Virus record (IMG/VR): IMGVR_UViG_3300008459_012190
Location: 1 to 53,516 of that record
Direction: 5' to 3' (one strand)
Source of the DNA: a virus
Length of the DNA: 53,516 bases
The position numbers were made by a program, and so were the translations under genes. The notes under the pieces are model-generated. The model worked only from the letters and a program-made list of their open reading frames with translations, did no database searches and was not told where the DNA came from. This document shows, piece by piece, positions 1 to 53,516 of the stretch; the stretch's first letter is position 1; each line of letters begins with the position of its first letter.

Positions 1-426
1 ATGAAACATATCAAAAAATTTTCAGTAAATGAGGCACATGATACTGGAAACGCTGTAATCTATGATGCACAACAAGACCCTAAAAAGTTTTTAAATCGTG
101 CACTAGACCAATTCCAAATGATGGTAGATTCCAAATTGAGTGGTGAAGAAAAAAAATTAGCAGATAAATTTTTCGCTATTCTACCTTTTATCTACGCTTC
201 TGTTGCACCAAGAGACCCCCAAACACTTTTGGATAATATGAAAGGTTCAGACATTATGCAAAAGCATCCTATGAGATTAGAAGTTGAGGACTTAATAGAA
301 CTTATGTATTTAACAGATATGTCTGCTGGAAGATATGGTAAAGACTATTACAATGATATGTTAAGACACCAGCATCAACCATATCAATCACTAAAAGGCG
401 ATGAGCCAGCTAGACCAAGAAAATAA
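1..426 (+). CDS. Tagged (capsid-targeting-like) protein of unknown function
   Basis: I do not recognise a family for this 141-residue protein. Residues 1-11 (MKHIKKFSVNE) match the short N-terminal tag that recurs in about a dozen proteins here: basic start, aromatic residues, then a Glu followed by a polar linker. In T4 such leaders direct internal proteins into the prohead and are cut after a hydrophobic-x-Glu motif. The rest is helical and charged, with a Pro/Arg-rich C-terminus. The ATG is the first base of the window, so an upstream start cannot be excluded, but the tag makes this start likely. A hairpin terminator follows at 442-472. Inference: a virion internal protein. Confidence 0.6.
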   Translation: MKHIKKFSVNEAHDTGNAVIYDAQQDPKKFLNRALDQFQMMVDSKLSGEEKKLADKFFAILPFIYASVAPRDPQTLLDNMKGSDIMQKHPMRLEVEDLIELMYLTDMSAGRYGKDYYNDMLRHQHQPYQSLKGDEPARPRK

Positions 427-441
427 ATATATTTTTAATAC

Positions 442-472
442 AAAGGTTTGGAATTCATCCAAACCTTTTTTA
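442..472 (+). terminator. Rho-independent terminator
   Basis: A 10-bp stem (442-451 with 459-468) with a 7-base loop is followed by a T-run. It ends the transcript of the gene at 1-426. The -33 box of the next promoter (447-450) lies inside the stem. Confidence 0.8.
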
Positions 473-478
473 TTTTTG
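447..478 (+). promoter_or_regulatory. Bacteroidota-type promoter (TTTG / TATTTTTG)
   Basis: TTTG at 447-450 and TATTTTTG at 471-478 are separated by 20 bases. This matches the Bacteroidota primary sigma consensus TTTG-N19-20-TAnnTTTG. It faces the gene starting at 486, 7 bases downstream of the -7 box. It overlaps the preceding terminator hairpin. Confidence 0.6.
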
Positions 479-485
479 TGGGTAA

Positions 486-704
486 ATGAAAGTTATCTAT
501 AAACCAAACCTCGAAACTATGGAAGAAGGTGATACACTCCCACAATATCTAACAGAAGGGAAAATCTACACTGTTGAAAAATTACCAACCCATAATTACT
601 ATATGATGAAATGTGATGATGGTGAAATGAGATACCTTTATAAAGAAGATTTTATCCTTGTCAATAAATATAGAGAGGAGCAAATAAATAATCTACTCAA
701 ATGA
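486..704 (+). CDS. Small SH3-like protein (paralogue 1)
   Basis: 72 residues. The layout is: a GKIYTVEKL strand, a variable loop, a YYMMKCDDGE strand pair, an aromatic YLYKEDF segment, and a C-terminal helix ending REEQINNLLK. The same layout occurs in the next gene and in the gene at 32388-32669, so these are paralogues. Such short beta-rich proteins are common in phages and are usually predicted SH3-like barrels of unknown role. A host-type promoter lies directly upstream and the gene overlaps its paralogue in an ATGA junction, so the two are co-translated. The promoter suggests early expression. No catalytic residues are evident. Confidence 0.65.
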   Translation: MKVIYKPNLETMEEGDTLPQYLTEGKIYTVEKLPTHNYYMMKCDDGEMRYLYKEDFILVNKYREEQINNLLK

Positions 705-925
705 AAGTAGTATTCACTCCTTCGTTTCAATTTCCATTGAACTTAACTATTGGGAAAATATATGAAGTAGTCAGTTTAGATAATAAAGTGGGTAATGAAA
801 AATCACCTACAAAAGATTATTACCTAATAAAAAATGATAAAGGTCACCACTATACCTATTATAAAGAAAACTTTACTGAACTTAGTGTTTATAGGAAAGA
901 ACAGATAGATGAACTCATTGATTAG
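701..925 (+). CDS. Small SH3-like protein (paralogue 2)
   Basis: 74 residues, start overlapping the previous stop as ATGA. It has the same order of elements as its neighbour: LTIGKIYEVVSL, then YYLIKNDKG, then a Tyr-rich strand, then a YRKEQIDELID helix. The pair is a tandem duplication that has diverged strongly in sequence while keeping the fold pattern. The 3' end overlaps by 11 bases the convergent gene at 915-1571. The function is unknown; a small early regulatory or host-interacting protein would fit the host-type promoter in front of the pair, but that is inference only. Confidence 0.65.
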   Translation: MKVVFTPSFQFPLNLTIGKIYEVVSLDNKVGNEKSPTKDYYLIKNDKGHHYTYYKENFTELSVYRKEQIDELID

Positions 926-1571
926 AAATCCATTCATCCAACACCACCAAAGCCTCTTCCCTTGGTAAATCCCTTACCACTCTACCCATTTCCTTATAGA
1001 ACTGAGCCTTCATCTGATTATCCACACCTCTTTCAGAAAAATCTATATCAGTTAATTTAGGTTCATTCTTATACGCCTTAGGAGTTTTAGGAACCCTAGT
1101 AAATAATCCTTCCCTAGCTTTATCTTCAAGTAATTGTTCCAAACCTTCAAATGGCTTTGACTCACTTTCCTCACAGATAAAATGTCCCATAGCTTTTGTA
1201 TAATCCATAGGGCTTGCATCTCGTCCAAATATAGAAACCATAAATCCAATAGCACCATCATCATCAAATGGTCTTATTAATACCACGTGTTTAGTATCCT
1301 CACAATAACAAATAACTATCTTTAAAACATCTTTACCATCTTCTAACCTTTGAAATTCAGAGCTAATATGAACATTACCTATAATAGATTTACATAAATC
1401 CTGTATCTTTTGATAAAATCCTTTTGATTTACTATCACTATCCATTGCAAGGTACATACCACCTTGTACCCAACTATCTCTCCAAGAGTTATACTGATCT
1501 GCACTTATCTCTTCATAATACTTTGAAAAGTAATCAGATCCAAATTCTTCATATAATTTTAAATGTTTCAT
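915..1571 (-). CDS. Tagged protein of unknown function
   Basis: 218 residues, no family recognised. The N-terminus MKHLKLYEEFGSD fits the recurrent tag (basic start, aromatics at 7 and 10, acidic residues following), so it is a candidate virion internal protein. The body is alpha/beta with many charged residues; a stretch around residues 84-112 reads like the strands of a compact domain (VLKIVICYC, KHVVLIRPF). The C-terminus is helical (REEALVVLDEW). A TATATAA-type element sits 6 bases before the ATG (1578-1587). Its stop end overlaps the plus-strand gene by 11 bases. Confidence 0.55.
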   Translation of the reverse strand: MKHLKLYEEFGSDYFSKYYEEISADQYNSWRDSWVQGGMYLAMDSDSKSKGFYQKIQDLCKSIIGNVHISSEFQRLEDGKDVLKIVICYCEDTKHVVLIRPFDDDGAIGFMVSIFGRDASPMDYTKAMGHFICEESESKPFEGLEQLLEDKAREGLFTRVPKTPKAYKNEPKLTDIDFSERGVDNQMKAQFYKEMGRVVRDLPREEALVVLDEWISNQ

Positions 1572-1577
1572 ATTATA

Positions 1578-1587
1578 TTATATATTT
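1578..1587 (-). promoter_or_regulatory. Late-type TATATA element
   Basis: AAATATATAA on the minus strand, 6 bases before the ATG at 1571. It is one member of the recurrent TAATATATA-like family seen in front of many structural and tagged genes here. Confidence 0.4.
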
Positions 1588-1588
1588 A

Positions 1589-1620
1589 TTTGGTAAATAC
1601 AAAACAAATATCTACCTTTG
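1589..1620 (+). promoter_or_regulatory. Bacteroidota-type promoter (TTTG / TACCTTTG)
   Basis: TTTG at 1589-1592, 20-base spacer, TACCTTTG at 1613-1620, then 4 bases to the ATG at 1625. The -7 box and start (TACCTTTGTCTTATGA) are identical over 16 bases to those of the gene at 4926-5156. The spacing implies a leaderless transcript. Confidence 0.7.
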
Positions 1621-1624
1621 TCTT

Positions 1625-1837
1625 ATGACTTATCAAGAAGCTTACGACCTAGCACTTAAATCAAAATGGATAGCAACACCCTGCTTCGTAGGGGAATCCT
1701 GTTGGTGTAATATAATCACACCAGAAACACCAATCATATTTGGTGTGGATAATGATGAAGTCCAAATCGTTTCATCAGGCGCCATTAGTAAACAATTAGC
1801 TGAACATATAGTAAAAGTCCATAACCAATCCCTTTAA
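1625..1837 (+). CDS. Small hypothetical protein
   Basis: 70 residues beginning MTYQEAYDLALKSKW. The start is chosen because a well-formed host-type promoter ends 4 bases upstream; the reading frame is open further upstream, but that stretch covers the promoter and the divergent gene. The protein has an N-terminal helix, two Cys in a CFVGESCWC segment, a beta-rich middle and a C-terminal helix ending HNQSL. No family is recognised. It heads a short plus-strand run with two small membrane proteins (1848-1979 and 1993-2244). The promoter type suggests early expression and a role in taking over the host, which is inference. Confidence 0.65.
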   Translation: MTYQEAYDLALKSKWIATPCFVGESCWCNIITPETPIIFGVDNDEVQIVSSGAISKQLAEHIVKVHNQSL

Positions 1838-1847
1838 TAAAATATTT

Positions 1848-1979
1848 ATGATTGAAGAAATAAAGAACTTCCTTATTAAACATAACAGAACACTACTGGT
1901 TGCTGCTATTATTTTATACACTTTGTATTCCTGGCCAGATATCAAACAAGGAATACTAGATGGGTGGTTCGGAAAATAA
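1848..1979 (+). CDS. Very small membrane protein (43 aa)
   Basis: 43 residues: a short charged helix (MIEEIKNFLIKH), one hydrophobic segment at about residues 15-29 (TLLVAAIILYTLYSW), then a DIKQGILDGW tail. Its ATG lies 10 bases after the previous stop and its end overlaps the region before the next gene, so the three genes appear to form one transcript. A single membrane span with an N-terminal amphipathic helix is typical of small phage membrane proteins (spanins, holin helpers, exclusion proteins), but no specific family can be named. Confidence 0.5.
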   Translation: MIEEIKNFLIKHNRTLLVAAIILYTLYSWPDIKQGILDGWFGK

Positions 1980-1992
1980 ACAACATAACAAA

Positions 1993-2244
1993 ATGATGAA
2001 TCAATACTACAAACCCCTATTAGCTTTTTTTATCGGCGGATTAACTGGCATATTCATATTGGATTGGGTAATCAAAAAGAACCCACCCACTAAACACTAT
2101 CCTATCAGTGTCCAGTGTCATTGGGAAACTAATGGTTATTCATCCTATCCACAATTCGAATGTGATTCCATCAAAGGTGATACGTGCTGGAAAGATGGGA
2201 ATAAGATAGTAACTAAAAATATAATTAATGTGAGCTTTCAATAA
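1993..2244 (+). CDS. Small membrane-anchored protein
   Basis: 83 residues. An N-terminal membrane span (about residues 7-26, PLLAFFIGGLTGIFILDWVI) is followed by a roughly 55-residue domain with three Cys and several aromatics, probably periplasmic. The start is set at the first of two adjacent ATGs after the 1848-1979 gene; the open frame extends to 1960 but would overlap that gene. The end overlaps the convergent desaturase gene by 7 bases. No family is recognised. It is transcribed with two other small proteins from the promoter at 1589-1620. Confidence 0.5.
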   Translation: MMNQYYKPLLAFFIGGLTGIFILDWVIKKNPPTKHYPISVQCHWETNGYSSYPQFECDSIKGDTCWKDGNKIVTKNIINVSFQ

Positions 2245-2999
2245 GTCCTGATAATACCTAACCATCCCAATAACCTAATAATAGGATAAGTAGGGTCAAA
2301 TTCAAACCATTTAACCCCAAAATTAACCCTATTTGGTAGTTTATGATGGTTATTTTGATATAATTCACCCATCATAAGAACATCAATAGCTAATGAGTTC
2401 CTACTTTTATCATTATTGTCAAAGTTCTGATATCCATACATATGCCCACTCCAATTAACAATAGCTCCATGTACAGGACCCATTAAGAAATGTATAGGTA
2501 GTAATAAGAATAAATACCACATATCAGTTGGGACAAACCCAATATAAACTAATGTATAAAAGGTTCCCCAAAGGACACGACTGATCCAACTATCTCCGAT
2601 TGATTCTATAAGGTTCCAAGAAGGTAAGTCTTTCAATAAACTCTTATCTATATCTCTATTTCCACGCAGGATACTGTGGTAGATATCTTTAGTCTTCCAC
2701 ATCATACTAAATACATTACTTGATTCGTGTGGAGTGTGTGGGTCTTTATCAGTATCTGAATACTTATGATGCATTCTATGTAAGACACCATAAGCTCTTG
2801 GACTTAAATAAGATGAGCCTTGGGTTATGTATGTGAATATGTAAAAGAACTTCTCCCAGAACTTATTCATAGAGAACATCCCATGAGCTCCATAACGATG
2901 TAAGAAAAAGGTTTGGGAGAATAGGGATAGGTACCAGTGTAGTAAAAAGATTATAAGTATAGTCATAGGTCTTATATAATTATTTTTGTTAGACCTCAT
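2238..2999 (-). CDS. Fatty-acid (acyl-CoA delta-9 type) desaturase
   Basis: 253 residues with the histidine boxes of the integral-membrane di-iron desaturases: HRYGAH (34-39), HRMHH (74-78) with downstream DPHTPH, and the third box ENLYQ-like ELYQNNHH (212-219), plus a conserved NWSGH (182-186). Hydrophobic segments lie at about 12-30, 47-60 and 145-177. The family introduces a double bond into membrane acyl chains using oxygen and an electron donor. The length is short for the family (usually about 270-350). ATG at 2999 is preferred over a TTG at 3005. A phage-carried copy would act as a membrane-lipid auxiliary metabolic gene; the substrate (acyl-CoA or phospholipid) cannot be told. Confidence 0.85.
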   Translation of the reverse strand: MRSNKNNYIRPMTILIIFLLHWYLSLFSQTFFLHRYGAHGMFSMNKFWEKFFYIFTYITQGSSYLSPRAYGVLHRMHHKYSDTDKDPHTPHESSNVFSMMWKTKDIYHSILRGNRDIDKSLLKDLPSWNLIESIGDSWISRVLWGTFYTLVYIGFVPTDMWYLFLLLPIHFLMGPVHGAIVNWSGHMYGYQNFDNNDKSRNSLAIDVLMMGELYQNNHHKLPNRVNFGVKWFEFDPTYPIIRLLGWLGIIRTY

Positions 3000-3047
3000 A
3001 AACAAATAAATTATCCAATGATATAAAAAATCTAAAATCTAATTACT

Positions 3048-3260
3048 ATGGCAAAATTAATGTGGGTAACCAACACAACAACCTGGTATGAATACGAACT
3101 TTCACCAGAAGAAAAAGAAGAGTATAACGAAGATCCTGATGCATTCATGGAAAACTATGATGTAATTGGATCGGGTGAAATCGTTAGAGAAAAACACTTT
3201 GACGCCGATGATATCGAATTCTTCGATGATGATGAAGAAGATTCAGATGATGAGGACTAA
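3048..3260 (+). CDS. Small acidic protein
   Basis: 70 residues, starting MAKLMWVTNTTTWYEYEL and ending in a very acidic tail (about residues 52-70 almost all Asp/Glu). No family is recognised. The acidic tail could mimic DNA or bind a basic partner; this is inference. The gene stands alone on the plus strand between the desaturase and a convergent tagged gene and is closed by a strong bidirectional terminator one base after the stop. Confidence 0.6.
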   Translation: MAKLMWVTNTTTWYEYELSPEEKEEYNEDPDAFMENYDVIGSGEIVREKHFDADDIEFFDDDEEDSDDED

Positions 3261-3294
3261 AAAAAACCCACCTTATTTGGTGGGTTTTTTTTAT
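3261..3294. terminator. Bidirectional terminator
   Basis: Stem CCCACC (3267-3272) / GGTGGG (3279-3284), loop TTATTT, flanked by an A-run and a T-run. It can stop transcription of 3048-3260 on the plus strand and of 3297-4034 on the minus strand. Confidence 0.85.
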
Positions 3295-3296
3295 TA

Positions 3297-4034
3297 TCAT
3301 TTTGTTACAGCTTTTACAATTTCACCTTGGGTGCCGGTTTCTGGTGGTTTAGTGCCAGGTGCTGGTGATAAGGTTTTACCGTTATCGAAGTAAATGAAAT
3401 GTCCAAATTTCAAACCTATCTTATCAATTGCTTTGAAAACTTGATCTGCTCTTTCATAAGCTCCGTAAACTATAACAAAGCCCCAATTGTTCCCTCTTTC
3501 TTGTATTTCCATTCCTACTCCTGTCATACCAACACTCTTGAGCATTTCTTTGATTTCATTTTCTTCTGGTTCATCTAAGTATTCTTTACTGGTAGTATTT
3601 GCTGGATTTGTGAGATAAACTTGAAATACCTTTTCTTTTTTACTAGACAAAGACATACTTATAGTAGATGAATCTGAAGAACTACCAGATTTACCGATAA
3701 CTATAACTTTGTGATGACCGCCTATATTTGGTGTAGGTAGTTTATCAACGAACTTGGGTTGATATCCTTTAAGTTTTTCCCATTGTTGTTCTACATCCCA
3801 ATAAGCTGGATTTCTTTTTCTAAAATATAGAACCGGTTTCTGGTCGGCGTCTAAAACTTTTTTCCCCGCTTCGTCCACTTCTTCACCATCAGGTCCTTCT
3901 TTAGTCTGTGATGGAGTTGTTTTCACATCTTTATTTTTTTTAATCCCAACCGGTGCTGACATTTTATCTGTAGTTGGTGCAATTTTATTGGTATCTTGCT
4001 CGTTTACAAAGTTTAAAAATCTTTTTACAATCAT
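3297..4034 (-). CDS. Tagged virion-associated protein, unknown function
   Basis: 245 residues. N-terminus MIVKRFLNFVNEQD matches the recurrent tag with a V-N-E site. A polar, Lys/Pro/Thr-rich linker follows (about 15-65), then a folded domain (about 75-220) with a Gly-rich loop (GKSGSSSDSS, about 114-123) and alternating strands, and a Pro/Gly/Thr-rich tail. The Gly/Ser loop is not a good P-loop. No family is recognised. The layout tag-linker-domain is what T4 internal proteins show. It converges on the acidic protein and diverges from the transglycosylase gene, with TATATA elements between them. Confidence 0.55.
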   Translation of the reverse strand: MIVKRFLNFVNEQDTNKIAPTTDKMSAPVGIKKNKDVKTTPSQTKEGPDGEEVDEAGKKVLDADQKPVLYFRKRNPAYWDVEQQWEKLKGYQPKFVDKLPTPNIGGHHKVIVIGKSGSSSDSSTISMSLSSKKEKVFQVYLTNPANTTSKEYLDEPEENEIKEMLKSVGMTGVGMEIQERGNNWGFVIVYGAYERADQVFKAIDKIGLKFGHFIYFDNGKTLSPAPGTKPPETGTQGEIVKAVTK

Positions 4035-4085
4035 ATTCTTTTATAATTTTCTAACATATATATAAATTTTGAGATTTATAAATAA

Positions 4086-4095
4086 TAATATATAC
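4086..4095 (+). promoter_or_regulatory. Late-type TAATATATA element
   Basis: TAATATATAC ending 3 bases before the ATG of the transglycosylase gene. A TATAAATA string resembling the T4 late promoter lies just upstream. If it is a -10 element the transcript would be nearly leaderless. Confidence 0.45.
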
Positions 4096-4098
4096 AAT

Positions 4099-4752
4099 AT
4101 GGGAAATATTTTTAGGTTTTCTGAATTTTTAAAAATCTATGAAAGTAAAGAGGGTGATGATCCAAATCAACCAACTACTTCAGAACCAGCTGCTGATCCT
4201 GAAATTGTAAGACCTGATATGTTGGATATTCAACCAGCTAAAAGGTTCAATCTTCCCCATACTGAGCAAGGTCTACCAACAATCAAGGATGGTGTCAAAT
4301 ATGATTTGCCAGATGATCAAACCCTAAAATCTAAATTGATGAAATTAGTTGGTGAAAAAGAATTTAACAATTTTGCAAAGAGTTGTGAAGATATTGGTTT
4401 ACCAATCCAAATAGCTTTAAGACAACTTTGGACCGAATCAGGATTTAATCCCAAAGCTAGATCGGCTTCTGGTGCTAAAGGACTTGCCCAATTTATGCCA
4501 ATATCTTGGCCTTCATATGGTAAGGGCAACCCTTTCAATCCGGTCAATTCCTTGAAAGCTTATGTGAAACTAATGAATGAATTGATTAATAAGAAGTTTC
4601 CTAAGAGATTGGATTTAGCTTTAGCTGGTTACAATTGGGGACCGAACCGTGGTGTGTTGAAGAATGCTTTAGCCAATGAAATGGATTTTAGTGATATTCA
4701 AAAACAATTACGTGGCGAGACTAGAAAGTACGTTCACAAGATTTTAGCTTAA
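4099..4752 (+). CDS. Tagged lytic transglycosylase (SLT family)
   Basis: 217 residues. The C-terminal half (about 92-215) is an SLT-type lysozyme-like domain: the catalytic Glu is E113 in RQLWTESGFNPKA, followed by the family motif SGAKGLAQFMP (124-134) and the ALAGYNWGP motif (174-182). The enzyme cleaves peptidoglycan glycan strands, forming anhydromuropeptides. Start at 4099 gives MGNIFRFSEFLKIYESKE, which fits the capsid-targeting-like tag; an upstream ATG at 4069 is less likely because it would lie in the promoter. A 70-residue acidic/Pro-rich linker joins tag and enzyme. Inference: packaged in the virion and used for local wall digestion on entry rather than lysis. Confidence 0.85.
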   Translation: MGNIFRFSEFLKIYESKEGDDPNQPTTSEPAADPEIVRPDMLDIQPAKRFNLPHTEQGLPTIKDGVKYDLPDDQTLKSKLMKLVGEKEFNNFAKSCEDIGLPIQIALRQLWTESGFNPKARSASGAKGLAQFMPISWPSYGKGNPFNPVNSLKAYVKLMNELINKKFPKRLDLALAGYNWGPNRGVLKNALANEMDFSDIQKQLRGETRKYVHKILA

Positions 4753-4858
4753 TTAAAAAAACCCTCTGGATGGTTGATGGAGGAGTTTCCACAATTAGCT
4801 GATAAGACTAGTTGTATCCTCTTTTAGTATTAATTCACAACACTCAAATATTCTTTTC

Positions 4859-4931
4859 CTCTAACCTTTGTTCCCATATACAAAGACAACTCTATGGGAC
4901 GTTTGTGGGTTTATCACCCCACACGTTAGAG
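4859..4931. ncRNA. Candidate compact structured RNA with pseudoknot
   Basis: A 7-bp outer stem (4859-4865 with 4925-4931) encloses a hairpin (4866-4870 with 4881-4885) whose loop CCCATA (4873-4878) is complementary to TATGGG at 4893-4898, a pseudoknot, and a second hairpin (4904-4909 with 4918-4923). The strand is unknown. On the minus strand it would follow directly the stop codon of the gene at 4926-5156. I could not match it to a known RNA class. Confidence 0.35.
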
Positions 4932-5156
4932 TTTTATATTTAATTTCCTTTCCCAGTGTTCTACCATAAAGTAGTCACCACCAAAAAACTTGTTCAAGTC
5001 CTTAATGAAACGGTCTTGTTGTTTCTTTGATAGATGTTGAAACTCTCTACGGAAGTGGGTGAAGTAGAAGATTTTCTCTTGGGATATAGAAGAACGAGTT
5101 TTCTTTCCAAATACTTTTTTGGTGATGAAGTAGGAGGATTGTTGTTTCGTTTTCAT
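4926..5156 (-). CDS. Small basic hypothetical protein
   Basis: 76 residues, rich in Lys, Arg, Gln and Phe, largely helical (KKQQDRFIKDLNKFF). No family recognised. The start is supported by a host-type promoter whose -7 box ends 4 bases before the ATG, a sequence identical over 16 bases to that in front of the gene at 1625. Its stop codon lies in the outer stem of the putative structured RNA. A small, basic, early-expressed phage protein often binds nucleic acid or a host protein; nothing in the sequence identifies the target. Confidence 0.6.
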   Translation of the reverse strand: MKTKQQSSYFITKKVFGKKTRSSISQEKIFYFTHFRREFQHLSKKQQDRFIKDLNKFFGGDYFMVEHWERKLNIKL

Positions 5157-5160
5157 AAGA

Positions 5161-5192
5161 CAAAGGTAGTAATATATTACTCAGATTCCAAA
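5161..5192 (-). promoter_or_regulatory. Bacteroidota-type promoter (TTTG / TACCTTTG)
   Basis: On the minus strand TTTG (5189-5192), 20-base spacer, TACCTTTG (5161-5168), then 4 bases to the ATG at 5156. It shares 16 consecutive bases with the promoter-start region of the gene at 1625. Confidence 0.7.
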
Positions 5193-5209
5193 TAGTTTCT
5201 TAGTTGGAT

Positions 5210-5238
5210 AAAAAAAAAGTGAGAACTTAATCTCACTT
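5210..5238 (-). terminator. Rho-independent terminator
   Basis: An 8-bp stem (5217-5224 with 5231-5238) is followed on the minus strand by a T-run. It closes the minus-strand operon that runs from 8671 to 5249. Confidence 0.8.
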
Positions 5239-5248
5239 ATTATGACTA

Positions 5249-5455
5249 TTAGACGAGGTCTCTACCATCAGCCATTTTCATATCACCAGTTATAATTCGG
5301 ATGAAATCAACTAGTTGCCAAATTCCCAAACCACCAAAGGTTATGAGTTGTAGCCACCAGTTCGAATATCCCATTAGATACCGGTGGACACCTAGTTGTC
5401 CAATAAAAAAGGAAACCAGGATCATTGCGATTTTTGATTGTGATTGTTTTTCCAT
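5249..5455 (-). CDS. TM2-domain membrane protein
   Basis: 68 residues fitting the TM2 domain: two hydrophobic segments (about 8-26 and 34-56) joined by the short turn that carries the family's conserved pattern GQLGVHRYLMGY, followed by the GGLGIWQLVDFIRI segment that normally ends in the D-x-[IF] motif. TM2 proteins are small integral membrane proteins of poorly known function, common in Bacteroidota and in their phages. It is the last gene of the minus-strand operon, downstream of the small Cys-rich protein, and is followed by a terminator. Confidence 0.8.
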   Translation of the reverse strand: MEKQSQSKIAMILVSFFIGQLGVHRYLMGYSNWWLQLITFGGLGIWQLVDFIRIITGDMKMADGRDLV

Positions 5456-5467
5456 AAAAATTATATT

Positions 5468-5662
5468 TTATTTCGACGATTTTGTTTTACAACAATTTTT
5501 CTTTGGTTTCTTACAACTAGTTTTAGTTGTGTCGCTTGGTACTAACATACCAGCACAAGCTTTAGTTTGTTTTGATTTACAACAACTATGTTTTACTATT
5601 TTAGTTGTGTCGCTACCTAGGTGTAGATTTAGTGAGATTAAAAGAATAGATAATAAATTCAT
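5468..5662 (-). CDS. Small Cys/Lys-rich, probably exported peptide
   Basis: 64 residues. A hydrophobic N-terminus (about 1-16) looks like a weak signal peptide; the mature part is Lys-rich with six cysteines in CC, C, C, CC spacing. It contains an internal duplication: SDTTK-x-Cys-rich occurs twice, and in the DNA a 16-bp direct repeat sits at 5521-5536 and 5599-5614. No family recognised. A disulphide-stabilised secreted peptide or a metal-binding peptide are both possible. It lies between a tagged protein gene and the TM2 gene in one operon. Confidence 0.5.
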   Translation of the reverse strand: MNLLSILLISLNLHLGSDTTKIVKHSCCKSKQTKACAGMLVPSDTTKTSCKKPKKNCCKTKSSK

Positions 5663-5675
5663 GATAATTTTTATT

Positions 5676-6959
5676 TTATTTTGTTGTAGATGCTGGTTCG
5701 GAAAAATATCTTATTGAAGCTTTACCTGTATCATCATAAACCATTCTTGGGTAAGGTGTTGCTGATGATCTTAATTTAGAACCTTGATTTGATTGAGTTC
5801 TTAATGTTTGTTGTATTCTTTTGAAATCGGGTTTAACAATAGTATTTTTTTGTTCAGCAGCTTGGTCTTGTATAGATTTACCTTCTGGTAATGATTTATA
5901 ATAGTCAAACAAATTTTGACCTTTTGGGACAAAACCTTTTTGTTGTGCCCAATCGTTTACAAAATCGATTTCACCTAATGTATAGTCTTTAAATGTTTTG
6001 AATTTATTTTTGAAGTCTTGATCAAATAATTGAATATTGTTGAATAACAAAGACAAACTTTGATTTGGTTTTTTTACCAACCAACAGTCTTTGAAAATTA
6101 TTTCCAAATCACCCAATGTGATTAAAGAATACCCCTTTGTATCTATATCAGTTCTAACACCCTTGTCGTCAACTTTTACCGTTGATATAAAAAACCACCT
6201 ACCTAGACTTGCGTAATTTTTACTTCCTTCTGTACTACCAGTCTGTTCAATCGATTTCCAATATTTGGAGTGGTTTTTCATGTGATCATCTTTACTCTTC
6301 TTCTCATACCACAAAACCATTTCAGACTTTATTCCCATAAATATCTTTCCAATCAAAGATTGTTTAGTCTCTTCAGATTTCAATGATTGATCAACTTGGT
6401 CCTTTTCTGTCGGAGCTTGTTCATCATCATCAAATTTATCTTTAATTACCGTTGTCTCACTTCCATCATCCGTTTTCCCAACTTCTATGTCACTTTCTTC
6501 TGAACCATCTTGTTCTTGTCTTTCTTCTTTATCCTCTGTTGGTTCGGATTTTTCTTGTGGTGGTTCGGATTTATCTTGTGGTGGTGTTGGTTTTTTCACC
6601 TCTTCCTCTTCCTCTTTTGGTTTTTCTTCTTGTCTTACTCTACCTTGTATGTAATCCGTATCTGTTTCTTTTTGTTCTTTGGTTCTAGCATCAGTAAATT
6701 TATCATCAAGTTGATTGATTTTTGCAGCATACTTTTCTTTGTTATCGTAGTAATCTCGAAAATCAATCCAATCGATATCCTCAGGATCTTCCCCCCTTTT
6801 TCTCTTTCTACCCCACCACAAACCATTATCATCTATGGTGTATTCCCAAGGGTCACCTTTAGTTTTATAAATGGTATAACCTTCGTCATCTTCGTATTTA
6901 GTGGTCTCTTGTTCATTCAGTGATGAGACAAAAAGATTATAATTTTTGAAAAACTTCAT
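5676..6959 (-). CDS. Tagged, acidic-linker virion protein, unknown function
   Basis: 427 residues. The N-terminus MKFFKNYNLFVSSLNEQE is a clear copy of the recurrent tag, with an L-N-E site. A small Trp-rich segment follows (about 35-60, GLWWGRKRKRG), then a long low-complexity Glu/Lys/Pro region (about 110-200), then a folded domain (about 205-330, including LGRWFFISTVKVDDKG) and a basic, Gln-rich tail. No enzymatic motif is visible. It is separated by 8 bases from the tagged 567-residue gene upstream, so the two are co-transcribed and probably act together in the particle. Confidence 0.6.
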   Translation of the reverse strand: MKFFKNYNLFVSSLNEQETTKYEDDEGYTIYKTKGDPWEYTIDDNGLWWGRKRKRGEDPEDIDWIDFRDYYDNKEKYAAKINQLDDKFTDARTKEQKETDTDYIQGRVRQEEKPKEEEEEVKKPTPPQDKSEPPQEKSEPTEDKEERQEQDGSEESDIEVGKTDDGSETTVIKDKFDDDEQAPTEKDQVDQSLKSEETKQSLIGKIFMGIKSEMVLWYEKKSKDDHMKNHSKYWKSIEQTGSTEGSKNYASLGRWFFISTVKVDDKGVRTDIDTKGYSLITLGDLEIIFKDCWLVKKPNQSLSLLFNNIQLFDQDFKNKFKTFKDYTLGEIDFVNDWAQQKGFVPKGQNLFDYYKSLPEGKSIQDQAAEQKNTIVKPDFKRIQQTLRTQSNQGSKLRSSATPYPRMVYDDTGKASIRYFSEPASTTK

Positions 6960-6967
6960 TGGTTATA

Positions 6968-8671
6968 TTATGCTTGTTTTGCTTTTTTAAGCTCCTTACT
7001 TATTTTTTCTCTTTGTTTTGGAGTTAACTTAGACATATCTACTTTGGTAGGAACTTCTTTAGAGCTATTACTTGCTAACAACGGATTTATTGCTTTCTGG
7101 AATTCATCCTTGGTTGCTACAACTGTTTTTGTTGATGTATCTGCTGCCTTGACAATAGAAGTTGCTGCTTTTTGAGTTACTTCGAATTGACCTGTTAGTG
7201 GTTTTCCTCTTAATGTGTCAATTACAGCATCATCAGCAATAGCTTCCAAATTTTTACCTCTGAATTTGAATAACTTTTTACCAGTTTTATAGGCTAAATA
7301 AAGATCACTTATTGCGGTCCCGAATTTCTTGTCAATAAATTTTATAGCTTCTTCAGTTGGTTTATCTTTTAGTTGATCGGTTGCTTCTTTTTCGGCCGCC
7401 TTCAAAAGGTATTGGGGTATTTGTTGCCCACAATATTCAGCAACTTCCCCCTCTCCCATTTGAGCCAATTTAGTAAGAGTATTCGGTGAAAATTTACCCG
7501 ACAAGTTACTAGCTATTCTTAGGGTGCCCGGTTTAAGTATAGTCTTTGCTAATATTTTCCCTACAAATTCACCACCCTTTTGGAGTATACTTTTAAACCC
7601 ATTAACGAAAGCGATCCATTTTTTTGATATAAACTCGAATATTTTACCAGCCCAACTTTGCCCCATTTTTTCAACAATAAAGTTCACACCCTCTTTTATA
7701 ACACTCAAAAAAGAAGAAGCTTTTTCTATGAGTGGCATTATCGCGTTTTTAATCATTTTTCCAATAGATGTTGAAAGTAACCACTCAATCACTTGTCCGA
7801 CTTTTGAAAAAGATTTACCAGCAATAGATGAGGTAATCTTACCAAAAGCTTTTCCTATCACGCCTGAAGTAATGACACAAATCAAATCCACAACCAAATA
7901 AGCCAAATTAGTCAATTTTCCTTGTGAAACTTGATACCCATCGTATACAGCCATAATACCCCATACTATACCAACTGCAATATTTCCAGCACCTGTAAAT
8001 GATAATGCTATCTGTATTGCGGTTCCGATACCGGAAAATAGAGCTTCTCTTATATTTTCGAATACTGTAGATATACCATTTTCCTTGACATAATTAACTG
8101 CTTGTTTTAACCAACTTGGGTCTAAATCTTGTCCACAATTGACACACTTATCTTTTGTATTCATTTTTTTACATTTCGGACACATTATGGTATTTGCACG
8201 AACTTTCCTATCACCAGAAGTTTTAGCAGTTGTTACTTGTTTACCATCCTGACCTTTAAATGTTCTTGAAGTTGTGTCAGTAGCTGTTGAGGTGATATCA
8301 TCATCCATCACAAGTTTACCACCAACCATTTTAAATTGTTCGGATAGATACAACTTTTTCATTATGGATTTAACGATAAATCTATCAAATCTTTTGATTT
8401 CTGATTCATAGTCGATTATACTCTCGGAAATATAATTACCAAATTCATTTTGATAATTTTCTAAAACCAATTCATCGTTTCCAAAAATACCACAAAGATT
8501 ACTTTCTTTAATCTTGATAAGGTGTTTGATTTTTTTATCACCTTCTAATTGTGATAAATGGTGAAGATGTACTTTTCTTTGAAATTCTAAACGATTTTGA
8601 ATTTCTAAAACCAAACTTTCAATCGATGGTTCGTTTGTGTTAAAATTTTCGAATGTAGTTAAATAATTCAT
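6968..8671 (-). CDS. Tagged large protein with zinc ribbon and hydrophobic helices
   Basis: 567 residues, start at ATG 8671 (MNYLTTFENFNTNE) rather than a TTG two codons upstream, because that start gives the tag. After a helical N-terminal part, a four-Cys zinc ribbon lies at about residues 167-182 (CPKC...CVNC). Then come several long hydrophobic, Gly/Ala-rich helices (about 205-330, for example ISTVFENIREALFSGIGTAIQ) that could insert into membranes, and a basic, Lys-rich C-terminus. No family recognised. The combination of tag and hydrophobic helices suggests an ejected internal protein that contacts or crosses the host membrane; this is inference. Confidence 0.6.
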   Translation of the reverse strand: MNYLTTFENFNTNEPSIESLVLEIQNRLEFQRKVHLHHLSQLEGDKKIKHLIKIKESNLCGIFGNDELVLENYQNEFGNYISESIIDYESEIKRFDRFIVKSIMKKLYLSEQFKMVGGKLVMDDDITSTATDTTSRTFKGQDGKQVTTAKTSGDRKVRANTIMCPKCKKMNTKDKCVNCGQDLDPSWLKQAVNYVKENGISTVFENIREALFSGIGTAIQIALSFTGAGNIAVGIVWGIMAVYDGYQVSQGKLTNLAYLVVDLICVITSGVIGKAFGKITSSIAGKSFSKVGQVIEWLLSTSIGKMIKNAIMPLIEKASSFLSVIKEGVNFIVEKMGQSWAGKIFEFISKKWIAFVNGFKSILQKGGEFVGKILAKTILKPGTLRIASNLSGKFSPNTLTKLAQMGEGEVAEYCGQQIPQYLLKAAEKEATDQLKDKPTEEAIKFIDKKFGTAISDLYLAYKTGKKLFKFRGKNLEAIADDAVIDTLRGKPLTGQFEVTQKAATSIVKAADTSTKTVVATKDEFQKAINPLLASNSSKEVPTKVDMSKLTPKQREKISKELKKAKQA

Positions 8672-8711
8672 AACCAACGGATCTTTTATAATTATTCATA
8701 TATATAAATAA

Positions 8712-8969
8712 TCATTGATCAATTATCGACTCAATTTTTAAGTCTCTAACTTCATCTTTAGTCATAAACACCTCATGGAATTCATCTTCTTCATAGTATC
8801 CAATATGGACTTTTGGTTTCACATAGACAAAATAACGTCTGATTTCACCACCAACAACACTTGACATGGTTTCCACTTCATAAATGAACTCTGTTCCAGC
8901 AGAATAAATGATTTTCCTTCCTCTTTTCCCCCAGAATTCTTTTTCAAACCTTAAATAACACTCTTCCAT
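8712..8969 (-). CDS. Small beta-rich protein
   Basis: 85 residues from MEECYLRF. The start at 8969 is chosen because a -7 box (TATCTTTG, 8974-8981) ends 4 bases upstream, the same spacing as at other promoters here, and because the longer frame would overlap the upstream gene. The protein is beta-rich (AGTEFIYEVETM, RRYFVYVKPKV) with a C-terminal helix ending DLKIESIIDQ. The overall layout is reminiscent of the SH3-like paralogues but the similarity is weak. Function unknown. Confidence 0.55.
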   Translation of the reverse strand: MEECYLRFEKEFWGKRGRKIIYSAGTEFIYEVETMSSVVGGEIRRYFVYVKPKVHIGYYEEDEFHEVFMTKDEVRDLKIESIIDQ

Positions 8970-8973
8970 TTTA

Positions 8974-8981
8974 CAAAGATA
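8974..8981 (-). promoter_or_regulatory. Host-type -7 box (TATCTTTG)
   Basis: Minus-strand TATCTTTG, 4 bases before the ATG at 8969. No good TTTG is present 19-20 bases upstream, so this is a partial promoter match. Confidence 0.4.
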
Positions 8982-8988
8982 CAAAAAA

Positions 8989-9378
8989 TTAGAATTTAAT
9001 CCTTTTTTTGAACCATAAAAATAAAATGACACCTATTAAAACTAGTAGTCTAATAGTGTAAAAAAATGAATATTTTTCAAAATGACTTGGTGGATAAATA
9101 TTTCCGAAAATTCCAATACCTATCAACTTGACTTGACCATCTTCGTTTAACTTAGTCAGTGAAAATATCGTGTAATTATCTACTTTGATGTTTCTTTCTG
9201 CTACGCAATAAGCTAACTCGTAAATATAGGGATTTGGTTTTTCAAATGATTTTATAGTTGACTCAATATAAAAATCTTTATGTTGTTTAATAGAGGGATT
9301 TGTAAATACAAGTGTCATATGTAAGATACAAATTAAAAATAAAAGTATTACTCTGGTATTGATTGTTGATGGGTTCAT
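8989..9378 (-). CDS. Membrane protein with two spans
   Basis: 129 residues. Hydrophobic segments at about 9-27 (signal-like anchor) and about 107-124 enclose a 75-residue domain (HKDFYIESTIKSFEKPN, NYTIFSLTKLNEDG, LIGIGIFGNIYP), and a short basic tail (WFKKRIKF) follows. The pattern of a YxIFS...G.xGNxxP domain next to a transmembrane segment resembles the small DUF4359-like bacterial membrane proteins, but this is a tentative match. A TATATAA element precedes the ATG. The role is unknown; envelope modification or superinfection exclusion would be guesses. Confidence 0.5.
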   Translation of the reverse strand: MNPSTINTRVILLFLICILHMTLVFTNPSIKQHKDFYIESTIKSFEKPNPYIYELAYCVAERNIKVDNYTIFSLTKLNEDGQVKLIGIGIFGNIYPPSHFEKYSFFYTIRLLVLIGVILFLWFKKRIKF

Positions 9379-9428
9379 AGATTATATATCTAACTATAAA
9401 TTAAACAAAAAATTTGTGTGATGCAAAA

Positions 9429-9440
9429 TTAATATATAAT
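9429..9440 (+). promoter_or_regulatory. Late-type TAATATATA element
   Basis: TTAATATATAAT ending 3 bases before the ATG at 9444, the same spacing as at 4099, 11311 and 36452. Confidence 0.45.
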
Positions 9441-9443
9441 ATT

Positions 9444-10952
9444 ATGAAATTTTTCAAAGATTTTTTTCGATTTAAAAAAAATAAACAGATTCTTGAACAA
9501 CAAGCTCCACCAAAGGATGAAGTAATTGGTGGTAAAACAGAGTTTGAAAAAAGAGCTTCAAAAAAAGGTAAACAGAATTTAAAATTAGATTATACTGAGA
9601 AGGCAACTGATCCTATTTGGCAAGGTAAAAATTACGATGAAGTTTGGAAACCAGCAGTTGAAGGAGCTTTGGATAATCCTGAGACTTATGATAAGGTTTT
9701 AAATTATTTAAAGACTTATGCTGGTCAAGATGCTGTGACTGTTAAGAAGATTATTCAAAAAGAAGAACAACTAGAAAAGCAAGGTAAAGGTAGTTTAAAA
9801 GCAGCAATTCAGAAATTAGCAACAGATGGTAAAATTGGACCCTTCCATACTATTATGAGAAAGGCGGTAGAAAGAGCTACTGGAAAACCAATTGAGGTAT
9901 TACAAACTAAACAAGCAAAATTTGTTAAGCCAGAATTCGAAACGCCAAAACTTAATCTACAGACGGTTGATCCTGGTCCAAAGTCCGAAGTTCTAAATAA
10001 GAAAATGATAATCAACGTAATCGATAGGGAAACAAAAAAACCTATACTTACGGCTAAGTATTTAGTAAAAGATGAAGACGGTGAAGATTATTCCAAGGGA
10101 AATGTTGATGACAAAGCTGAGTTTTCATTTCAAATAATTGGTCCATCAAAATTTAATGTAAAGATATCGGCTGATGAATATGAGCCTTTTGATAAGGAAT
10201 TTTCTTTCGATAAAGATTCGTTCAGTACATTGACTGTTGAGGGTGATGTTGTAAGAAAAACCGTTTCATTGAAACCAATTAAGAAACCAACAACCGTTTC
10301 ATTGAAACCAATTAAGAGTGATAAGGAATTTTTTCAAAAACCACGTATGGGATTGAAGTCCACTACAGGTGCTGGTTCTAAAAATAAGTTAGGGGAGTTA
10401 GAAAAACAACAAATTGAATTGCCTAGGGAAATCACAGTCACTTCCGCTGCCGCTGCTGGTTCTGAAGGGTTGTTGGATTTGAAATATCCTTTGATGAAGG
10501 GTAAGTCAACATCACTTGGTTCCTTTTCATTATCTGGTCCTTTAAAAACTGATGGTCCAACTAGTATGTTAATTAAGATGAATGATGAATATGACATGGA
10601 TAGATGGGTTCATATTTTTAGCACTTATTATAATCCAAAATACAAAGTGCAGTATTATGGGTTTAAATTACCAAAAGGTCAGAATGAAAAAAATATAAAG
10701 ATTGGTGCTTTAAGACCAGGTCCTATGAAAATTAATATGGTTGTGACTGGTCAAGAAGTGGATATAACACCATATACAAAACAAATCAAGAAGGATGGTA
10801 GAACTCACACTGTAATGACAAACGCTCAGTGTGAGGAATTTGTAAAGTTCCTAAAAGATCAAGTAAAACCATTTGCAGACACTAAGTGGGGTGGACCAGC
10901 ATTCAGTTCTACATCACAGACTTTTGATGTGAAGAAAGCTGAAACTGCTTAA
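9444..10952 (+). CDS. Tagged virion protein with Ig-like (carboxypeptidase-regulatory-like) domain
   Basis: 502 residues. The start at 9444 gives MKFFKDFFRFKKNKQILEQQ, matching the tag with an I-L-E site. Residues about 80-140 are helical and contain a DGKIGPFHT motif like that of peptidoglycan-binding domains. Residues about 195-275 read as an Ig-like carboxypeptidase-regulatory-like domain (INVIDRETKKPILTAKY... FNVKISADEYEPF). A 24-bp direct repeat (10260-10283 and 10293-10316) duplicates TVSLKPIK. The C-terminal third has a beta-rich domain. No catalytic motif seen. The gene converges with, and overlaps by 4 bases, another tagged gene. Inference: structural or injected virion protein, perhaps wall-binding. 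Confidence 0.6.
   Translation: MKFFKDFFRFKKNKQILEQQAPPKDEVIGGKTEFEKRASKKGKQNLKLDYTEKATDPIWQGKNYDEVWKPAVEGALDNPETYDKVLNYLKTYAGQDAVTVKKIIQKEEQLEKQGKGSLKAAIQKLATDGKIGPFHTIMRKAVERATGKPIEVLQTKQAKFVKPEFETPKLNLQTVDPGPKSEVLNKKMIINVIDRETKKPILTAKYLVKDEDGEDYSKGNVDDKAEFSFQIIGPSKFNVKISADEYEPFDKEFSFDKDSFSTLTVEGDVVRKTVSLKPIKKPTTVSLKPIKSDKEFFQKPRMGLKSTTGAGSKNKLGELEKQQIELPREITVTSAAAAGSEGLLDLKYPLMKGKSTSLGSFSLSGPLKTDGPTSMLIKMNDEYDMDRWVHIFSTYYNPKYKVQYYGFKLPKGQNEKNIKIGALRPGPMKINMVVTGQEVDITPYTKQIKKDGRTHTVMTNAQCEEFVKFLKDQVKPFADTKWGGPAFSSTSQTFDVKKAETA
10260..10316 (+). repeat. 24-bp direct repeat inside a gene
   Basis: Two identical 24-bp copies at 10260-10283 and 10293-10316 duplicate the peptide TVSLKPIK in frame, forming a short linker after the Ig-like domain. 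Confidence 0.8.
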
Positions 10953-11311
10953 GCTAAAGTAAGGTAGAAAGACATTTGGAAAGGTTTTTCCTTTTCACTT
11001 TTTATTTCTTTAGGTGGTTTTCCGGTGGAGTCAACACTGTCTTTAACAGCTAAGATAATTTTCTCAGCTCTTGTCTTGGACAAGTCAACTTTTTTAGGCA
11101 CACCTCTTAATTTACCATCTATTTTGAAATCACCAGTTGTTTGTTTGATAATATTATCCAATGATACGTCCAAATCAAAAAGACCAGTATCAACACTTAT
11201 TTGATAAAGGTAAGTTTTACCGTCATAAGTTACGGCTAATTTATTATCCTTCTGACTAAATTGAACATCGTCGTTGGATTCGAATAGTTGAAACTTTGTA
11301 ATATAATTCAT
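10949..11311 (-). CDS. Tagged small virion-associated protein
   Basis: 120 residues. N-terminus MNYITKFQLFESNDD matches the tag and closely resembles that of the 567-residue protein (MNYLTTFENF). The mature part is beta-rich at first (KLAVTYDGKTYLYQISVDTG) and then basic (VPKKVDLSKTRAEKI). No family recognised. The promoter region shares a 14-base string (AAAAGTAATATATAAT on the minus strand) with that of the tagged nuclease-like gene at 35667-36452, supporting co-regulation of tagged genes. Confidence 0.6.
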   Translation of the reverse strand: MNYITKFQLFESNDDVQFSQKDNKLAVTYDGKTYLYQISVDTGLFDLDVSLDNIIKQTTGDFKIDGKLRGVPKKVDLSKTRAEKIILAVKDSVDSTGKPPKEIKSEKEKPFQMSFYLTLA

Positions 11312-11315
11312 ATGA

Positions 11316-11325
11316 TTATATATTA
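11316..11325 (-). promoter_or_regulatory. Late-type TAATATATA element
   Basis: Minus-strand TAATATATAA, 4 bases before the ATG at 11311. The preceding AAAAG is shared with the element before 36452. Confidence 0.5.
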
Positions 11326-11733
11326 CTTTTTATCTATGATATTATAGCAGAGATTTAGATTACTGTAGTAAACTACCATATTGATTGTTTCACCTCGATT
11401 AACCATAATGATATGGCATTTAGCTTTATCATTGTCGATACAGTTGAATGATAGGACTTCTTCACCATTTTCGGTTGTAGACTCTATTGGTCCTTGTAGA
11501 ACTTTATACGAGAGTGTATCTGAGTCAAAGATTGTAATTGTGGTTTTTTTGAATAGAAGTTTAGGATTTTTGATTTGGATAGTCACATCCGTAGAATCCC
11601 AATCTGTGAATGGAGACCATTCATCATTTACTTTTTCTCTGAATGAAAATTTATTAGCCTTCAAATCCAAGGATTTCGAGGTTGAACAACTTGTGAAGGA
11701 GATTAGAGTGATGATAAAAAGTAAATATTTCAT
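11323..11733 (-). CDS. Phage-encoded lipoprotein
   Basis: 136 residues. A typical lipoprotein signal: MKYLLFIITLISFTSC, with C16 as the lipidation site and the S-F-T-S-C form common in Bacteroidota. The mature domain is beta-rich with paired strands (VTIQIKNPKLLF, TTITIFDSD, YKVLQGP) and two further Cys. The gene has its own host-type promoter with the 4-base spacing, independent of the fibre operon that it follows. Early expression of a surface lipoprotein suggests receptor masking or superinfection exclusion, as known for T5 Llp-like proteins; this is inference, since no family match is visible. Confidence 0.7.
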   Translation of the reverse strand: MKYLLFIITLISFTSCSTSKSLDLKANKFSFREKVNDEWSPFTDWDSTDVTIQIKNPKLLFKKTTITIFDSDTLSYKVLQGPIESTTENGEEVLSFNCIDNDKAKCHIIMVNRGETINMVVYYSNLNLCYNIIDKK

Positions 11734-11737
11734 AATA

Positions 11738-11768
11738 CAAATATAATGAAATAAAACTGATTATCAAA
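11738..11768 (-). promoter_or_regulatory. Bacteroidota-type promoter (TTTG / TATATTTG)
   Basis: Minus-strand TTTG (11765-11768), 19-base spacer, TATATTTG (11738-11745), then 4 bases to the ATG at 11733. The -33 box lies in the last codons of the fibre gene upstream. Confidence 0.7.
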
Positions 11769-13188
11769 CATATGGATTGATTTTTTCATAATTAAAAATA
11801 TAAACAAATGGTGGTAGATTGTTATGGGGTGATGTAACTGTATTGGAAGTATCTACATCATGTCTATGATTTTCCAAACGATCATTTGGATCTAATTCTA
11901 TCGGTGTTATAGATAATGATCCTGCGTTTTCCACCTGTTTTATTGAATTATTACCATTGCTGTCTTCTCCACCAGCACCAAAATAATAATTATTACTATC
12001 AAATTGTAGGTGTCCATTTTGACTATGGTCCCATTTATTATCCGAACCACGTATAGCTTTGTAATTAATGCCATCTATCTTTATATCTCCCTGATTATAA
12101 TTAATATCCTTATTATACCTCCATATATTTGATGAAAATGTATTGAAAGTATTCTCGGGTGCTCCTGCTGGTACAGGTATAACTTCACTAATGCTGTCAG
12201 CTTTGGTTGCATATCCATATGGTATAGCTGGGTTGAATTTTTTCCCTCTTGCAAATCTAGGGGACGTGAGGTATTGAGCGGGTGGATATGATTGAATTAT
12301 TAGTTCACCTATTTGAATTTCATGGCTATGTCTCATTTTATTGTCTGCTTTGGATGTAACACCGCCGTGATTGTGTGGGGGTAAGTTTTCACCTTTTAAT
12401 TTGACAGTTTCTTGTCCACCACGATAACCTACACGACCATAATTGGTTGATATTGGTATAAGTTGTTCTTGAATATTATTCAAATCATCACCATTTGGCT
12501 TGTTTGTATAATCCATTGTTGGATCAACCGAAAAAGTAGCATATCCAATTAAGAACTTATCTCTAAGATCAAAAGTACCATCTTGACCATCACAAATTCT
12601 AAATCCGAACATCTCTCCAAATCCTTTACCAAGTGTGTCAAAATAATTTGTTGAAACAGTCTGTTGGATCTGATGAAAGTCCGTCATATAATATCTGAGT
12701 ATTCTATCTAAATACCTTGAACAATAGTTTTTATCATTTTTAATTTCAACTTCAATATACGAAACACCTGCTGGGGGTTGTTCTGTTGTTATATCAAAAT
12801 AACTTTTGATCAATACAGCTTCATTTTTAAATCCACTTACCTTCTTTTCTCTGTACTCATATTCATCATATTTGACAATCCAAAATTTGGTTGAGTCTAT
12901 TTGATAATCACTCTGCTGACTGAGAGTTTGTTTGGGTTCTAAAAAATCACCATCGATATAAACCATAGAATTTGTTAGATCGAAATTGATTGTATTTTGT
13001 TGACCAACTTGAGTTACATTCTTTATGCCTTTGATTATTATACCATTATTGCCTACAAATTTAGCGTCATTTATTGTTTCTAAAAAGGATTTATAAGATT
13101 GAAGATTACTACCTTGGAGTACATTGAAAAAATCTTGATTTATGTAAGGAACACCACCGTCTATAGCTGGTCTTATTAATCTTTCCAT
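11764..13188 (-). CDS. Collar-type tail fibre protein (paralogue 3 of 3)
   Basis: 474 residues. It shares with the next two genes an N-terminal module (PYINQDFFNVLQ...SFLETIND), a VYIDGDF strand, an RYLDRILRYY segment, a GMFGF...DLRDKF collar strand, a His motif (LPPHNHGG), and a C-terminal block with ENHRHDVDTSN and a final LPPFVYIFNYEK strand. This is the layout of phage collar/short tail fibre proteins such as T4 gp12, where H-x-H motifs bind metal in the trimeric receptor-binding tip. The TAATG overlap with the upstream paralogue shows co-translation. The central region is specific to this copy, so it may recognise a different receptor. Confidence 0.75.
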   Translation of the reverse strand: MERLIRPAIDGGVPYINQDFFNVLQGSNLQSYKSFLETINDAKFVGNNGIIIKGIKNVTQVGQQNTINFDLTNSMVYIDGDFLEPKQTLSQQSDYQIDSTKFWIVKYDEYEYREKKVSGFKNEAVLIKSYFDITTEQPPAGVSYIEVEIKNDKNYCSRYLDRILRYYMTDFHQIQQTVSTNYFDTLGKGFGEMFGFRICDGQDGTFDLRDKFLIGYATFSVDPTMDYTNKPNGDDLNNIQEQLIPISTNYGRVGYRGGQETVKLKGENLPPHNHGGVTSKADNKMRHSHEIQIGELIIQSYPPAQYLTSPRFARGKKFNPAIPYGYATKADSISEVIPVPAGAPENTFNTFSSNIWRYNKDINYNQGDIKIDGINYKAIRGSDNKWDHSQNGHLQFDSNNYYFGAGGEDSNGNNSIKQVENAGSLSITPIELDPNDRLENHRHDVDTSNTVTSPHNNLPPFVYIFNYEKINPYV

Positions 13189-14444
13189 TATGAATTTAAT
13201 TTTTTTGTGTAATATACTACGACACTATATGGGGGTCTATTTTCATGTGCTTGTCCAGGATCATTTACATTACCATTACCCAAATCGTTTGGTAAGGTAT
13301 GTTTGTGAGTTTGTAGTTCGGAGTTTTGTAGGTCATGTACACCACCAGTGAAGGCAGGCCAAGGATTGTACCAACCATAAACGCGCGGGCTAGAACCAAA
13401 ATCCCATTGATAACTTGGAGGCCTACCCGGATGAAATACCGAACCAGTTTCTACACTTGGGAAAAAAAATTCCCAATTTTTATTAATGTAATCAGTATTT
13501 TCTCCGACGAATGGATAATTGTTGGAGTTTGGGTCTATTAAATTCGGATTACCTGTTTCCGAAAGTGGGGCGGAGGGATCATTTAAAGCTTCGTCTTGTC
13601 CACTCTTAAAAAATGTTCTTTGGTTCATCCAATGGAAATGTCGGAATAATTGTTCTGTGTTATACTGAGCTACCGATGGAAACACAGTGTTACCTATATA
13701 GTGTTGATGTGGTGGTGACTCATTTGGTGTAATTTGATGTGAATTCGATCCACCACCAACATCACCTGGTTTGAAACCTTGAAAACTCAAACCTGAATTC
13801 CAACCTCTTGTAAATTTTCCACTCAAGTCAGGCATTCCAGTTATTCCTGAACTGTCATCTAGGACTACAAAGCCCTCCATATCATTGAATCCAACACCAT
13901 TACTATCAAATCCATTCAGAGTTCTTTTCATATAAACATCACCACTTCTAGATGTGAAATATTTCAATATTCTTTTATAGTACCTCGAAGTTCCTTGGCT
14001 TGAAAATTTGATGTGGGGTACAGTTGGTGGAGTTTGGGTCCAATTGAAATATCTAGTATTGGAGGCTGTCGATGTTGTTCCATCTAGAATGGGTAAAGTT
14101 CTGAGTTCTGATGAAGTTGGACCTGGTATAAGATAAAAAGTTGTGTGTGATATCGCAACATTACCTGTGTAACTTGGATTATTTTGGTAAAATTCACCAT
14201 CAATGTAAACTACTGAATTTGTAAATCCCATGTTAAATGAAGAACCACCAGATGATAGTATATCACAACCTTTCAAGACGATACCACTATTTAGTGGGTC
14301 AGTTGAGGATGTGCTACCTTGATTTATACCGTCCAAGATAGATCCATAAGATTTGATGTGTTCATCTTGTAACACTGATGTGAAATCTGTGTTGACATAC
14401 GGAATTCCACTTGATACATCTGGTAGAGAAATAAATCTAATCAT
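13188..14444 (-). CDS. Collar-type tail fibre protein (paralogue 2 of 3)
   Basis: 418 residues, the shortest of the three. Same order of modules: PYVNTDFTSVLQ at 16-27, GIVLKGCDIL, VYIDGEFYQN, RYYKRILKYF, PDLSGKFTRGW, a His cluster SPPHQHYIG, then HKHTLPND and a final ENRPPYSVVVYYTKK. The His pairs suggest metal-stabilised beta-helical tips as in T4 gp12. It sits between its paralogues in one operon with 6-base or overlapping junctions. The most variable part is between the two His clusters (about residues 255-380), as expected of a receptor-binding region. Confidence 0.75.
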   Translation of the reverse strand: MIRFISLPDVSSGIPYVNTDFTSVLQDEHIKSYGSILDGINQGSTSSTDPLNSGIVLKGCDILSSGGSSFNMGFTNSVVYIDGEFYQNNPSYTGNVAISHTTFYLIPGPTSSELRTLPILDGTTSTASNTRYFNWTQTPPTVPHIKFSSQGTSRYYKRILKYFTSRSGDVYMKRTLNGFDSNGVGFNDMEGFVVLDDSSGITGMPDLSGKFTRGWNSGLSFQGFKPGDVGGGSNSHQITPNESPPHQHYIGNTVFPSVAQYNTEQLFRHFHWMNQRTFFKSGQDEALNDPSAPLSETGNPNLIDPNSNNYPFVGENTDYINKNWEFFFPSVETGSVFHPGRPPSYQWDFGSSPRVYGWYNPWPAFTGGVHDLQNSELQTHKHTLPNDLGNGNVNDPGQAHENRPPYSVVVYYTKKLNS

Positions 14445-14450
14445 GTCGTT

Positions 14451-15974
14451 TTATAATTTATAGTAGTAAAGTGTAACAATGTACGGTGGTCTATTTTCAT
14501 GTTTTAAATTGAATCCCGCATTATCTATGGTGTGTTTATGTTCACTGATTTCGTACTGTGTTTTGCGGATTATATCAAAGTCCGTACCCATATTTCCTGA
14601 TAAATACCACTCGAGTACACTAAATGGCACTTCCCTTGTTAAAAACACATTCTCATCTTCATAAGAACCTTGTGATGGCATATTACCCAAAGCCAATCCC
14701 AAAAAAGTCATTGGTCTATAATCGTTAGCATCATCTGTATTTGGCCAGATTCTTAAAGTTTGGTATCCACCACCCCAAGCGAAAAGATTAGCTCTAAAAA
14801 TGTGAGCATGGTCCATTTGGGTAAGGGGTTGAGTGGTTCCATGTCCGTGAGTTGGTAATTGTGCAGACGTTAAAGATAAAGATTGTGTACCACCGTAGTT
14901 AGATGGGGTTCCGTAGTTTAAAACCGTCAAACCAGCTGAAATCGGTGTTGGACTACCAGTTCTATCAAACCCAACCGGAAACTTCCCTGACATCGAACTC
15001 AAAACTCCAAATCCCTTCAACTCATTAATGCCTTTGTCGAATTTATAAAAATATGTTGTATTTTGTGAAGCATAAGTTTCAAGTCTTTGAAAATCTCTGT
15101 AAAAAAAACCCTCTTGAAACGAGTCACCACTACCCACTGGGAATGGACTTGTTACTTGCCATTTTTTCAGATCATTTGCCAAAAAAATATCATCTTTTTG
15201 GGCAGCATTTAATTTGATTAGTCTTTTAAGATTTCTAGATGTTCCACCCCCACCAAAAAAAACATAGGGCTGACCCCACTTGAGATCGGCAATTATATTT
15301 GTACCGAATGGATCAGTCTCATCGGGTGGTGTAAAATCATCTAGTGAATTTTCAATAAAATCTCCATCAATAAATTTACGGAATCCATTGTAATAATCTA
15401 TCGATACAACATTAAATCTGTAATCTATCACAACCGATTGTGTACCCATACTACCGGATCCTGTAGGTCCAAGTTGGTTTTTTAAATAAGACCTTTTTTG
15501 GAAAATGTTGTTATTTTCATCCACAATACTTTGTGTCACTGGAATAAAAAAGACACCCCAAGTATTTTTTACCTTATACTCAAAAGTTCTGACAGTCTCA
15601 TCTGTATTTATTAAATCATCTACTGGTGTGTGATATTCTCCATCAAAATAAATTATTGCATCTCTATCAATTTTAAAAGTCCAATCAAATTGATATAGTT
15701 GGAATTGAATACTTTTTTGCTGATCGGTTCCTGTGGTTGAAGGTATCGCATCAACCTCTATACCATTGAGTATAATACCTCTATTTGTGGAGTATGTAGA
15801 ACTGTATAAGGTTCCTGATCCAGGCCTATATAATGGTGGAGTGGGGAACTTTTTATCGTTTATCCCATCCAAATAAGCTGAGTAAGCGATCCTATGTTGT
15901 TCTTGTAGAATATCATTGAAATCACTATTTACAAACGGTGTGGTACTCTCTATATTCCTATCTAAACGTTTCAT
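14451..15974 (-). CDS. Collar-type tail fibre protein (paralogue 1 of 3)
   Basis: 507 residues, first gene of the three-fibre operon. Modules: PFVNSDFNDILQEQHRIAY near the N-terminus, GIILNGIEVD, IIYFDGEYH, RNLKRLIKL, MSGKFPVGF, a His-rich turn (LPTHGHG, then MDHAHIF), then SEHKHTIDN and the final ENRPPYIVTLYYYKL. Its extra length compared with the paralogues lies in the first half (about residues 60-240). A TATATA element precedes the ATG. Likely a baseplate-attached receptor-binding fibre. Confidence 0.75.
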   Translation of the reverse strand: MKRLDRNIESTTPFVNSDFNDILQEQHRIAYSAYLDGINDKKFPTPPLYRPGSGTLYSSTYSTNRGIILNGIEVDAIPSTTGTDQQKSIQFQLYQFDWTFKIDRDAIIYFDGEYHTPVDDLINTDETVRTFEYKVKNTWGVFFIPVTQSIVDENNNIFQKRSYLKNQLGPTGSGSMGTQSVVIDYRFNVVSIDYYNGFRKFIDGDFIENSLDDFTPPDETDPFGTNIIADLKWGQPYVFFGGGGTSRNLKRLIKLNAAQKDDIFLANDLKKWQVTSPFPVGSGDSFQEGFFYRDFQRLETYASQNTTYFYKFDKGINELKGFGVLSSMSGKFPVGFDRTGSPTPISAGLTVLNYGTPSNYGGTQSLSLTSAQLPTHGHGTTQPLTQMDHAHIFRANLFAWGGGYQTLRIWPNTDDANDYRPMTFLGLALGNMPSQGSYEDENVFLTREVPFSVLEWYLSGNMGTDFDIIRKTQYEISEHKHTIDNAGFNLKHENRPPYIVTLYYYKL

Positions 15975-15984
15975 ATTAATTAAA

Positions 15985-15995
15985 CTATATATACG
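15985..15995 (-). promoter_or_regulatory. Late-type TATATA element of the fibre operon
   Basis: Minus-strand CGTATATATAG, 10 bases before the ATG at 15974; fits the recurrent late-type element. Confidence 0.35.
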
Positions 15996-16061
15996 TTTTT
16001 TTGATTTCTCGATAGGAAGAACTTAAATTGAATAAATACAGTTATATTCATTGATTAGAGG

Positions 16062-16454
16062 ATGCAGTTTTTTTGCGTATATGTAAAAACAAGAAAAAAA
16101 CTTGATAAGTATATCAAAGTTAATAAGATCAAAAACAAATACATTGTTGATATACGGAAAATTGTTGAAGAAGAAGAAATTACATTTGATGAACAACGAA
16201 CCTGGTTAAAAATTCTGATATTTCAAAAGATACAACAAGCAATTGAAAAGGATAAAGATGTTTACTATGTGCCAGATTTTGAAAGTGATTTTTCAATAGA
16301 AAAACTCTTGAATATCAAAAAAATACTCGGACACGATAATAATTTTAATATCTTGGTTTTTTATAATGATTTCAGAAAAGACCATCAATTAATAGATGAT
16401 GTTTTTGGGAACTTGACCAAATTTAATGCCTCACAAATAATAAGAGATTACTGA
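16062..16454 (+). CDS. Hypothetical protein
   Basis: 130 residues with no recognised family. It is mixed alpha/beta with a strand-helix alternation (MQFFCVYVKTRKK, YVVDIRK-like, VYYVPDFESDF, FNILVFYNDFRKD) that resembles a Rossmann-like or P-loop-lacking kinase fold, though no nucleotide-binding motif is present. An AGAGG sequence lies 1-2 bases before the ATG. It precedes the baseplate operon by 33 bases and could be its first gene, or an independent chaperone-like protein. Confidence 0.55.
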   Translation: MQFFCVYVKTRKKLDKYIKVNKIKNKYIVDIRKIVEEEEITFDEQRTWLKILIFQKIQQAIEKDKDVYYVPDFESDFSIEKLLNIKKILGHDNNFNILVFYNDFRKDHQLIDDVFGNLTKFNASQIIRDY

Positions 16455-16458
16455 TTAG

Positions 16459-16470
16459 TAAATATATAAT
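16459..16470 (+). promoter_or_regulatory. Late-type TAATATATA-like element of the baseplate operon
   Basis: TAAATATATAAT, 17 bases before the ATG at 16488; candidate promoter for the run of tail genes up to 26289. Confidence 0.4.
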
Positions 16471-16487
16471 CTAAATTATTTTTGAAT

Positions 16488-18320
16488 ATGGGTAATACCA
16501 ATAAATTTTTTGGTGGTGTCAATAATGGATTGGGATTAGATATATGGTGGCAAAAAACCCCATTTGATAGTGATCCAAATAAATTCACTTTTTTTTCTAC
16601 CAAAGTTGGTACTCATGAAAAAGATAATAAACTTCCAATTTACACTTCTTTATTTAGATATAGAGATCCCAAAAAAAGAAATTATGACCCCTTAACTAAC
16701 GATTATAAATATGACGATGAGGGTATTTCATCAAAATTTGTAAGTTCAAGTCAAACAGAAAATTATGATAGTAAAGCTAACGACATAACTATACCATCGA
16801 TCATACAATATCTCCAAGATTGGAAATCCACTTTTGTTGATTATGCAGATTTTGCCTACCTGAAGGATTTGGGTGTTTATCCATCCAACCGTTTGATGAT
16901 CGCAAGAAGATTTGCTTCCCCAACTCCGAATAATATCTACAGTATTGATGATTCTCCAGTAGCAACGATGGTTAGTTGGATGACAGAAGAGGAAAATTTT
17001 TCATTTAGTTTTGGTGAAAAATGGGAGGAAAGTAGGGAAACCACATTTACAGATGTTTTGAATGCTCTTGGTGATGACCTTCCAATTGGTAAAAAGGGGG
17101 GTGACGAAACTACAGAAACAAAAGATGATAAAAGTTTGGGTACTTCAGCATTGAAAGGTTTAAAGCAGGTTGCTTTGGGTGGTTGGACAGAAGGTTTACA
17201 GATTGAAGTAATGAAAAAACTTGGGTTAGTAGATTACGAAGCTAATAACCCACCATCAGGTAATCCTAATTTGATTAGAGAATCCATGAGAAGGGAAACT
17301 GTTCCTAAGGCCTCCCCTGGTTCTGGATTGTCAGGTAAATTTACTATCAAGTTTGTAGTTGAATATGAACAAAAGTATATCAATGGAGTTGATCCAACAT
17401 TAGTTTACATGGACATAGTTCAAAAAGCTCTTATGTTTGGAACTTCTAAATCAACCTTTTATTTTAATCAAAGTGCTAACACCGAATTGAATCAATTTGT
17501 TAATGGTTTGATAAATGGGGATATTAATGGGATGATAAATTCTTTGCTTCAATTTGTTGGTGCTTTATCTCAAGCTCTAGGGGTGATAACTGTAGGTGTG
17601 ACAAAATTCCTTGTGGATGTTGGTAAGGCACTAGCCCCTGTTGTCGGTCAAGAGTATGATTCCACCACAGGATCTTTTAAAGATAGAGACCCCAGTACCT
17701 CATTAGTAGCATATGAGCAAAAAACTTTAGGTGGTGCAGCAAAAACAATTTTGGGTTCGGTTGTATCAAAATATAGGATAAGATTTTTTGGTATATTACA
17801 AGCCATGACAGGAGCTCCCTCCGCTTATTGGCATGTGACAATTGGTAATCCAAAAAAACCATTTTTCTCCTGTGGTGATTTGTATACCACATCAGTTACA
17901 ATGGAATTTGGAAAAGTACTTTCTTATAATGATTTACCATCTACAATAAAAATTTCTTTTAGTTTAGAATCTGCTAGAAATTTAGGTGGTCAGGAAATCA
18001 TGGACGCTTTGAACACCGGCCAAGGTCGGACTTATATTCAACGTAAGAGAAGTTATGTTGAAGTTCCAATAACCAAAAAAGATGAAAAGAATTTTAATCC
18101 AGAAAGTATTTCATCCAAAGACTATACAACACGTGAAGGAGAATTCAAAAATAATTTGGAAAAAAATCTCAAATTTGCAAATCCAGGACCTGATGGAAAT
18201 CCAAAAACTGCGCCGGCAGTAGCACCCGAGGGACCTACTCTAAAAGAGGAACTAGGAAAATTTATCAAAGAATGGAAAGAGACAGGATTTTTTGATACTA
18301 AACCAACACAAACACAATAA
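16488..18320 (+). CDS. Baseplate / tail-tube initiator-like protein
   Basis: 610 residues from ATG 16488 (a TTG two codons upstream is unlikely). The N-terminal half contains EENFSFSFGEKWEESRETTF, an insertion of hydrophobic helices (about 325-400), and a C-terminal domain with the pattern GAPSAYWHVTIGNPKKPF... CGDLYTTSVTMEFG... LPSTIKISFSLE... TGQGRTYIQRKRSY. The pattern of x-S-x-YW-hydrophobic-IGNP followed by an FGxxL-D-P strand is typical of the tube-like domain of T4-type baseplate tube cap/initiator proteins (gp48/gp54 class). That assignment is by pattern memory. It is the first gene of the baseplate-hub-spike operon. Confidence 0.55.
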   Translation: MGNTNKFFGGVNNGLGLDIWWQKTPFDSDPNKFTFFSTKVGTHEKDNKLPIYTSLFRYRDPKKRNYDPLTNDYKYDDEGISSKFVSSSQTENYDSKANDITIPSIIQYLQDWKSTFVDYADFAYLKDLGVYPSNRLMIARRFASPTPNNIYSIDDSPVATMVSWMTEEENFSFSFGEKWEESRETTFTDVLNALGDDLPIGKKGGDETTETKDDKSLGTSALKGLKQVALGGWTEGLQIEVMKKLGLVDYEANNPPSGNPNLIRESMRRETVPKASPGSGLSGKFTIKFVVEYEQKYINGVDPTLVYMDIVQKALMFGTSKSTFYFNQSANTELNQFVNGLINGDINGMINSLLQFVGALSQALGVITVGVTKFLVDVGKALAPVVGQEYDSTTGSFKDRDPSTSLVAYEQKTLGGAAKTILGSVVSKYRIRFFGILQAMTGAPSAYWHVTIGNPKKPFFSCGDLYTTSVTMEFGKVLSYNDLPSTIKISFSLESARNLGGQEIMDALNTGQGRTYIQRKRSYVEVPITKKDEKNFNPESISSKDYTTREGEFKNNLEKNLKFANPGPDGNPKTAPAVAPEGPTLKEELGKFIKEWKETGFFDTKPTQTQ

Positions 18321-18327
18321 TTTATTT

Positions 18328-18801
18328 ATGAAATTCGAAGATATAGACAAATTAAAAAGAGATGGTAAGCAAGATAAATTGTATAATTTATTCGAGATTA
18401 CATTTAGATTTCAAGACTCTATCAATTCTCCTCTACAAGCTTATATTTTATCAGAGGAGCAATACATGAGACTGGACTTAGTAAGTCAAGACCTTTATTC
18501 GAATGATTCATATGTAGATACACTTTGTAATGTTAATTCTATTGATAACCCCTTAAACTTCATGAAAGATGATGTTATTTTATATCCAAATCGAGGACTT
18601 ATAGAATCGTATAAAACAGATGATGTTTATGTTGAGGTCACTCCAGGTCTATCCTTAAACGCTGAGAAAACAACTCAAGTCGATGAGAATAGAAAGGCGT
18701 ATGTTGAACAAAATTATAATCTTACACCGACAGCAAAAGATGTTCCAAAAGACCCTATCAAAATTATTGGTCAATCAATTGTTATTGGTGAAAATACATA
18801 A
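18328..18801 (+). CDS. Baseplate wedge-like protein (gp53/LysM-type)
   Basis: 157 residues from ATG 18328, 7 bases after the previous stop; a TTG further upstream would overlap. A short region reads like the LysM-like tail of T4 gp53-type baseplate proteins: LCNVNSIDNPLNFMKDDVILYP (around residues 67-88), the familiar pattern of I-x-N-P-hydrophobic-x-G/D-D-V-hydrophobic-Y-P. The rest has an N-terminal segment resembling a tail-protein interaction domain (YNLFEITFRF). The position between the tube-initiator-like gene and the hub supports a baseplate role. Confidence 0.5.
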   Translation: MKFEDIDKLKRDGKQDKLYNLFEITFRFQDSINSPLQAYILSEEQYMRLDLVSQDLYSNDSYVDTLCNVNSIDNPLNFMKDDVILYPNRGLIESYKTDDVYVEVTPGLSLNAEKTTQVDENRKAYVEQNYNLTPTAKDVPKDPIKIIGQSIVIGENT

Positions 18802-18809
18802 AATATTTT

Positions 18810-20129
18810 ATGTCTACTAACACACCAAATCAAATACTAAATAGGATACCATCAAAATTAAAACCCCTACCAATCAAAATTGATGTTGGTGCAGGATTTA
18901 CTCAAGAATATGCTGATGGGTTGGGACATATACCTTTGATTTGGTATAATGCTTATCCAATAGAACCACCTGATATGAAATTCTTTGAGTTGTCAATTAT
19001 CGATGGTTTACCATCGATTAAGATTACTTTATCAGATACCATATCGATTATGAGGGATAGAGGATTTCCATTGGATGATACTAGAATATCATTATTTATT
19101 AATCCAAGGAGTGATTTATTAAAACCAATTCACATGGATTTTAAAATAACTGAATTTAAAATGATGGGTAGGACTTGTGACTTGACAGGTGTTTTAGATG
19201 TAAATAAACTTTACATAAAAGAATTTGTTGCTTATAGAAATCTATCATCATATGAATTGTTCAAAAAAATATGTAGTGATATTGGATTTGGATTTAACTC
19301 TAATGTAGAAAGTTCAAATGATACAATGACTTGGATAAATCCAGGTAAAAAAGTCTTACAATTCATGCAAGATACTCTTGATAATTGTTACATAAGTGAT
19401 AAAAGTTTTATTTTAGGTTATTTCGATTTTTATTATAACTACAATTATGTCGATATACAAAAAGAATTGTCTCGAGATATAAAAGACCAAAAATCAACTG
19501 TAGATACAGGTGTTCAAAGAATTCTTGGAACTCCACAAAAAAATGATTTACAACCCCTAACCTTAACAAATGATGTATCTTTTGAAGAAAGTAATCTTTA
19601 TTTTGATAAGTATACGGTTATTAATAAATCAAGTGAGGTATCACTTCAAAAAGGTTATAAATCAGTTATCAAATATTATAACCAAATAGCTAAAGAGTAT
19701 TTACTATTCAATGTTGATTCTATTACAGACAACACAAATACCAAAATAATTTTAAAAGGCAAACCAAAAGATAATAAGTTTAGAAATGAAAATTTAGACT
19801 TTATTTATAAAGGTAAAATTGATACAGATAATTCACATATAAATTATCTTTACAGTGCAATTCAAAATGATAGGAATATCACCGATGTTGAAAAGGTGGG
19901 TTTGGAAATTGAAATGAAAACTCCAAATTATAATTTGTATAGATTTCAAAAAGTGCTTGTTGCAATATCCAATCAATCTAAAGGTGTTATAGATGAGTTT
20001 TTCAACGCAAGATTGTCTGGTGAGTGGTTAGTTATTGATATCAAATTCAGATTAATCGATGCTAAATACAGACAAATCCTTACTCTTGTTAAGAGAGAAC
20101 TTGAATTATCTAAAAATGAAAAGAAATAA
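18810..20129 (+). CDS. Baseplate hub protein (gp27-like)
   Basis: 439 residues. The first 110 residues read as a hub barrel domain (MKFFELSIIDGLPSIKITLSD, then DFKITEFKM), followed by a second one with SSYELFKKICSDIGFGF (about 147-163) and a WINPGKKVLQFMQDTLDNCY segment (about 174-193). This order is found in T4 gp27 / phage late-control D / VgrG hub proteins, which form the trimeric torus at the end of the tail tube. It lies 58 bases before the repeat-tailed protein and upstream of the gp5-like spike, as expected for a hub-spike pair. Confidence 0.7.
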   Translation: MSTNTPNQILNRIPSKLKPLPIKIDVGAGFTQEYADGLGHIPLIWYNAYPIEPPDMKFFELSIIDGLPSIKITLSDTISIMRDRGFPLDDTRISLFINPRSDLLKPIHMDFKITEFKMMGRTCDLTGVLDVNKLYIKEFVAYRNLSSYELFKKICSDIGFGFNSNVESSNDTMTWINPGKKVLQFMQDTLDNCYISDKSFILGYFDFYYNYNYVDIQKELSRDIKDQKSTVDTGVQRILGTPQKNDLQPLTLTNDVSFEESNLYFDKYTVINKSSEVSLQKGYKSVIKYYNQIAKEYLLFNVDSITDNTNTKIILKGKPKDNKFRNENLDFIYKGKIDTDNSHINYLYSAIQNDRNITDVEKVGLEIEMKTPNYNLYRFQKVLVAISNQSKGVIDEFFNARLSGEWLVIDIKFRLIDAKYRQILTLVKRELELSKNEKK

Positions 20130-20152
20130 GACATTATAGAAATCATCTCCTG

Positions 20153-20165
20153 TTTAATATATAAT
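20153..20165 (+). promoter_or_regulatory. Late-type TAATATATA element
   Basis: TTTAATATATAAT, 22 bases before the ATG at 20188, inside the tail operon; would add transcription for the 1392-residue protein and the spike. Confidence 0.4.
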
Positions 20166-20187
20166 TTACAAAATATATTAATGATAA

Positions 20188-23100
20188 ATGGGTGAGGGTG
20201 CATTACCAGGTGGTATATTCAGAAAATCTGCTCCAGGTGAAGTCGAGATTAATATTCCAGGAATTGCAGAAAGTCCGGTCAATAGAATAATCCGAAAAGC
20301 TTACAGTGGTAAACATAAAGGAGAACCGAACACATTAGCAAGGACACCTGACGATAAATTATATCCAAGAGGTTTTACTCCACCAGTTGATTTCATATCA
20401 GAACCAGATAAAGCCCAAGGTATTTATAATCTATCTAGTACAACAAGGAATGCTTATGAGGATTTACCAGTTGAGGCTGGAATTCAAGTTAATTTAGATG
20501 GTAAGGTTAAGAAATCATTACAAAGTAAATATTTATCTTTACAAGAAGCTCCTCTTAGATTTTTTGATTCGCCGAGTGTTCAATTCCGACATCTGCTAGA
20601 ATATAACGATACATCACTAACAAAATATAGAAATCCAATTCTCGATGGATCTGATGGTAATAGACCTGGTGTTACTTATGATTTCGATGAAAATGGTAAG
20701 ATGACAAGTCCCACATATCTAGCATCATTTGTTAGAACACAGAGAGAAAATGAAGATCCAACTTTGTTGGGTTTTGATTTTAACGTAAGTCTACCAAACT
20801 CACCATTATTCAATGGCACTTGTGAAAAATTTATAATTGATTATGGTGCTAATAATACAGAAATAAAAAATAGACTTGCACTTTTACATGAATTCCAAAA
20901 ACAATTTTTGAACTTTTTCAAAACTTATGAACCTAATCATATAAGTGAAAACTTACCCTCTGTCGGTCAATTTTTAGAAAATGATGGTGGTAGTAACTCA
21001 ACTAATAATGATGAAAAAAGTTTTGGTAGTCAAAAATCATTCCAATTAACTAATAAGTTATTAAAAAATAAAGATTATCCAGATCCAAATCCCAATGACC
21101 CCACACTTCCACAAGATTCTTCAAGGGATATGAGGGATACTTATTTGGGTAGCGCAACCAAAGCATATTATTTACAATCCATCACCGGATTAAATAAATT
21201 AAATGAGAGCAATAGTTATTCTGAAGGACAACGGTTTGTGAAATGGGGTACCGATTGTTTAACATTAACAATGAATGAAGATGTATCTCAAAATATGGGA
21301 TATTTGGCTTCACTCTACAAGAATTTAGCTTGGTCGAGAGAATTGGGTAGATTAGCTATTCCTGAAAATCTTCTTAGATTTGAAGTGGTTTTGGATATCA
21401 CTGAAGTCAGAAACTATGTTAGAATTTATAAAAGTGGTAGCCTGTCTGCTCTTGCGATACCTGGTCAAGATAAAAATAAAGATTGGATAACCATAGCGGA
21501 TCAGACCTCCAAATACCGATACTTTGTTCATGAATGTCAATTATTTTTTCCAGAAATGCCTCATGGAGATACACTCACAACATCACCTAGTGATTATGTT
21601 AAAGGACTTGATATGAAAATATTTTTCAAGAATTCAAATCTTAGGTTTATGAAATTTTCACCCCCCTTTAATGCCAAAGTACAGGATGATGATTATACCG
21701 GTTATTCGAAAAGATATGTTGGAACCAATTTAAATTATTGGGAAGATTATTTTGGTATCAAAGTTGTTGATAACTCAACAGCTTTACCAATTTCGAATGT
21801 GGGTAATGATACTTTATACGGTGGTACAAGTGAAAAACTAAACACTATATTCGATAATGGTAATAGTGTAGAACCAACAAAAGAAAATACATCTCCGATT
21901 GGTTATCCAGTTGAAATATTCAACGATATCGAGCAGCAACGTGTAATTAACACAAATGCTCTAAGTGGTCTATCTGATGAGGAGAGAAGAAGACAAATCA
22001 ATCAAAGACCAACTTTTGCCGATAAACTAAAAGTAGGTTTAAAGGATCGTTTCAATAAAATCAAAAAAGCTGCTCTTGGTAGTGCAATCAACCTTATAAA
22101 CAGACAATTAACTTCAGTTGCGTCTTTAGTTAATAGAACCCTAAATCAAATTTATAATTCAACTCCTGTCATTGGTGGTATCAAACCACCAAAAAATATT
22201 TATCAATCTCCCAATGAATTTGAACAAGCATACATTGATTTTGTTGGTCCTGGGTTGAAAACATTCTTCCAAGATCCAATTAAATTTAGAAAAGAAGGTA
22301 AATTAGGAGAAACGTTAGAGGAAAGAATATCAAGAGGTAGACAAGAAAATCCAAATCCAAGACCAGGTAGGAGTACACAAGATTATTTCCAATTAGCTAA
22401 CCAAGCAACACCTGGTAAAAATAGAAAATTAAAACAAATCATAGATTCCGATCCTGCACTTGGTAACGGTTTTTCTGGAGCTTCAACTATACCATTCTTG
22501 GGTAACAGTGCTGACACAGGTCCTAATAAAACTTTAAAACAAATTGTAGATTCCAATCCACAACTTGGTACACCAGGTAGTCTGATAAGTACAAATCCTT
22601 CACTTGGTAACAGTGCCGATACTGGTCCTAACAAAACTTTACAACAGATTGTAAATGGAAACCCACAACTTGGTATTCCAGGTAGCCTTATAAGTACAAA
22701 TCCTTCACTTGGTAATAGTGCAGAAAGTGGAGGTAATCTTACTTTAGATGAGATGGTTGAACAAAGTCCAGATTTAGGTTTACCAGGGTCTAATATTTCT
22801 CAAAATCCTTCACTTGGTAATAATGCTGAAATTGGCGCTAACTTGCCTTTACAGACCATCGTGGATAAAGATCCAGATTTTGGTTTACCTGGTAGTAGAT
22901 TACCCATCGATGAGTCAATTGGTAATAACGCTAAGTATGTTGGTAAAAATCTAACTTTACAAGAAATTGTTAATTCTGATCCAGGTTTAGGAAATGGTGC
23001 CGGTGTGATACCTAGTCCATCACTTGGTAATAACGCAAACATCGGAGATAATTTATCAAATAATCAAACGGTTTTACAGAATTCTTCAGTTACTAATCCA

Positions 23101-24366
23101 TTCTTGGGTAATAGTGGAGAAATTGGCAATAACACTCTAAATGATAGAGTGGTGTTGGATAATTCTCTTGTAGACAATGCGGACGAAGGTAATAGTGCAA
23201 TATCTGGTGAAAACAGTCTAAATGATTTAATTGTTACAGGTAATACATTATTAGTAAATCCGTTTGAAGGAAATAGTGCAAGTGAGGGTGATAACATTCA
23301 AAGCACCGAATTGGTATCTACAACAAGTAAAGTTATTAATCCATCGCTCGGTAATAAAGCTAGACAAAATAAAAACATACAAAATTCTGAATTGGTATCT
23401 ACAACAAGTAAAGTTGTTAATTCATCTTTGGGTAATAGTAGCTTAGTAGGTAAAAATGTCTTATCAGATTCTATAGTTAGAAATCAAAGTGATGTTGTTA
23501 ATCCTAGTTTGGGTAATAGTAGTATTAGTTCTCCAAATAGAAAATCAGATAAATTGGTTTCTGAAAAAACAAGTTTAAATGATGCTGAATTGGGCAATAG
23601 TGGTTTAATTGGAGGTAATGATAAGTTGAGTGAAATATTATCAAATAGTAGATTGACAGATGCTGATAGAGGAAATAGTGGTTTGATAGGTGGTAATAAT
23701 AAGTTGAGTGAAATATTATCAAATAGTAGATTGATTGACCCTAATTTGGGTAACAGTGCGACTATTGGTGGTAATAACCCAAGACAGACAATTGTTGATG
23801 GTAATACCAACCTTGTAGAACCGAGTCTAGGTAATAGTGGTCAGTTGGGTTCGTCAATTGATAAAGATGAAATAATTAGCCAATATACACAGGTTGATGA
23901 TAAACAAATTGGAAATAGTGGTAGATTTGGAAGTAATACTTATTTGAATGAAAAAGTAGGAAAAAATAGTTTAGTTGAAGATAAATCATTGGGTAATGGT
24001 GGATTAGCATCTTATAATTTATCAAAGGATGAAAAAATAGATTCTAATTCAAAAATTAATAATCCAGAAATTGGTAACAGTGGATTAATTGGTAGAAATG
24101 AAACTTTGATTGAGCGTAGTGCTAAGTCAAAATCTTCTACTACAAGTGTGGGAAGAAACTTAGGAGATTCCAAAAAGTTGGATGAAATAATTGATAGACA
24201 GTCTGAAGTTGAAAATCCTAATTTAGCAAATAAAGCATTGAGAGGAAAAAATCTAAACTTGGGTGAATTTTCTAAATATAGCAATTCAAGGTTGTATGGT
24301 ACGGTAGATTGGACTAATATCCAATTTCCAAAATCTGGACAGAGATTTCCACCACCTACGACCTAA
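20188..24366 (+). CDS. Baseplate-associated protein with long GNS-repeat tail
   Basis: 1392 residues. Residues about 1-690 form a globular part containing a baseplate-like domain (about 370-510: RLAIPENLLRFEVVLDITEV, SKYRYFVHECQLFFPEMPHG), which has the pattern of T4-type tube/baseplate proteins. From about residue 755 to 1350 it is a tandem array of some 22 units of about 26 residues, each with N-P-x-L-G-N-S-[AG]-x-x-G and a following L-x-x-I-V segment. There is no Cys in the array. A short unique C-terminus with a Trp and a Pro-rich end closes the protein. It lies between hub and spike genes. The array could be a beta-roll or an extended stalk; the function is unknown. Confidence 0.6.
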   Translation: MGEGALPGGIFRKSAPGEVEINIPGIAESPVNRIIRKAYSGKHKGEPNTLARTPDDKLYPRGFTPPVDFISEPDKAQGIYNLSSTTRNAYEDLPVEAGIQVNLDGKVKKSLQSKYLSLQEAPLRFFDSPSVQFRHLLEYNDTSLTKYRNPILDGSDGNRPGVTYDFDENGKMTSPTYLASFVRTQRENEDPTLLGFDFNVSLPNSPLFNGTCEKFIIDYGANNTEIKNRLALLHEFQKQFLNFFKTYEPNHISENLPSVGQFLENDGGSNSTNNDEKSFGSQKSFQLTNKLLKNKDYPDPNPNDPTLPQDSSRDMRDTYLGSATKAYYLQSITGLNKLNESNSYSEGQRFVKWGTDCLTLTMNEDVSQNMGYLASLYKNLAWSRELGRLAIPENLLRFEVVLDITEVRNYVRIYKSGSLSALAIPGQDKNKDWITIADQTSKYRYFVHECQLFFPEMPHGDTLTTSPSDYVKGLDMKIFFKNSNLRFMKFSPPFNAKVQDDDYTGYSKRYVGTNLNYWEDYFGIKVVDNSTALPISNVGNDTLYGGTSEKLNTIFDNGNSVEPTKENTSPIGYPVEIFNDIEQQRVINTNALSGLSDEERRRQINQRPTFADKLKVGLKDRFNKIKKAALGSAINLINRQLTSVASLVNRTLNQIYNSTPVIGGIKPPKNIYQSPNEFEQAYIDFVGPGLKTFFQDPIKFRKEGKLGETLEERISRGRQENPNPRPGRSTQDYFQLANQATPGKNRKLKQIIDSDPALGNGFSGASTIPFLGNSADTGPNKTLKQIVDSNPQLGTPGSLISTNPSLGNSADTGPNKTLQQIVNGNPQLGIPGSLISTNPSLGNSAESGGNLTLDEMVEQSPDLGLPGSNISQNPSLGNNAEIGANLPLQTIVDKDPDFGLPGSRLPIDESIGNNAKYVGKNLTLQEIVNSDPGLGNGAGVIPSPSLGNNANIGDNLSNNQTVLQNSSVTNPFLGNSGEIGNNTLNDRVVLDNSLVDNADEGNSAISGENSLNDLIVTGNTLLVNPFEGNSASEGDNIQSTELVSTTSKVINPSLGNKARQNKNIQNSELVSTTSKVVNSSLGNSSLVGKNVLSDSIVRNQSDVVNPSLGNSSISSPNRKSDKLVSEKTSLNDAELGNSGLIGGNDKLSEILSNSRLTDADRGNSGLIGGNNKLSEILSNSRLIDPNLGNSATIGGNNPRQTIVDGNTNLVEPSLGNSGQLGSSIDKDEIISQYTQVDDKQIGNSGRFGSNTYLNEKVGKNSLVEDKSLGNGGLASYNLSKDEKIDSNSKINNPEIGNSGLIGRNETLIERSAKSKSSTTSVGRNLGDSKKLDEIIDRQSEVENPNLANKALRGKNLNLGEFSKYSNSRLYGTVDWTNIQFPKSGQRFPPPTT
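22450..24240 (+). repeat. Tandem coding repeat array, about 26 residues per unit
   Basis: About 22 imperfect units centred on L-G-N-S/N/G. The array includes recent near-perfect duplications, for example 36 identical bases at 23621-23656 and 23699-23734 and a shared LVSTTSKV segment twice around 23310 and 23395. Early units have Pro-Gly (PGSLISTNPSLGN) while later ones do not. Confidence 0.8.
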
Positions 24367-24378
24367 AAATAATTATTG

Positions 24379-26289
24379 ATGATGTTTGATTTAACGGGAA
24401 GGTCTTTTATTGGTGTGGTTGCCGATAATAAAGATCCAAAAAAACTAGGAAGATGTAGAGTAAGGGTTGTAAATATATTCGATCTTATACCAGTTGAGGA
24501 TATACCTTGGGCTACTCCAAGAAAAGATGTTAATGGTAATTACTTTAATGTTCCTGAAGTCGGAAAAATAGTCAACGTATATTTCGATGAGGGAAATATT
24601 TATAAACCCGAGTTTACATCAGCGGAGCATTATAGCGCAAGACTTGAGGAAAAACTAAAAAAATTATCTCAAGATGCACCCTCATCCGATGTTTTAGATG
24701 ATTATACATCAATGAAAGCTTTGCTTTTTGATTCGAGTACACAAATATATGTCAATGAAAGTGAGGGGTTAAAAATAGATCATAAATACCAAAGTATCCA
24801 TTTGGAACCTTCTAGTATAACTTTAAATCTGAAAGATAGAAATAGCACTTTGAACTTAGGCGATTCTTGTACAGATCAACCTATAATATTAGGGAGGAAT
24901 TTTATGGAATGGTTTGATAAATTCATTCGAAAATTGACATTCAACCCTTATTGGAGTTCAATATCAGGAGCATCTGTGATTCCACAGAATGGTTTAGCTG
25001 ATGTTCTATTAGAGTATGCTGAATTGAGGGATACTAAATTCCTATCTCATCACATCAAAGCTGTTGATAATAGTGAGGTCGATACAGTTGCTCAAACATC
25101 GAATAGTTTTCCTGTACATAGAGAGAATTTGGGACAAGCTGGTGATTACATCAAATCTTTAGATAAATTGTATAAACTCTCAAGAAAATTAAAAGATATT
25201 CCAAAACCATGGAAAAAGAGGAAAAAAAGATTTGATGTCAAGTATAAACCACCACAACAAAAAAGACCCATAGATGGTGTTCAGACACAACAGGGTTTGC
25301 CACAATCAAGTGGACCAGTTCAAAATACATCCAATCCAGATGCTGCTAAACCATCAGATGGAATAAACAATAGTTATAATTCACCTGCAAATCAAGATCA
25401 ATCCAACAGATATGATCCAAACATCAATGTTGAGTTTTATGAGGATGATGATGAGACTGCTAAAATTCTTAGATTTTTGCAATCGAAAAGTGGTACCAGT
25501 CCAATCACAGGTAAAACAGAAGATTATTTTGTTTTTGAAGACCCTTATATTTTGAACATTGTTGTATTTAGAAGTAGAGAACATGAGTATGGGACTGTTA
25601 CAAACAGATATGATGATAGGATGTGGGTTTTCTATAAAGATGATAAGGATCAATGGTCGACCATAAAAAAATATTCCGTAACAACAATGCCTGGTTGGAA
25701 AGTGGTGGATGGTAAAAAGACCGAGCCACCTATCTTACCTGAGAACGTCTGTTTTATAAACTATGGTCAATACTTGAACAGTTACCAATTAGGATATCAT
25801 AGTCCAGAAGACTATGGAAAAAGACATCCAGCATTGATTTGTGATAAAGTAGGAATTAGAATGAATAAATCAAAAGGTAAATATTCATTGACTAAATATG
25901 TAAACACTGGATTAAACACACAAATTGGTATAGATGTAGATGGATGGGTTTATGAAACCGGTATCAATATTCACGGGGCTATTCCACTTGATGAATCTGT
26001 TTATGGTGAAAATGGATTTACAAAAGCGGGTATAGTTTTTGATGAAGTGAATAGTTGGTCGATGGGTTGTATTGTTTTTAACAATCCCAATCAATATAGG
26101 TTGTTCTTGGGTTTATGTCAAGAGCAAAAAAACAAAGGAAAAAAATCTCAGTTCACAGTCACTGTAGCTTCTTATAGAGAATTTGAATTATTTGAAACCG
26201 ACAGTCTTTTTGAGGATGAAGATTCAGAGAAAGATAGTTCTGAGTTTGAGGATAGATTTCCAGATTTTGACGAAGATGACGATTATTAA
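24379..26289 (+). CDS. Spike protein: gp5-like OB domain fused to an L,D-transpeptidase-like domain
   Basis: 636 residues (numbers below count the second ATG as in the 637-residue frame). The N-terminal domain (about 10-80: FIGVVADNKDPKKLGRCRV, IPVEDIPWATP) is the OB fold of T4 gp5. In place of T4 lysozyme, the C-terminal part (about 455-600) has NIHGA (H533) and NSWSMGC (S562-x-G-C565), the His and Ser/Cys motifs of YkuD-like L,D-transpeptidase folds, used in phages as wall-degrading domains. A Pro/Gln-rich linker (about 290-350) and an acidic C-terminus flank it. The 3' end overlaps the helicase gene by 4 bases. No gp5 beta-helix repeat is apparent, so the needle may be a separate protein. 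The OB assignment is firm; the enzyme activity is inferred. Confidence 0.75.
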   Translation: MMFDLTGRSFIGVVADNKDPKKLGRCRVRVVNIFDLIPVEDIPWATPRKDVNGNYFNVPEVGKIVNVYFDEGNIYKPEFTSAEHYSARLEEKLKKLSQDAPSSDVLDDYTSMKALLFDSSTQIYVNESEGLKIDHKYQSIHLEPSSITLNLKDRNSTLNLGDSCTDQPIILGRNFMEWFDKFIRKLTFNPYWSSISGASVIPQNGLADVLLEYAELRDTKFLSHHIKAVDNSEVDTVAQTSNSFPVHRENLGQAGDYIKSLDKLYKLSRKLKDIPKPWKKRKKRFDVKYKPPQQKRPIDGVQTQQGLPQSSGPVQNTSNPDAAKPSDGINNSYNSPANQDQSNRYDPNINVEFYEDDDETAKILRFLQSKSGTSPITGKTEDYFVFEDPYILNIVVFRSREHEYGTVTNRYDDRMWVFYKDDKDQWSTIKKYSVTTMPGWKVVDGKKTEPPILPENVCFINYGQYLNSYQLGYHSPEDYGKRHPALICDKVGIRMNKSKGKYSLTKYVNTGLNTQIGIDVDGWVYETGINIHGAIPLDESVYGENGFTKAGIVFDEVNSWSMGCIVFNNPNQYRLFLGLCQEQKNKGKKSQFTVTVASYREFELFETDSLFEDEDSEKDSSEFEDRFPDFDEDDDY

Positions 26290-27923
26290 ATCGTCATTTT
26301 TATCTCCTTAAATGGATACTTCCGCTTAATGTAGAACTTTTGACGCTCCTTATAGTGATTATAAAGGATATTATTCATTTGACTTGGACTGAAAACATCT
26401 ACTAAATCAAAAATTGTTGCTACCTTTTTTTGATCATGCTTACGTAGAGCTCGACCAATTGATTGAATTATGATTTGTTCTGACTTGAAAGAATCAGCAA
26501 AAACCACATTAAATATAGCATTTATTGATACACCAGTTGATAATGTACCGAATGAAGCTACAAGCACCTTGACATTACCATCTGTTTTGTCCATTTCCTT
26601 TTTTATAAATTCACGTTCTTTATTACTTATCTCACCATCGATGTAATAAAAGTCTTTATCATTAATGTTACTTTTCAATTCATTTAAAATCTTTTGACCG
26701 TATTCAATAGTGTGAAATAGTATTAAAGTGTTGGAATCACACTTCTGTACCAATTTTACTATGAAATCCAATCGTTTTTGTGATTGTTGAATGAATTCTT
26801 TTTCTATTCTGAATGCGTCGGATCCAGCACCCATTTTTTTGATTTGACTTAATCTTTCATGTATATCTGGTAGATTATGATTTAGAATGACCGCTTTGAT
26901 TGTCATCGGTGTAATTGTACCCGATTCAACAAGTGTTGACGCTTCTATTTTGGTCACATTTGGTCCTAGTACAGATTGGATTGTTAATATCTCTAAGGTA
27001 TCATCATTTGGAAATGTACCACTGACACCAAATCTATTGTAAGCGTGTCCAAATGTTCTTTGTAGGATTGTGGTCAAAGTAGTACTTTTAGCCCCATGTG
27101 CTTCATCACAAGCAATGGTATGAAACTGTTCGAAGAATTCTTTTGGCCATTTCTCTAATGATTGATAACATCCGATATAAATGTTGGGTTTTACTGTTCC
27201 GACAAATTTCCTAGGTTTGTCAGACATTATCTCCTCCATTCTGATTTTTGATGGATTGTAATCCTCGTATTCTTCTTGAATTATATCAATGTTTGCATCT
27301 CTGAAATCTACACGGTTTGAATATTCATCTATGAAATTGAATCCATAATTATATTCCATTATATTTTCATAGAATTGTGTTACAAGGTTTATGGATGGTA
27401 CAATTATCAAGAATTTAGCATCTGAATCCACATTTTGTAAAATGTAAAATATGATTATGGATATCACTAAAGATTTCCCACCAGATGTAGCAACCTCAGC
27501 CATACAATATCTATTTTTGAGTATTTTAAAGGCGGTTTCTATTTGGTAATCGTAAGGCATAAATGGTATCCATTGACCTGTCTTTTTGTCTTTAATTTTA
27601 TGATTTTTGAAAAAATCTTGACAGAAATCTTTTACAGATTCCAAACTCACATTTCTGTTTAAAGGAAAATCTTCTTTATTCTCAAGGTTAAATGTCACCC
27701 CAATTTCTTTACAAGCTTTATAACATTCTCTCCATAATCCTAAATTTACTTTACCATTATCGAAGTAGGTTTTTTTTCCCGACCACACACCCATTTTCAC
27801 AGCTGGTAGAAAACGATGTCCCTTTACAAATCTTTCTAACCAGATAGATAATTGATGGTATTCAATCCGCGTGGATTGACTTACAATCAACTTTTCCTCA
27901 TTTGGATCATATCTGAAATTCAT
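26286..27923 (-). CDS. uvsW: UvsW-type superfamily 2 DNA/RNA helicase
   Basis: 545 residues. Motifs in order: Q-motif region around PYDYQIETA (122-130), Walker A ATSGGKS (145-151), DEAH (273-276, in ACDEAHGAKS), SGT motif III (FGVSGTFPND), and motif VI QSIGRALRKHD. The A-T-S-[AG]-G-K-S Walker variant and the length match T4 UvsW (587 residues), which unwinds branched DNA and R-loops to switch replication and repair modes. An N-terminal domain (about 1-110) precedes the helicase core, as in UvsW. It has a TATATA element before its ATG. The gene converges with and overlaps the spike gene by 4 bases. Confidence 0.88.
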   Translation of the reverse strand: MNFRYDPNEEKLIVSQSTRIEYHQLSIWLERFVKGHRFLPAVKMGVWSGKKTYFDNGKVNLGLWRECYKACKEIGVTFNLENKEDFPLNRNVSLESVKDFCQDFFKNHKIKDKKTGQWIPFMPYDYQIETAFKILKNRYCMAEVATSGGKSLVISIIIFYILQNVDSDAKFLIIVPSINLVTQFYENIMEYNYGFNFIDEYSNRVDFRDANIDIIQEEYEDYNPSKIRMEEIMSDKPRKFVGTVKPNIYIGCYQSLEKWPKEFFEQFHTIACDEAHGAKSTTLTTILQRTFGHAYNRFGVSGTFPNDDTLEILTIQSVLGPNVTKIEASTLVESGTITPMTIKAVILNHNLPDIHERLSQIKKMGAGSDAFRIEKEFIQQSQKRLDFIVKLVQKCDSNTLILFHTIEYGQKILNELKSNINDKDFYYIDGEISNKEREFIKKEMDKTDGNVKVLVASFGTLSTGVSINAIFNVVFADSFKSEQIIIQSIGRALRKHDQKKVATIFDLVDVFSPSQMNNILYNHYKERQKFYIKRKYPFKEIKMTI

Positions 27924-28020
27924 ATAATTTATATATGAATTTATTGGGTTGTTTTTGTTATTTTGGGGACCATGAGATTATGATATATACATATACCGCA
28001 CATAAAAATTAAAACAAAAT

Positions 28021-28299
28021 ATGAATTTTTTCAAAAAAATCCTTGATTTCTTTGGATTTGGTAGTGACCAAAAAGAAAACACAATTACCACTGATGGGGC
28101 CATGATGATGAAACCAGTAGAGAGTATCAAACCAAAAGAACAATCCGTCGAGGCTCCTACAGTCAAGAAGAAACCTTATAGAAATAGAAGACCAAGACCT
28201 AAGAAACCGGCAGAAACTCAAGAACCAAAATCTGAAGAGAAACCAAAAAAGAAATCAAATTGGAGAAAACCAAAACCAAAAAAGAAAGTAGATGAATAA
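28021..28299 (+). CDS. Small very basic protein, tag-like N-terminus
   Basis: 92 residues. The N-terminus MNFFKKILDFFGFGSDQKE is a basic-aromatic stretch close to the tag, followed by a Lys/Arg/Pro tail (about 45-92: KKKPYRNRRPRPKK and more) like histone H1 or a DNA-condensing protein. A nucleic-acid-binding, possibly packaged, protein is a reasonable inference. A strong bidirectional terminator follows immediately. Confidence 0.6.
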   Translation: MNFFKKILDFFGFGSDQKENTITTDGAMMMKPVESIKPKEQSVEAPTVKKKPYRNRRPRPKKPAETQEPKSEEKPKKKSNWRKPKPKKKVDE

Positions 28300-28326
28300 A
28301 AAAAACCCCTAACGGGGTTTTTTTTA
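28297..28326. terminator. Bidirectional terminator
   Basis: A-run, stem ACCCC/GGGGT with loop TAAC, T-run. It lies between the converging basic-protein and clpP genes. Confidence 0.85.
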
Positions 28327-28989
28327 TTTACGTTTGATTATTTCATCAATCATTCCATAATTCAAAGCTTCCTCTGCTGTCATCCAATAATCTCTATCGG
28401 AATCCTTTTCAACTCTATCATAAGATTTACCGGTTCTGTCAGATATTATTGTATGTAATTCTTTCTTTAGTGAGTTAATTTCTTTGGCATCAATTTCCAA
28501 ATCAGAGGCTTGTAGATACCCACCAAAACCTGCGAGTGGTTGGTGTATCATTGTTCTAGCTCTTTTAAGTGATTTCCTTTTTCCTTTTGCACCACAACAT
28601 AATAGCACAGCTGCCATACTAGCTGCTAGTCCGGTATTGATTGTAACGATATCTGGTTTGATATATTCCATAGTATCGAGAAGACCCAATCCTGAATAGA
28701 CACTACCACCAGGCGAATCTATATAGATTTTGATATCTTTATCATCGTCCATCTGTTCAAGATAAAGGAGTTGTGCCTTTATGATATTACAAATATCAGA
28801 TTCCATTTCAGTGGACAAGAATATAATTCGATTATTGATCAACTTGGTAAATATATCGACCATGATACCATCACTAGTATCATCTAAGATGTGGTGAGTA
28901 GAATTCAATTTTGATTTGTAAGAGGAAACAAATGTTGATGAAATCCTATGGTGTTTGGTTAAATAATTTTCTAAATCTTTATTTGTCAT
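28324..28989 (-). CDS. clpP: ClpP-like serine protease
   Basis: 221 residues, close to bacterial ClpP (about 200). Motifs: the DSPGG oxyanion strand (91-95), catalytic Ser124 in GLAASMAA, His149 in RTMIHQPLAG, and Asp200 in DSDRDYWM, at the spacing of the E. coli triad. An N-terminal extension of about 30 residues precedes the fold. Phage ClpP-like proteases are known both as prohead maturation proteases and as recruited Clp-type proteases. The divergent tagged/internal protein genes make the prohead-protease role attractive, because the tag would need a processing enzyme, but a T4-type gp21 protease may lie outside the window. No ATPase partner is in the window. Confidence 0.88.
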   Translation of the reverse strand: MTNKDLENYLTKHHRISSTFVSSYKSKLNSTHHILDDTSDGIMVDIFTKLINNRIIFLSTEMESDICNIIKAQLLYLEQMDDDKDIKIYIDSPGGSVYSGLGLLDTMEYIKPDIVTINTGLAASMAAVLLCCGAKGKRKSLKRARTMIHQPLAGFGGYLQASDLEIDAKEINSLKKELHTIISDRTGKSYDRVEKDSDRDYWMTAEEALNYGMIDEIIKRK

Positions 28990-29052
28990 CTTGGAATGTT
29001 TTTATTTTTAGAATTTTTTCGGAATAAGTTGAATTGAAAATAAGAATTCGGA

Positions 29053-29065
29053 TTTTTATATATAC
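29053..29065 (+). promoter_or_regulatory. Late-type TATATA element
   Basis: TTTTTATATATAC, 19 bases before the ATG at 29085. It is nearly palindromic and could also serve clpP on the minus strand. Confidence 0.35.
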
Positions 29066-29084
29066 TGAAAAAAGATTTATAATT

Positions 29085-29405
29085 ATGAAAACTACAATTG
29101 AAGTTCAAGGTTATGAGATCAAAATCGACGAGATGAACGATAAGATTATGATTTCTGCTGAAAAAGATGGTGAAGTTGTTGAGCAATTTGAACTCGAAAT
29201 CGATCCTGGTTTTGAAGATGATAATATGGGTGGTATGGAACCATTCGAAGGTGATGAAGAAGAAGATTTTGAAGAAATGGATGACATGGATGATGATGAC
29301 ATGGAAGACATGGAAGAAGGAGATGATGACATGGAAGAAGATGAGGAAGAAGAAGGCGAAAGTAAATTAGAATCTTTCTCTCACTTCGTAAAAAGACGTA
29401 AATAA
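29085..29405 (+). CDS. Strongly acidic small protein (scaffold/core-like)
   Basis: 106 residues from ATG 29085. The first 50 residues are a beta-rich domain (TTIEVQGYEIKIDEMND, MISAEKDGEVVEQFELEID), followed by an almost pure Asp/Glu/Met tract (about 55-92) and a short basic end (ESFSHFVKRRK). It resembles, in size and charge only, the acidic prohead core proteins of T4 (gp67/gp68). The gene stops one base before the HAD-like gene start, so it is co-transcribed with the two tagged genes that follow. A role in the prohead core or as a partner of the basic proteins is inferred. Confidence 0.5.
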   Translation: MKTTIEVQGYEIKIDEMNDKIMISAEKDGEVVEQFELEIDPGFEDDNMGGMEPFEGDEEEDFEEMDDMDDDDMEDMEEGDDDMEEDEEEEGESKLESFSHFVKRRK

Positions 29406-29406
29406 A

Positions 29407-30501
29407 ATGATCAAACGTTTTGAACAATTTAGCGGTGAAGATACCGAACTACATTATTATGCTTTAGATTGGGATGATAATATTCTTCACATGCCTACTA
29501 AAATCTTAATGGATGAAAAAGTAGGAGACAGCTGGAAACCAATAGATGTTTCTACTGCTGAATTTGCCAAATTGCGTCAAGACACTGAAAATTATAGATT
29601 ACGAAACGGAGATCCAGTTGTGGCTTTTTCTGAATTCAGAGATACCGGATCCAGAGGTGATATATCATTTTTACAAGATGTACAGATAGCTATCTCACAA
29701 AATTCCTTAGCTCCATCTTGGGATTCATTTATTAAATGTTTATCCGAAGGAGCCCTTTTTGCAATTATAACTGCAAGAGGTCACGAACCATCCTCAATAA
29801 GGAGGGGAGTTGAATACATAATTGATACAATCTTACCTAAGATACCATCTCAAAATCCGGGTTATTCTGTGGCTGATGAGATGTTTCAACAGTTGAAGAA
29901 ATTCAAATATATTTTTGGTACTGATCATTCAGGTGATTTACAATTAAAAGGACAACCTTCACAAAATAAACTAGTCAAGAGTTATTTAGATTCTTGTAGT
30001 TTTTTTGGTGTTAGTTCACCAAGTTTTGCTAAACAATTTGGTGAAGGTAGTGCTTCAAATCCAGAAAAGGCTAAGGAGATGGCACTCGATTACTTTGTAG
30101 AAAGATGTAATGAGTTCGGATCAAGAATTGGTGCTAAAGCTGTATCTGTTGGATTTTCAGATGATGATCCAAAAAATGTTGAACACGTCGAGAAGTTTTT
30201 CAAAGAAAAACTACCTTCAATCGGTGGTAGTGTAAAATTGAGTTTGTATAAGACGACTGACCCGACAATCAAGGGTGGTGAGGTTATGAAATTTACTGAA
30301 ACGTCACACCAAACTCCAGGATTAGAAAGTTCAGTGTTACCGTTCACCAAATGGAATAATATGACACAAAGATTATATCCATCTACAAAAGATGCCCCTA
30401 CAGATGATTATCATAATCAACTGATTAATCAAGTAAGCCAAGCAAAAGATTTATATAAAAAATTCGCTTTTAAAAGAAAAAAAAATAAATTAAAAAAATG
30501 A
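29407..30501 (+). CDS. Tagged HAD-superfamily-like hydrolase
   Basis: 364 residues. N-terminus MIKRFEQFSGEDTEL is the tag. The following domain carries HAD motif I D21-x-D23 (ALDWDDNIL), motif II T122 in AIITARGHEP, and an acidic motif near VGFSDDDPKN (251-256) that can serve as motif IV. These residues are what a phosphatase/nucleotidase of the HAD family needs; the substrate is unknown. The C-terminus is basic (FAFKRKKNKLKK). The gene is in an operon with the acidic protein upstream and a tagged small protein downstream (ATGA overlap). If packaged, it would be an unusual enzymatic internal protein. Confidence 0.65.
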   Translation: MIKRFEQFSGEDTELHYYALDWDDNILHMPTKILMDEKVGDSWKPIDVSTAEFAKLRQDTENYRLRNGDPVVAFSEFRDTGSRGDISFLQDVQIAISQNSLAPSWDSFIKCLSEGALFAIITARGHEPSSIRRGVEYIIDTILPKIPSQNPGYSVADEMFQQLKKFKYIFGTDHSGDLQLKGQPSQNKLVKSYLDSCSFFGVSSPSFAKQFGEGSASNPEKAKEMALDYFVERCNEFGSRIGAKAVSVGFSDDDPKNVEHVEKFFKEKLPSIGGSVKLSLYKTTDPTIKGGEVMKFTETSHQTPGLESSVLPFTKWNNMTQRLYPSTKDAPTDDYHNQLINQVSQAKDLYKKFAFKRKKNKLKK

Positions 30502-30923
30502 AACATTTAAGAACTTTTGAATCTTGGGAAAATTCCTCTGATAATTCGGTAGAAGAATCTTGGGGGATGGGTAAAGAAGAAATGATGGAATACCTTTGTC
30601 GTTGTGGATACCCACTTAAAGATCTTATGTCTATGGCAGAGGAAGATTTACATACTATGTGTATGGAAACCGGTCAACAAGGTATGACTGAAAAGAAAGG
30701 TGAGAAATGGATTGCTGATGCCATCAAAAGACCTGGTACTCTAAGAAAGAAAATGGGTAAGAAAGAAGGTGAGAAAATTTCAGATGCTGAAATTGATGCC
30801 GAATTAACAAAATTACATAAGAAAGATAAAGATCCTGATAAAAAAGGTGACCAACTTTCTAAGAAAGATGCACAAAAGAAAAAGCAACTTACATTAGCTA
30901 AAACCTTAAAAGGAATGAAATAA
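30498..30923 (+). CDS. Tagged helical basic protein
   Basis: 141 residues starting MKHLRTFESWENSS, a clear tag. It then has a helical segment with a CRCGYPL motif (residues 34-40) and an AIKRPGTLRKKMGKKEGE motif (around 75-92), a pattern (IK-x-PG-x-L-x-K) that recurs in many phage proteins of unknown function; the C-terminus is very Lys-rich. Its ATG overlaps the HAD-like gene's stop, so they are translated together. A DNA-binding internal protein is a plausible guess. Confidence 0.6.
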   Translation: MKHLRTFESWENSSDNSVEESWGMGKEEMMEYLCRCGYPLKDLMSMAEEDLHTMCMETGQQGMTEKKGEKWIADAIKRPGTLRKKMGKKEGEKISDAEIDAELTKLHKKDKDPDKKGDQLSKKDAQKKKQLTLAKTLKGMK

Positions 30924-30924
30924 T

Positions 30925-30955
30925 AAAAAAGACACCACTTAGGTGTCTTTTTTAT
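30925..30955. terminator. Bidirectional terminator
   Basis: Stem GACACC (30931-30936) / GGTGTC (30942-30947) with flanking A- and T-runs, serving the plus-strand operon ending at 30923 and the minus-strand operon ending at 30952. Confidence 0.85.
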
Positions 30956-31260
30956 TTAAGTATATCTTCAATCTTTATATCCCTTTCCCTTGATTTATCA
31001 ATTAGATAATAAACTGAGTTTTTAGTTTCAAAAGTAAATTCATCAATAATTTTTGTTACCGATGTTGTTTGGAATGGTCTACCAAATCCATCCCTATTGC
31101 TTGAACCAAAAAATAAAAATGATTCACCAATTTTTGGTTTATCAAAATAGTGACCAATGAAAGTTTCACCAACTTCTATAGCTGGACTATCTTTCAAAGA
31201 TTTCTTTTTCATTAACTTACCTTCAATTACTTTTTTGTCTTGTGATATTACCTTTTTCAT
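30952..31260 (-). CDS. Hypothetical small beta-rich protein
   Basis: 102 residues; an internal ATG at 31212 would give 86 residues and avoid a 38-base overlap with the upstream gene, so the start is uncertain. It is beta-rich (ETFIGHYFDKPKIGESFLFFGS, TKIIDEFTFETKNSVYYLI) with a basic N-terminus, an SH3- or cold-shock-like layout with no clear family. It is the last gene of the early-type minus operon that starts at 32669 with a host-type promoter. Confidence 0.5.
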   Translation of the reverse strand: MKKVISQDKKVIEGKLMKKKSLKDSPAIEVGETFIGHYFDKPKIGESFLFFGSSNRDGFGRPFQTTSVTKIIDEFTFETKNSVYYLIDKSRERDIKIEDILK

Positions 31261-32134
31261 AACTTTCTAAAAATTTTTCAACATAGTTTTTATTATATAA
31301 CATTTTAATAATGAAGTAGTTGTTTGTTGCAAACTCTCTGAACCAACCAGAACACAAAGTTGTACAAATCCTCATAAGTGCCCAATCAAAAGATTCATCA
31401 CTTGTATATCCCTTACCACCACCAAAAATCATAGGTAGTATTTTTCTTTCAAGGGCAATTACATAAGCCTCTTCTAAAACACATTGACACTTATGCTCAT
31501 ATGGAAATATTCTCCACAAATTTCTATCACACAAAGCAGAAGTTTTTTCTACGATCATTTTTTCAAAAAGTGGTCTATCATAATGTGCCATCACTTTATG
31601 AATTTCATCGTGGATGAAATATGATTTAACATAATCTTTGGATTGTCCGAAGAAATTATCCACAGATTTATTAAGTGATGGTGTTTTTAACTCACCTAAT
31701 CTAAATTCTGTTTCTTTGTAATTAATTAAAGTGATTTCACTTAATTTATCTTCACCCCATAATTGTTCATGTAGAAAACAATAATCGTGGATATGTTTTT
31801 TGAATTTGATTGGAAAGTTGATATGGCTCTTCTTTAAAGAAAATATTACTTCTTTAGAAGCGAACACATTAGCCCTATCATAATCCAAATACATCTTTAG
31901 TGATACTGACTTATCAGCTAACAAAACTTCTACGTTGTAGGTGTCAAAAATATCAGTTTTGTTTTGAATGTTTTTCAACAAGACTGTGTGTTCACTTTTT
32001 TTAATTTCACAAGGTTGTAAAAGTTCAACAAGATAATCTATATCATTAGTAAAACCAATAACATCGATATCACTAACCTTCCTTGGAAAGTCAGGATAGT
32101 GGAATTTAAGTGCTTTTGAACCTACAATTAACAT
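31223..32134 (-). CDS. Nucleotidyltransferase-like protein
   Basis: 303 residues. The N-terminus has the polymerase-beta nucleotidyltransferase signature: hydrophobic-GS-K-A-L (G5, S6) followed by S-D-I-D (D22, D24), with a third acidic candidate further on in the VEVLLAD segment (about 68-74). This protein type is recurrent in Bacteroidota and T4-like phages. The C-terminal half (about 115-290) is helical with a central Cys-rich patch and His residues. The substrate (RNA, protein or nucleotide) is unknown. The gene lies in the early-type operon. Confidence 0.7.
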   Translation of the reverse strand: MLIVGSKALKFHYPDFPRKVSDIDVIGFTNDIDYLVELLQPCEIKKSEHTVLLKNIQNKTDIFDTYNVEVLLADKSVSLKMYLDYDRANVFASKEVIFSLKKSHINFPIKFKKHIHDYCFLHEQLWGEDKLSEITLINYKETEFRLGELKTPSLNKSVDNFFGQSKDYVKSYFIHDEIHKVMAHYDRPLFEKMIVEKTSALCDRNLWRIFPYEHKCQCVLEEAYVIALERKILPMIFGGGKGYTSDESFDWALMRICTTLCSGWFREFATNNYFIIKMLYNKNYVEKFLESYEKGNITRQKSN

Positions 32135-32136
32135 AA

Positions 32137-32391
32137 TTAATAAGAGCTTTCGTAACTAGAATCATAACTAAAATCATCTTCCTCTCCAGGCTTGAATGAC
32201 CTTTCATCATCAAGTCTCATAAGATTAACAGGATCTAAAATTTGTGGACTAACTTTAACATCTAATCCATTTGACTTTGCTGTTTCTAATAAGTTTTCAA
32301 GTTTATTTTTGGATTCTCTTTGAGATAAAAATTCTTCTCTTGTGTCCGTTAGAATTTTGGATAATTGTTTGTAAAAATCTATGATTGTCAT
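32137..32391 (-). CDS. Hypothetical protein
   Basis: 84 residues, helical first half (IDFYKQLSKILTDTREEF) and a flexible Ser/Asp/Tyr-rich tail. No family recognised. The stop lies 2 bases before the start of the nucleotidyltransferase-like gene, and its start overlaps the upstream gene's stop (ATGA), so it is translationally coupled on both sides. Confidence 0.5.
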   Translation of the reverse strand: MTIIDFYKQLSKILTDTREEFLSQRESKNKLENLLETAKSNGLDVKVSPQILDPVNLMRLDDERSFKPGEEDDFSYDSSYESSY

Positions 32392-32669
32392 TTTTTTAAG
32401 ATATCATTTATAATGTGTTGTCTAAATTCATTTTTTGGAACAAAACGCATATGGTCATACCAAGTTGGTTCATTGTTATCATTTTTTATCACTAATGTTA
32501 TTTCATTTTGATATTTTTCCCAAACTTCTTGTACATCGGTGCTAGAATGTCCATAAATATCCATTATTTCATACTCTTTACCAACCGTTAGGTTTGCCCT
32601 AGAGTTTATTATACAAATTACAGATTCACCAGTTTTGAATCTCGAGTTATAAGGTATTATTTGTTCCAC
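32388..32669 (-). CDS. Small SH3-like protein (paralogue 3), GTG start
   Basis: 93 residues, with the same layout as the pair at 486-925: ANLTVGKEYEIMDI, ITLVIKNDNNEP, DHMRFVPKNEF, then a helix HIINDILKK. The start codon is GTG at 32667-32669, 4 bases after the -7 box of a host-type promoter, so the transcript is probably leaderless. First gene of the early-type operon (to 30952). The function is unknown; three scattered paralogues in one window suggest a lineage of small host-directed proteins. Confidence 0.6.
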   Translation of the reverse strand: MEQIIPYNSRFKTGESVICIINSRANLTVGKEYEIMDIYGHSSTDVQEVWEKYQNEITLVIKNDNNEPTWYDHMRFVPKNEFRQHIINDILKK

Positions 32670-32673
32670 AATA

Positions 32674-32704
32674 CAAAAGTATGAAAACTTATCTGAAATT
32701 CAAA
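32674..32704 (-). promoter_or_regulatory. Bacteroidota-type promoter (TTTG / TACTTTTG)
   Basis: Minus-strand TTTG (32701-32704), 19-base spacer, TACTTTTG (32674-32681), then 4 bases to a GTG start at 32669. Drives the four-gene minus operon ending at 30952. Confidence 0.7.
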
Positions 32705-32729
32705 GTATATATCATGAAAATTTTCTCAG

Positions 32730-33884
32730 ATGGATAAATCTTATATAGTCAAAATAACTCAACAAATCGTAGATAAATCCTTTACTTCATCAATTGAAAG
32801 AAAAATTTTTCAACATGATAATAGGATTAATTTGCGATGTCCATATTGTCTTGAAGGTAGAACGAAGGGTAAAAAAAGAGGTAATGTCTATTTTGATAAG
32901 CTTATATATGTTTGTTTTCGATGTGGTAAAAAAACTAACTTTGATAGATTTACAAAGGATTTTGGACTAAGGTTAGATCCAGATAAAAAATTAGAAATTA
33001 TAGACCACCTCAATTCACAGATATCTCTTCAAGATGCTGAAGAAGATTTGATGGAAACTGAGTTAAATAAACTACTTGATTTTACAGATCTTGAAAGAAT
33101 ATTTAATAATGGTGAAAATATAATCACCGACTTTGAGCCTATCAAACCCAAGACAGGTCTTTATGACTATCTAATTAACAGAGGAATTCCATCACAATTT
33201 CATCAGAATATTTGGGGAGCTAAATATTGGATCAATGATGAAAAATGGGAACCAATTCTTGTATTACTCAATCGAAAGGGAAACAAAATACTTGGTTGTC
33301 AAATCAGAAATCTTAAAGATGGGAAACGTAGATTATTCAAAATTTATAATTACGAAACTCTTTATAAATGGATTTATAATGTTGAAGAGATAACAGATAT
33401 AGATGCAACACAATTGGTAATTTACAACAAATTGAGTTTGTACTTCAACATTTTGAATGTAGATTTCTCTCAAACTATTACTGTTTTTGAAGGATACTTG
33501 GATTCATTATTCTATCCAAATAGTATTGGTGTTGTTGGTGTAAATACTGATATGAAATTCTTAGAAAACAACGACTTGGAATTACAATACTTTTATGATA
33601 ATGATTCGGCTGGTTTCCAAAAGTCAGAAGAAAAGATAAAATCAGGATACTCAGTTTTTCTTTGGAAAAAATTGTTTGAATCTATTGTTGAAAAAAAGAA
33701 TTCTCAAGATCCATATGGTTTAATGTATCGAATATCTAAAGTTAAAGATTTGAATAAACTTGCTGAGTTGTCATCAGAACCTTATAAAAAGTTCAATCTT
33801 AAACAATTTTTCTCTAATGATTTGTTGGATCTTAGATGGATACCAAAGAAAGAAAAAAGAAAATTTAGTCGAGTAATGATTTAA
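32730..33884 (+). CDS. DNA primase (DnaG/gp61-type)
   Basis: 384 residues. A zinc ribbon at the N-terminus (C37, C40, C62, C65) is followed by a region typical of the primase RNA-polymerase domain and a TOPRIM fold: the catalytic Glu E254 in TVFEGYLDSL and the D290-x-D292 pair in FYDNDSAGF. T4 gp61 is 342 residues, so this length is normal for a stand-alone phage primase without a helicase domain. It synthesises RNA primers for the lagging strand. The gene has no clear promoter of either class; a TATATA string lies about 20 bases upstream. It converges with, and overlaps by 20 bases, the gene at 33865-34125. Confidence 0.85.
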   Translation: MDKSYIVKITQQIVDKSFTSSIERKIFQHDNRINLRCPYCLEGRTKGKKRGNVYFDKLIYVCFRCGKKTNFDRFTKDFGLRLDPDKKLEIIDHLNSQISLQDAEEDLMETELNKLLDFTDLERIFNNGENIITDFEPIKPKTGLYDYLINRGIPSQFHQNIWGAKYWINDEKWEPILVLLNRKGNKILGCQIRNLKDGKRRLFKIYNYETLYKWIYNVEEITDIDATQLVIYNKLSLYFNILNVDFSQTITVFEGYLDSLFYPNSIGVVGVNTDMKFLENNDLELQYFYDNDSAGFQKSEEKIKSGYSVFLWKKLFESIVEKKNSQDPYGLMYRISKVKDLNKLAELSSEPYKKFNLKQFFSNDLLDLRWIPKKEKRKFSRVMI

Positions 33885-34125
33885 GGTTTTCTTTCCTATT
33901 TTCAATTTGTTCCAATTTTTTTAGAAATTCTGGTATTTCTACCAATTTATCCACTAATAAACCTTGGGCAAAATTCATGGCTTGAAATTCAGATGGAACA
34001 CTAACCTCTGCTTGAAATCCTAAACATTCGATTTTGTAGACGTGAAAAACATCATCGATTTCTTCTGTAATTGTAGATTGTTCTAGTATTTTTTTTCGAA
34101 GATATTTAAAAACGTTCTTATTCAT
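33865..34125 (-). CDS. Small protein with tag-like N-terminus
   Basis: 86 residues starting MNKNVFKYLRKKILEQSTITEE, basic-aromatic then I-L-E-Q, a looser version of the tag (compare ILEQQ in the gene at 9444). The remaining 65 residues contain a VPSEFQAMNFAQ segment. A very similar pattern, MPSEFDGQGF, occurs in the tagged protein at 34988-35335. The two may be distant paralogues. Function unknown. It starts 4 bases inside the HNH gene's end (ATGA overlap). Confidence 0.55.
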   Translation of the reverse strand: MNKNVFKYLRKKILEQSTITEEIDDVFHVYKIECLGFQAEVSVPSEFQAMNFAQGLLVDKLVEIPEFLKKLEQIENRKENLKSLLD

Positions 34126-34595
34126 ATAAAGATATATTTTTTATTTTTATATGTACCATTTTTCAATCTTAGATAAGTGTAGAAATCAGAATTTCCACGC
34201 TCGTTATTACAATCAAGACAGCAAGTGATTAGATTTACTTGACAATTGTTACCACCTTTTGAAATTGGTATAATGTGGTCAACAGTTATATTTGTTTCGG
34301 TCAGAGATTGTCTGCAAAAAATGCATTTTGGATTTTTAGATTCCTCCAAGAATTCTTTAGCGAAACCAGTGGTTCTTCTTTTAACGTTTTTTCCGTTCCA
34401 TTTCAGTCCGATAATTACAATATTTTTATAAATCTTATATTTTTTTCTAAAAATTGTGCAACTTATGTAGTTCGGATTTAGAAAAATAATAAATTTAATT
34501 AAATATTTCCATTTACAATAAAGTTTTAAATCAACAAATATGAAATGTTCATGTTTGTTTTTATATAGTTGGTGTAGTATTTTTAATGTTGACAC
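34122..34595 (-). CDS. HNH endonuclease
   Basis: 157 residues with a C-terminal HNH/zinc module: CIFCRQSL, then VDHIIPISKGG with the catalytic His pair, LITCCLDCNNERG. This is the standard HNH layout with four zinc Cys (C-x2-C ... C-x2-C). The N-terminal 70 residues are basic and hydrophobic and may include a spurious extension; the true start could be further in. HNH enzymes in phages are often free-standing homing endonucleases. Its closeness to the interrupted polymerase gene (about 2.9 kb) and to the intron-bearing tRNA makes it a candidate homing enzyme for one of them, which is speculation. Confidence 0.75.
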   Translation of the reverse strand: MSTLKILHQLYKNKHEHFIFVDLKLYCKWKYLIKFIIFLNPNYISCTIFRKKYKIYKNIVIIGLKWNGKNVKRRTTGFAKEFLEESKNPKCIFCRQSLTETNITVDHIIPISKGGNNCQVNLITCCLDCNNERGNSDFYTYLRLKNGTYKNKKYIFI

Positions 34596-34628
34596 TCATT
34601 GGATTTAGTTTTTTAATCCCATTTATAA

Positions 34629-34640
34629 AATAATATATAC
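34629..34640 (+). promoter_or_regulatory. Late-type TAATATATA element
   Basis: AATAATATATAC, 20 bases before the ATG at 34661 of the holin-like gene. Confidence 0.4.
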
Positions 34641-34660
34641 TTGAAAATTAATTTTGTTTT

Positions 34661-34954
34661 ATGGAAAGAATTAAGAAGAAATTTTCATGGGGTGAATTAT
34701 TCTCCAATGAAACCGGTAAAACTTCAGCAACAGCCTTTTGTGGTGTTGTAATTTGTATTTCTGGTACGTTAACTTTTGTATTGGGTTGTGTTGATAAAAT
34801 GTGGGTTACACATACAATTGATGTTATAAATCAATCTATTATGTTTGTTGGTATCGGAGCTGCTCTTATGGGTGTCAGAAAAGTTGTGGATTCTAGAAAT
34901 CCTGTTGATCCAAATCAATATCCACAAGATCCAAATCAAATGATTAACTCTTAA
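34661..34954 (+). CDS. Holin-like small membrane protein
   Basis: 97 residues with two hydrophobic segments (about 22-44 and 64-80: ATAFCGVVICISGTLTF and SIMFVGIGAALMGV) separated by a charged turn, and a Pro/Asn/Gln-rich tail. The two-helix topology and late-type promoter fit a class II holin; no family-level motif proves it. The transglycosylase here is packaged rather than obviously lytic, so no holin-endolysin pair is visible nearby. It stands alone on the plus strand and ends in a terminator. Confidence 0.45.
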   Translation: MERIKKKFSWGELFSNETGKTSATAFCGVVICISGTLTFVLGCVDKMWVTHTIDVINQSIMFVGIGAALMGVRKVVDSRNPVDPNQYPQDPNQMINS

Positions 34955-34956
34955 AA

Positions 34957-34990
34957 CTAAAAAACCTCTCAAATGAGAGGTTTTTTTTTA
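34957..34990. terminator. Bidirectional terminator
   Basis: Stem AACCTCTC/GAGAGGTT with loop AAAT and flanking A- and T-runs, between two convergent genes. Confidence 0.85.
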
Positions 34991-35335
34991 TTTTCTATGT
35001 CTTCTATGTCTTTTTGATTCTAGTATAGCTTTACCTGTGATTATATCTAAAACTTTTCTTTCAGCCTCCGCCATTTCTGGATATCCACCAGAAAATGATA
35101 TTTTTTTATGTTTTCCTTCACTATTAGCTACTAAGAAACCTTGTCCATCGAATTCAGATGGCATAGTAACAGTAAATCCATTTATGTTTACCTCACTTGT
35201 CTCACCCTTACTTAATTTCTGTAATTGGTTCATTTCATCTTGTGTTATTTGGTATGAATTAGAATCAACTGGATTTTTTTCCACAGAATCATCTTCAGGA
35301 TAGTAGAACTCATTGAATTTTTTTAAAATACTCAT
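34988..35335 (-). CDS. Tagged small protein
   Basis: 115 residues beginning MSILKKFNEFYYPEDDS (tag), with a mature part carrying VNINGFTVTMPSEFDGQGF, a segment similar to one in the gene at 33865-34125, and a basic C-terminus (KRHRRHRK). No family recognised. A TAATATATAAA element precedes it. It ends in a shared bidirectional terminator. Confidence 0.6.
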   Translation of the reverse strand: MSILKKFNEFYYPEDDSVEKNPVDSNSYQITQDEMNQLQKLSKGETSEVNINGFTVTMPSEFDGQGFLVANSEGKHKKISFSGGYPEMAEAERKVLDIITGKAILESKRHRRHRK

Positions 35336-35350
35336 AATCCTTTGTTTTTT

Positions 35351-35361
35351 TTTATATATTA
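35351..35361 (-). promoter_or_regulatory. Late-type TAATATATA element
   Basis: Minus-strand TAATATATAAA, about 15 bases before the ATG at 35335. Confidence 0.4.
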
Positions 35362-35365
35362 TTTT

Positions 35366-35659
35366 TTAGAAATCAAATCGATCCTCATGAAATGGTGGTG
35401 GCTCTTTTGGTAAATCCAATTCCTTTAAAAATAATTCAAAATCATCATCAAATATATCATCAATCTTTTCTTCCCTATCGATTGTTTTGTAGTGATTGTC
35501 AATCTTTTCCTTTAATTTTGGATTTGTTAAATATCTAAATTTAAATTCCTCAAATAATGATTTGGATATTTTAGATACTTCCCTACCCCCATTAGTCATG
35601 TCTTTCTCCTCTAACCAAATTAAATATTTTGGATATAGTTTATCTTCATTGATTGGCAT
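35366..35659 (-). CDS. Hypothetical protein
   Basis: 97 residues, charged and helical (YPKYLIWLEEKDMTNGG... EELDLPKEPPPF), with an acidic C-terminal half. No family recognised. It follows the nuclease-like gene by 7 bases and is probably co-transcribed; the association could mean it regulates or neutralises that protein, but nothing shows this. Confidence 0.45.
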   Translation of the reverse strand: MPINEDKLYPKYLIWLEEKDMTNGGREVSKISKSLFEEFKFRYLTNPKLKEKIDNHYKTIDREEKIDDIFDDDFELFLKELDLPKEPPPFHEDRFDF

Positions 35660-35666
35660 TATCTAT

Positions 35667-36452
35667 TCAATATTTTTTATTTACCAAACAACGATACGGT
35701 AAAGTAATTGTTTGGTTATCACTATCAAATACCCCACCCTCATTATTAAATAACAAACATTTTTCTCTAAAAGCTCTATTTGGATCTACAAAAGCAATAA
35801 AATCTGTATCATATTTTTTTATAACACCACTTGATTTTATTATAACCACTCCTCTTTCTTTGAAATTATCAAATTTCAAAGGTTTCACTTGACAAGTTTT
35901 CTCTACACCATCAATATAAAAAGTGATGTCAATCCCCAAAACCATGTCTTTATAAGAAGATGTTACTTCTCTTATTGGTTTAGATTCGGGTCCATATAAA
36001 GTTTGAATAAATGTTGCAACAAAATCCTCATTATTTTCACCTGCAATTTCAGTATATCTAATTGTGTCCCAAACGGACAATTCACCAGGATTGGATTTGA
36101 AAAATTTACCGTTCTCATCAAACAAATCTCCACAAGATTTTTCGATGGTGTCTACAAGATGACTGTAGTTAGTGATACCAAATTTTTTCCAAATTTTTGT
36201 AATTAATAATCGGTTGGTGTTTACTTTACCTAAAACAGAAAATTCCCTACCAGGTATCTGTCCTTTCTCATAATTATAAGATTTATAAACAGTAACCGAT
36301 TTTCCATTTGGATCAGTAAGAACTACTATTCTTTCTTTATAGGTTTTTTCAAGTAATTGATTGATGAAAGTTTTGTAGGAATTGAATTCCGTATTTGTTA
36401 GGACAAAATTGTCATTTCTTGATTCGTTTACTACGGTACTAAATTTATTCAT
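35667..36452 (-). CDS. Tagged PD-(D/E)XK-nuclease-like protein
   Basis: 261 residues from ATG 36452 (MNKFSTVVNESRND, a tag with V-N-E). A nuclease-fold signature is visible: a helix with E139/E142 in EIAGENNEDFVATFI, then D175 in LGIDITFYIDG, then Q188-x-K190 in TCQVKP, i.e. the E...D...[EQ]xK pattern of PD-(D/E)XK enzymes, followed by a strand-helix-strand (VVIIKSSGVIKKY). The N-terminal 130 residues form another domain. A capsid-borne nuclease would be injected with the phage DNA and could act on host DNA or mobile elements. Both the fold and the packaging are inferred from pattern. Confidence 0.6.
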   Translation of the reverse strand: MNKFSTVVNESRNDNFVLTNTEFNSYKTFINQLLEKTYKERIVVLTDPNGKSVTVYKSYNYEKGQIPGREFSVLGKVNTNRLLITKIWKKFGITNYSHLVDTIEKSCGDLFDENGKFFKSNPGELSVWDTIRYTEIAGENNEDFVATFIQTLYGPESKPIREVTSSYKDMVLGIDITFYIDGVEKTCQVKPLKFDNFKERGVVIIKSSGVIKKYDTDFIAFVDPNRAFREKCLLFNNEGGVFDSDNQTITLPYRCLVNKKY

Positions 36453-36455
36453 CAA

Positions 36456-36465
36456 TTATATATTA
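36456..36465 (-). promoter_or_regulatory. Late-type TAATATATA element
   Basis: Minus-strand TAATATATAA, 3 bases before the ATG at 36452. It shares the preceding AAAAG with the element before 11311. Confidence 0.5.
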
Positions 36466-36469
36466 CTTT

Positions 36470-37700
36470 TTAAAATCCTGAGAAAATGTCCAACACAACA
36501 CTCAATCTTTTAGTTATTAATGGTAATCCTAAAGGCTCAATAATAGAATTGATTGGTGATAGAATACATTTCTCAAACTGAGTATCTAGGTCAATTTCTG
36601 GAGCCATCTCAATAGGATATGAACCTCGGATAAAAGCAAATATGTCATTCTGTGAAGTATTTTTACAATAATAATATTTAATCTTATCACCAGATTTTAT
36701 GAATTCATATTTTGTTTGTAAATTCTTATTCTTATGAAGTAGATGGTTATGGTAAGCAGAAGCCTTTACGGCAAAGTGTGCACCAGATACAAATTCGAGT
36801 TTATTTTTGTCATTCAAAACTTTTTCCTCGTATTTGGAACAAGATGATTGCATACATATTTCATCTATTCTATCAGGCACACAAAGGTCAAACTCTTTTT
36901 TAAGATTTTTAACTAACTTCAAGAGTTCCTTGATATTGAATGTATCGGGATGTTCAAACAAATATTTTACAATACCAAGAATTTTATCCCTCGCAAAAAG
37001 TGGTGTTGATGACCTTACAAGTTCTACTCCTTTTGGGAAAATATAATTCAATCTATCGTAAGGAATTCCATCTTCATAAACAATGTGCTGAATGTATTTC
37101 TTCTTAGCAATTGATATGATTGATTCGGAAATTCTTTCAAGTTCAAAGTCTTGTTTGTTTTCAACACCATAAGTTGCTGCGTGTTCGTCTAAGCATTTCT
37201 TGAAATATCCGGCGTATCTATGTTTGTCTAGTGCGTGAATAAATTCAAGTTCATCTTTATAAACATGTCTCCATTCACAATGATCCATTGCTGGTTTGAA
37301 CGATACAAATAGTGAATCAGTATCTGCATAAATAGAAACTTCTTCACCCTTTGGTATTGGTGTTACATTTTTTAGATTCATTGATTCGTGCAATTCTGTA
37401 TCTAAATGCCATTGCTCATACCAATAGTCCTCGTTTACCTTATTCATAGTTTGGGTGAGGTTACGACCTTCTGCGGTGATTGTGCCGGCTACGTAGTTAT
37501 TGAATAGGATGAAATAGGGTGCTGCGAATGCTCCGTATGACCCATTTAAGACAAGTTTTAGTCATTTCCCCCCACCGATTACTCAGTGGGGGCTAAAAAA
37601 GCGCGAGCTGGAGGGCATTGTAGTATTCTACCTCCCTTTTCAGCTCGCTTGCTTTATTTTTGAGTGAATTAATTTTTTCTAATTTTTGTTCTTTAGTCAT
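36470..37700 (-). CDS. C-terminal part of family B DNA polymerase, interrupted by a 40-base element
   Basis: Reading starts at ATG 37700 and gives 34 residues (to Q31-L-A-L34 of EYYNALQLAL), then a TTT codon and TAG stop. 40 bases later the frame resumes with KLVLNGSYGAF, the polymerase motif B, and runs to 36470. The joined product would be 396 residues: motif B, then motif C YADTDS, then KKKY and the thumb with VELVRSSTP, as in the last part of T4 gp43 (898 residues). Exonuclease domain and motif A are not present, so the polymerase is split with its N-terminal half encoded elsewhere. The frame between the element and ATG 37447 is open but has no start codon, so translation must come from upstream. 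See the bypass element. Confidence 0.8.
37559..37598 (-). other. Candidate translational bypassing element (40 bases, gene 60-like)
   Basis: Between codon CTT (Leu34, 37599-37601) and codon AAA (motif B Lys, 37556-37558) lie 40 bases: TTT, TAG, a 10-bp stem with a GUAA tetraloop (37569-37578 paired with 37583-37592), GGAAA, TGA and CTA. The last triplet CTA matches the CTT before the gap in its first two bases, like the take-off and landing codons of T4 gene 60. No frameshift can cross it, because TAG and TGA block both relevant frames. Confidence 0.75.
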
Positions 37701-37713
37701 GTTACTAAATTTA

Positions 37714-37725
37714 AAATATATAATA
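37714..37725 (-). promoter_or_regulatory. Late-type TATATA element before the polymerase fragment
   Basis: Minus-strand TATTATATATTT, 13 bases before the ATG at 37700, just downstream of the purB stop. A promoter here would make the C-terminal polymerase gene an independent unit. Confidence 0.35.
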
Positions 37726-37726
37726 G

Positions 37727-39067
37727 TTATACTCCAAAATAATTAAAAGGTGTTAACTCTTTTAACTCTTTTTTCAACTCCTCACTCACATCCAATTTAT
37801 CAATAAACTTCCAAATATCTTCCTTACTGATATTTTCTTTACCCCTTGTAAGTCCTTTCAATACTTCATATGGATTTTTAAATCCTTCTCTTCTTAAAAT
37901 GGTTTGAATACCCTCTGAAACTATAGCCCAATTAGATTCCAAATCTTTATCAATCTTTTCTTTATTAATAACTAATTTATTAATTCCCTTTTTGATTGAA
38001 TTTATACTTATTTGAATATGTGCCATTGGAACCCCAACATTTCTTAGAACAGTTGAATCCGTTAAATCCCTTTGAAGTCTTGATATAGGTAACTTTTCTG
38101 ATAAGTGACTTAATATTGAGTTAGCCATTCCCAAATTACCTTCAGCATTTTCAAAATCAATTGGATTTACTTTATGTGGCATTACGGAAGAACCAACCTC
38201 TCCAAGTTTTGTTACTTGTATAAAATAATCCATTGAAATATACTGCCAAATATCTTTACAAAAATCTAATAATATAGTGTTTATTCTTCTTAGGTTATCA
38301 AAAAAGGCACATAAGTTATCATAGTGTTCAATTTGAGTTGTATATTGATATCTTTTTAAGCCAAATTTTGATAAAAATTCATCTGAAAACCTTTTCCAAT
38401 CTACATTTGGGTAAGAAACCTTATGTGCGTTGAAGTTACCAACTGCACCACCGAACTTACCATAAAACTTCAAGTCCTTAATCATTGAAATTTGATTTTG
38501 CAATCTTTCAACAAAAACCATTATCTCTTTGCTCATCTTGGTAGGAGAAGCTGGCTGACCATGTGTCCTTGATAACATTACTATATCACCACAAGATTCT
38601 GACAAGTCAATCAATTTATCAACCAATCTATCCATTTCAACCAAATAAATATTTTCAAACCATCTTTTTATTGAAAGTGGTATGGCAGTATTATTAATAT
38701 CTTGTGATGTAAGTCCGAAATGGATAAATTCTTTCAAATGGGATAAACCAAGACTTGATATTTTTTCTTTGATAAAGTATTCCAAAGCTTTTACATCGTG
38801 TTTAACAGTACTTTCCACTGTTTTTAATGTAAAACAATCTTCTTGGCTAAAATTCTGATGTAAAGTTCTTAGTTTCATTATGGTTACATCATCTAATTCT
38901 TCGTCTGTTATGATTTTCTTCTCAATTAGAGAAATAAAATATTCAACTTCTACATAAATTCTCCATTTATTTAGTGCATATTCAGAAAAGTAAGGAGACA
39001 AGTTCTTTACTTGGTCTCTGTAACGACCATCTATGGGATTTATTGAGGTTATTTCGTTTAAATACAT
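37727..39067 (-). CDS. purB: Adenylosuccinate lyase
   Basis: 446 residues from ATG 39067, which lies 1 base after the clamp's stop; a longer start at 39097 would overlap the clamp. The product opens with NPIDGRY, like E. coli PurB (456 residues), and has H169 in SRTHGQPASPT (catalytic region) and the fumarase/aspartase-superfamily loop GSSVMPHKVNP (292-302, with the catalytic Ser). It splits adenylosuccinate to AMP and fumarate, and SAICAR to AICAR. In this phage it sits in a replication block, suggesting boosted purine supply or a deoxy-substrate variant. Confidence 0.9.
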   Translation of the reverse strand: MYLNEITSINPIDGRYRDQVKNLSPYFSEYALNKWRIYVEVEYFISLIEKKIITDEELDDVTIMKLRTLHQNFSQEDCFTLKTVESTVKHDVKALEYFIKEKISSLGLSHLKEFIHFGLTSQDINNTAIPLSIKRWFENIYLVEMDRLVDKLIDLSESCGDIVMLSRTHGQPASPTKMSKEIMVFVERLQNQISMIKDLKFYGKFGGAVGNFNAHKVSYPNVDWKRFSDEFLSKFGLKRYQYTTQIEHYDNLCAFFDNLRRINTILLDFCKDIWQYISMDYFIQVTKLGEVGSSVMPHKVNPIDFENAEGNLGMANSILSHLSEKLPISRLQRDLTDSTVLRNVGVPMAHIQISINSIKKGINKLVINKEKIDKDLESNWAIVSEGIQTILRREGFKNPYEVLKGLTRGKENISKEDIWKFIDKLDVSEELKKELKELTPFNYFGV

Positions 39068-39068
39068 A

Positions 39069-39851
39069 TTAGTCCTCGTTTGTGAAATCTTGTTCAAATG
39101 ATAACATTAGGTTGGAATCTTTATCTTTAACTAAAATAAAATTATCAAAGATATAAAAGTTTATAAATTCATCATCGTCATTAATATTAGATAGATATTT
39201 TTTACTGAATATGATGTTAGCATTATTTGTTTTGATTTCGTCTACCTCCAATTCCCATTTTGAAACTTCATTGAATGTGACTTTACTATTATCAACAGTT
39301 ATATTTAGTGTTTTATCTTCATTGTTGATTGATGATAATTTTTTTATGTTGCTGAAATCTTGGTTTGTGACTTTAAAGTTCCATTTAGCGTTTTTGGGGT
39401 TAAGTCTAGCATTTAATGTAGACTTTTGTAAATCTTTAATTCTATATTGTTCACCACCAATCGTAGATATTTTCAATTTATCATTTGTGAATTGAGCTGT
39501 TCTGATGTGCATTACAGTATCATCATCTGGCAAAGGTTTAAAAACTAAATCTAATTTGATTACCTTTTCGGGATTAAAGAATTTAAGATTTTTAGCGAAT
39601 TTATTAGCTGACGTGATGATAAAGTCAAAAGTTTCATCTTTGGTAAAATTATCAATAAAATCTTTAGTTTTTAATGTATATCCTTTGAAAGCGGTGATTG
39701 ATGTTTCATTACTAATAACTGAATACATAAGTATTTCATCTTGTTCAATTTTCATTTTTACCACATCTTCAATAGAAGTTAGATCGCTGAATTTAGTTAG
39801 AAATTCAGGGAAATTAGATTGGTTGAATTTTAGAGAGAGCTTCTGAGACAT
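39069..39851 (-). CDS. Sliding clamp (gp45-like)
   Basis: 260 residues with a pattern that fits a two-domain-per-subunit clamp of the T4 gp45/PCNA type: an N-terminal domain (about 1-120) and a C-terminal one with a long helix region around DFSNIKKLSS (about 165-175), a WELEVDE strand, an ANIIFSKKYLSNI segment, and final strands INFYIFDNFILVKDKDS and MLSFEQDF. T4 gp45 is 228 residues. The gp45-like assignment rests on these patterns, gene order (next to polymerase) and size, not on a firm motif. It is transcribed ahead of purB with a 1-base gap. Confidence 0.6.
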   Translation of the reverse strand: MSQKLSLKFNQSNFPEFLTKFSDLTSIEDVVKMKIEQDEILMYSVISNETSITAFKGYTLKTKDFIDNFTKDETFDFIITSANKFAKNLKFFNPEKVIKLDLVFKPLPDDDTVMHIRTAQFTNDKLKISTIGGEQYRIKDLQKSTLNARLNPKNAKWNFKVTNQDFSNIKKLSSINNEDKTLNITVDNSKVTFNEVSKWELEVDEIKTNNANIIFSKKYLSNINDDDEFINFYIFDNFILVKDKDSNLMLSFEQDFTNED

Positions 39852-39889
39852 ATTTCATGATATGGATTTGTTATGGATTTGTTTAAATG

Positions 39890-39918
39890 AAAAAGGTCCC
39901 TTTTTAAGGGACCTTTTT
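39890..39918 (-). terminator. Terminator after tRNA-Leu
   Basis: Stem AAAAAGGTCCCTT/AAGGGACCTTTTT, loop of about 3 bases, T-run on either strand. It lies 1 base after the tRNA 3' end and is the likely tRNA terminator, or an attenuator for the clamp operon. Confidence 0.8.
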
Positions 39919-39919
39919 G

Positions 39920-40212
39920 TACGAGGAGAGGGAGTCGAACCCTCACAGCATTGCTGCCAATGGATTTTACTTACTACTATAGCTTTCGCTACCCTTACGG
40001 TTTGTAGTCTGGACTATTCCTTCACCATATTAGATTTCTCTAAGTTAGGTGGGTGATTATAGTCTCTGCACGTTTCCCTAACGGGACTTCGCTCAGAGTT
40101 GGCATCAGTATTACCTGGTAAGCGTTCTCTGAATTTACACCTTACTAATAAAAGATTTCTCCTTTACCGACCCTATTGAGTCCATCGTGTCTACCTGTTC
40201 CACCATCCCCGC
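39920..40212 (-). tRNA. tRNA-Leu(UAA) interrupted by a group I intron
   Basis: 5' exon 40179-40212: acceptor GCGGGGA, D-arm with GTG/CAC stem and the GGTAGAC loop, anticodon-stem 5' strand ATGGA and C32-T33. 3' exon 39920-39969: TAA anticodon, A37 and A38, TCCAT stem, long variable arm (GCAGC/GCTGT, class II as in tRNA-Leu), T-arm GAGGG-TTCGACT-CCCTC, and acceptor TCCTCGT pairing with GCGGGGA using two G-U pairs. Mature length is 84. CCA is not encoded. A host-type promoter lies upstream. This tRNA would decode UUA and UUG, abundant in this AT-rich genome. Confidence 0.88.
39970..40178 (-). other. Group I intron, 209 bases, no ORF
   Basis: Inserted between U33 and U34 of the tRNA. The 5' exon end GACU pairs with an internal guide GGUC (G-C, A-U, C-G, with U-G at the splice site), the intron ends in G, and the core strings GUGCAGAGACUA and AUAGUCC (R and P7-type pairing AGACUA/UAGUC) are present. 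The size is close to that of the smallest known tRNA group I introns. There is no homing endonuclease inside. Confidence 0.85.
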
Positions 40213-40236
40213 ATTTCTTTCAGTGATTTGTTACTA

Positions 40237-40268
40237 CAAAGATATAAAAAAATTTCAAAAAGTTCAAA
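40237..40268 (-). promoter_or_regulatory. Bacteroidota-type promoter of tRNA-Leu
   Basis: Minus-strand TTTG (40265-40268), 20-base spacer, TATCTTTG (40237-40244), about 25 bases before the tRNA 5' end. Confidence 0.65.
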
Positions 40269-40316
40269 ACTATTCGAAAAAAATATTTGGGGTCCCTGTC
40301 AATTTGGATTTTATCT

Positions 40317-40330
40317 TTTTAATATATAAC
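40317..40330 (+). promoter_or_regulatory. Late-type TAATATATA element of the giant fibre
   Basis: TTTTAATATATAAC, 25 bases before the ATG at 40356, followed by an AAGGA sequence that may serve as ribosome binding site. Confidence 0.45.
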
Positions 40331-40355
40331 AAGGACAAATAAAAAAAGTAAATAA

Positions 40356-43300
40356 ATGGCGATAAATCAAATTCTAGGTGTACCAGATTGGCAAAAATTA
40401 TCAACATTCACGGGTTCACTTCCTGCTCCAGGATTCAGTCAAATATATCCAGGTCCCAATAAATATTGGTATGCGTATGATGGTACATACGTAAAAAGAT
40501 TTGAGTATGGTATTCAATACGGTGCTGGTCTAAGTACTGTATTCGCGGCTACAGAATCTTTTGTAGACAAAAGAATAGATGTAAATATTGGATCGGGTCT
40601 TTCATATTCTTATGAGGGAGAAGGTTCTGCAATCTTTGTTACTGGATTAACCAGTGGTAATTTAAATATCATAGGTTCATTTACTCAAGGATATGTATTA
40701 TCTCTAAGTAGTACCGCATCTGGTCAATTTCAATGGATAGCTGCAGGTTCTGCTAGTGTACAAGGTACATCAGGAAGTATTGCTAAATTTACTTCTAATA
40801 GTTCTGTAGGAGACTCTGCAATGATTGAGGTAATCACCGGAACTCCTAGTTTTGATAGAAGATCAGTTTACATTGGAATGCCACAACCAACTAATCTTGG
40901 TGGTAGTTCTACAGTAAGATCTTCTGTTGCATTCGGAGCTTCGCCAAGTATTTTGGTTGATAAGCAGATTTTTCTAGGGGATAATCCAAACAGATATATT
41001 GGATTTACAAATTCCAACCAGGTTGAAATTAGTACTACGGGTGAATTTATAGTAGCTGATTATCCACTTTTTACAGGCACAACTTCAAAGGCTAGATTTA
41101 TAGGTGCTGTAACTGATACATCGACCTTTTCAAATTTAGGTTACGATAGGAATATTGATTTTCTATCTGGATTAGTTAGTGTTAATCAGAGACCGGGATA
41201 TCCCGCACTTTTTGTAAACACAACTTCTCCCGATTTAGTGGGAGTTTCACCAAGTAACATGGTAAGAACTCCGACTTTCAGTTTTGATTCTTCCAACCCG
41301 TTTTTGGGAAGTATCACTGGAACATTTGGGGTTGCTCTTGGTTTATCAGGTGGTGGTATACAAATAAAAGATGGTACAGAGGGACAATATAAAGTTTTAG
41401 TTTCTTCAACCAATCAAGGACACGGTATTTGGGCTACGATGGTTGGTATACAAGGTCTTCATAGTTTGACCTCAAGTTTGTCAGGTGATAATCTTAATGG
41501 GAATTTTTTATCTTCAAATTATGTAGCTAGAGTTCCTATTTATCAGAAACCTGGTTCATTCGAACTTGGTGATAGGTTTTATGGTCCGACATCTGCTTGG
41601 GGAACATTCAGTCGTAGTTTCACATATTCTATATTGATATCTGAACAAAATTTTGCTTATGAAAGGAACTGGGACGGTGTAACGAGATCTGGTCCTTTTG
41701 ATGTAAATTTCATAGTTCCGAATATTGGTGCGACTTATGCTCAATTTATGATGAATAGGAGTAACCAAGAGTATTATGGTAGTTTATATCTTTACGATGA
41801 AGGTGAAAAATTTGGTGTAGTTAGAGCTGGTGGGTTAAATTCGAGAACAGGTATTTTTGCGAAAGATATTTCTAACACAGTACTTGGGCCTGGTTCCAAC
41901 GGATCATATGCGATTAAACCTGGAAATAGAAATAACTCTATAGTCTATTTTTTAAATTCTGATAGAACTTCTGCAGTTGATCCAACAAATAAATTAACAA
42001 TCCAAGCTTGGAATTTTCAAATATCGACTGGTTTAGCTGCTCGTGGATTTACCTTCTCGAATTCGAATTTTACTATAGATACAGGATCTTATCCTGGATA
42101 TGGTTATTGGCCCAGGTCTGTATACGAAGAGAAGTTGATTTGGGCATCGCCAACAGATTGGCAGACAGGTTTAACTATATCAGCAACTCAAGGCCAACCA
42201 GACCGATTTAGTTCCGTAACTTCATTGGGTGGTGGACTTTTACCACCAGCACCACGAACATTTGCAATTAATCCCAACAATGGTCTAGATACACAGGTCG
42301 TCAGAAGGAGAACAAATTTACTTTATAATCAACCTGAGAGGGATAGATTTAACAACATCCTTTATAATTTTGAAGTATCAAGAATGGGTTATACGGGATC
42401 CTTAACACAATCTTCTACTTCATTGGACACAATACTTGGACAATGGATTAGAATTGAAAGTGGGGATTTTAATGGAAGTATGACACAATCCACCGGATTA
42501 TTTGTAACTCCTCAATGGGGTAGTTTTATTAACAGTGGTGTTTTGGGAATGACACTATCTCGTCAAGTGGGTATTCAAGTTACACAGCAAGTAGGTTATA
42601 CAGAAAGAGTTCCCCTTGGAACTGTTCAAGAAGCCTATGATTTTATGTCTGGTAGGATCGGAAACGGTAATGTGATTAGTAATATACAAAGTCATGTTGG
42701 TTTCTTTGCTCAGTCTAAAATGAGGGGTCGTCAATGGGATCCATCAGGTAGAAGAACATTTGACTATGGTGGCAGACTTGATAATACAGTTTCATTCAGA
42801 ACCACTCCAACACAATGGCCGACATACTCTGTTTATAAAGATAAACCATGGGCTTTTTACGCTGAAAGAGATAAATCTAATCTTGGTGGTGGTTTACTAA
42901 TTGATATGGGTGCTACTTTTGGTACACCACTAAGAGCATTCTTAGAAATTGAAGCTGTCACAAGATCGGTGGCGGATGGTACATCACCATTTACAGTTTC
43001 TGCAACGATATCTGTGTTTCAAAGAGATGGTTCATATGTAACTTTTTCACATGCTGGTTCACCAAAATCGGTATTTACTGGCACAATCAGCGGATTTACA
43101 CTATCTGTTGCTTCTGTGATTTCAGGTCTTGGAAATATAGTACCGCCAAGTGGTTTAACTGGATCTGGTGTCCTATCAAATACTAGAATAATTGCGTTTG
43201 GTACAGGTGTTGGTGGTGTTGGTACGTATACATTAGATCAATCTCAAACTGTTGGTGTAGCGGTACAAATGACATCCACTAAAGATAATTCATATAGTAC

Positions 43301-46300
43301 ATATGTTGAAACATATCCACAAATGTTGTTAAGACCAGGTGTTACTCCTTCATATCAATCTGACGGTAGTTTGTGGTATACACCAGGATATCTAGCGTTT
43401 GTTGATGGTGGACAAGTATTCAATCTTTTGGGTACAAAAAGTGCAGCTTCATTGAATAGTGGTCTCACGGGTAATGGAGTACTTGGATATGTTCCTGTTT
43501 GGACAGGTGGTTCAAGTTTAAGAGGAACAAGTTCGATATACATTTCTGATAATGGGGGTGGAAACGTTGGTATAAACTTTTGTTCAAGTTATCCAAACCT
43601 ACCACTTCAGGTTGGAACTACTTCAGCAAGTTGTAATGTTTCAATCGGTGTCTCTGGATCGATTTTGTATCAAGATGGTAGTCATGGTACTACCGGTTCT
43701 GTGATGGTTGCTGATGGGACTGGTAAATTATCTTTACTTGCTCTACCAAAATCAAATCAAGTGGTCTTTAGTGACTTTACTGGCACAAGTTTAACATCTT
43801 CTGTAAATTTCCAATTTATAAATGCTAATAGTGTAACAGCGTCTGCAATTGTTGCGGGTCGTTCAAATACAATACTGGATCCAACAATTGATTCGATAGT
43901 TGTTGGGGGATTTTGTAATAGATTAGGTGTTTTTGGCACAACCTCAATGACACATTGTATAAGTAATTCATCGATAATTGGTGGATGTTGTAATACAGTT
44001 GGTGGTACTTGTTCAAGTTTTGCAAATATTATAGGTGGTAGGTGTAATAGAATTGAAAATTTTAATTTTCGTAATAGCATCTTTGGTTCAGATTTAAGCA
44101 CTATAACAGGTGACGGTATATGTGTTTTAAGAAGTGTTATTGTCGGTGGTGCTCAAAACTTGATTTGTAAAGGTAACGAATCTACTATAATAGGTGGTGG
44201 TTGTAATACCATATGGCATTGTATATCTGGTCAAAATGGAACATTTAAATCCACAATTTTGGGTGGTTGTTGTAATTCAATTAATACCTACACCGCCCAA
44301 TCAAGTATAGTTGGTGGATGTAAGAATCTTATAACAAACAGATCTTGTAACAGTATCGTACTTGGTGGTGTGTGTAATACCATCTGTACATCTACTTGGG
44401 GTGGTGACTCTGGTGGTAATGATAATGCAATTTTGGGTGGTGCTACAAACTCTATAGAATCTTATAAATCTCATTACGGTGCTTTTGGTAATTATGGAAA
44501 TTGTTCATCTATAATTATAGGTGGTGGTTTAAATAAAATCGGTTGTAATTTAGTGGCGAATGCTACTTGTCCAGGAGTCGTTAGATCAACAATATTGGGT
44601 GGGCAACAAAACTTTATGTTCTGTAATTCAGCAAATTCGAATATTATTGGTGGTCGACTTAACCAACTGATTGGTTCGACAAATTCTGCTATCATAGGAG
44701 CGCTTTCCGCGACTGTAAGTTGTTCCAGAAACTCTGTCATAATTGGTGGAGTAGGATTGTCATTATCAAGTTGTGATAATATGGTTTATGTACCATCTTT
44801 GATGATAAGCACAATATCACACGATTCTAGTGCAACTTGTTTCTTAGTTTGGGATTTTGCAACAAAGACCGTCCGTGGTAGGACCGGAGGTGCTGGTGGT
44901 GGAACCAAAGGTGACAAGGGTGACCAAGGTCCTATAGGACCCGCCGGTGCTGATGGTACTGGAGCTGAGTGGTATTGGGAGGGAATCTGGTCAAATTCTT
45001 GTGTCTACGTTGTTGGTAGTATTGTCACTTATCAAGGTCAGACTTGGTATTCATGCACTGGTCAATCAAATATAACACCTGTACAAGGTCCAACTTGGTC
45101 TCTGATAGCTGCTAAAGGAGCTACAGGTGCTACAGGTATATCTTCAATTGGAACATTCAATCAAAATGTATCTTATGCAAATGGTGCAAATCTATCAGCA
45201 ACCGGTGTCTTAACTTTGGGTGCTGCTACTATAACAAATCCTGGTCTAATTCACACCGGATCTCAAACTTTTTCTGGTGATAAGCAATTCAGAGGTGATG
45301 TACTTATAGGTCCAACTAATACAAACGGCCTTTTTCTATTTGGTGAAGATGGTATAAATTATTCTGGGTTTCTAGGACCAACAACGACATCTTCTAATTT
45401 AATCTACAGATTACCACCACTAGCTCCATTAGAAAGGTATTTGAAGACTTGTACTAGTTTAGATGGTGTTATAGGATTAATGTGGGCTACTGCATCAGGT
45501 GGTGGAGCTAGTAGTATCGTTATATCAACTAAAGAAGTGGTTTTTGGTGATGGTAGTGGTGTGACTTCAGATTCTAATTTTTGTTTTGATCCATCAAACT
45601 GTGATTTCATTGTTTCATCAACACCTACAAATAATTCATCATCAGGAATGAACGCTATAGTAGGGGGTAGTGGTCATATTTTGACATCTGGTTTAAGATC
45701 CGCAATGATTGCTGGTCAAGATAACCAAATTGTTGGGTCGACTTGTTCAATTATAATTGGATCTAGAGCTTCTTGTATATGTAGAACTGGTGCAGGTGGG
45801 GAATTCGTATCAGGATTGATTATTGGTGGGGACAATAATAGGATAATTGGTTCAGCATCTGATTTTTCTACTATAATAAATGGTAATAATCAATGTATAT
45901 GTGGATCGGGAAATAATAATACTACTATACTCGGTGGTATAGGCAACTGTATATTTTTGTGTTCTCAAAACTCCACAATTATTGGGGGGTCTAACAACGC
46001 CATACAATTTTCCTGTTGTTCTTCAATTATATCATCAGCTCAATCTCAGATTATTTCTGATACTAATATACCTGGAAGTGAAACTACCAAATCCGCTTTA
46101 ATAATTGGTGGTTTGACAAATAGAATAGTTGGTTCAGCAAGTGACTTTACAACCATATTGAATGGTAATAACCAATGCATTTGTGGACCAAACAGTAACA
46201 ACGCTGGTATTGTTGGTGGTAGTGGTAACCTTATTGGTACATCATCGAATAATTCATTTATAATCGGTGGAGACAACAACAAAATCGAAGGTGCTAGTAG

Positions 46301-49300
46301 GGCAGCTATTATAGGTGGTACTAATTTGAGGTTGAATTCAAATCACAACAACACAGTTTTTGTTGAGAGGTTTATGATTGATAAAGTTGATGTGAATGCT
46401 ACCGGTCAGTGTGTTATGGTATGGAATTCAAGTGATAGGAAAGTTTACTACCGTTTGGCTTCATCTTTAGGACAAGCAGGACCAGGCGCTTCGGCTCCTG
46501 CTGATAGGGTACCCTTTGGTTCACAAGATGGTACTACATTGGTTAACTCACCGGATTTCAAATTTTTTGTAAACGGTACTAGTTTATTAGCTGCTTCTTC
46601 GAGTACAATTGAAAGTTTCAGCTTTAGTAATGCAATCATATCTGGTTTTGGTCAAACAATTTCGAATGCAACAGCTTCTGTAATTTTTGGAGGACAAAAT
46701 AATATAATTTGTTCAAATAGTTGCTTTAGTTCGATTATTGGTGGTTCACTTAACACGATTACATTTTCAACCACATCTGGTATTTTCCAGAGTATTGATT
46801 CTCGAATATTCTCATCTGACAATTCAGTCATACTTGGGGGTTGTGTAAATCTTATCGCTTCAAGTGGTAGTTTAGCGTGTGGTGCTGATTGTAGTATGAT
46901 AATCGGTGGAACTTCTAACAGCATTTGGACAAACGGTATTTACGCTGATCCAAATATGACTTTCGGTGCTAATTCCGCTGTCAATTTTAGAAGTAAAAGA
47001 GCTTTTATTATTGGTGGAAATCAAAATACTATATCTCAGTCATGTAACTCTAAAATTCTCTTTTCAGATTCTAGTGTGATAACTAAAGGGTCTGAAAATA
47101 GTCTAATATTCGGTGGATGTGGACATTGTATAGTTTGTCACTCTCAACGTAATCAGATTATTGGTGGTAACTTTAATACAATAGGAAATACCTTTAGTAG
47201 AACCGGAGGTCCAGGTCAATTGAGTAATTCTGGATCTATAATTTTTGGTGGTGATGTTAATGTTATTGGTGGTGGATCTTATGCAGATAGAAATACTATA
47301 TTTGGTGGTCGATTCAATTGTATAGGTTTTTATGCTTTTGACGATACTATTATAAGATCATTCAGAAGTAAAATATTTGGTAAAGGAAATGATAGGATTA
47401 TCATAGGTTCTATTAATTCTTGTATATCAGCTAATAGTTTTGTTAAAGGAAATGATACCAATAGTAGTAAAAACAGTCTACTATTAGGAAAAAATAATAG
47501 AATTTCAGGAAGGTTTGGAGATAAATTTGGTACTGATAACTTAGTCATTGGTGGTGCAAATAATAGAATTGGTTATAATAAATTACAACCTTACACACCC
47601 ACCGGTTTCTCATTAGAGCCAGGACCATCTTGTCGTTCAATAATTTCATTTGGTGAATACAATGTCATCAATTGCCAAGTATATGACTCGAATATAATCG
47701 GTTCTAGATCTACTTGTATGAAAACTTCTCGTGAGTCTTCGATCATATCCTCCTCTAATGCTGTGATGTATAACTCTGTTGGGTCATCTATCATCGGAGC
47801 TTTTGGTGGTGTTTCTATTACTCCGGTAAATACTGGAAATTTTGAAAATGGTAGATTTTGTCAAAACTTTACATCAGTTAATAATAGGCAAATTGCACCA
47901 CGTACTGATGTTTTTATACCAGCAGGATCACTCACCATAACTGTATCGAATGTTGTAACTCTAGATGGAAACAGTGCTCAAAACACCACAGCTATATGTT
48001 ATAAGGGTACTTGTTTTCTTTCAGTTGGTATGGAAGTGCATGGTCCAAACATTCCAGATGGGACTATAATAACAAATATTTTACCTGATCTCAAGACATT
48101 TGAAATAAATAAACCAGTTCTATTTGGTGGGGTTGCTTCATGCACTGAGTTAAATTTCATCAATCGTCACGAAGAACAATTTATTTGTGGTAATTCAACT
48201 TGTATTTCGAGAAACTCCACAATTCTTGGTGGGGTCACAAATAGTATATTTATATCTAGTTGTTCATCGGTATTGGTTTCAGACAATAGTGGAATAACAA
48301 ACTCCAACACATCAACCTTATTGGGTGGTCTGAATAATTGTATAACTACATCAAATAATTCAATAATTATCGGTGGTGGAACAAATAGCATTTGTGGTTC
48401 AAGGTCATCTGGAATTATAATCTCCCAAAATTCAGGTATAACGGCATCATCGTTCAATTCTATGATTATTGATAGTACGAATAGTAGTATTTGTAACTCG
48501 TCAAATAATTCAATGATTGTTGGAGGTGCTACAAATAGTATTTGTACTTCTAAGTTCTCTAGCTTGGTATCATCACAATGTTCTGGTATTACTAATTCGA
48601 ATTCCTCCACAATCATTGGGGGTTGTTTTAATGATATCTGTAATTCTTCTAATTCTACAGTAATTGGTGGTTGTTTCAATACTGTACAATTCAGTTCGAT
48701 AAATTCCACAATTATTGGGGGTGTTTGTCATATTATGAGTACAAGTTCTTGCAGATCGAGTATGATTGGTGGGTACTGTAATACAGTTCAATTTGGTTCT
48801 TATGATTCTACCATTTTGGGTGGTATGTGTAATAATATGTCATCGGTTGTTGACCTTGGAGTGGCGAGAATACGAAGGTCATCAATTTTGGGTGGGCATT
48901 GTAACAGTATGATATGTAGTTCTTGCGAATCTGTAATCATAGCTGGTTGTGGTTTAAGTATGAGTAACTCTTGTAATTCCGCAATCATTGGTGGACAAGG
49001 GTTGACTATGAGTGGTATTTGTAATACAGTTTACTTACCATCATTGATGTTATTCACAGCATCACTATCAACCGCACCAACAGCTTCGGAAACATTGATT
49101 TGGGATCCAAATACAAAACGTGTTAATTCAATTCCAAACCCATTCTCACTAACTCCAAATTTAGGTCAGAATAGTTTAACATATTCTTTCTATGGTTCGA
49201 TTTTACCTGGATACGCTTCACAATCAACCGCTGGAAATCAATTGGGCACAACCCAGTCTCCTTGGAAGTCTATCAATGCGTTCAGAATACACGTGAAAGA

Positions 49301-51668
49301 AATGTATGTTGGGCCAGCATCAATTTACCTTGGAGACCTGAAGCTTAGTCAAGAAGGTTCTCAATTGAAGATCGAAGACACTACAATTGGTTCAACCGTA
49401 TCTCCGATTATAATTGGTAGCGGCACGGGACCACAAGGATTTACAGGTCCACAAGGAGCACCTAGTGTTACCAACTTAATAGTTTCTATTGACTCTAGTA
49501 CATTTTCTACAACAATTACACACTCCTTTGGAAGCTATCCATTGGTACAAATTATTGATGGTAATGGATACACAATCCAATCCTCATCATACTCAATACT
49601 TCATAGCAGTACTAATTCATATACTGTAACATTCAATGGTACATACTCTGGATATCTAGTAACAGGTGGTGGTTTGACTGGTCCACAAGGTAATCAAGGA
49701 CTAAAGGGTACAACAGGTACTCAGGGTTTCACTGGTCCACAGGGTTTCCAAGGTACACAAGGGTTCCAAGGTAACACTGGTTCGATTGGTTCTCAGGGTA
49801 TTACTGGACCTAGAGGTTTCACTGGTACCCAAGGTTTCACTGGACCAACTGGTATACAAGGTAGGACTGGTCCTCAAGGTTTCCAAGGTGTTACTGGTCC
49901 TGCTGGTGGTCCTCAAGGTTTCCAAGGTCCTCAAGGTGACCAAGGTCCTCGAGGTTTCGATGGTGTACAAGGAACCACAGGTGATTTAGGAACACAAGGT
50001 ATAACAGGTCCACAAGGTGACCAAGGATATCAAGGTCCTAGTGGACCTGCTGGTGGTCCACAAGGTGTTACTGGTCTACAAGGCGCTACTGGTTCACAGG
50101 GTGTTACTGGTCCTTATGGACCAGGTGGAAGCGCACAATTGTATGGAGATATTCTAAATCCATTTTCGGTTTATTTTTCACCAACCGCTAGTCCTGACCC
50201 ATTGACTTCTGGTGTTTCTTATCTAGAAATATCCTCAGCAACTGCAACTGTCGGTGTTACCGGTTCCTTGAAAGTACATGAATATGATATCAATGGTCAT
50301 TTATTAAATCATTATTGGGATACACTACTCAATAGTTCGCTTGTAAACTCCAATAACATCATTTATTTGACGGGTTACTACAATTTCTCTTTGATAGTCA
50401 CAAATGCAACTTATTCAAGTAATTTTTATAAGTTTGATATTTCTGTACTAAGTAGTAATGTCAATTCCTTTATGATTGGTGATCCTACTGAAACAATTTT
50501 CTATCAAATATCTTCACCACAAACTTACTTATCAAGAAATGATAGTGTAAGTGGTGTCACAGTTTCAGTTATAACTCATAGTAGTAATAGATATCCAATT
50601 GTTCAGACTATCGATAATTCTGGTCAAGTTATTATTCCATATAGTGTTGAACACTTATCAGCTCAAGTATTTAAGGTTCTATTCAGTTCAACATTTAGTG
50701 GTACGATAATTACTGGAGGTGCTGCGGGTCCACAAGGTGGTACTGGTTCAATGGGAATTGCAGGCATCACTGGTTCTCAGGGTTCTACCGGATTTCAAGG
50801 TTATCAAGGATTTCAAGGTGCAACTGGTCCACAAGGACCTGCAACCGACCCTATAATTACTTCAAATGAGGTCGTATTTGGTATTGGAACTGGTTTATCA
50901 TCAAGTTTGAATTTCACATTCGAAAAAACAAATTCATTAATATCTGTTGGTCCGTCAAATAGTATATTCTCACTCAATTATAACTCCGCTATAATTGGTG
51001 GTAATACCAATGATATTCTAGCAAACGCTTGTAATTCAGTTATCATAGGTGGTTTTACCAATCAGATTTTAGAATCTAATCATTCGACAATTATCGGTGG
51101 ATGTGTAAACTCAATTCACTATAGTAGTTGTCAGAACTCGATAGTTGGTGGTGGGAATAATACGATTTGTTCTTACATTACTCGAAGCTTAATTTTGGGT
51201 GGAGTAAACAACGTTATATCTTACTGTGGTGACAATTCCACTATTGTTGGTGGTTACGGTAACTGTATAGTTAGTGATGATACTAATCCAAATTCAGACT
51301 CGACAATACTAGGTGGACGTGAAAATAAAATCACGAATGCTACACAAAGTAGTTTCTCTAACTTTATTATCGGTGGTAATTGTAATTGTTTATTCAATAA
51401 TTCACATAGTGGTATTATTGGTGGTTGTAACAATACTTTAGTTTCCTCCACAAATTCAGTTATAATTGGCGGTGAAGGATTAAGTTTCAATAACAAGACA
51501 AACACTGTTATAATACCAAGTCTTATGGTGGCATCATCATCTGTATCAAGGTCTCATATTAATTTGGTTGCTGGAGCATCTCCTAGTGTTCCGGTTGATG
51601 GTGATCTTTGGTATGATGGTAGTCAATTATACTTCCAAAAGGGTGGAACAACTGTACAATTAACTTAA
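40356..51668 (+). CDS. Giant modular tail fibre/adhesin (3770 aa)
   Basis: 3770 residues in one frame. The first about 1160 residues form fibre domains, including [17 protein letters not shown], a frequent start of Bacteroidota-phage fibre segments. Then follow blocks of short beta-roll repeats of the form S-x-I-I-G-G-x-x-N-x-I (about 1164-1482, 1765-2007, 2092-2486, 2620-2897 and 3543-3722), similar in style to YadA-type head repeats. Most blocks end in a cap (V-Y-V/L-P-S-L-M or variant). Collagen-like Gly-x-y stretches (about 1516-1537, 3108-3260, 3458-3500) join them, and a CBM-like domain follows the first (about 1538-1586). The repeats are unusually Cys-rich (for example GGCCN). It ends in a [10 protein letters not shown] strand; no intramolecular chaperone domain is seen. 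Confidence 0.8.
43845..44800 (+). repeat. Beta-roll repeat block 1 (S-x-IIGG-x-x-N)
   Basis: Tandem coding repeats of roughly 14-25 residues with the core I-I/V-G-G-x-x-N-x-I, Cys-rich, ended by a VYVPSLM cap. Confidence 0.75.
49424..50133 (+). repeat. Collagen-like Gly-x-y region
   Basis: A short stretch (49424-49465) and a long one (49677-50133) encode Gly-Pro/Phe/Thr-Gln-type triplets such as [16 protein letters not shown]. This rod-like triple-helix-type linker joins beta-roll blocks 4 and 5, with a small beta domain between the two stretches. Confidence 0.85.
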
Positions 51669-51711
51669 AAGGTTTTTGTCTTTTAGAAACAAATATCAAA
51701 AAAAAATTATA

Positions 51712-51724
51712 AGTATATAATTAT
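51712..51724 (+). promoter_or_regulatory. TATATAATTAT element before nrdB
   Basis: AGTATATAATTAT, 4 bases before the ATG at 51729. Confidence 0.35.
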
Positions 51725-51728
51725 AAGT

Positions 51729-52685
51729 ATGGAACATATATTACAAGAAAATAAGGATAGGTTCGTGATGTTTCCTTTGAAATATCATGATATTTGGGAA
51801 ATGTACAAAACAGCCGAACATTCATTTTGGACTGCTGAAGAGATTGATCTAGCGGTGGATCTGGTAGATTGGGATGAAAAACTAAATAAGGACGAAAAAC
51901 ATTTCATCAAAATGGTTCTTGCTTTTTTTGCCGCCTCAGATGGTATTGTAAATGAAAATTTGGCAGAGAATTTCCTCAAAGAAGTTCAATATCCAGAAGC
52001 TAAATCTTTCTATGGCTTTCAAATTGCTATGGAGAACGTACACTCTGAAACTTATTCACTTCTTATTGACACGTATATTAAAGATGAGAAGGAAAAAGAT
52101 ATGTTGTTTCACGCGATTGATAATTATCCATCAATTAAGGAAAAAGCTGATTGGGCTCTAAAATGGATCCAATCTGAATCATTTGCCGAAAGACTAATTG
52201 CATTCGCTGCAGTAGAAGGTATATTTTTCTCTGGTAGTTTCTGTTCTATTTTCTGGCTAAAAAGAAGAGGTCTCATGCCAGGTCTCGCATTCTCAAATGA
52301 ACTTATCTCAAGAGATGAGGGTCTTCATTGTAAATTTGCTTGTCTTATTTATAATAAGTACATCAAGAATAAACTATCAGAAGAAAGAATTAAAGAAATT
52401 ATCTGTTCCGCAGTAGAAATCGAAAAAGTTTTCATTACTGAGTCTCTACCTGTCTCGCTAATTGGTATGAACTCTGATTTGATGAAACAGTATATTGAAT
52501 TCGTTGCTGATTTTTGGTTGATGGAACTTGGTTGTTCAAAAGTTTTTGGTACTCAAAATCCATTTGATTTTATGGATATGTTGAGTTTGCAGGGTAAAAC
52601 AAATTTCTTTGAAAAGAGAGTTGGTGAATATAAGAAAGTATCCGACCGAACTATTGATTTTGATAATATGGATACAGATTTTTGA
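51729..52685 (+). CDS. nrdB: Ribonucleotide reductase class Ia small subunit
   Basis: 318 residues, with the di-iron/tyrosyl radical residues in place: D71 in [12 protein letters not shown]102 and H105 in [10 protein letters not shown], radical Tyr Y109, E163 in AAVEGIFF, E197 and H200 in RDEGLHCKF. The spacing matches the eukaryotic-type R2 (mouse D139, E170, H173, Y177, E233, E267, H270). The C-terminus ends NMDTDF, like the FTLDADF tail that docks to the large subunit. It makes dNDPs together with NrdA, which is not in this window. The gene is uninterrupted by an intron, unlike T4 nrdB. A terminator follows at 52693-52718. Confidence 0.9.
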
Positions 52686-52692
52686 TTATCCG

Positions 52693-52718
52693 AACCCTTC
52701 AGACGAAGGGTTTTTTTA
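52693..52718 (+). terminator. Rho-independent terminator
   Basis: Stem AACCCTTC (52693-52700) / GAAGGGTT (52705-52712) with loop AGAC, then T-run; closes nrdB. Confidence 0.85.
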
Positions 52719-52727
52719 TGCACCATA

Positions 52728-52740
52728 TTTTAATATATAC
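52728..52740 (+). promoter_or_regulatory. Late-type TAATATATA element
   Basis: TTTTAATATATAC, 17 bases before the ATG at 52758; consistent with late expression of the structural gene. Confidence 0.45.
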
Positions 52741-52757
52741 AATAAATAACTCTTTTT

Positions 52758-53516
52758 ATGAGTGTATATACAGTTGAAGAATTTATTGATTTCGTACAAA
52801 GTGATGTGACGGTTGGTGGTGCTCTCCCAAAAAACTTACCTGATCATGCCATAAGACAATTTATTGAAACTAGGGCTCTACCTTGGTTTTACCAGAATTA
52901 TCAATTTTCGGTTAGTAAAATGTATTATCTCATCAATAAAGAAGCATTCCAAACTGAGTTTTATACAAATTATAAATATTTGGAATTACCGTGCGAAATA
53001 CAATCTGTGACTTGGATTTACCAAGTTATGAACACTCAATTGTTACAATTGGGAATTAATGTACCAAACCTCTCTGTGAATTTGGGTGTTACAAACCAAC
53101 CCTACTTATCATCATATGTTACAACCATTGGAGAACTCGGTATGTATAAAACACTGATTGACAACATGGCTGATATGTTAAATCAAATGAACTTATATAC
53201 TGTAAAATATCATTTTAATCAACTAAGTCATAGATTGAATGTATTAACGGATGTTAGACATCATTTAGTATTAGAAGCTTACGTGAATATACCAGCCGAA
53301 AATATGTTTTCTGACACTTATTTTTTGAAATATGTAACTGCTTGGGCAAAAATGCAACAAGGTAGATTGCTTGGAATGTTTGATTTTAGTTTACCAGGTG
53401 GTGTAAAGTATAATTCCTCAGAAATGGTAACCCAAGGTAAAGAGGAAATGAAGGAGGTAGAGGAGGAAATCAAAGGAATGAGCACATCGTCATTTTTCTA
53501 CTTGGTTAAAAGGTAA
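52758..53516 (+). CDS. Virion structural protein (neck/adaptor-like)
   Basis: 252 residues, complete, ending with the last base of the window. N-terminus SVYTVEEFIDFVQSDVTVGG, then LPKNLPDHAIRQFIETRALPWFY (about 24-46), a pattern I associate with structural proteins of large phages and T4-type neck/head-completion proteins. A strand LELPCEIQSVTWIYQV lies at about 76-91, and an HHLVLEAYVNIP strand (around 171-182) precedes a helical end. The C-terminus is basic. The exact role (head-tail joining versus baseplate) cannot be read from the sequence alone. Confidence 0.45.
   Translation: MSVYTVEEFIDFVQSDVTVGGALPKNLPDHAIRQFIETRALPWFYQNYQFSVSKMYYLINKEAFQTEFYTNYKYLELPCEIQSVTWIYQVMNTQLLQLGINVPNLSVNLGVTNQPYLSSYVTTIGELGMYKTLIDNMADMLNQMNLYTVKYHFNQLSHRLNVLTDVRHHLVLEAYVNIPAENMFSDTYFLKYVTAWAKMQQGRLLGMFDFSLPGGVKYNSSEMVTQGKEEMKEVEEEIKGMSTSSFFYLVKR

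Follow-up and report, generated by a model that had tools for sequence, protein, structure and literature searches.

Motif B of a split family B DNA polymerase (PolB), in the gene for its C-terminal half on the minus strand of a viral contig, is broken by 40 bases that contain in-frame stops, which raises the question of how a complete polymerase can be made from this gene. The stretch analyzed here, called the window, comprises 53,516 nucleotides (positions 1 to 53,516 of IMG/VR record IMGVR_UViG_3300008459_012190). A preliminary description had proposed that ribosomes bypass the 40 bases, as they do in gene 60 of phage T4.

The interrupted motif B of the window polymerase

The features of the locus are as follows (window coordinates).

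37727..39085, minus strand: purB (adenylosuccinate lyase), directly upstream of polB; profile match
37599..37700, minus strand: ORF1, first 34 codons of the PolB C-half (MTKEQKLEKINSLKNKASELKREVEYYNALQLAL), the last being the proposed take-off codon; start and length are the same in relatives with or without insert
37598..37655, minus strand: 5' stem-loop in which GCGAGCUG (37648-37641) pairs with CAGCUCGC (37610-37603); predicted from folding and from covariation in relatives with insertion site A/B
37599..37601, minus strand: proposed take-off codon CTT (Leu34), from comparison with the inserts of relatives
37559..37598, minus strand: untranslated gap of 40 nt, the proposed bypassed insert; absent from 23 distinct relatives
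37593..37595, minus strand: in-frame stop TAG, one sense codon past the take-off codon; same spacing in 24 of 31 inserts
37569..37592, minus strand: gap hairpin with a 10-bp stem (37592-37583 / 37578-37569) and a GUAA loop (37582-37579); covariation
37559..37561, minus strand: proposed landing codon CTA (Leu), the final gap triplet, from comparison with the inserts of relatives
36470..37558, minus strand: ORF2, remainder of the PolB C-half, 362 aa from the motif B Lys; PF00136 (E 4e-15), phrog_1918, phrog_262

ORF1 runs from the ATG at 37700 to CTT at 37601-37599 (...YYNALQLAL) and is followed by TTT and TAG. The frame is back at AAA 37558 with KLVLNGSYGAF, which restores motif B exactly, and ORF2 also contains the DTDS of motif C. 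The end of ORF1, the 40-base gap and the exact resumption at KLVLNGSYG had been described before and are present in the sequence, as are the 10-bp stem with its GUAA loop, the TAG and the TGA (37564-37562), which immediately precedes CTA 37561-37559. The likening to gene 60 holds for the match between take-off and landing codons (CTT/CTA) and for the presence of a hairpin but not for the stop, which does not follow immediately since TTT intervenes, nor for the take-off codon, which belongs to the upstream stem and not to the hairpin behind it.

The gap contains stops in all three frames and, as had been argued, frameshifting is excluded because both other frames are closed within it. A scan for ATG, GTG and TTG bore out that the resumed frame holds no start before 37447, the first one lying 37 codons past the resume point and beyond Tyr-Gly; a second cistron with its own start, of the IC-UTS type, was therefore rejected. 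An intein or in-frame insertion was discarded on account of the in-frame stops and of insert lengths in relatives that span all three classes modulo 3. A self-splicing group I or II intron was likewise rejected, given that an Rfam search of the window gave no match and that the inserts measure 36-48 nt. A transcription terminator is unlikely, as no T-run follows the hairpin on either strand.

The gap hairpin begins 6 nt past the take-off codon. The 5' stem is extended by AAAGC (37655-37651) and GCUUU (37602-37598), which has the take-off codon CUU inside, and reaches a z of -6.6 against synonymous resampling. Taken together, the 102 nt from 37660 to 37559 fold into two adjacent stems with -48 kcal/mol, compared with -24.9 ± 3.3 for shuffled sequences (z -7.0, 0/200). 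This fold, and the recurrence of the element in 31 distinct versions in relatives, show that it is more than chance. A covariance model matches the window gap with E 7.8e-11, its sole clear match within the window. Elsewhere, a single 3770-aa ORF without annotation occupies 40356-51668 on the plus strand.

Inserts, candidate landing codons and upstream stems in relatives

IMG/VR was scanned with two alignment-based scans and one single-protein scan, which yielded 31 distinct insert-bearing and 23 distinct insert-free genes; no relative was found among the genome contigs searched. The inserts are 36-48 nt long, with all three length classes modulo 3 represented, and occupy six sites within 27 nt of motif B (LA/L, AL/K, KLV/L, NG/S, GS/Y and SY/G, the slash marking the insertion point). 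Nearly all of them form a stem of 9-12 bp with a loop of 3-6 nt, beginning 5-6 nt past the last codon before the gap. The hairpin shows a covariation of 0.396 versus 0.157 in shuffled alignments (0/500 as high), with two-sided changes in 7 of 10 pairs. Identical inserts were recovered from several independent metagenomes (e.g., L049/L050/L051/L064) and are thus not an assembly artifact. In 20 of the 31 insert-bearing genes, the resumed frame lacks a start codon up to and including the motif B Lys, and re-initiation therefore cannot be general; L003 and a few others have a TTG near the resume point.

The covariance model was also run over 20 whole records and 28 homing-endonuclease loci, where it gave no convincing element outside polB at a limited sensitivity (the real inserts in L004 and L009 score only E 0.06 and 0.37, respectively). 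Within this search, each genome has one insert, in one gene only. Scanning viral contigs for the pattern TTTTARCCCCC...GGGGG returned mostly unrelated hairpins among the matches listed, together with one new polB insert (L166, a copy of the L006 type) and L092, which is the L026 polB locus.

At five of the six sites, the final gap triplet encodes the same amino acid as the codon before the gap; this holds for 23 of 23 inserts, the codon pairs being GCT/GCT or GCA, CTT or CTG/CTA, GTT/GTT, GGT/GGT and TCT/TCA. The background of synonymous matches inside the inserts is 6.5%, and a match in five of six site classes would arise by chance with p of about 7e-6. At SY/G, no matching landing codon is present in any of the 8 distinct inserts. 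Other take-off points for this Tyr/Gly class (Ala, Phe, Asn) were rejected, as they would delete the conserved Tyr-Gly or precede codons that are still conserved. The class is at odds with codon-matched landing; Herr et al. reportedly found in 2004 that minimal pairing is enough for landing in gene 60. A stop directly follows the take-off codon in 3 of the 31 inserts, and four have no stop near it; at take-off, the A site would in most cases hold a sense codon instead of a stop. Matching triplets seemed to be avoided earlier in the 3' spacer (P=0.04 after shuffling), which is too little for a claim.

A second structure lies upstream of the gap. Upstream coding RNA pairs with the 22 nt just ahead of the gap better than synonymous resamplings do in 29 of the 31 insert-bearing genes (p≤0.01, mean z -5.7), and the pairing stops 0-3 nt from where the take-off codon ends. 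Insert-free genes, tested at all six positions, pass in 1 of 138 cases. Genes with later sites show the stem signal at their own site and mostly a weak one at A/B; in L040, the overlap of its stem arms with A/B makes the signal strong at both. Among site A/B genes, pairing of the 5' stem reaches 87.6%, and 6 of its 13 pairs have two-sided changes; the same columns in insert-free genes are 44.9% paired and show no covariation. The stem thus moves with the insertion site at near-fixed spacing to the codon before the gap, and selection for dealing with the gap is the best reading of this pattern.

The 5' stem is weak in L210 and absent from L222. The L222 insert has a 16-bp hairpin, its locus has neither 5' stem nor endonuclease, and the flanks resemble those of the insert-free L224. 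The one pass in 138 belongs to L207, which is insert-free, yet retains an 8-bp remnant of the 5' stem and is sister to the insert-bearing L208/L212, possibly reflecting a precise loss of the insert.

Selection, mobility and the associated homing endonuclease

The exonuclease half of the polymerase is a single ORF of ~500 aa on the same contig, 41-172 kb from the C-half, in 6 of 10 relative contigs searched. Ten relative records of up to 597 kb contain only the split PolB and no family A polymerase (PolA) or PolIII alpha, a result that contradicts the redundant second polymerase considered at the outset. The median dN/dS after the gap is 0.16 for insert-bearing and 0.22 for insert-free pairs, ratios that place the gene under purifying selection. 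As the records searched gave no other polymerase, the product is probably needed whole. Relatives of the window polymerase include deposited uncultured phage genomes of 634-735 kb.

Further interruptions of the C-half were seen at motif C. In L010, L026, L028, L040, L208, L212 and L218, the gene is interrupted again at this motif (YxDTDS), ~250 nt after motif B, in a manner resembling split inteins and in several cases with an ORF of ~370 aa between the halves. An intein-like sequence is found at the same DTDS site in L007, L013 and L015.

On a tree of 54 C-halves, the presence or absence of the insert requires 15 changes and the insertion-site state 24, near the 27 obtained for shuffled labels. 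The post-gap proteins of L209 and L210 are identical while their insert sites differ. The members of the pairs L210/L211 and window/L004 resemble each other past the gap but not upstream of the gene, where they are unrelated. Similarly, L220 carries an insert and an endonuclease gene and L224 neither, with mostly well conserved flanks.

A homing-endonuclease gene is located directly upstream of polB, in divergent orientation, at 19 of 30 insert-bearing versus 1 of 23 insert-free loci (p=8e-6, with shared ancestry ignored). The encoded proteins match the PHROG 'homing endonuclease' and DUF7487 and have an HNH-like C-terminus; in L008 the protein is of the GIY-YIG type. The window has no upstream endonuclease, and its near relative L004 carries a homing-endonuclease gene between purB and polB. 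Near codon 12, the C-half has a Ser (often in GAGTCA, Glu-Ser) in 26 of 31 insert-bearing and 0 of 23 insert-free genes, the pattern to be expected of a 5' end that moves together with the insert; this Ser would be either a hitch-hiker of the cassette or part of the signal itself. Comparison of the loci shows the element to be mobile and associated with the endonuclease; it would travel as a cassette consisting of the endonuclease gene, the 5' end of polB with its matching stem, and the insert. The insert probably destroys the target of the endonuclease and may thereby confer immunity.

A separate HNH endonuclease gene, ~2 kb downstream of polB, lies at 34122-34595 of the window, and its cluster has members in the vicinity of insert-bearing as well as insert-free polB genes.

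How the gap may be read, and comparison with known systems

The best explanation for these loci, and in our judgment a likely one, is programmed translational bypassing by a mobile cassette. The gene 60-like reading first proposed for the window gains strong support from the covariation of the hairpin, the 5' stem that tracks the insertion site, the 23 of 23 synonymous codons at five sites, the purifying selection, the lack of a second polymerase in the records searched and the homing-endonuclease anatomy that parallels T4 mobA/gene 60. The split of the polymerase, the upstream stem ending on the take-off codon, the mobility and the homing-endonuclease neighbor in relatives go beyond that first reading. 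The anatomy of the element, its conservation, covariation, selection, mobility and endonuclease association are shown by comparing the sequences of relatives; we infer the part of the ribosome and the order of events. Ribosomes would translate the 34 codons of the C-half up to CUU and may pause there. The hairpin 5-6 nt downstream, aided by the stop codon, would stall decoding, and the Leu-tRNA would release CUU. The upstream stem could fully re-pair with the take-off codon only after this codon has left the P site, and by closing behind the ribosome it would push the latter forward across the 40 nt. The peptidyl-tRNA would then re-pair at CUA and translation would restart at AAA, with the motif B helix restored. 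If the two parts are joined, the junction peptide would be EVEYYNALQLALK, its last K encoded after the gap; if translation is terminated, EVEYYNALQLALF would be expected.

The main rival, which we regard as improbable, is excision at the RNA level. The 36-48-nt hairpin would be a mini-intron removed by a ribozyme-like structure or by a phage or host nuclease and an RNA ligase, with the 5' stem and hairpin marking the 5' splice site, a mechanism that has not been described. Both structures do lie at the 5' border in all site classes, the codon-matched borders could be leftovers of a target duplication, and the Tyr/Gly class without a matching landing codon would be accounted for. However, excision does not require a synonymous end codon, yet one is found in all 23 inserts at five sites, often with the third base changed (CTT/CTA, TCT/TCA, GCT/GCA), nor does it require a stop codon after the 5' border. 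The lack of an Rfam match in the window also speaks against it, and we know of no self-splicing RNA as short as 36-48 nt.

A dead or dying gene, already named as an alternative in the preliminary description, is very unlikely. Selfish hairpins would have inactivated the polymerase, which would be supplied by another copy, coinfecting phages or the host, in keeping with the in-frame stops and with the many gains or losses of inserts. This is contradicted by the dN/dS of 0.16 after the gap and by the co-evolved 5' stem, which is selected at synonymous sites; moreover, the long contigs searched contain no second polymerase, and the insert-bearing lineages persist with 31 distinct covarying inserts. 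Equally unlikely is a polymerase of three pieces, in which re-initiation after the hairpin would yield parts that assemble like gp43A/gp43B of an Aeromonas phage. The gene has already been split once, at the start of the C-half, and the TTG codons of L003 and a few others would suit such a scheme, but 20 of the 31 genes, the window included, have no ATG, GTG or TTG up to and including the motif B Lys, the catalytic helix of motif B would be cut in two, and the codon matching and the site-tracking 5' stem would be left unexplained. Least probable of all is that most phage genomes in the population lack the insert through excision at the DNA level, or that it is a sequencing or assembly artifact, since, despite near-identical genes with and without insert (L220/L222 vs. 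L224), identical inserts recur in independent metagenomes, each of the different inserts has a 5' stem that fits it, and occupied and empty genes differ also in their 5' coding ends and neighbors.

T4 gene 60 has been the only proven case of programmed bypassing in phages. The polB inserts would add a natural series of at least 31 variants that cover six sites and six take-off amino acids; the gene is single-copy, and its insert-free versions serve as matched controls. Such a series makes it possible to test which signals are needed, whether a stop is required, the codon matching at landing, and the origin and tolerance of the inserts. The anatomy of the cassette repeats the origin proposed for gene 60, an insert shielding the target of a homing endonuclease, and would generalize this single-case proposal. 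Gene callers will truncate these polymerases.

In the current model of gene 60, a 5' stem-loop forms to the rear of the ribosome and thereby draws the ribosome away from the take-off codon (PMC5009743, PMC11194080). Sliding is processive over ≤56 nt (PMC11194080), and the gaps of 36-48 nt fall within this limit. In T4, mobA lies between 39 and 60, a 50-nt gap is found early in 60, and bypassing in this gene seems to have no counterpart among T4-related phages (PMC3014915). Reviews name T4 gene 60 and Magnusiomyces mitochondria as the established cases (PMC5009743). In agreement with the preliminary description, which knew of no bypass in a DNA polymerase, full-text searches of open-licence papers turned up neither a DNA polymerase nor a huge phage with reported bypassing, although an unseen report is possible.

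Like T4 gene 60, the polB loci have an early gap in a split replication gene (50 vs. 36-48 nt; codon 46 vs. codons 33-42), a proposed take-off/landing re-pairing with a stop near take-off, and a 5' stem-loop plus a hairpin at the take-off site (PMC5009743, PMC11194080). Most insert-bearing loci also share with mobA/gene 60 the HNH homing endonuclease upstream (PMC3014915). Gene 60 has a nascent-peptide stimulator as well; none was recognized in the polB sequences, in which the Ser near codon 12 sets insert-bearing genes apart. In contrast, the gap interrupts motif B of PolB and not a topoisomerase, the take-off codons specify Ala, Leu, Val, Gly, Ser and Tyr instead of Gly (GGA), and the landing codon is often synonymous rather than identical. 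Whereas the take-off stem-loop of gene 60 contains the take-off codon and the stop, the polB take-off codon forms the foot of the 5' stem, 5-6 nt ahead of the hairpin, with the stop usually being the second codon. Finally, gene 60 is single, while the polB inserts are many relocating copies.

The byp elements of Magnusiomyces capitatus mitochondria, which Nosek is said to have described as mobile in 2015, offer a second comparison. They too are short inserts present in many copies, are bypassed at translation and have imperfect codon matching in several cases, but they are mitochondrial and are said to work independently of mRNA context (PMC5009743). The polB inserts differ in having a dedicated upstream stem for each insertion site and, within the scope of our search, one insert per genome in one gene only. 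The third comparison is with the IC-UTS in the split gene 43 of Aeromonas phages 44RR and 25, where a split PolB is likewise combined with untranslated sequence and, in phage 25, with a nearby homing endonuclease (PMC2988022). There, two cistrons give two polypeptides, whereas the polB part after the gap has no start of its own and would have to be joined to the part before it.
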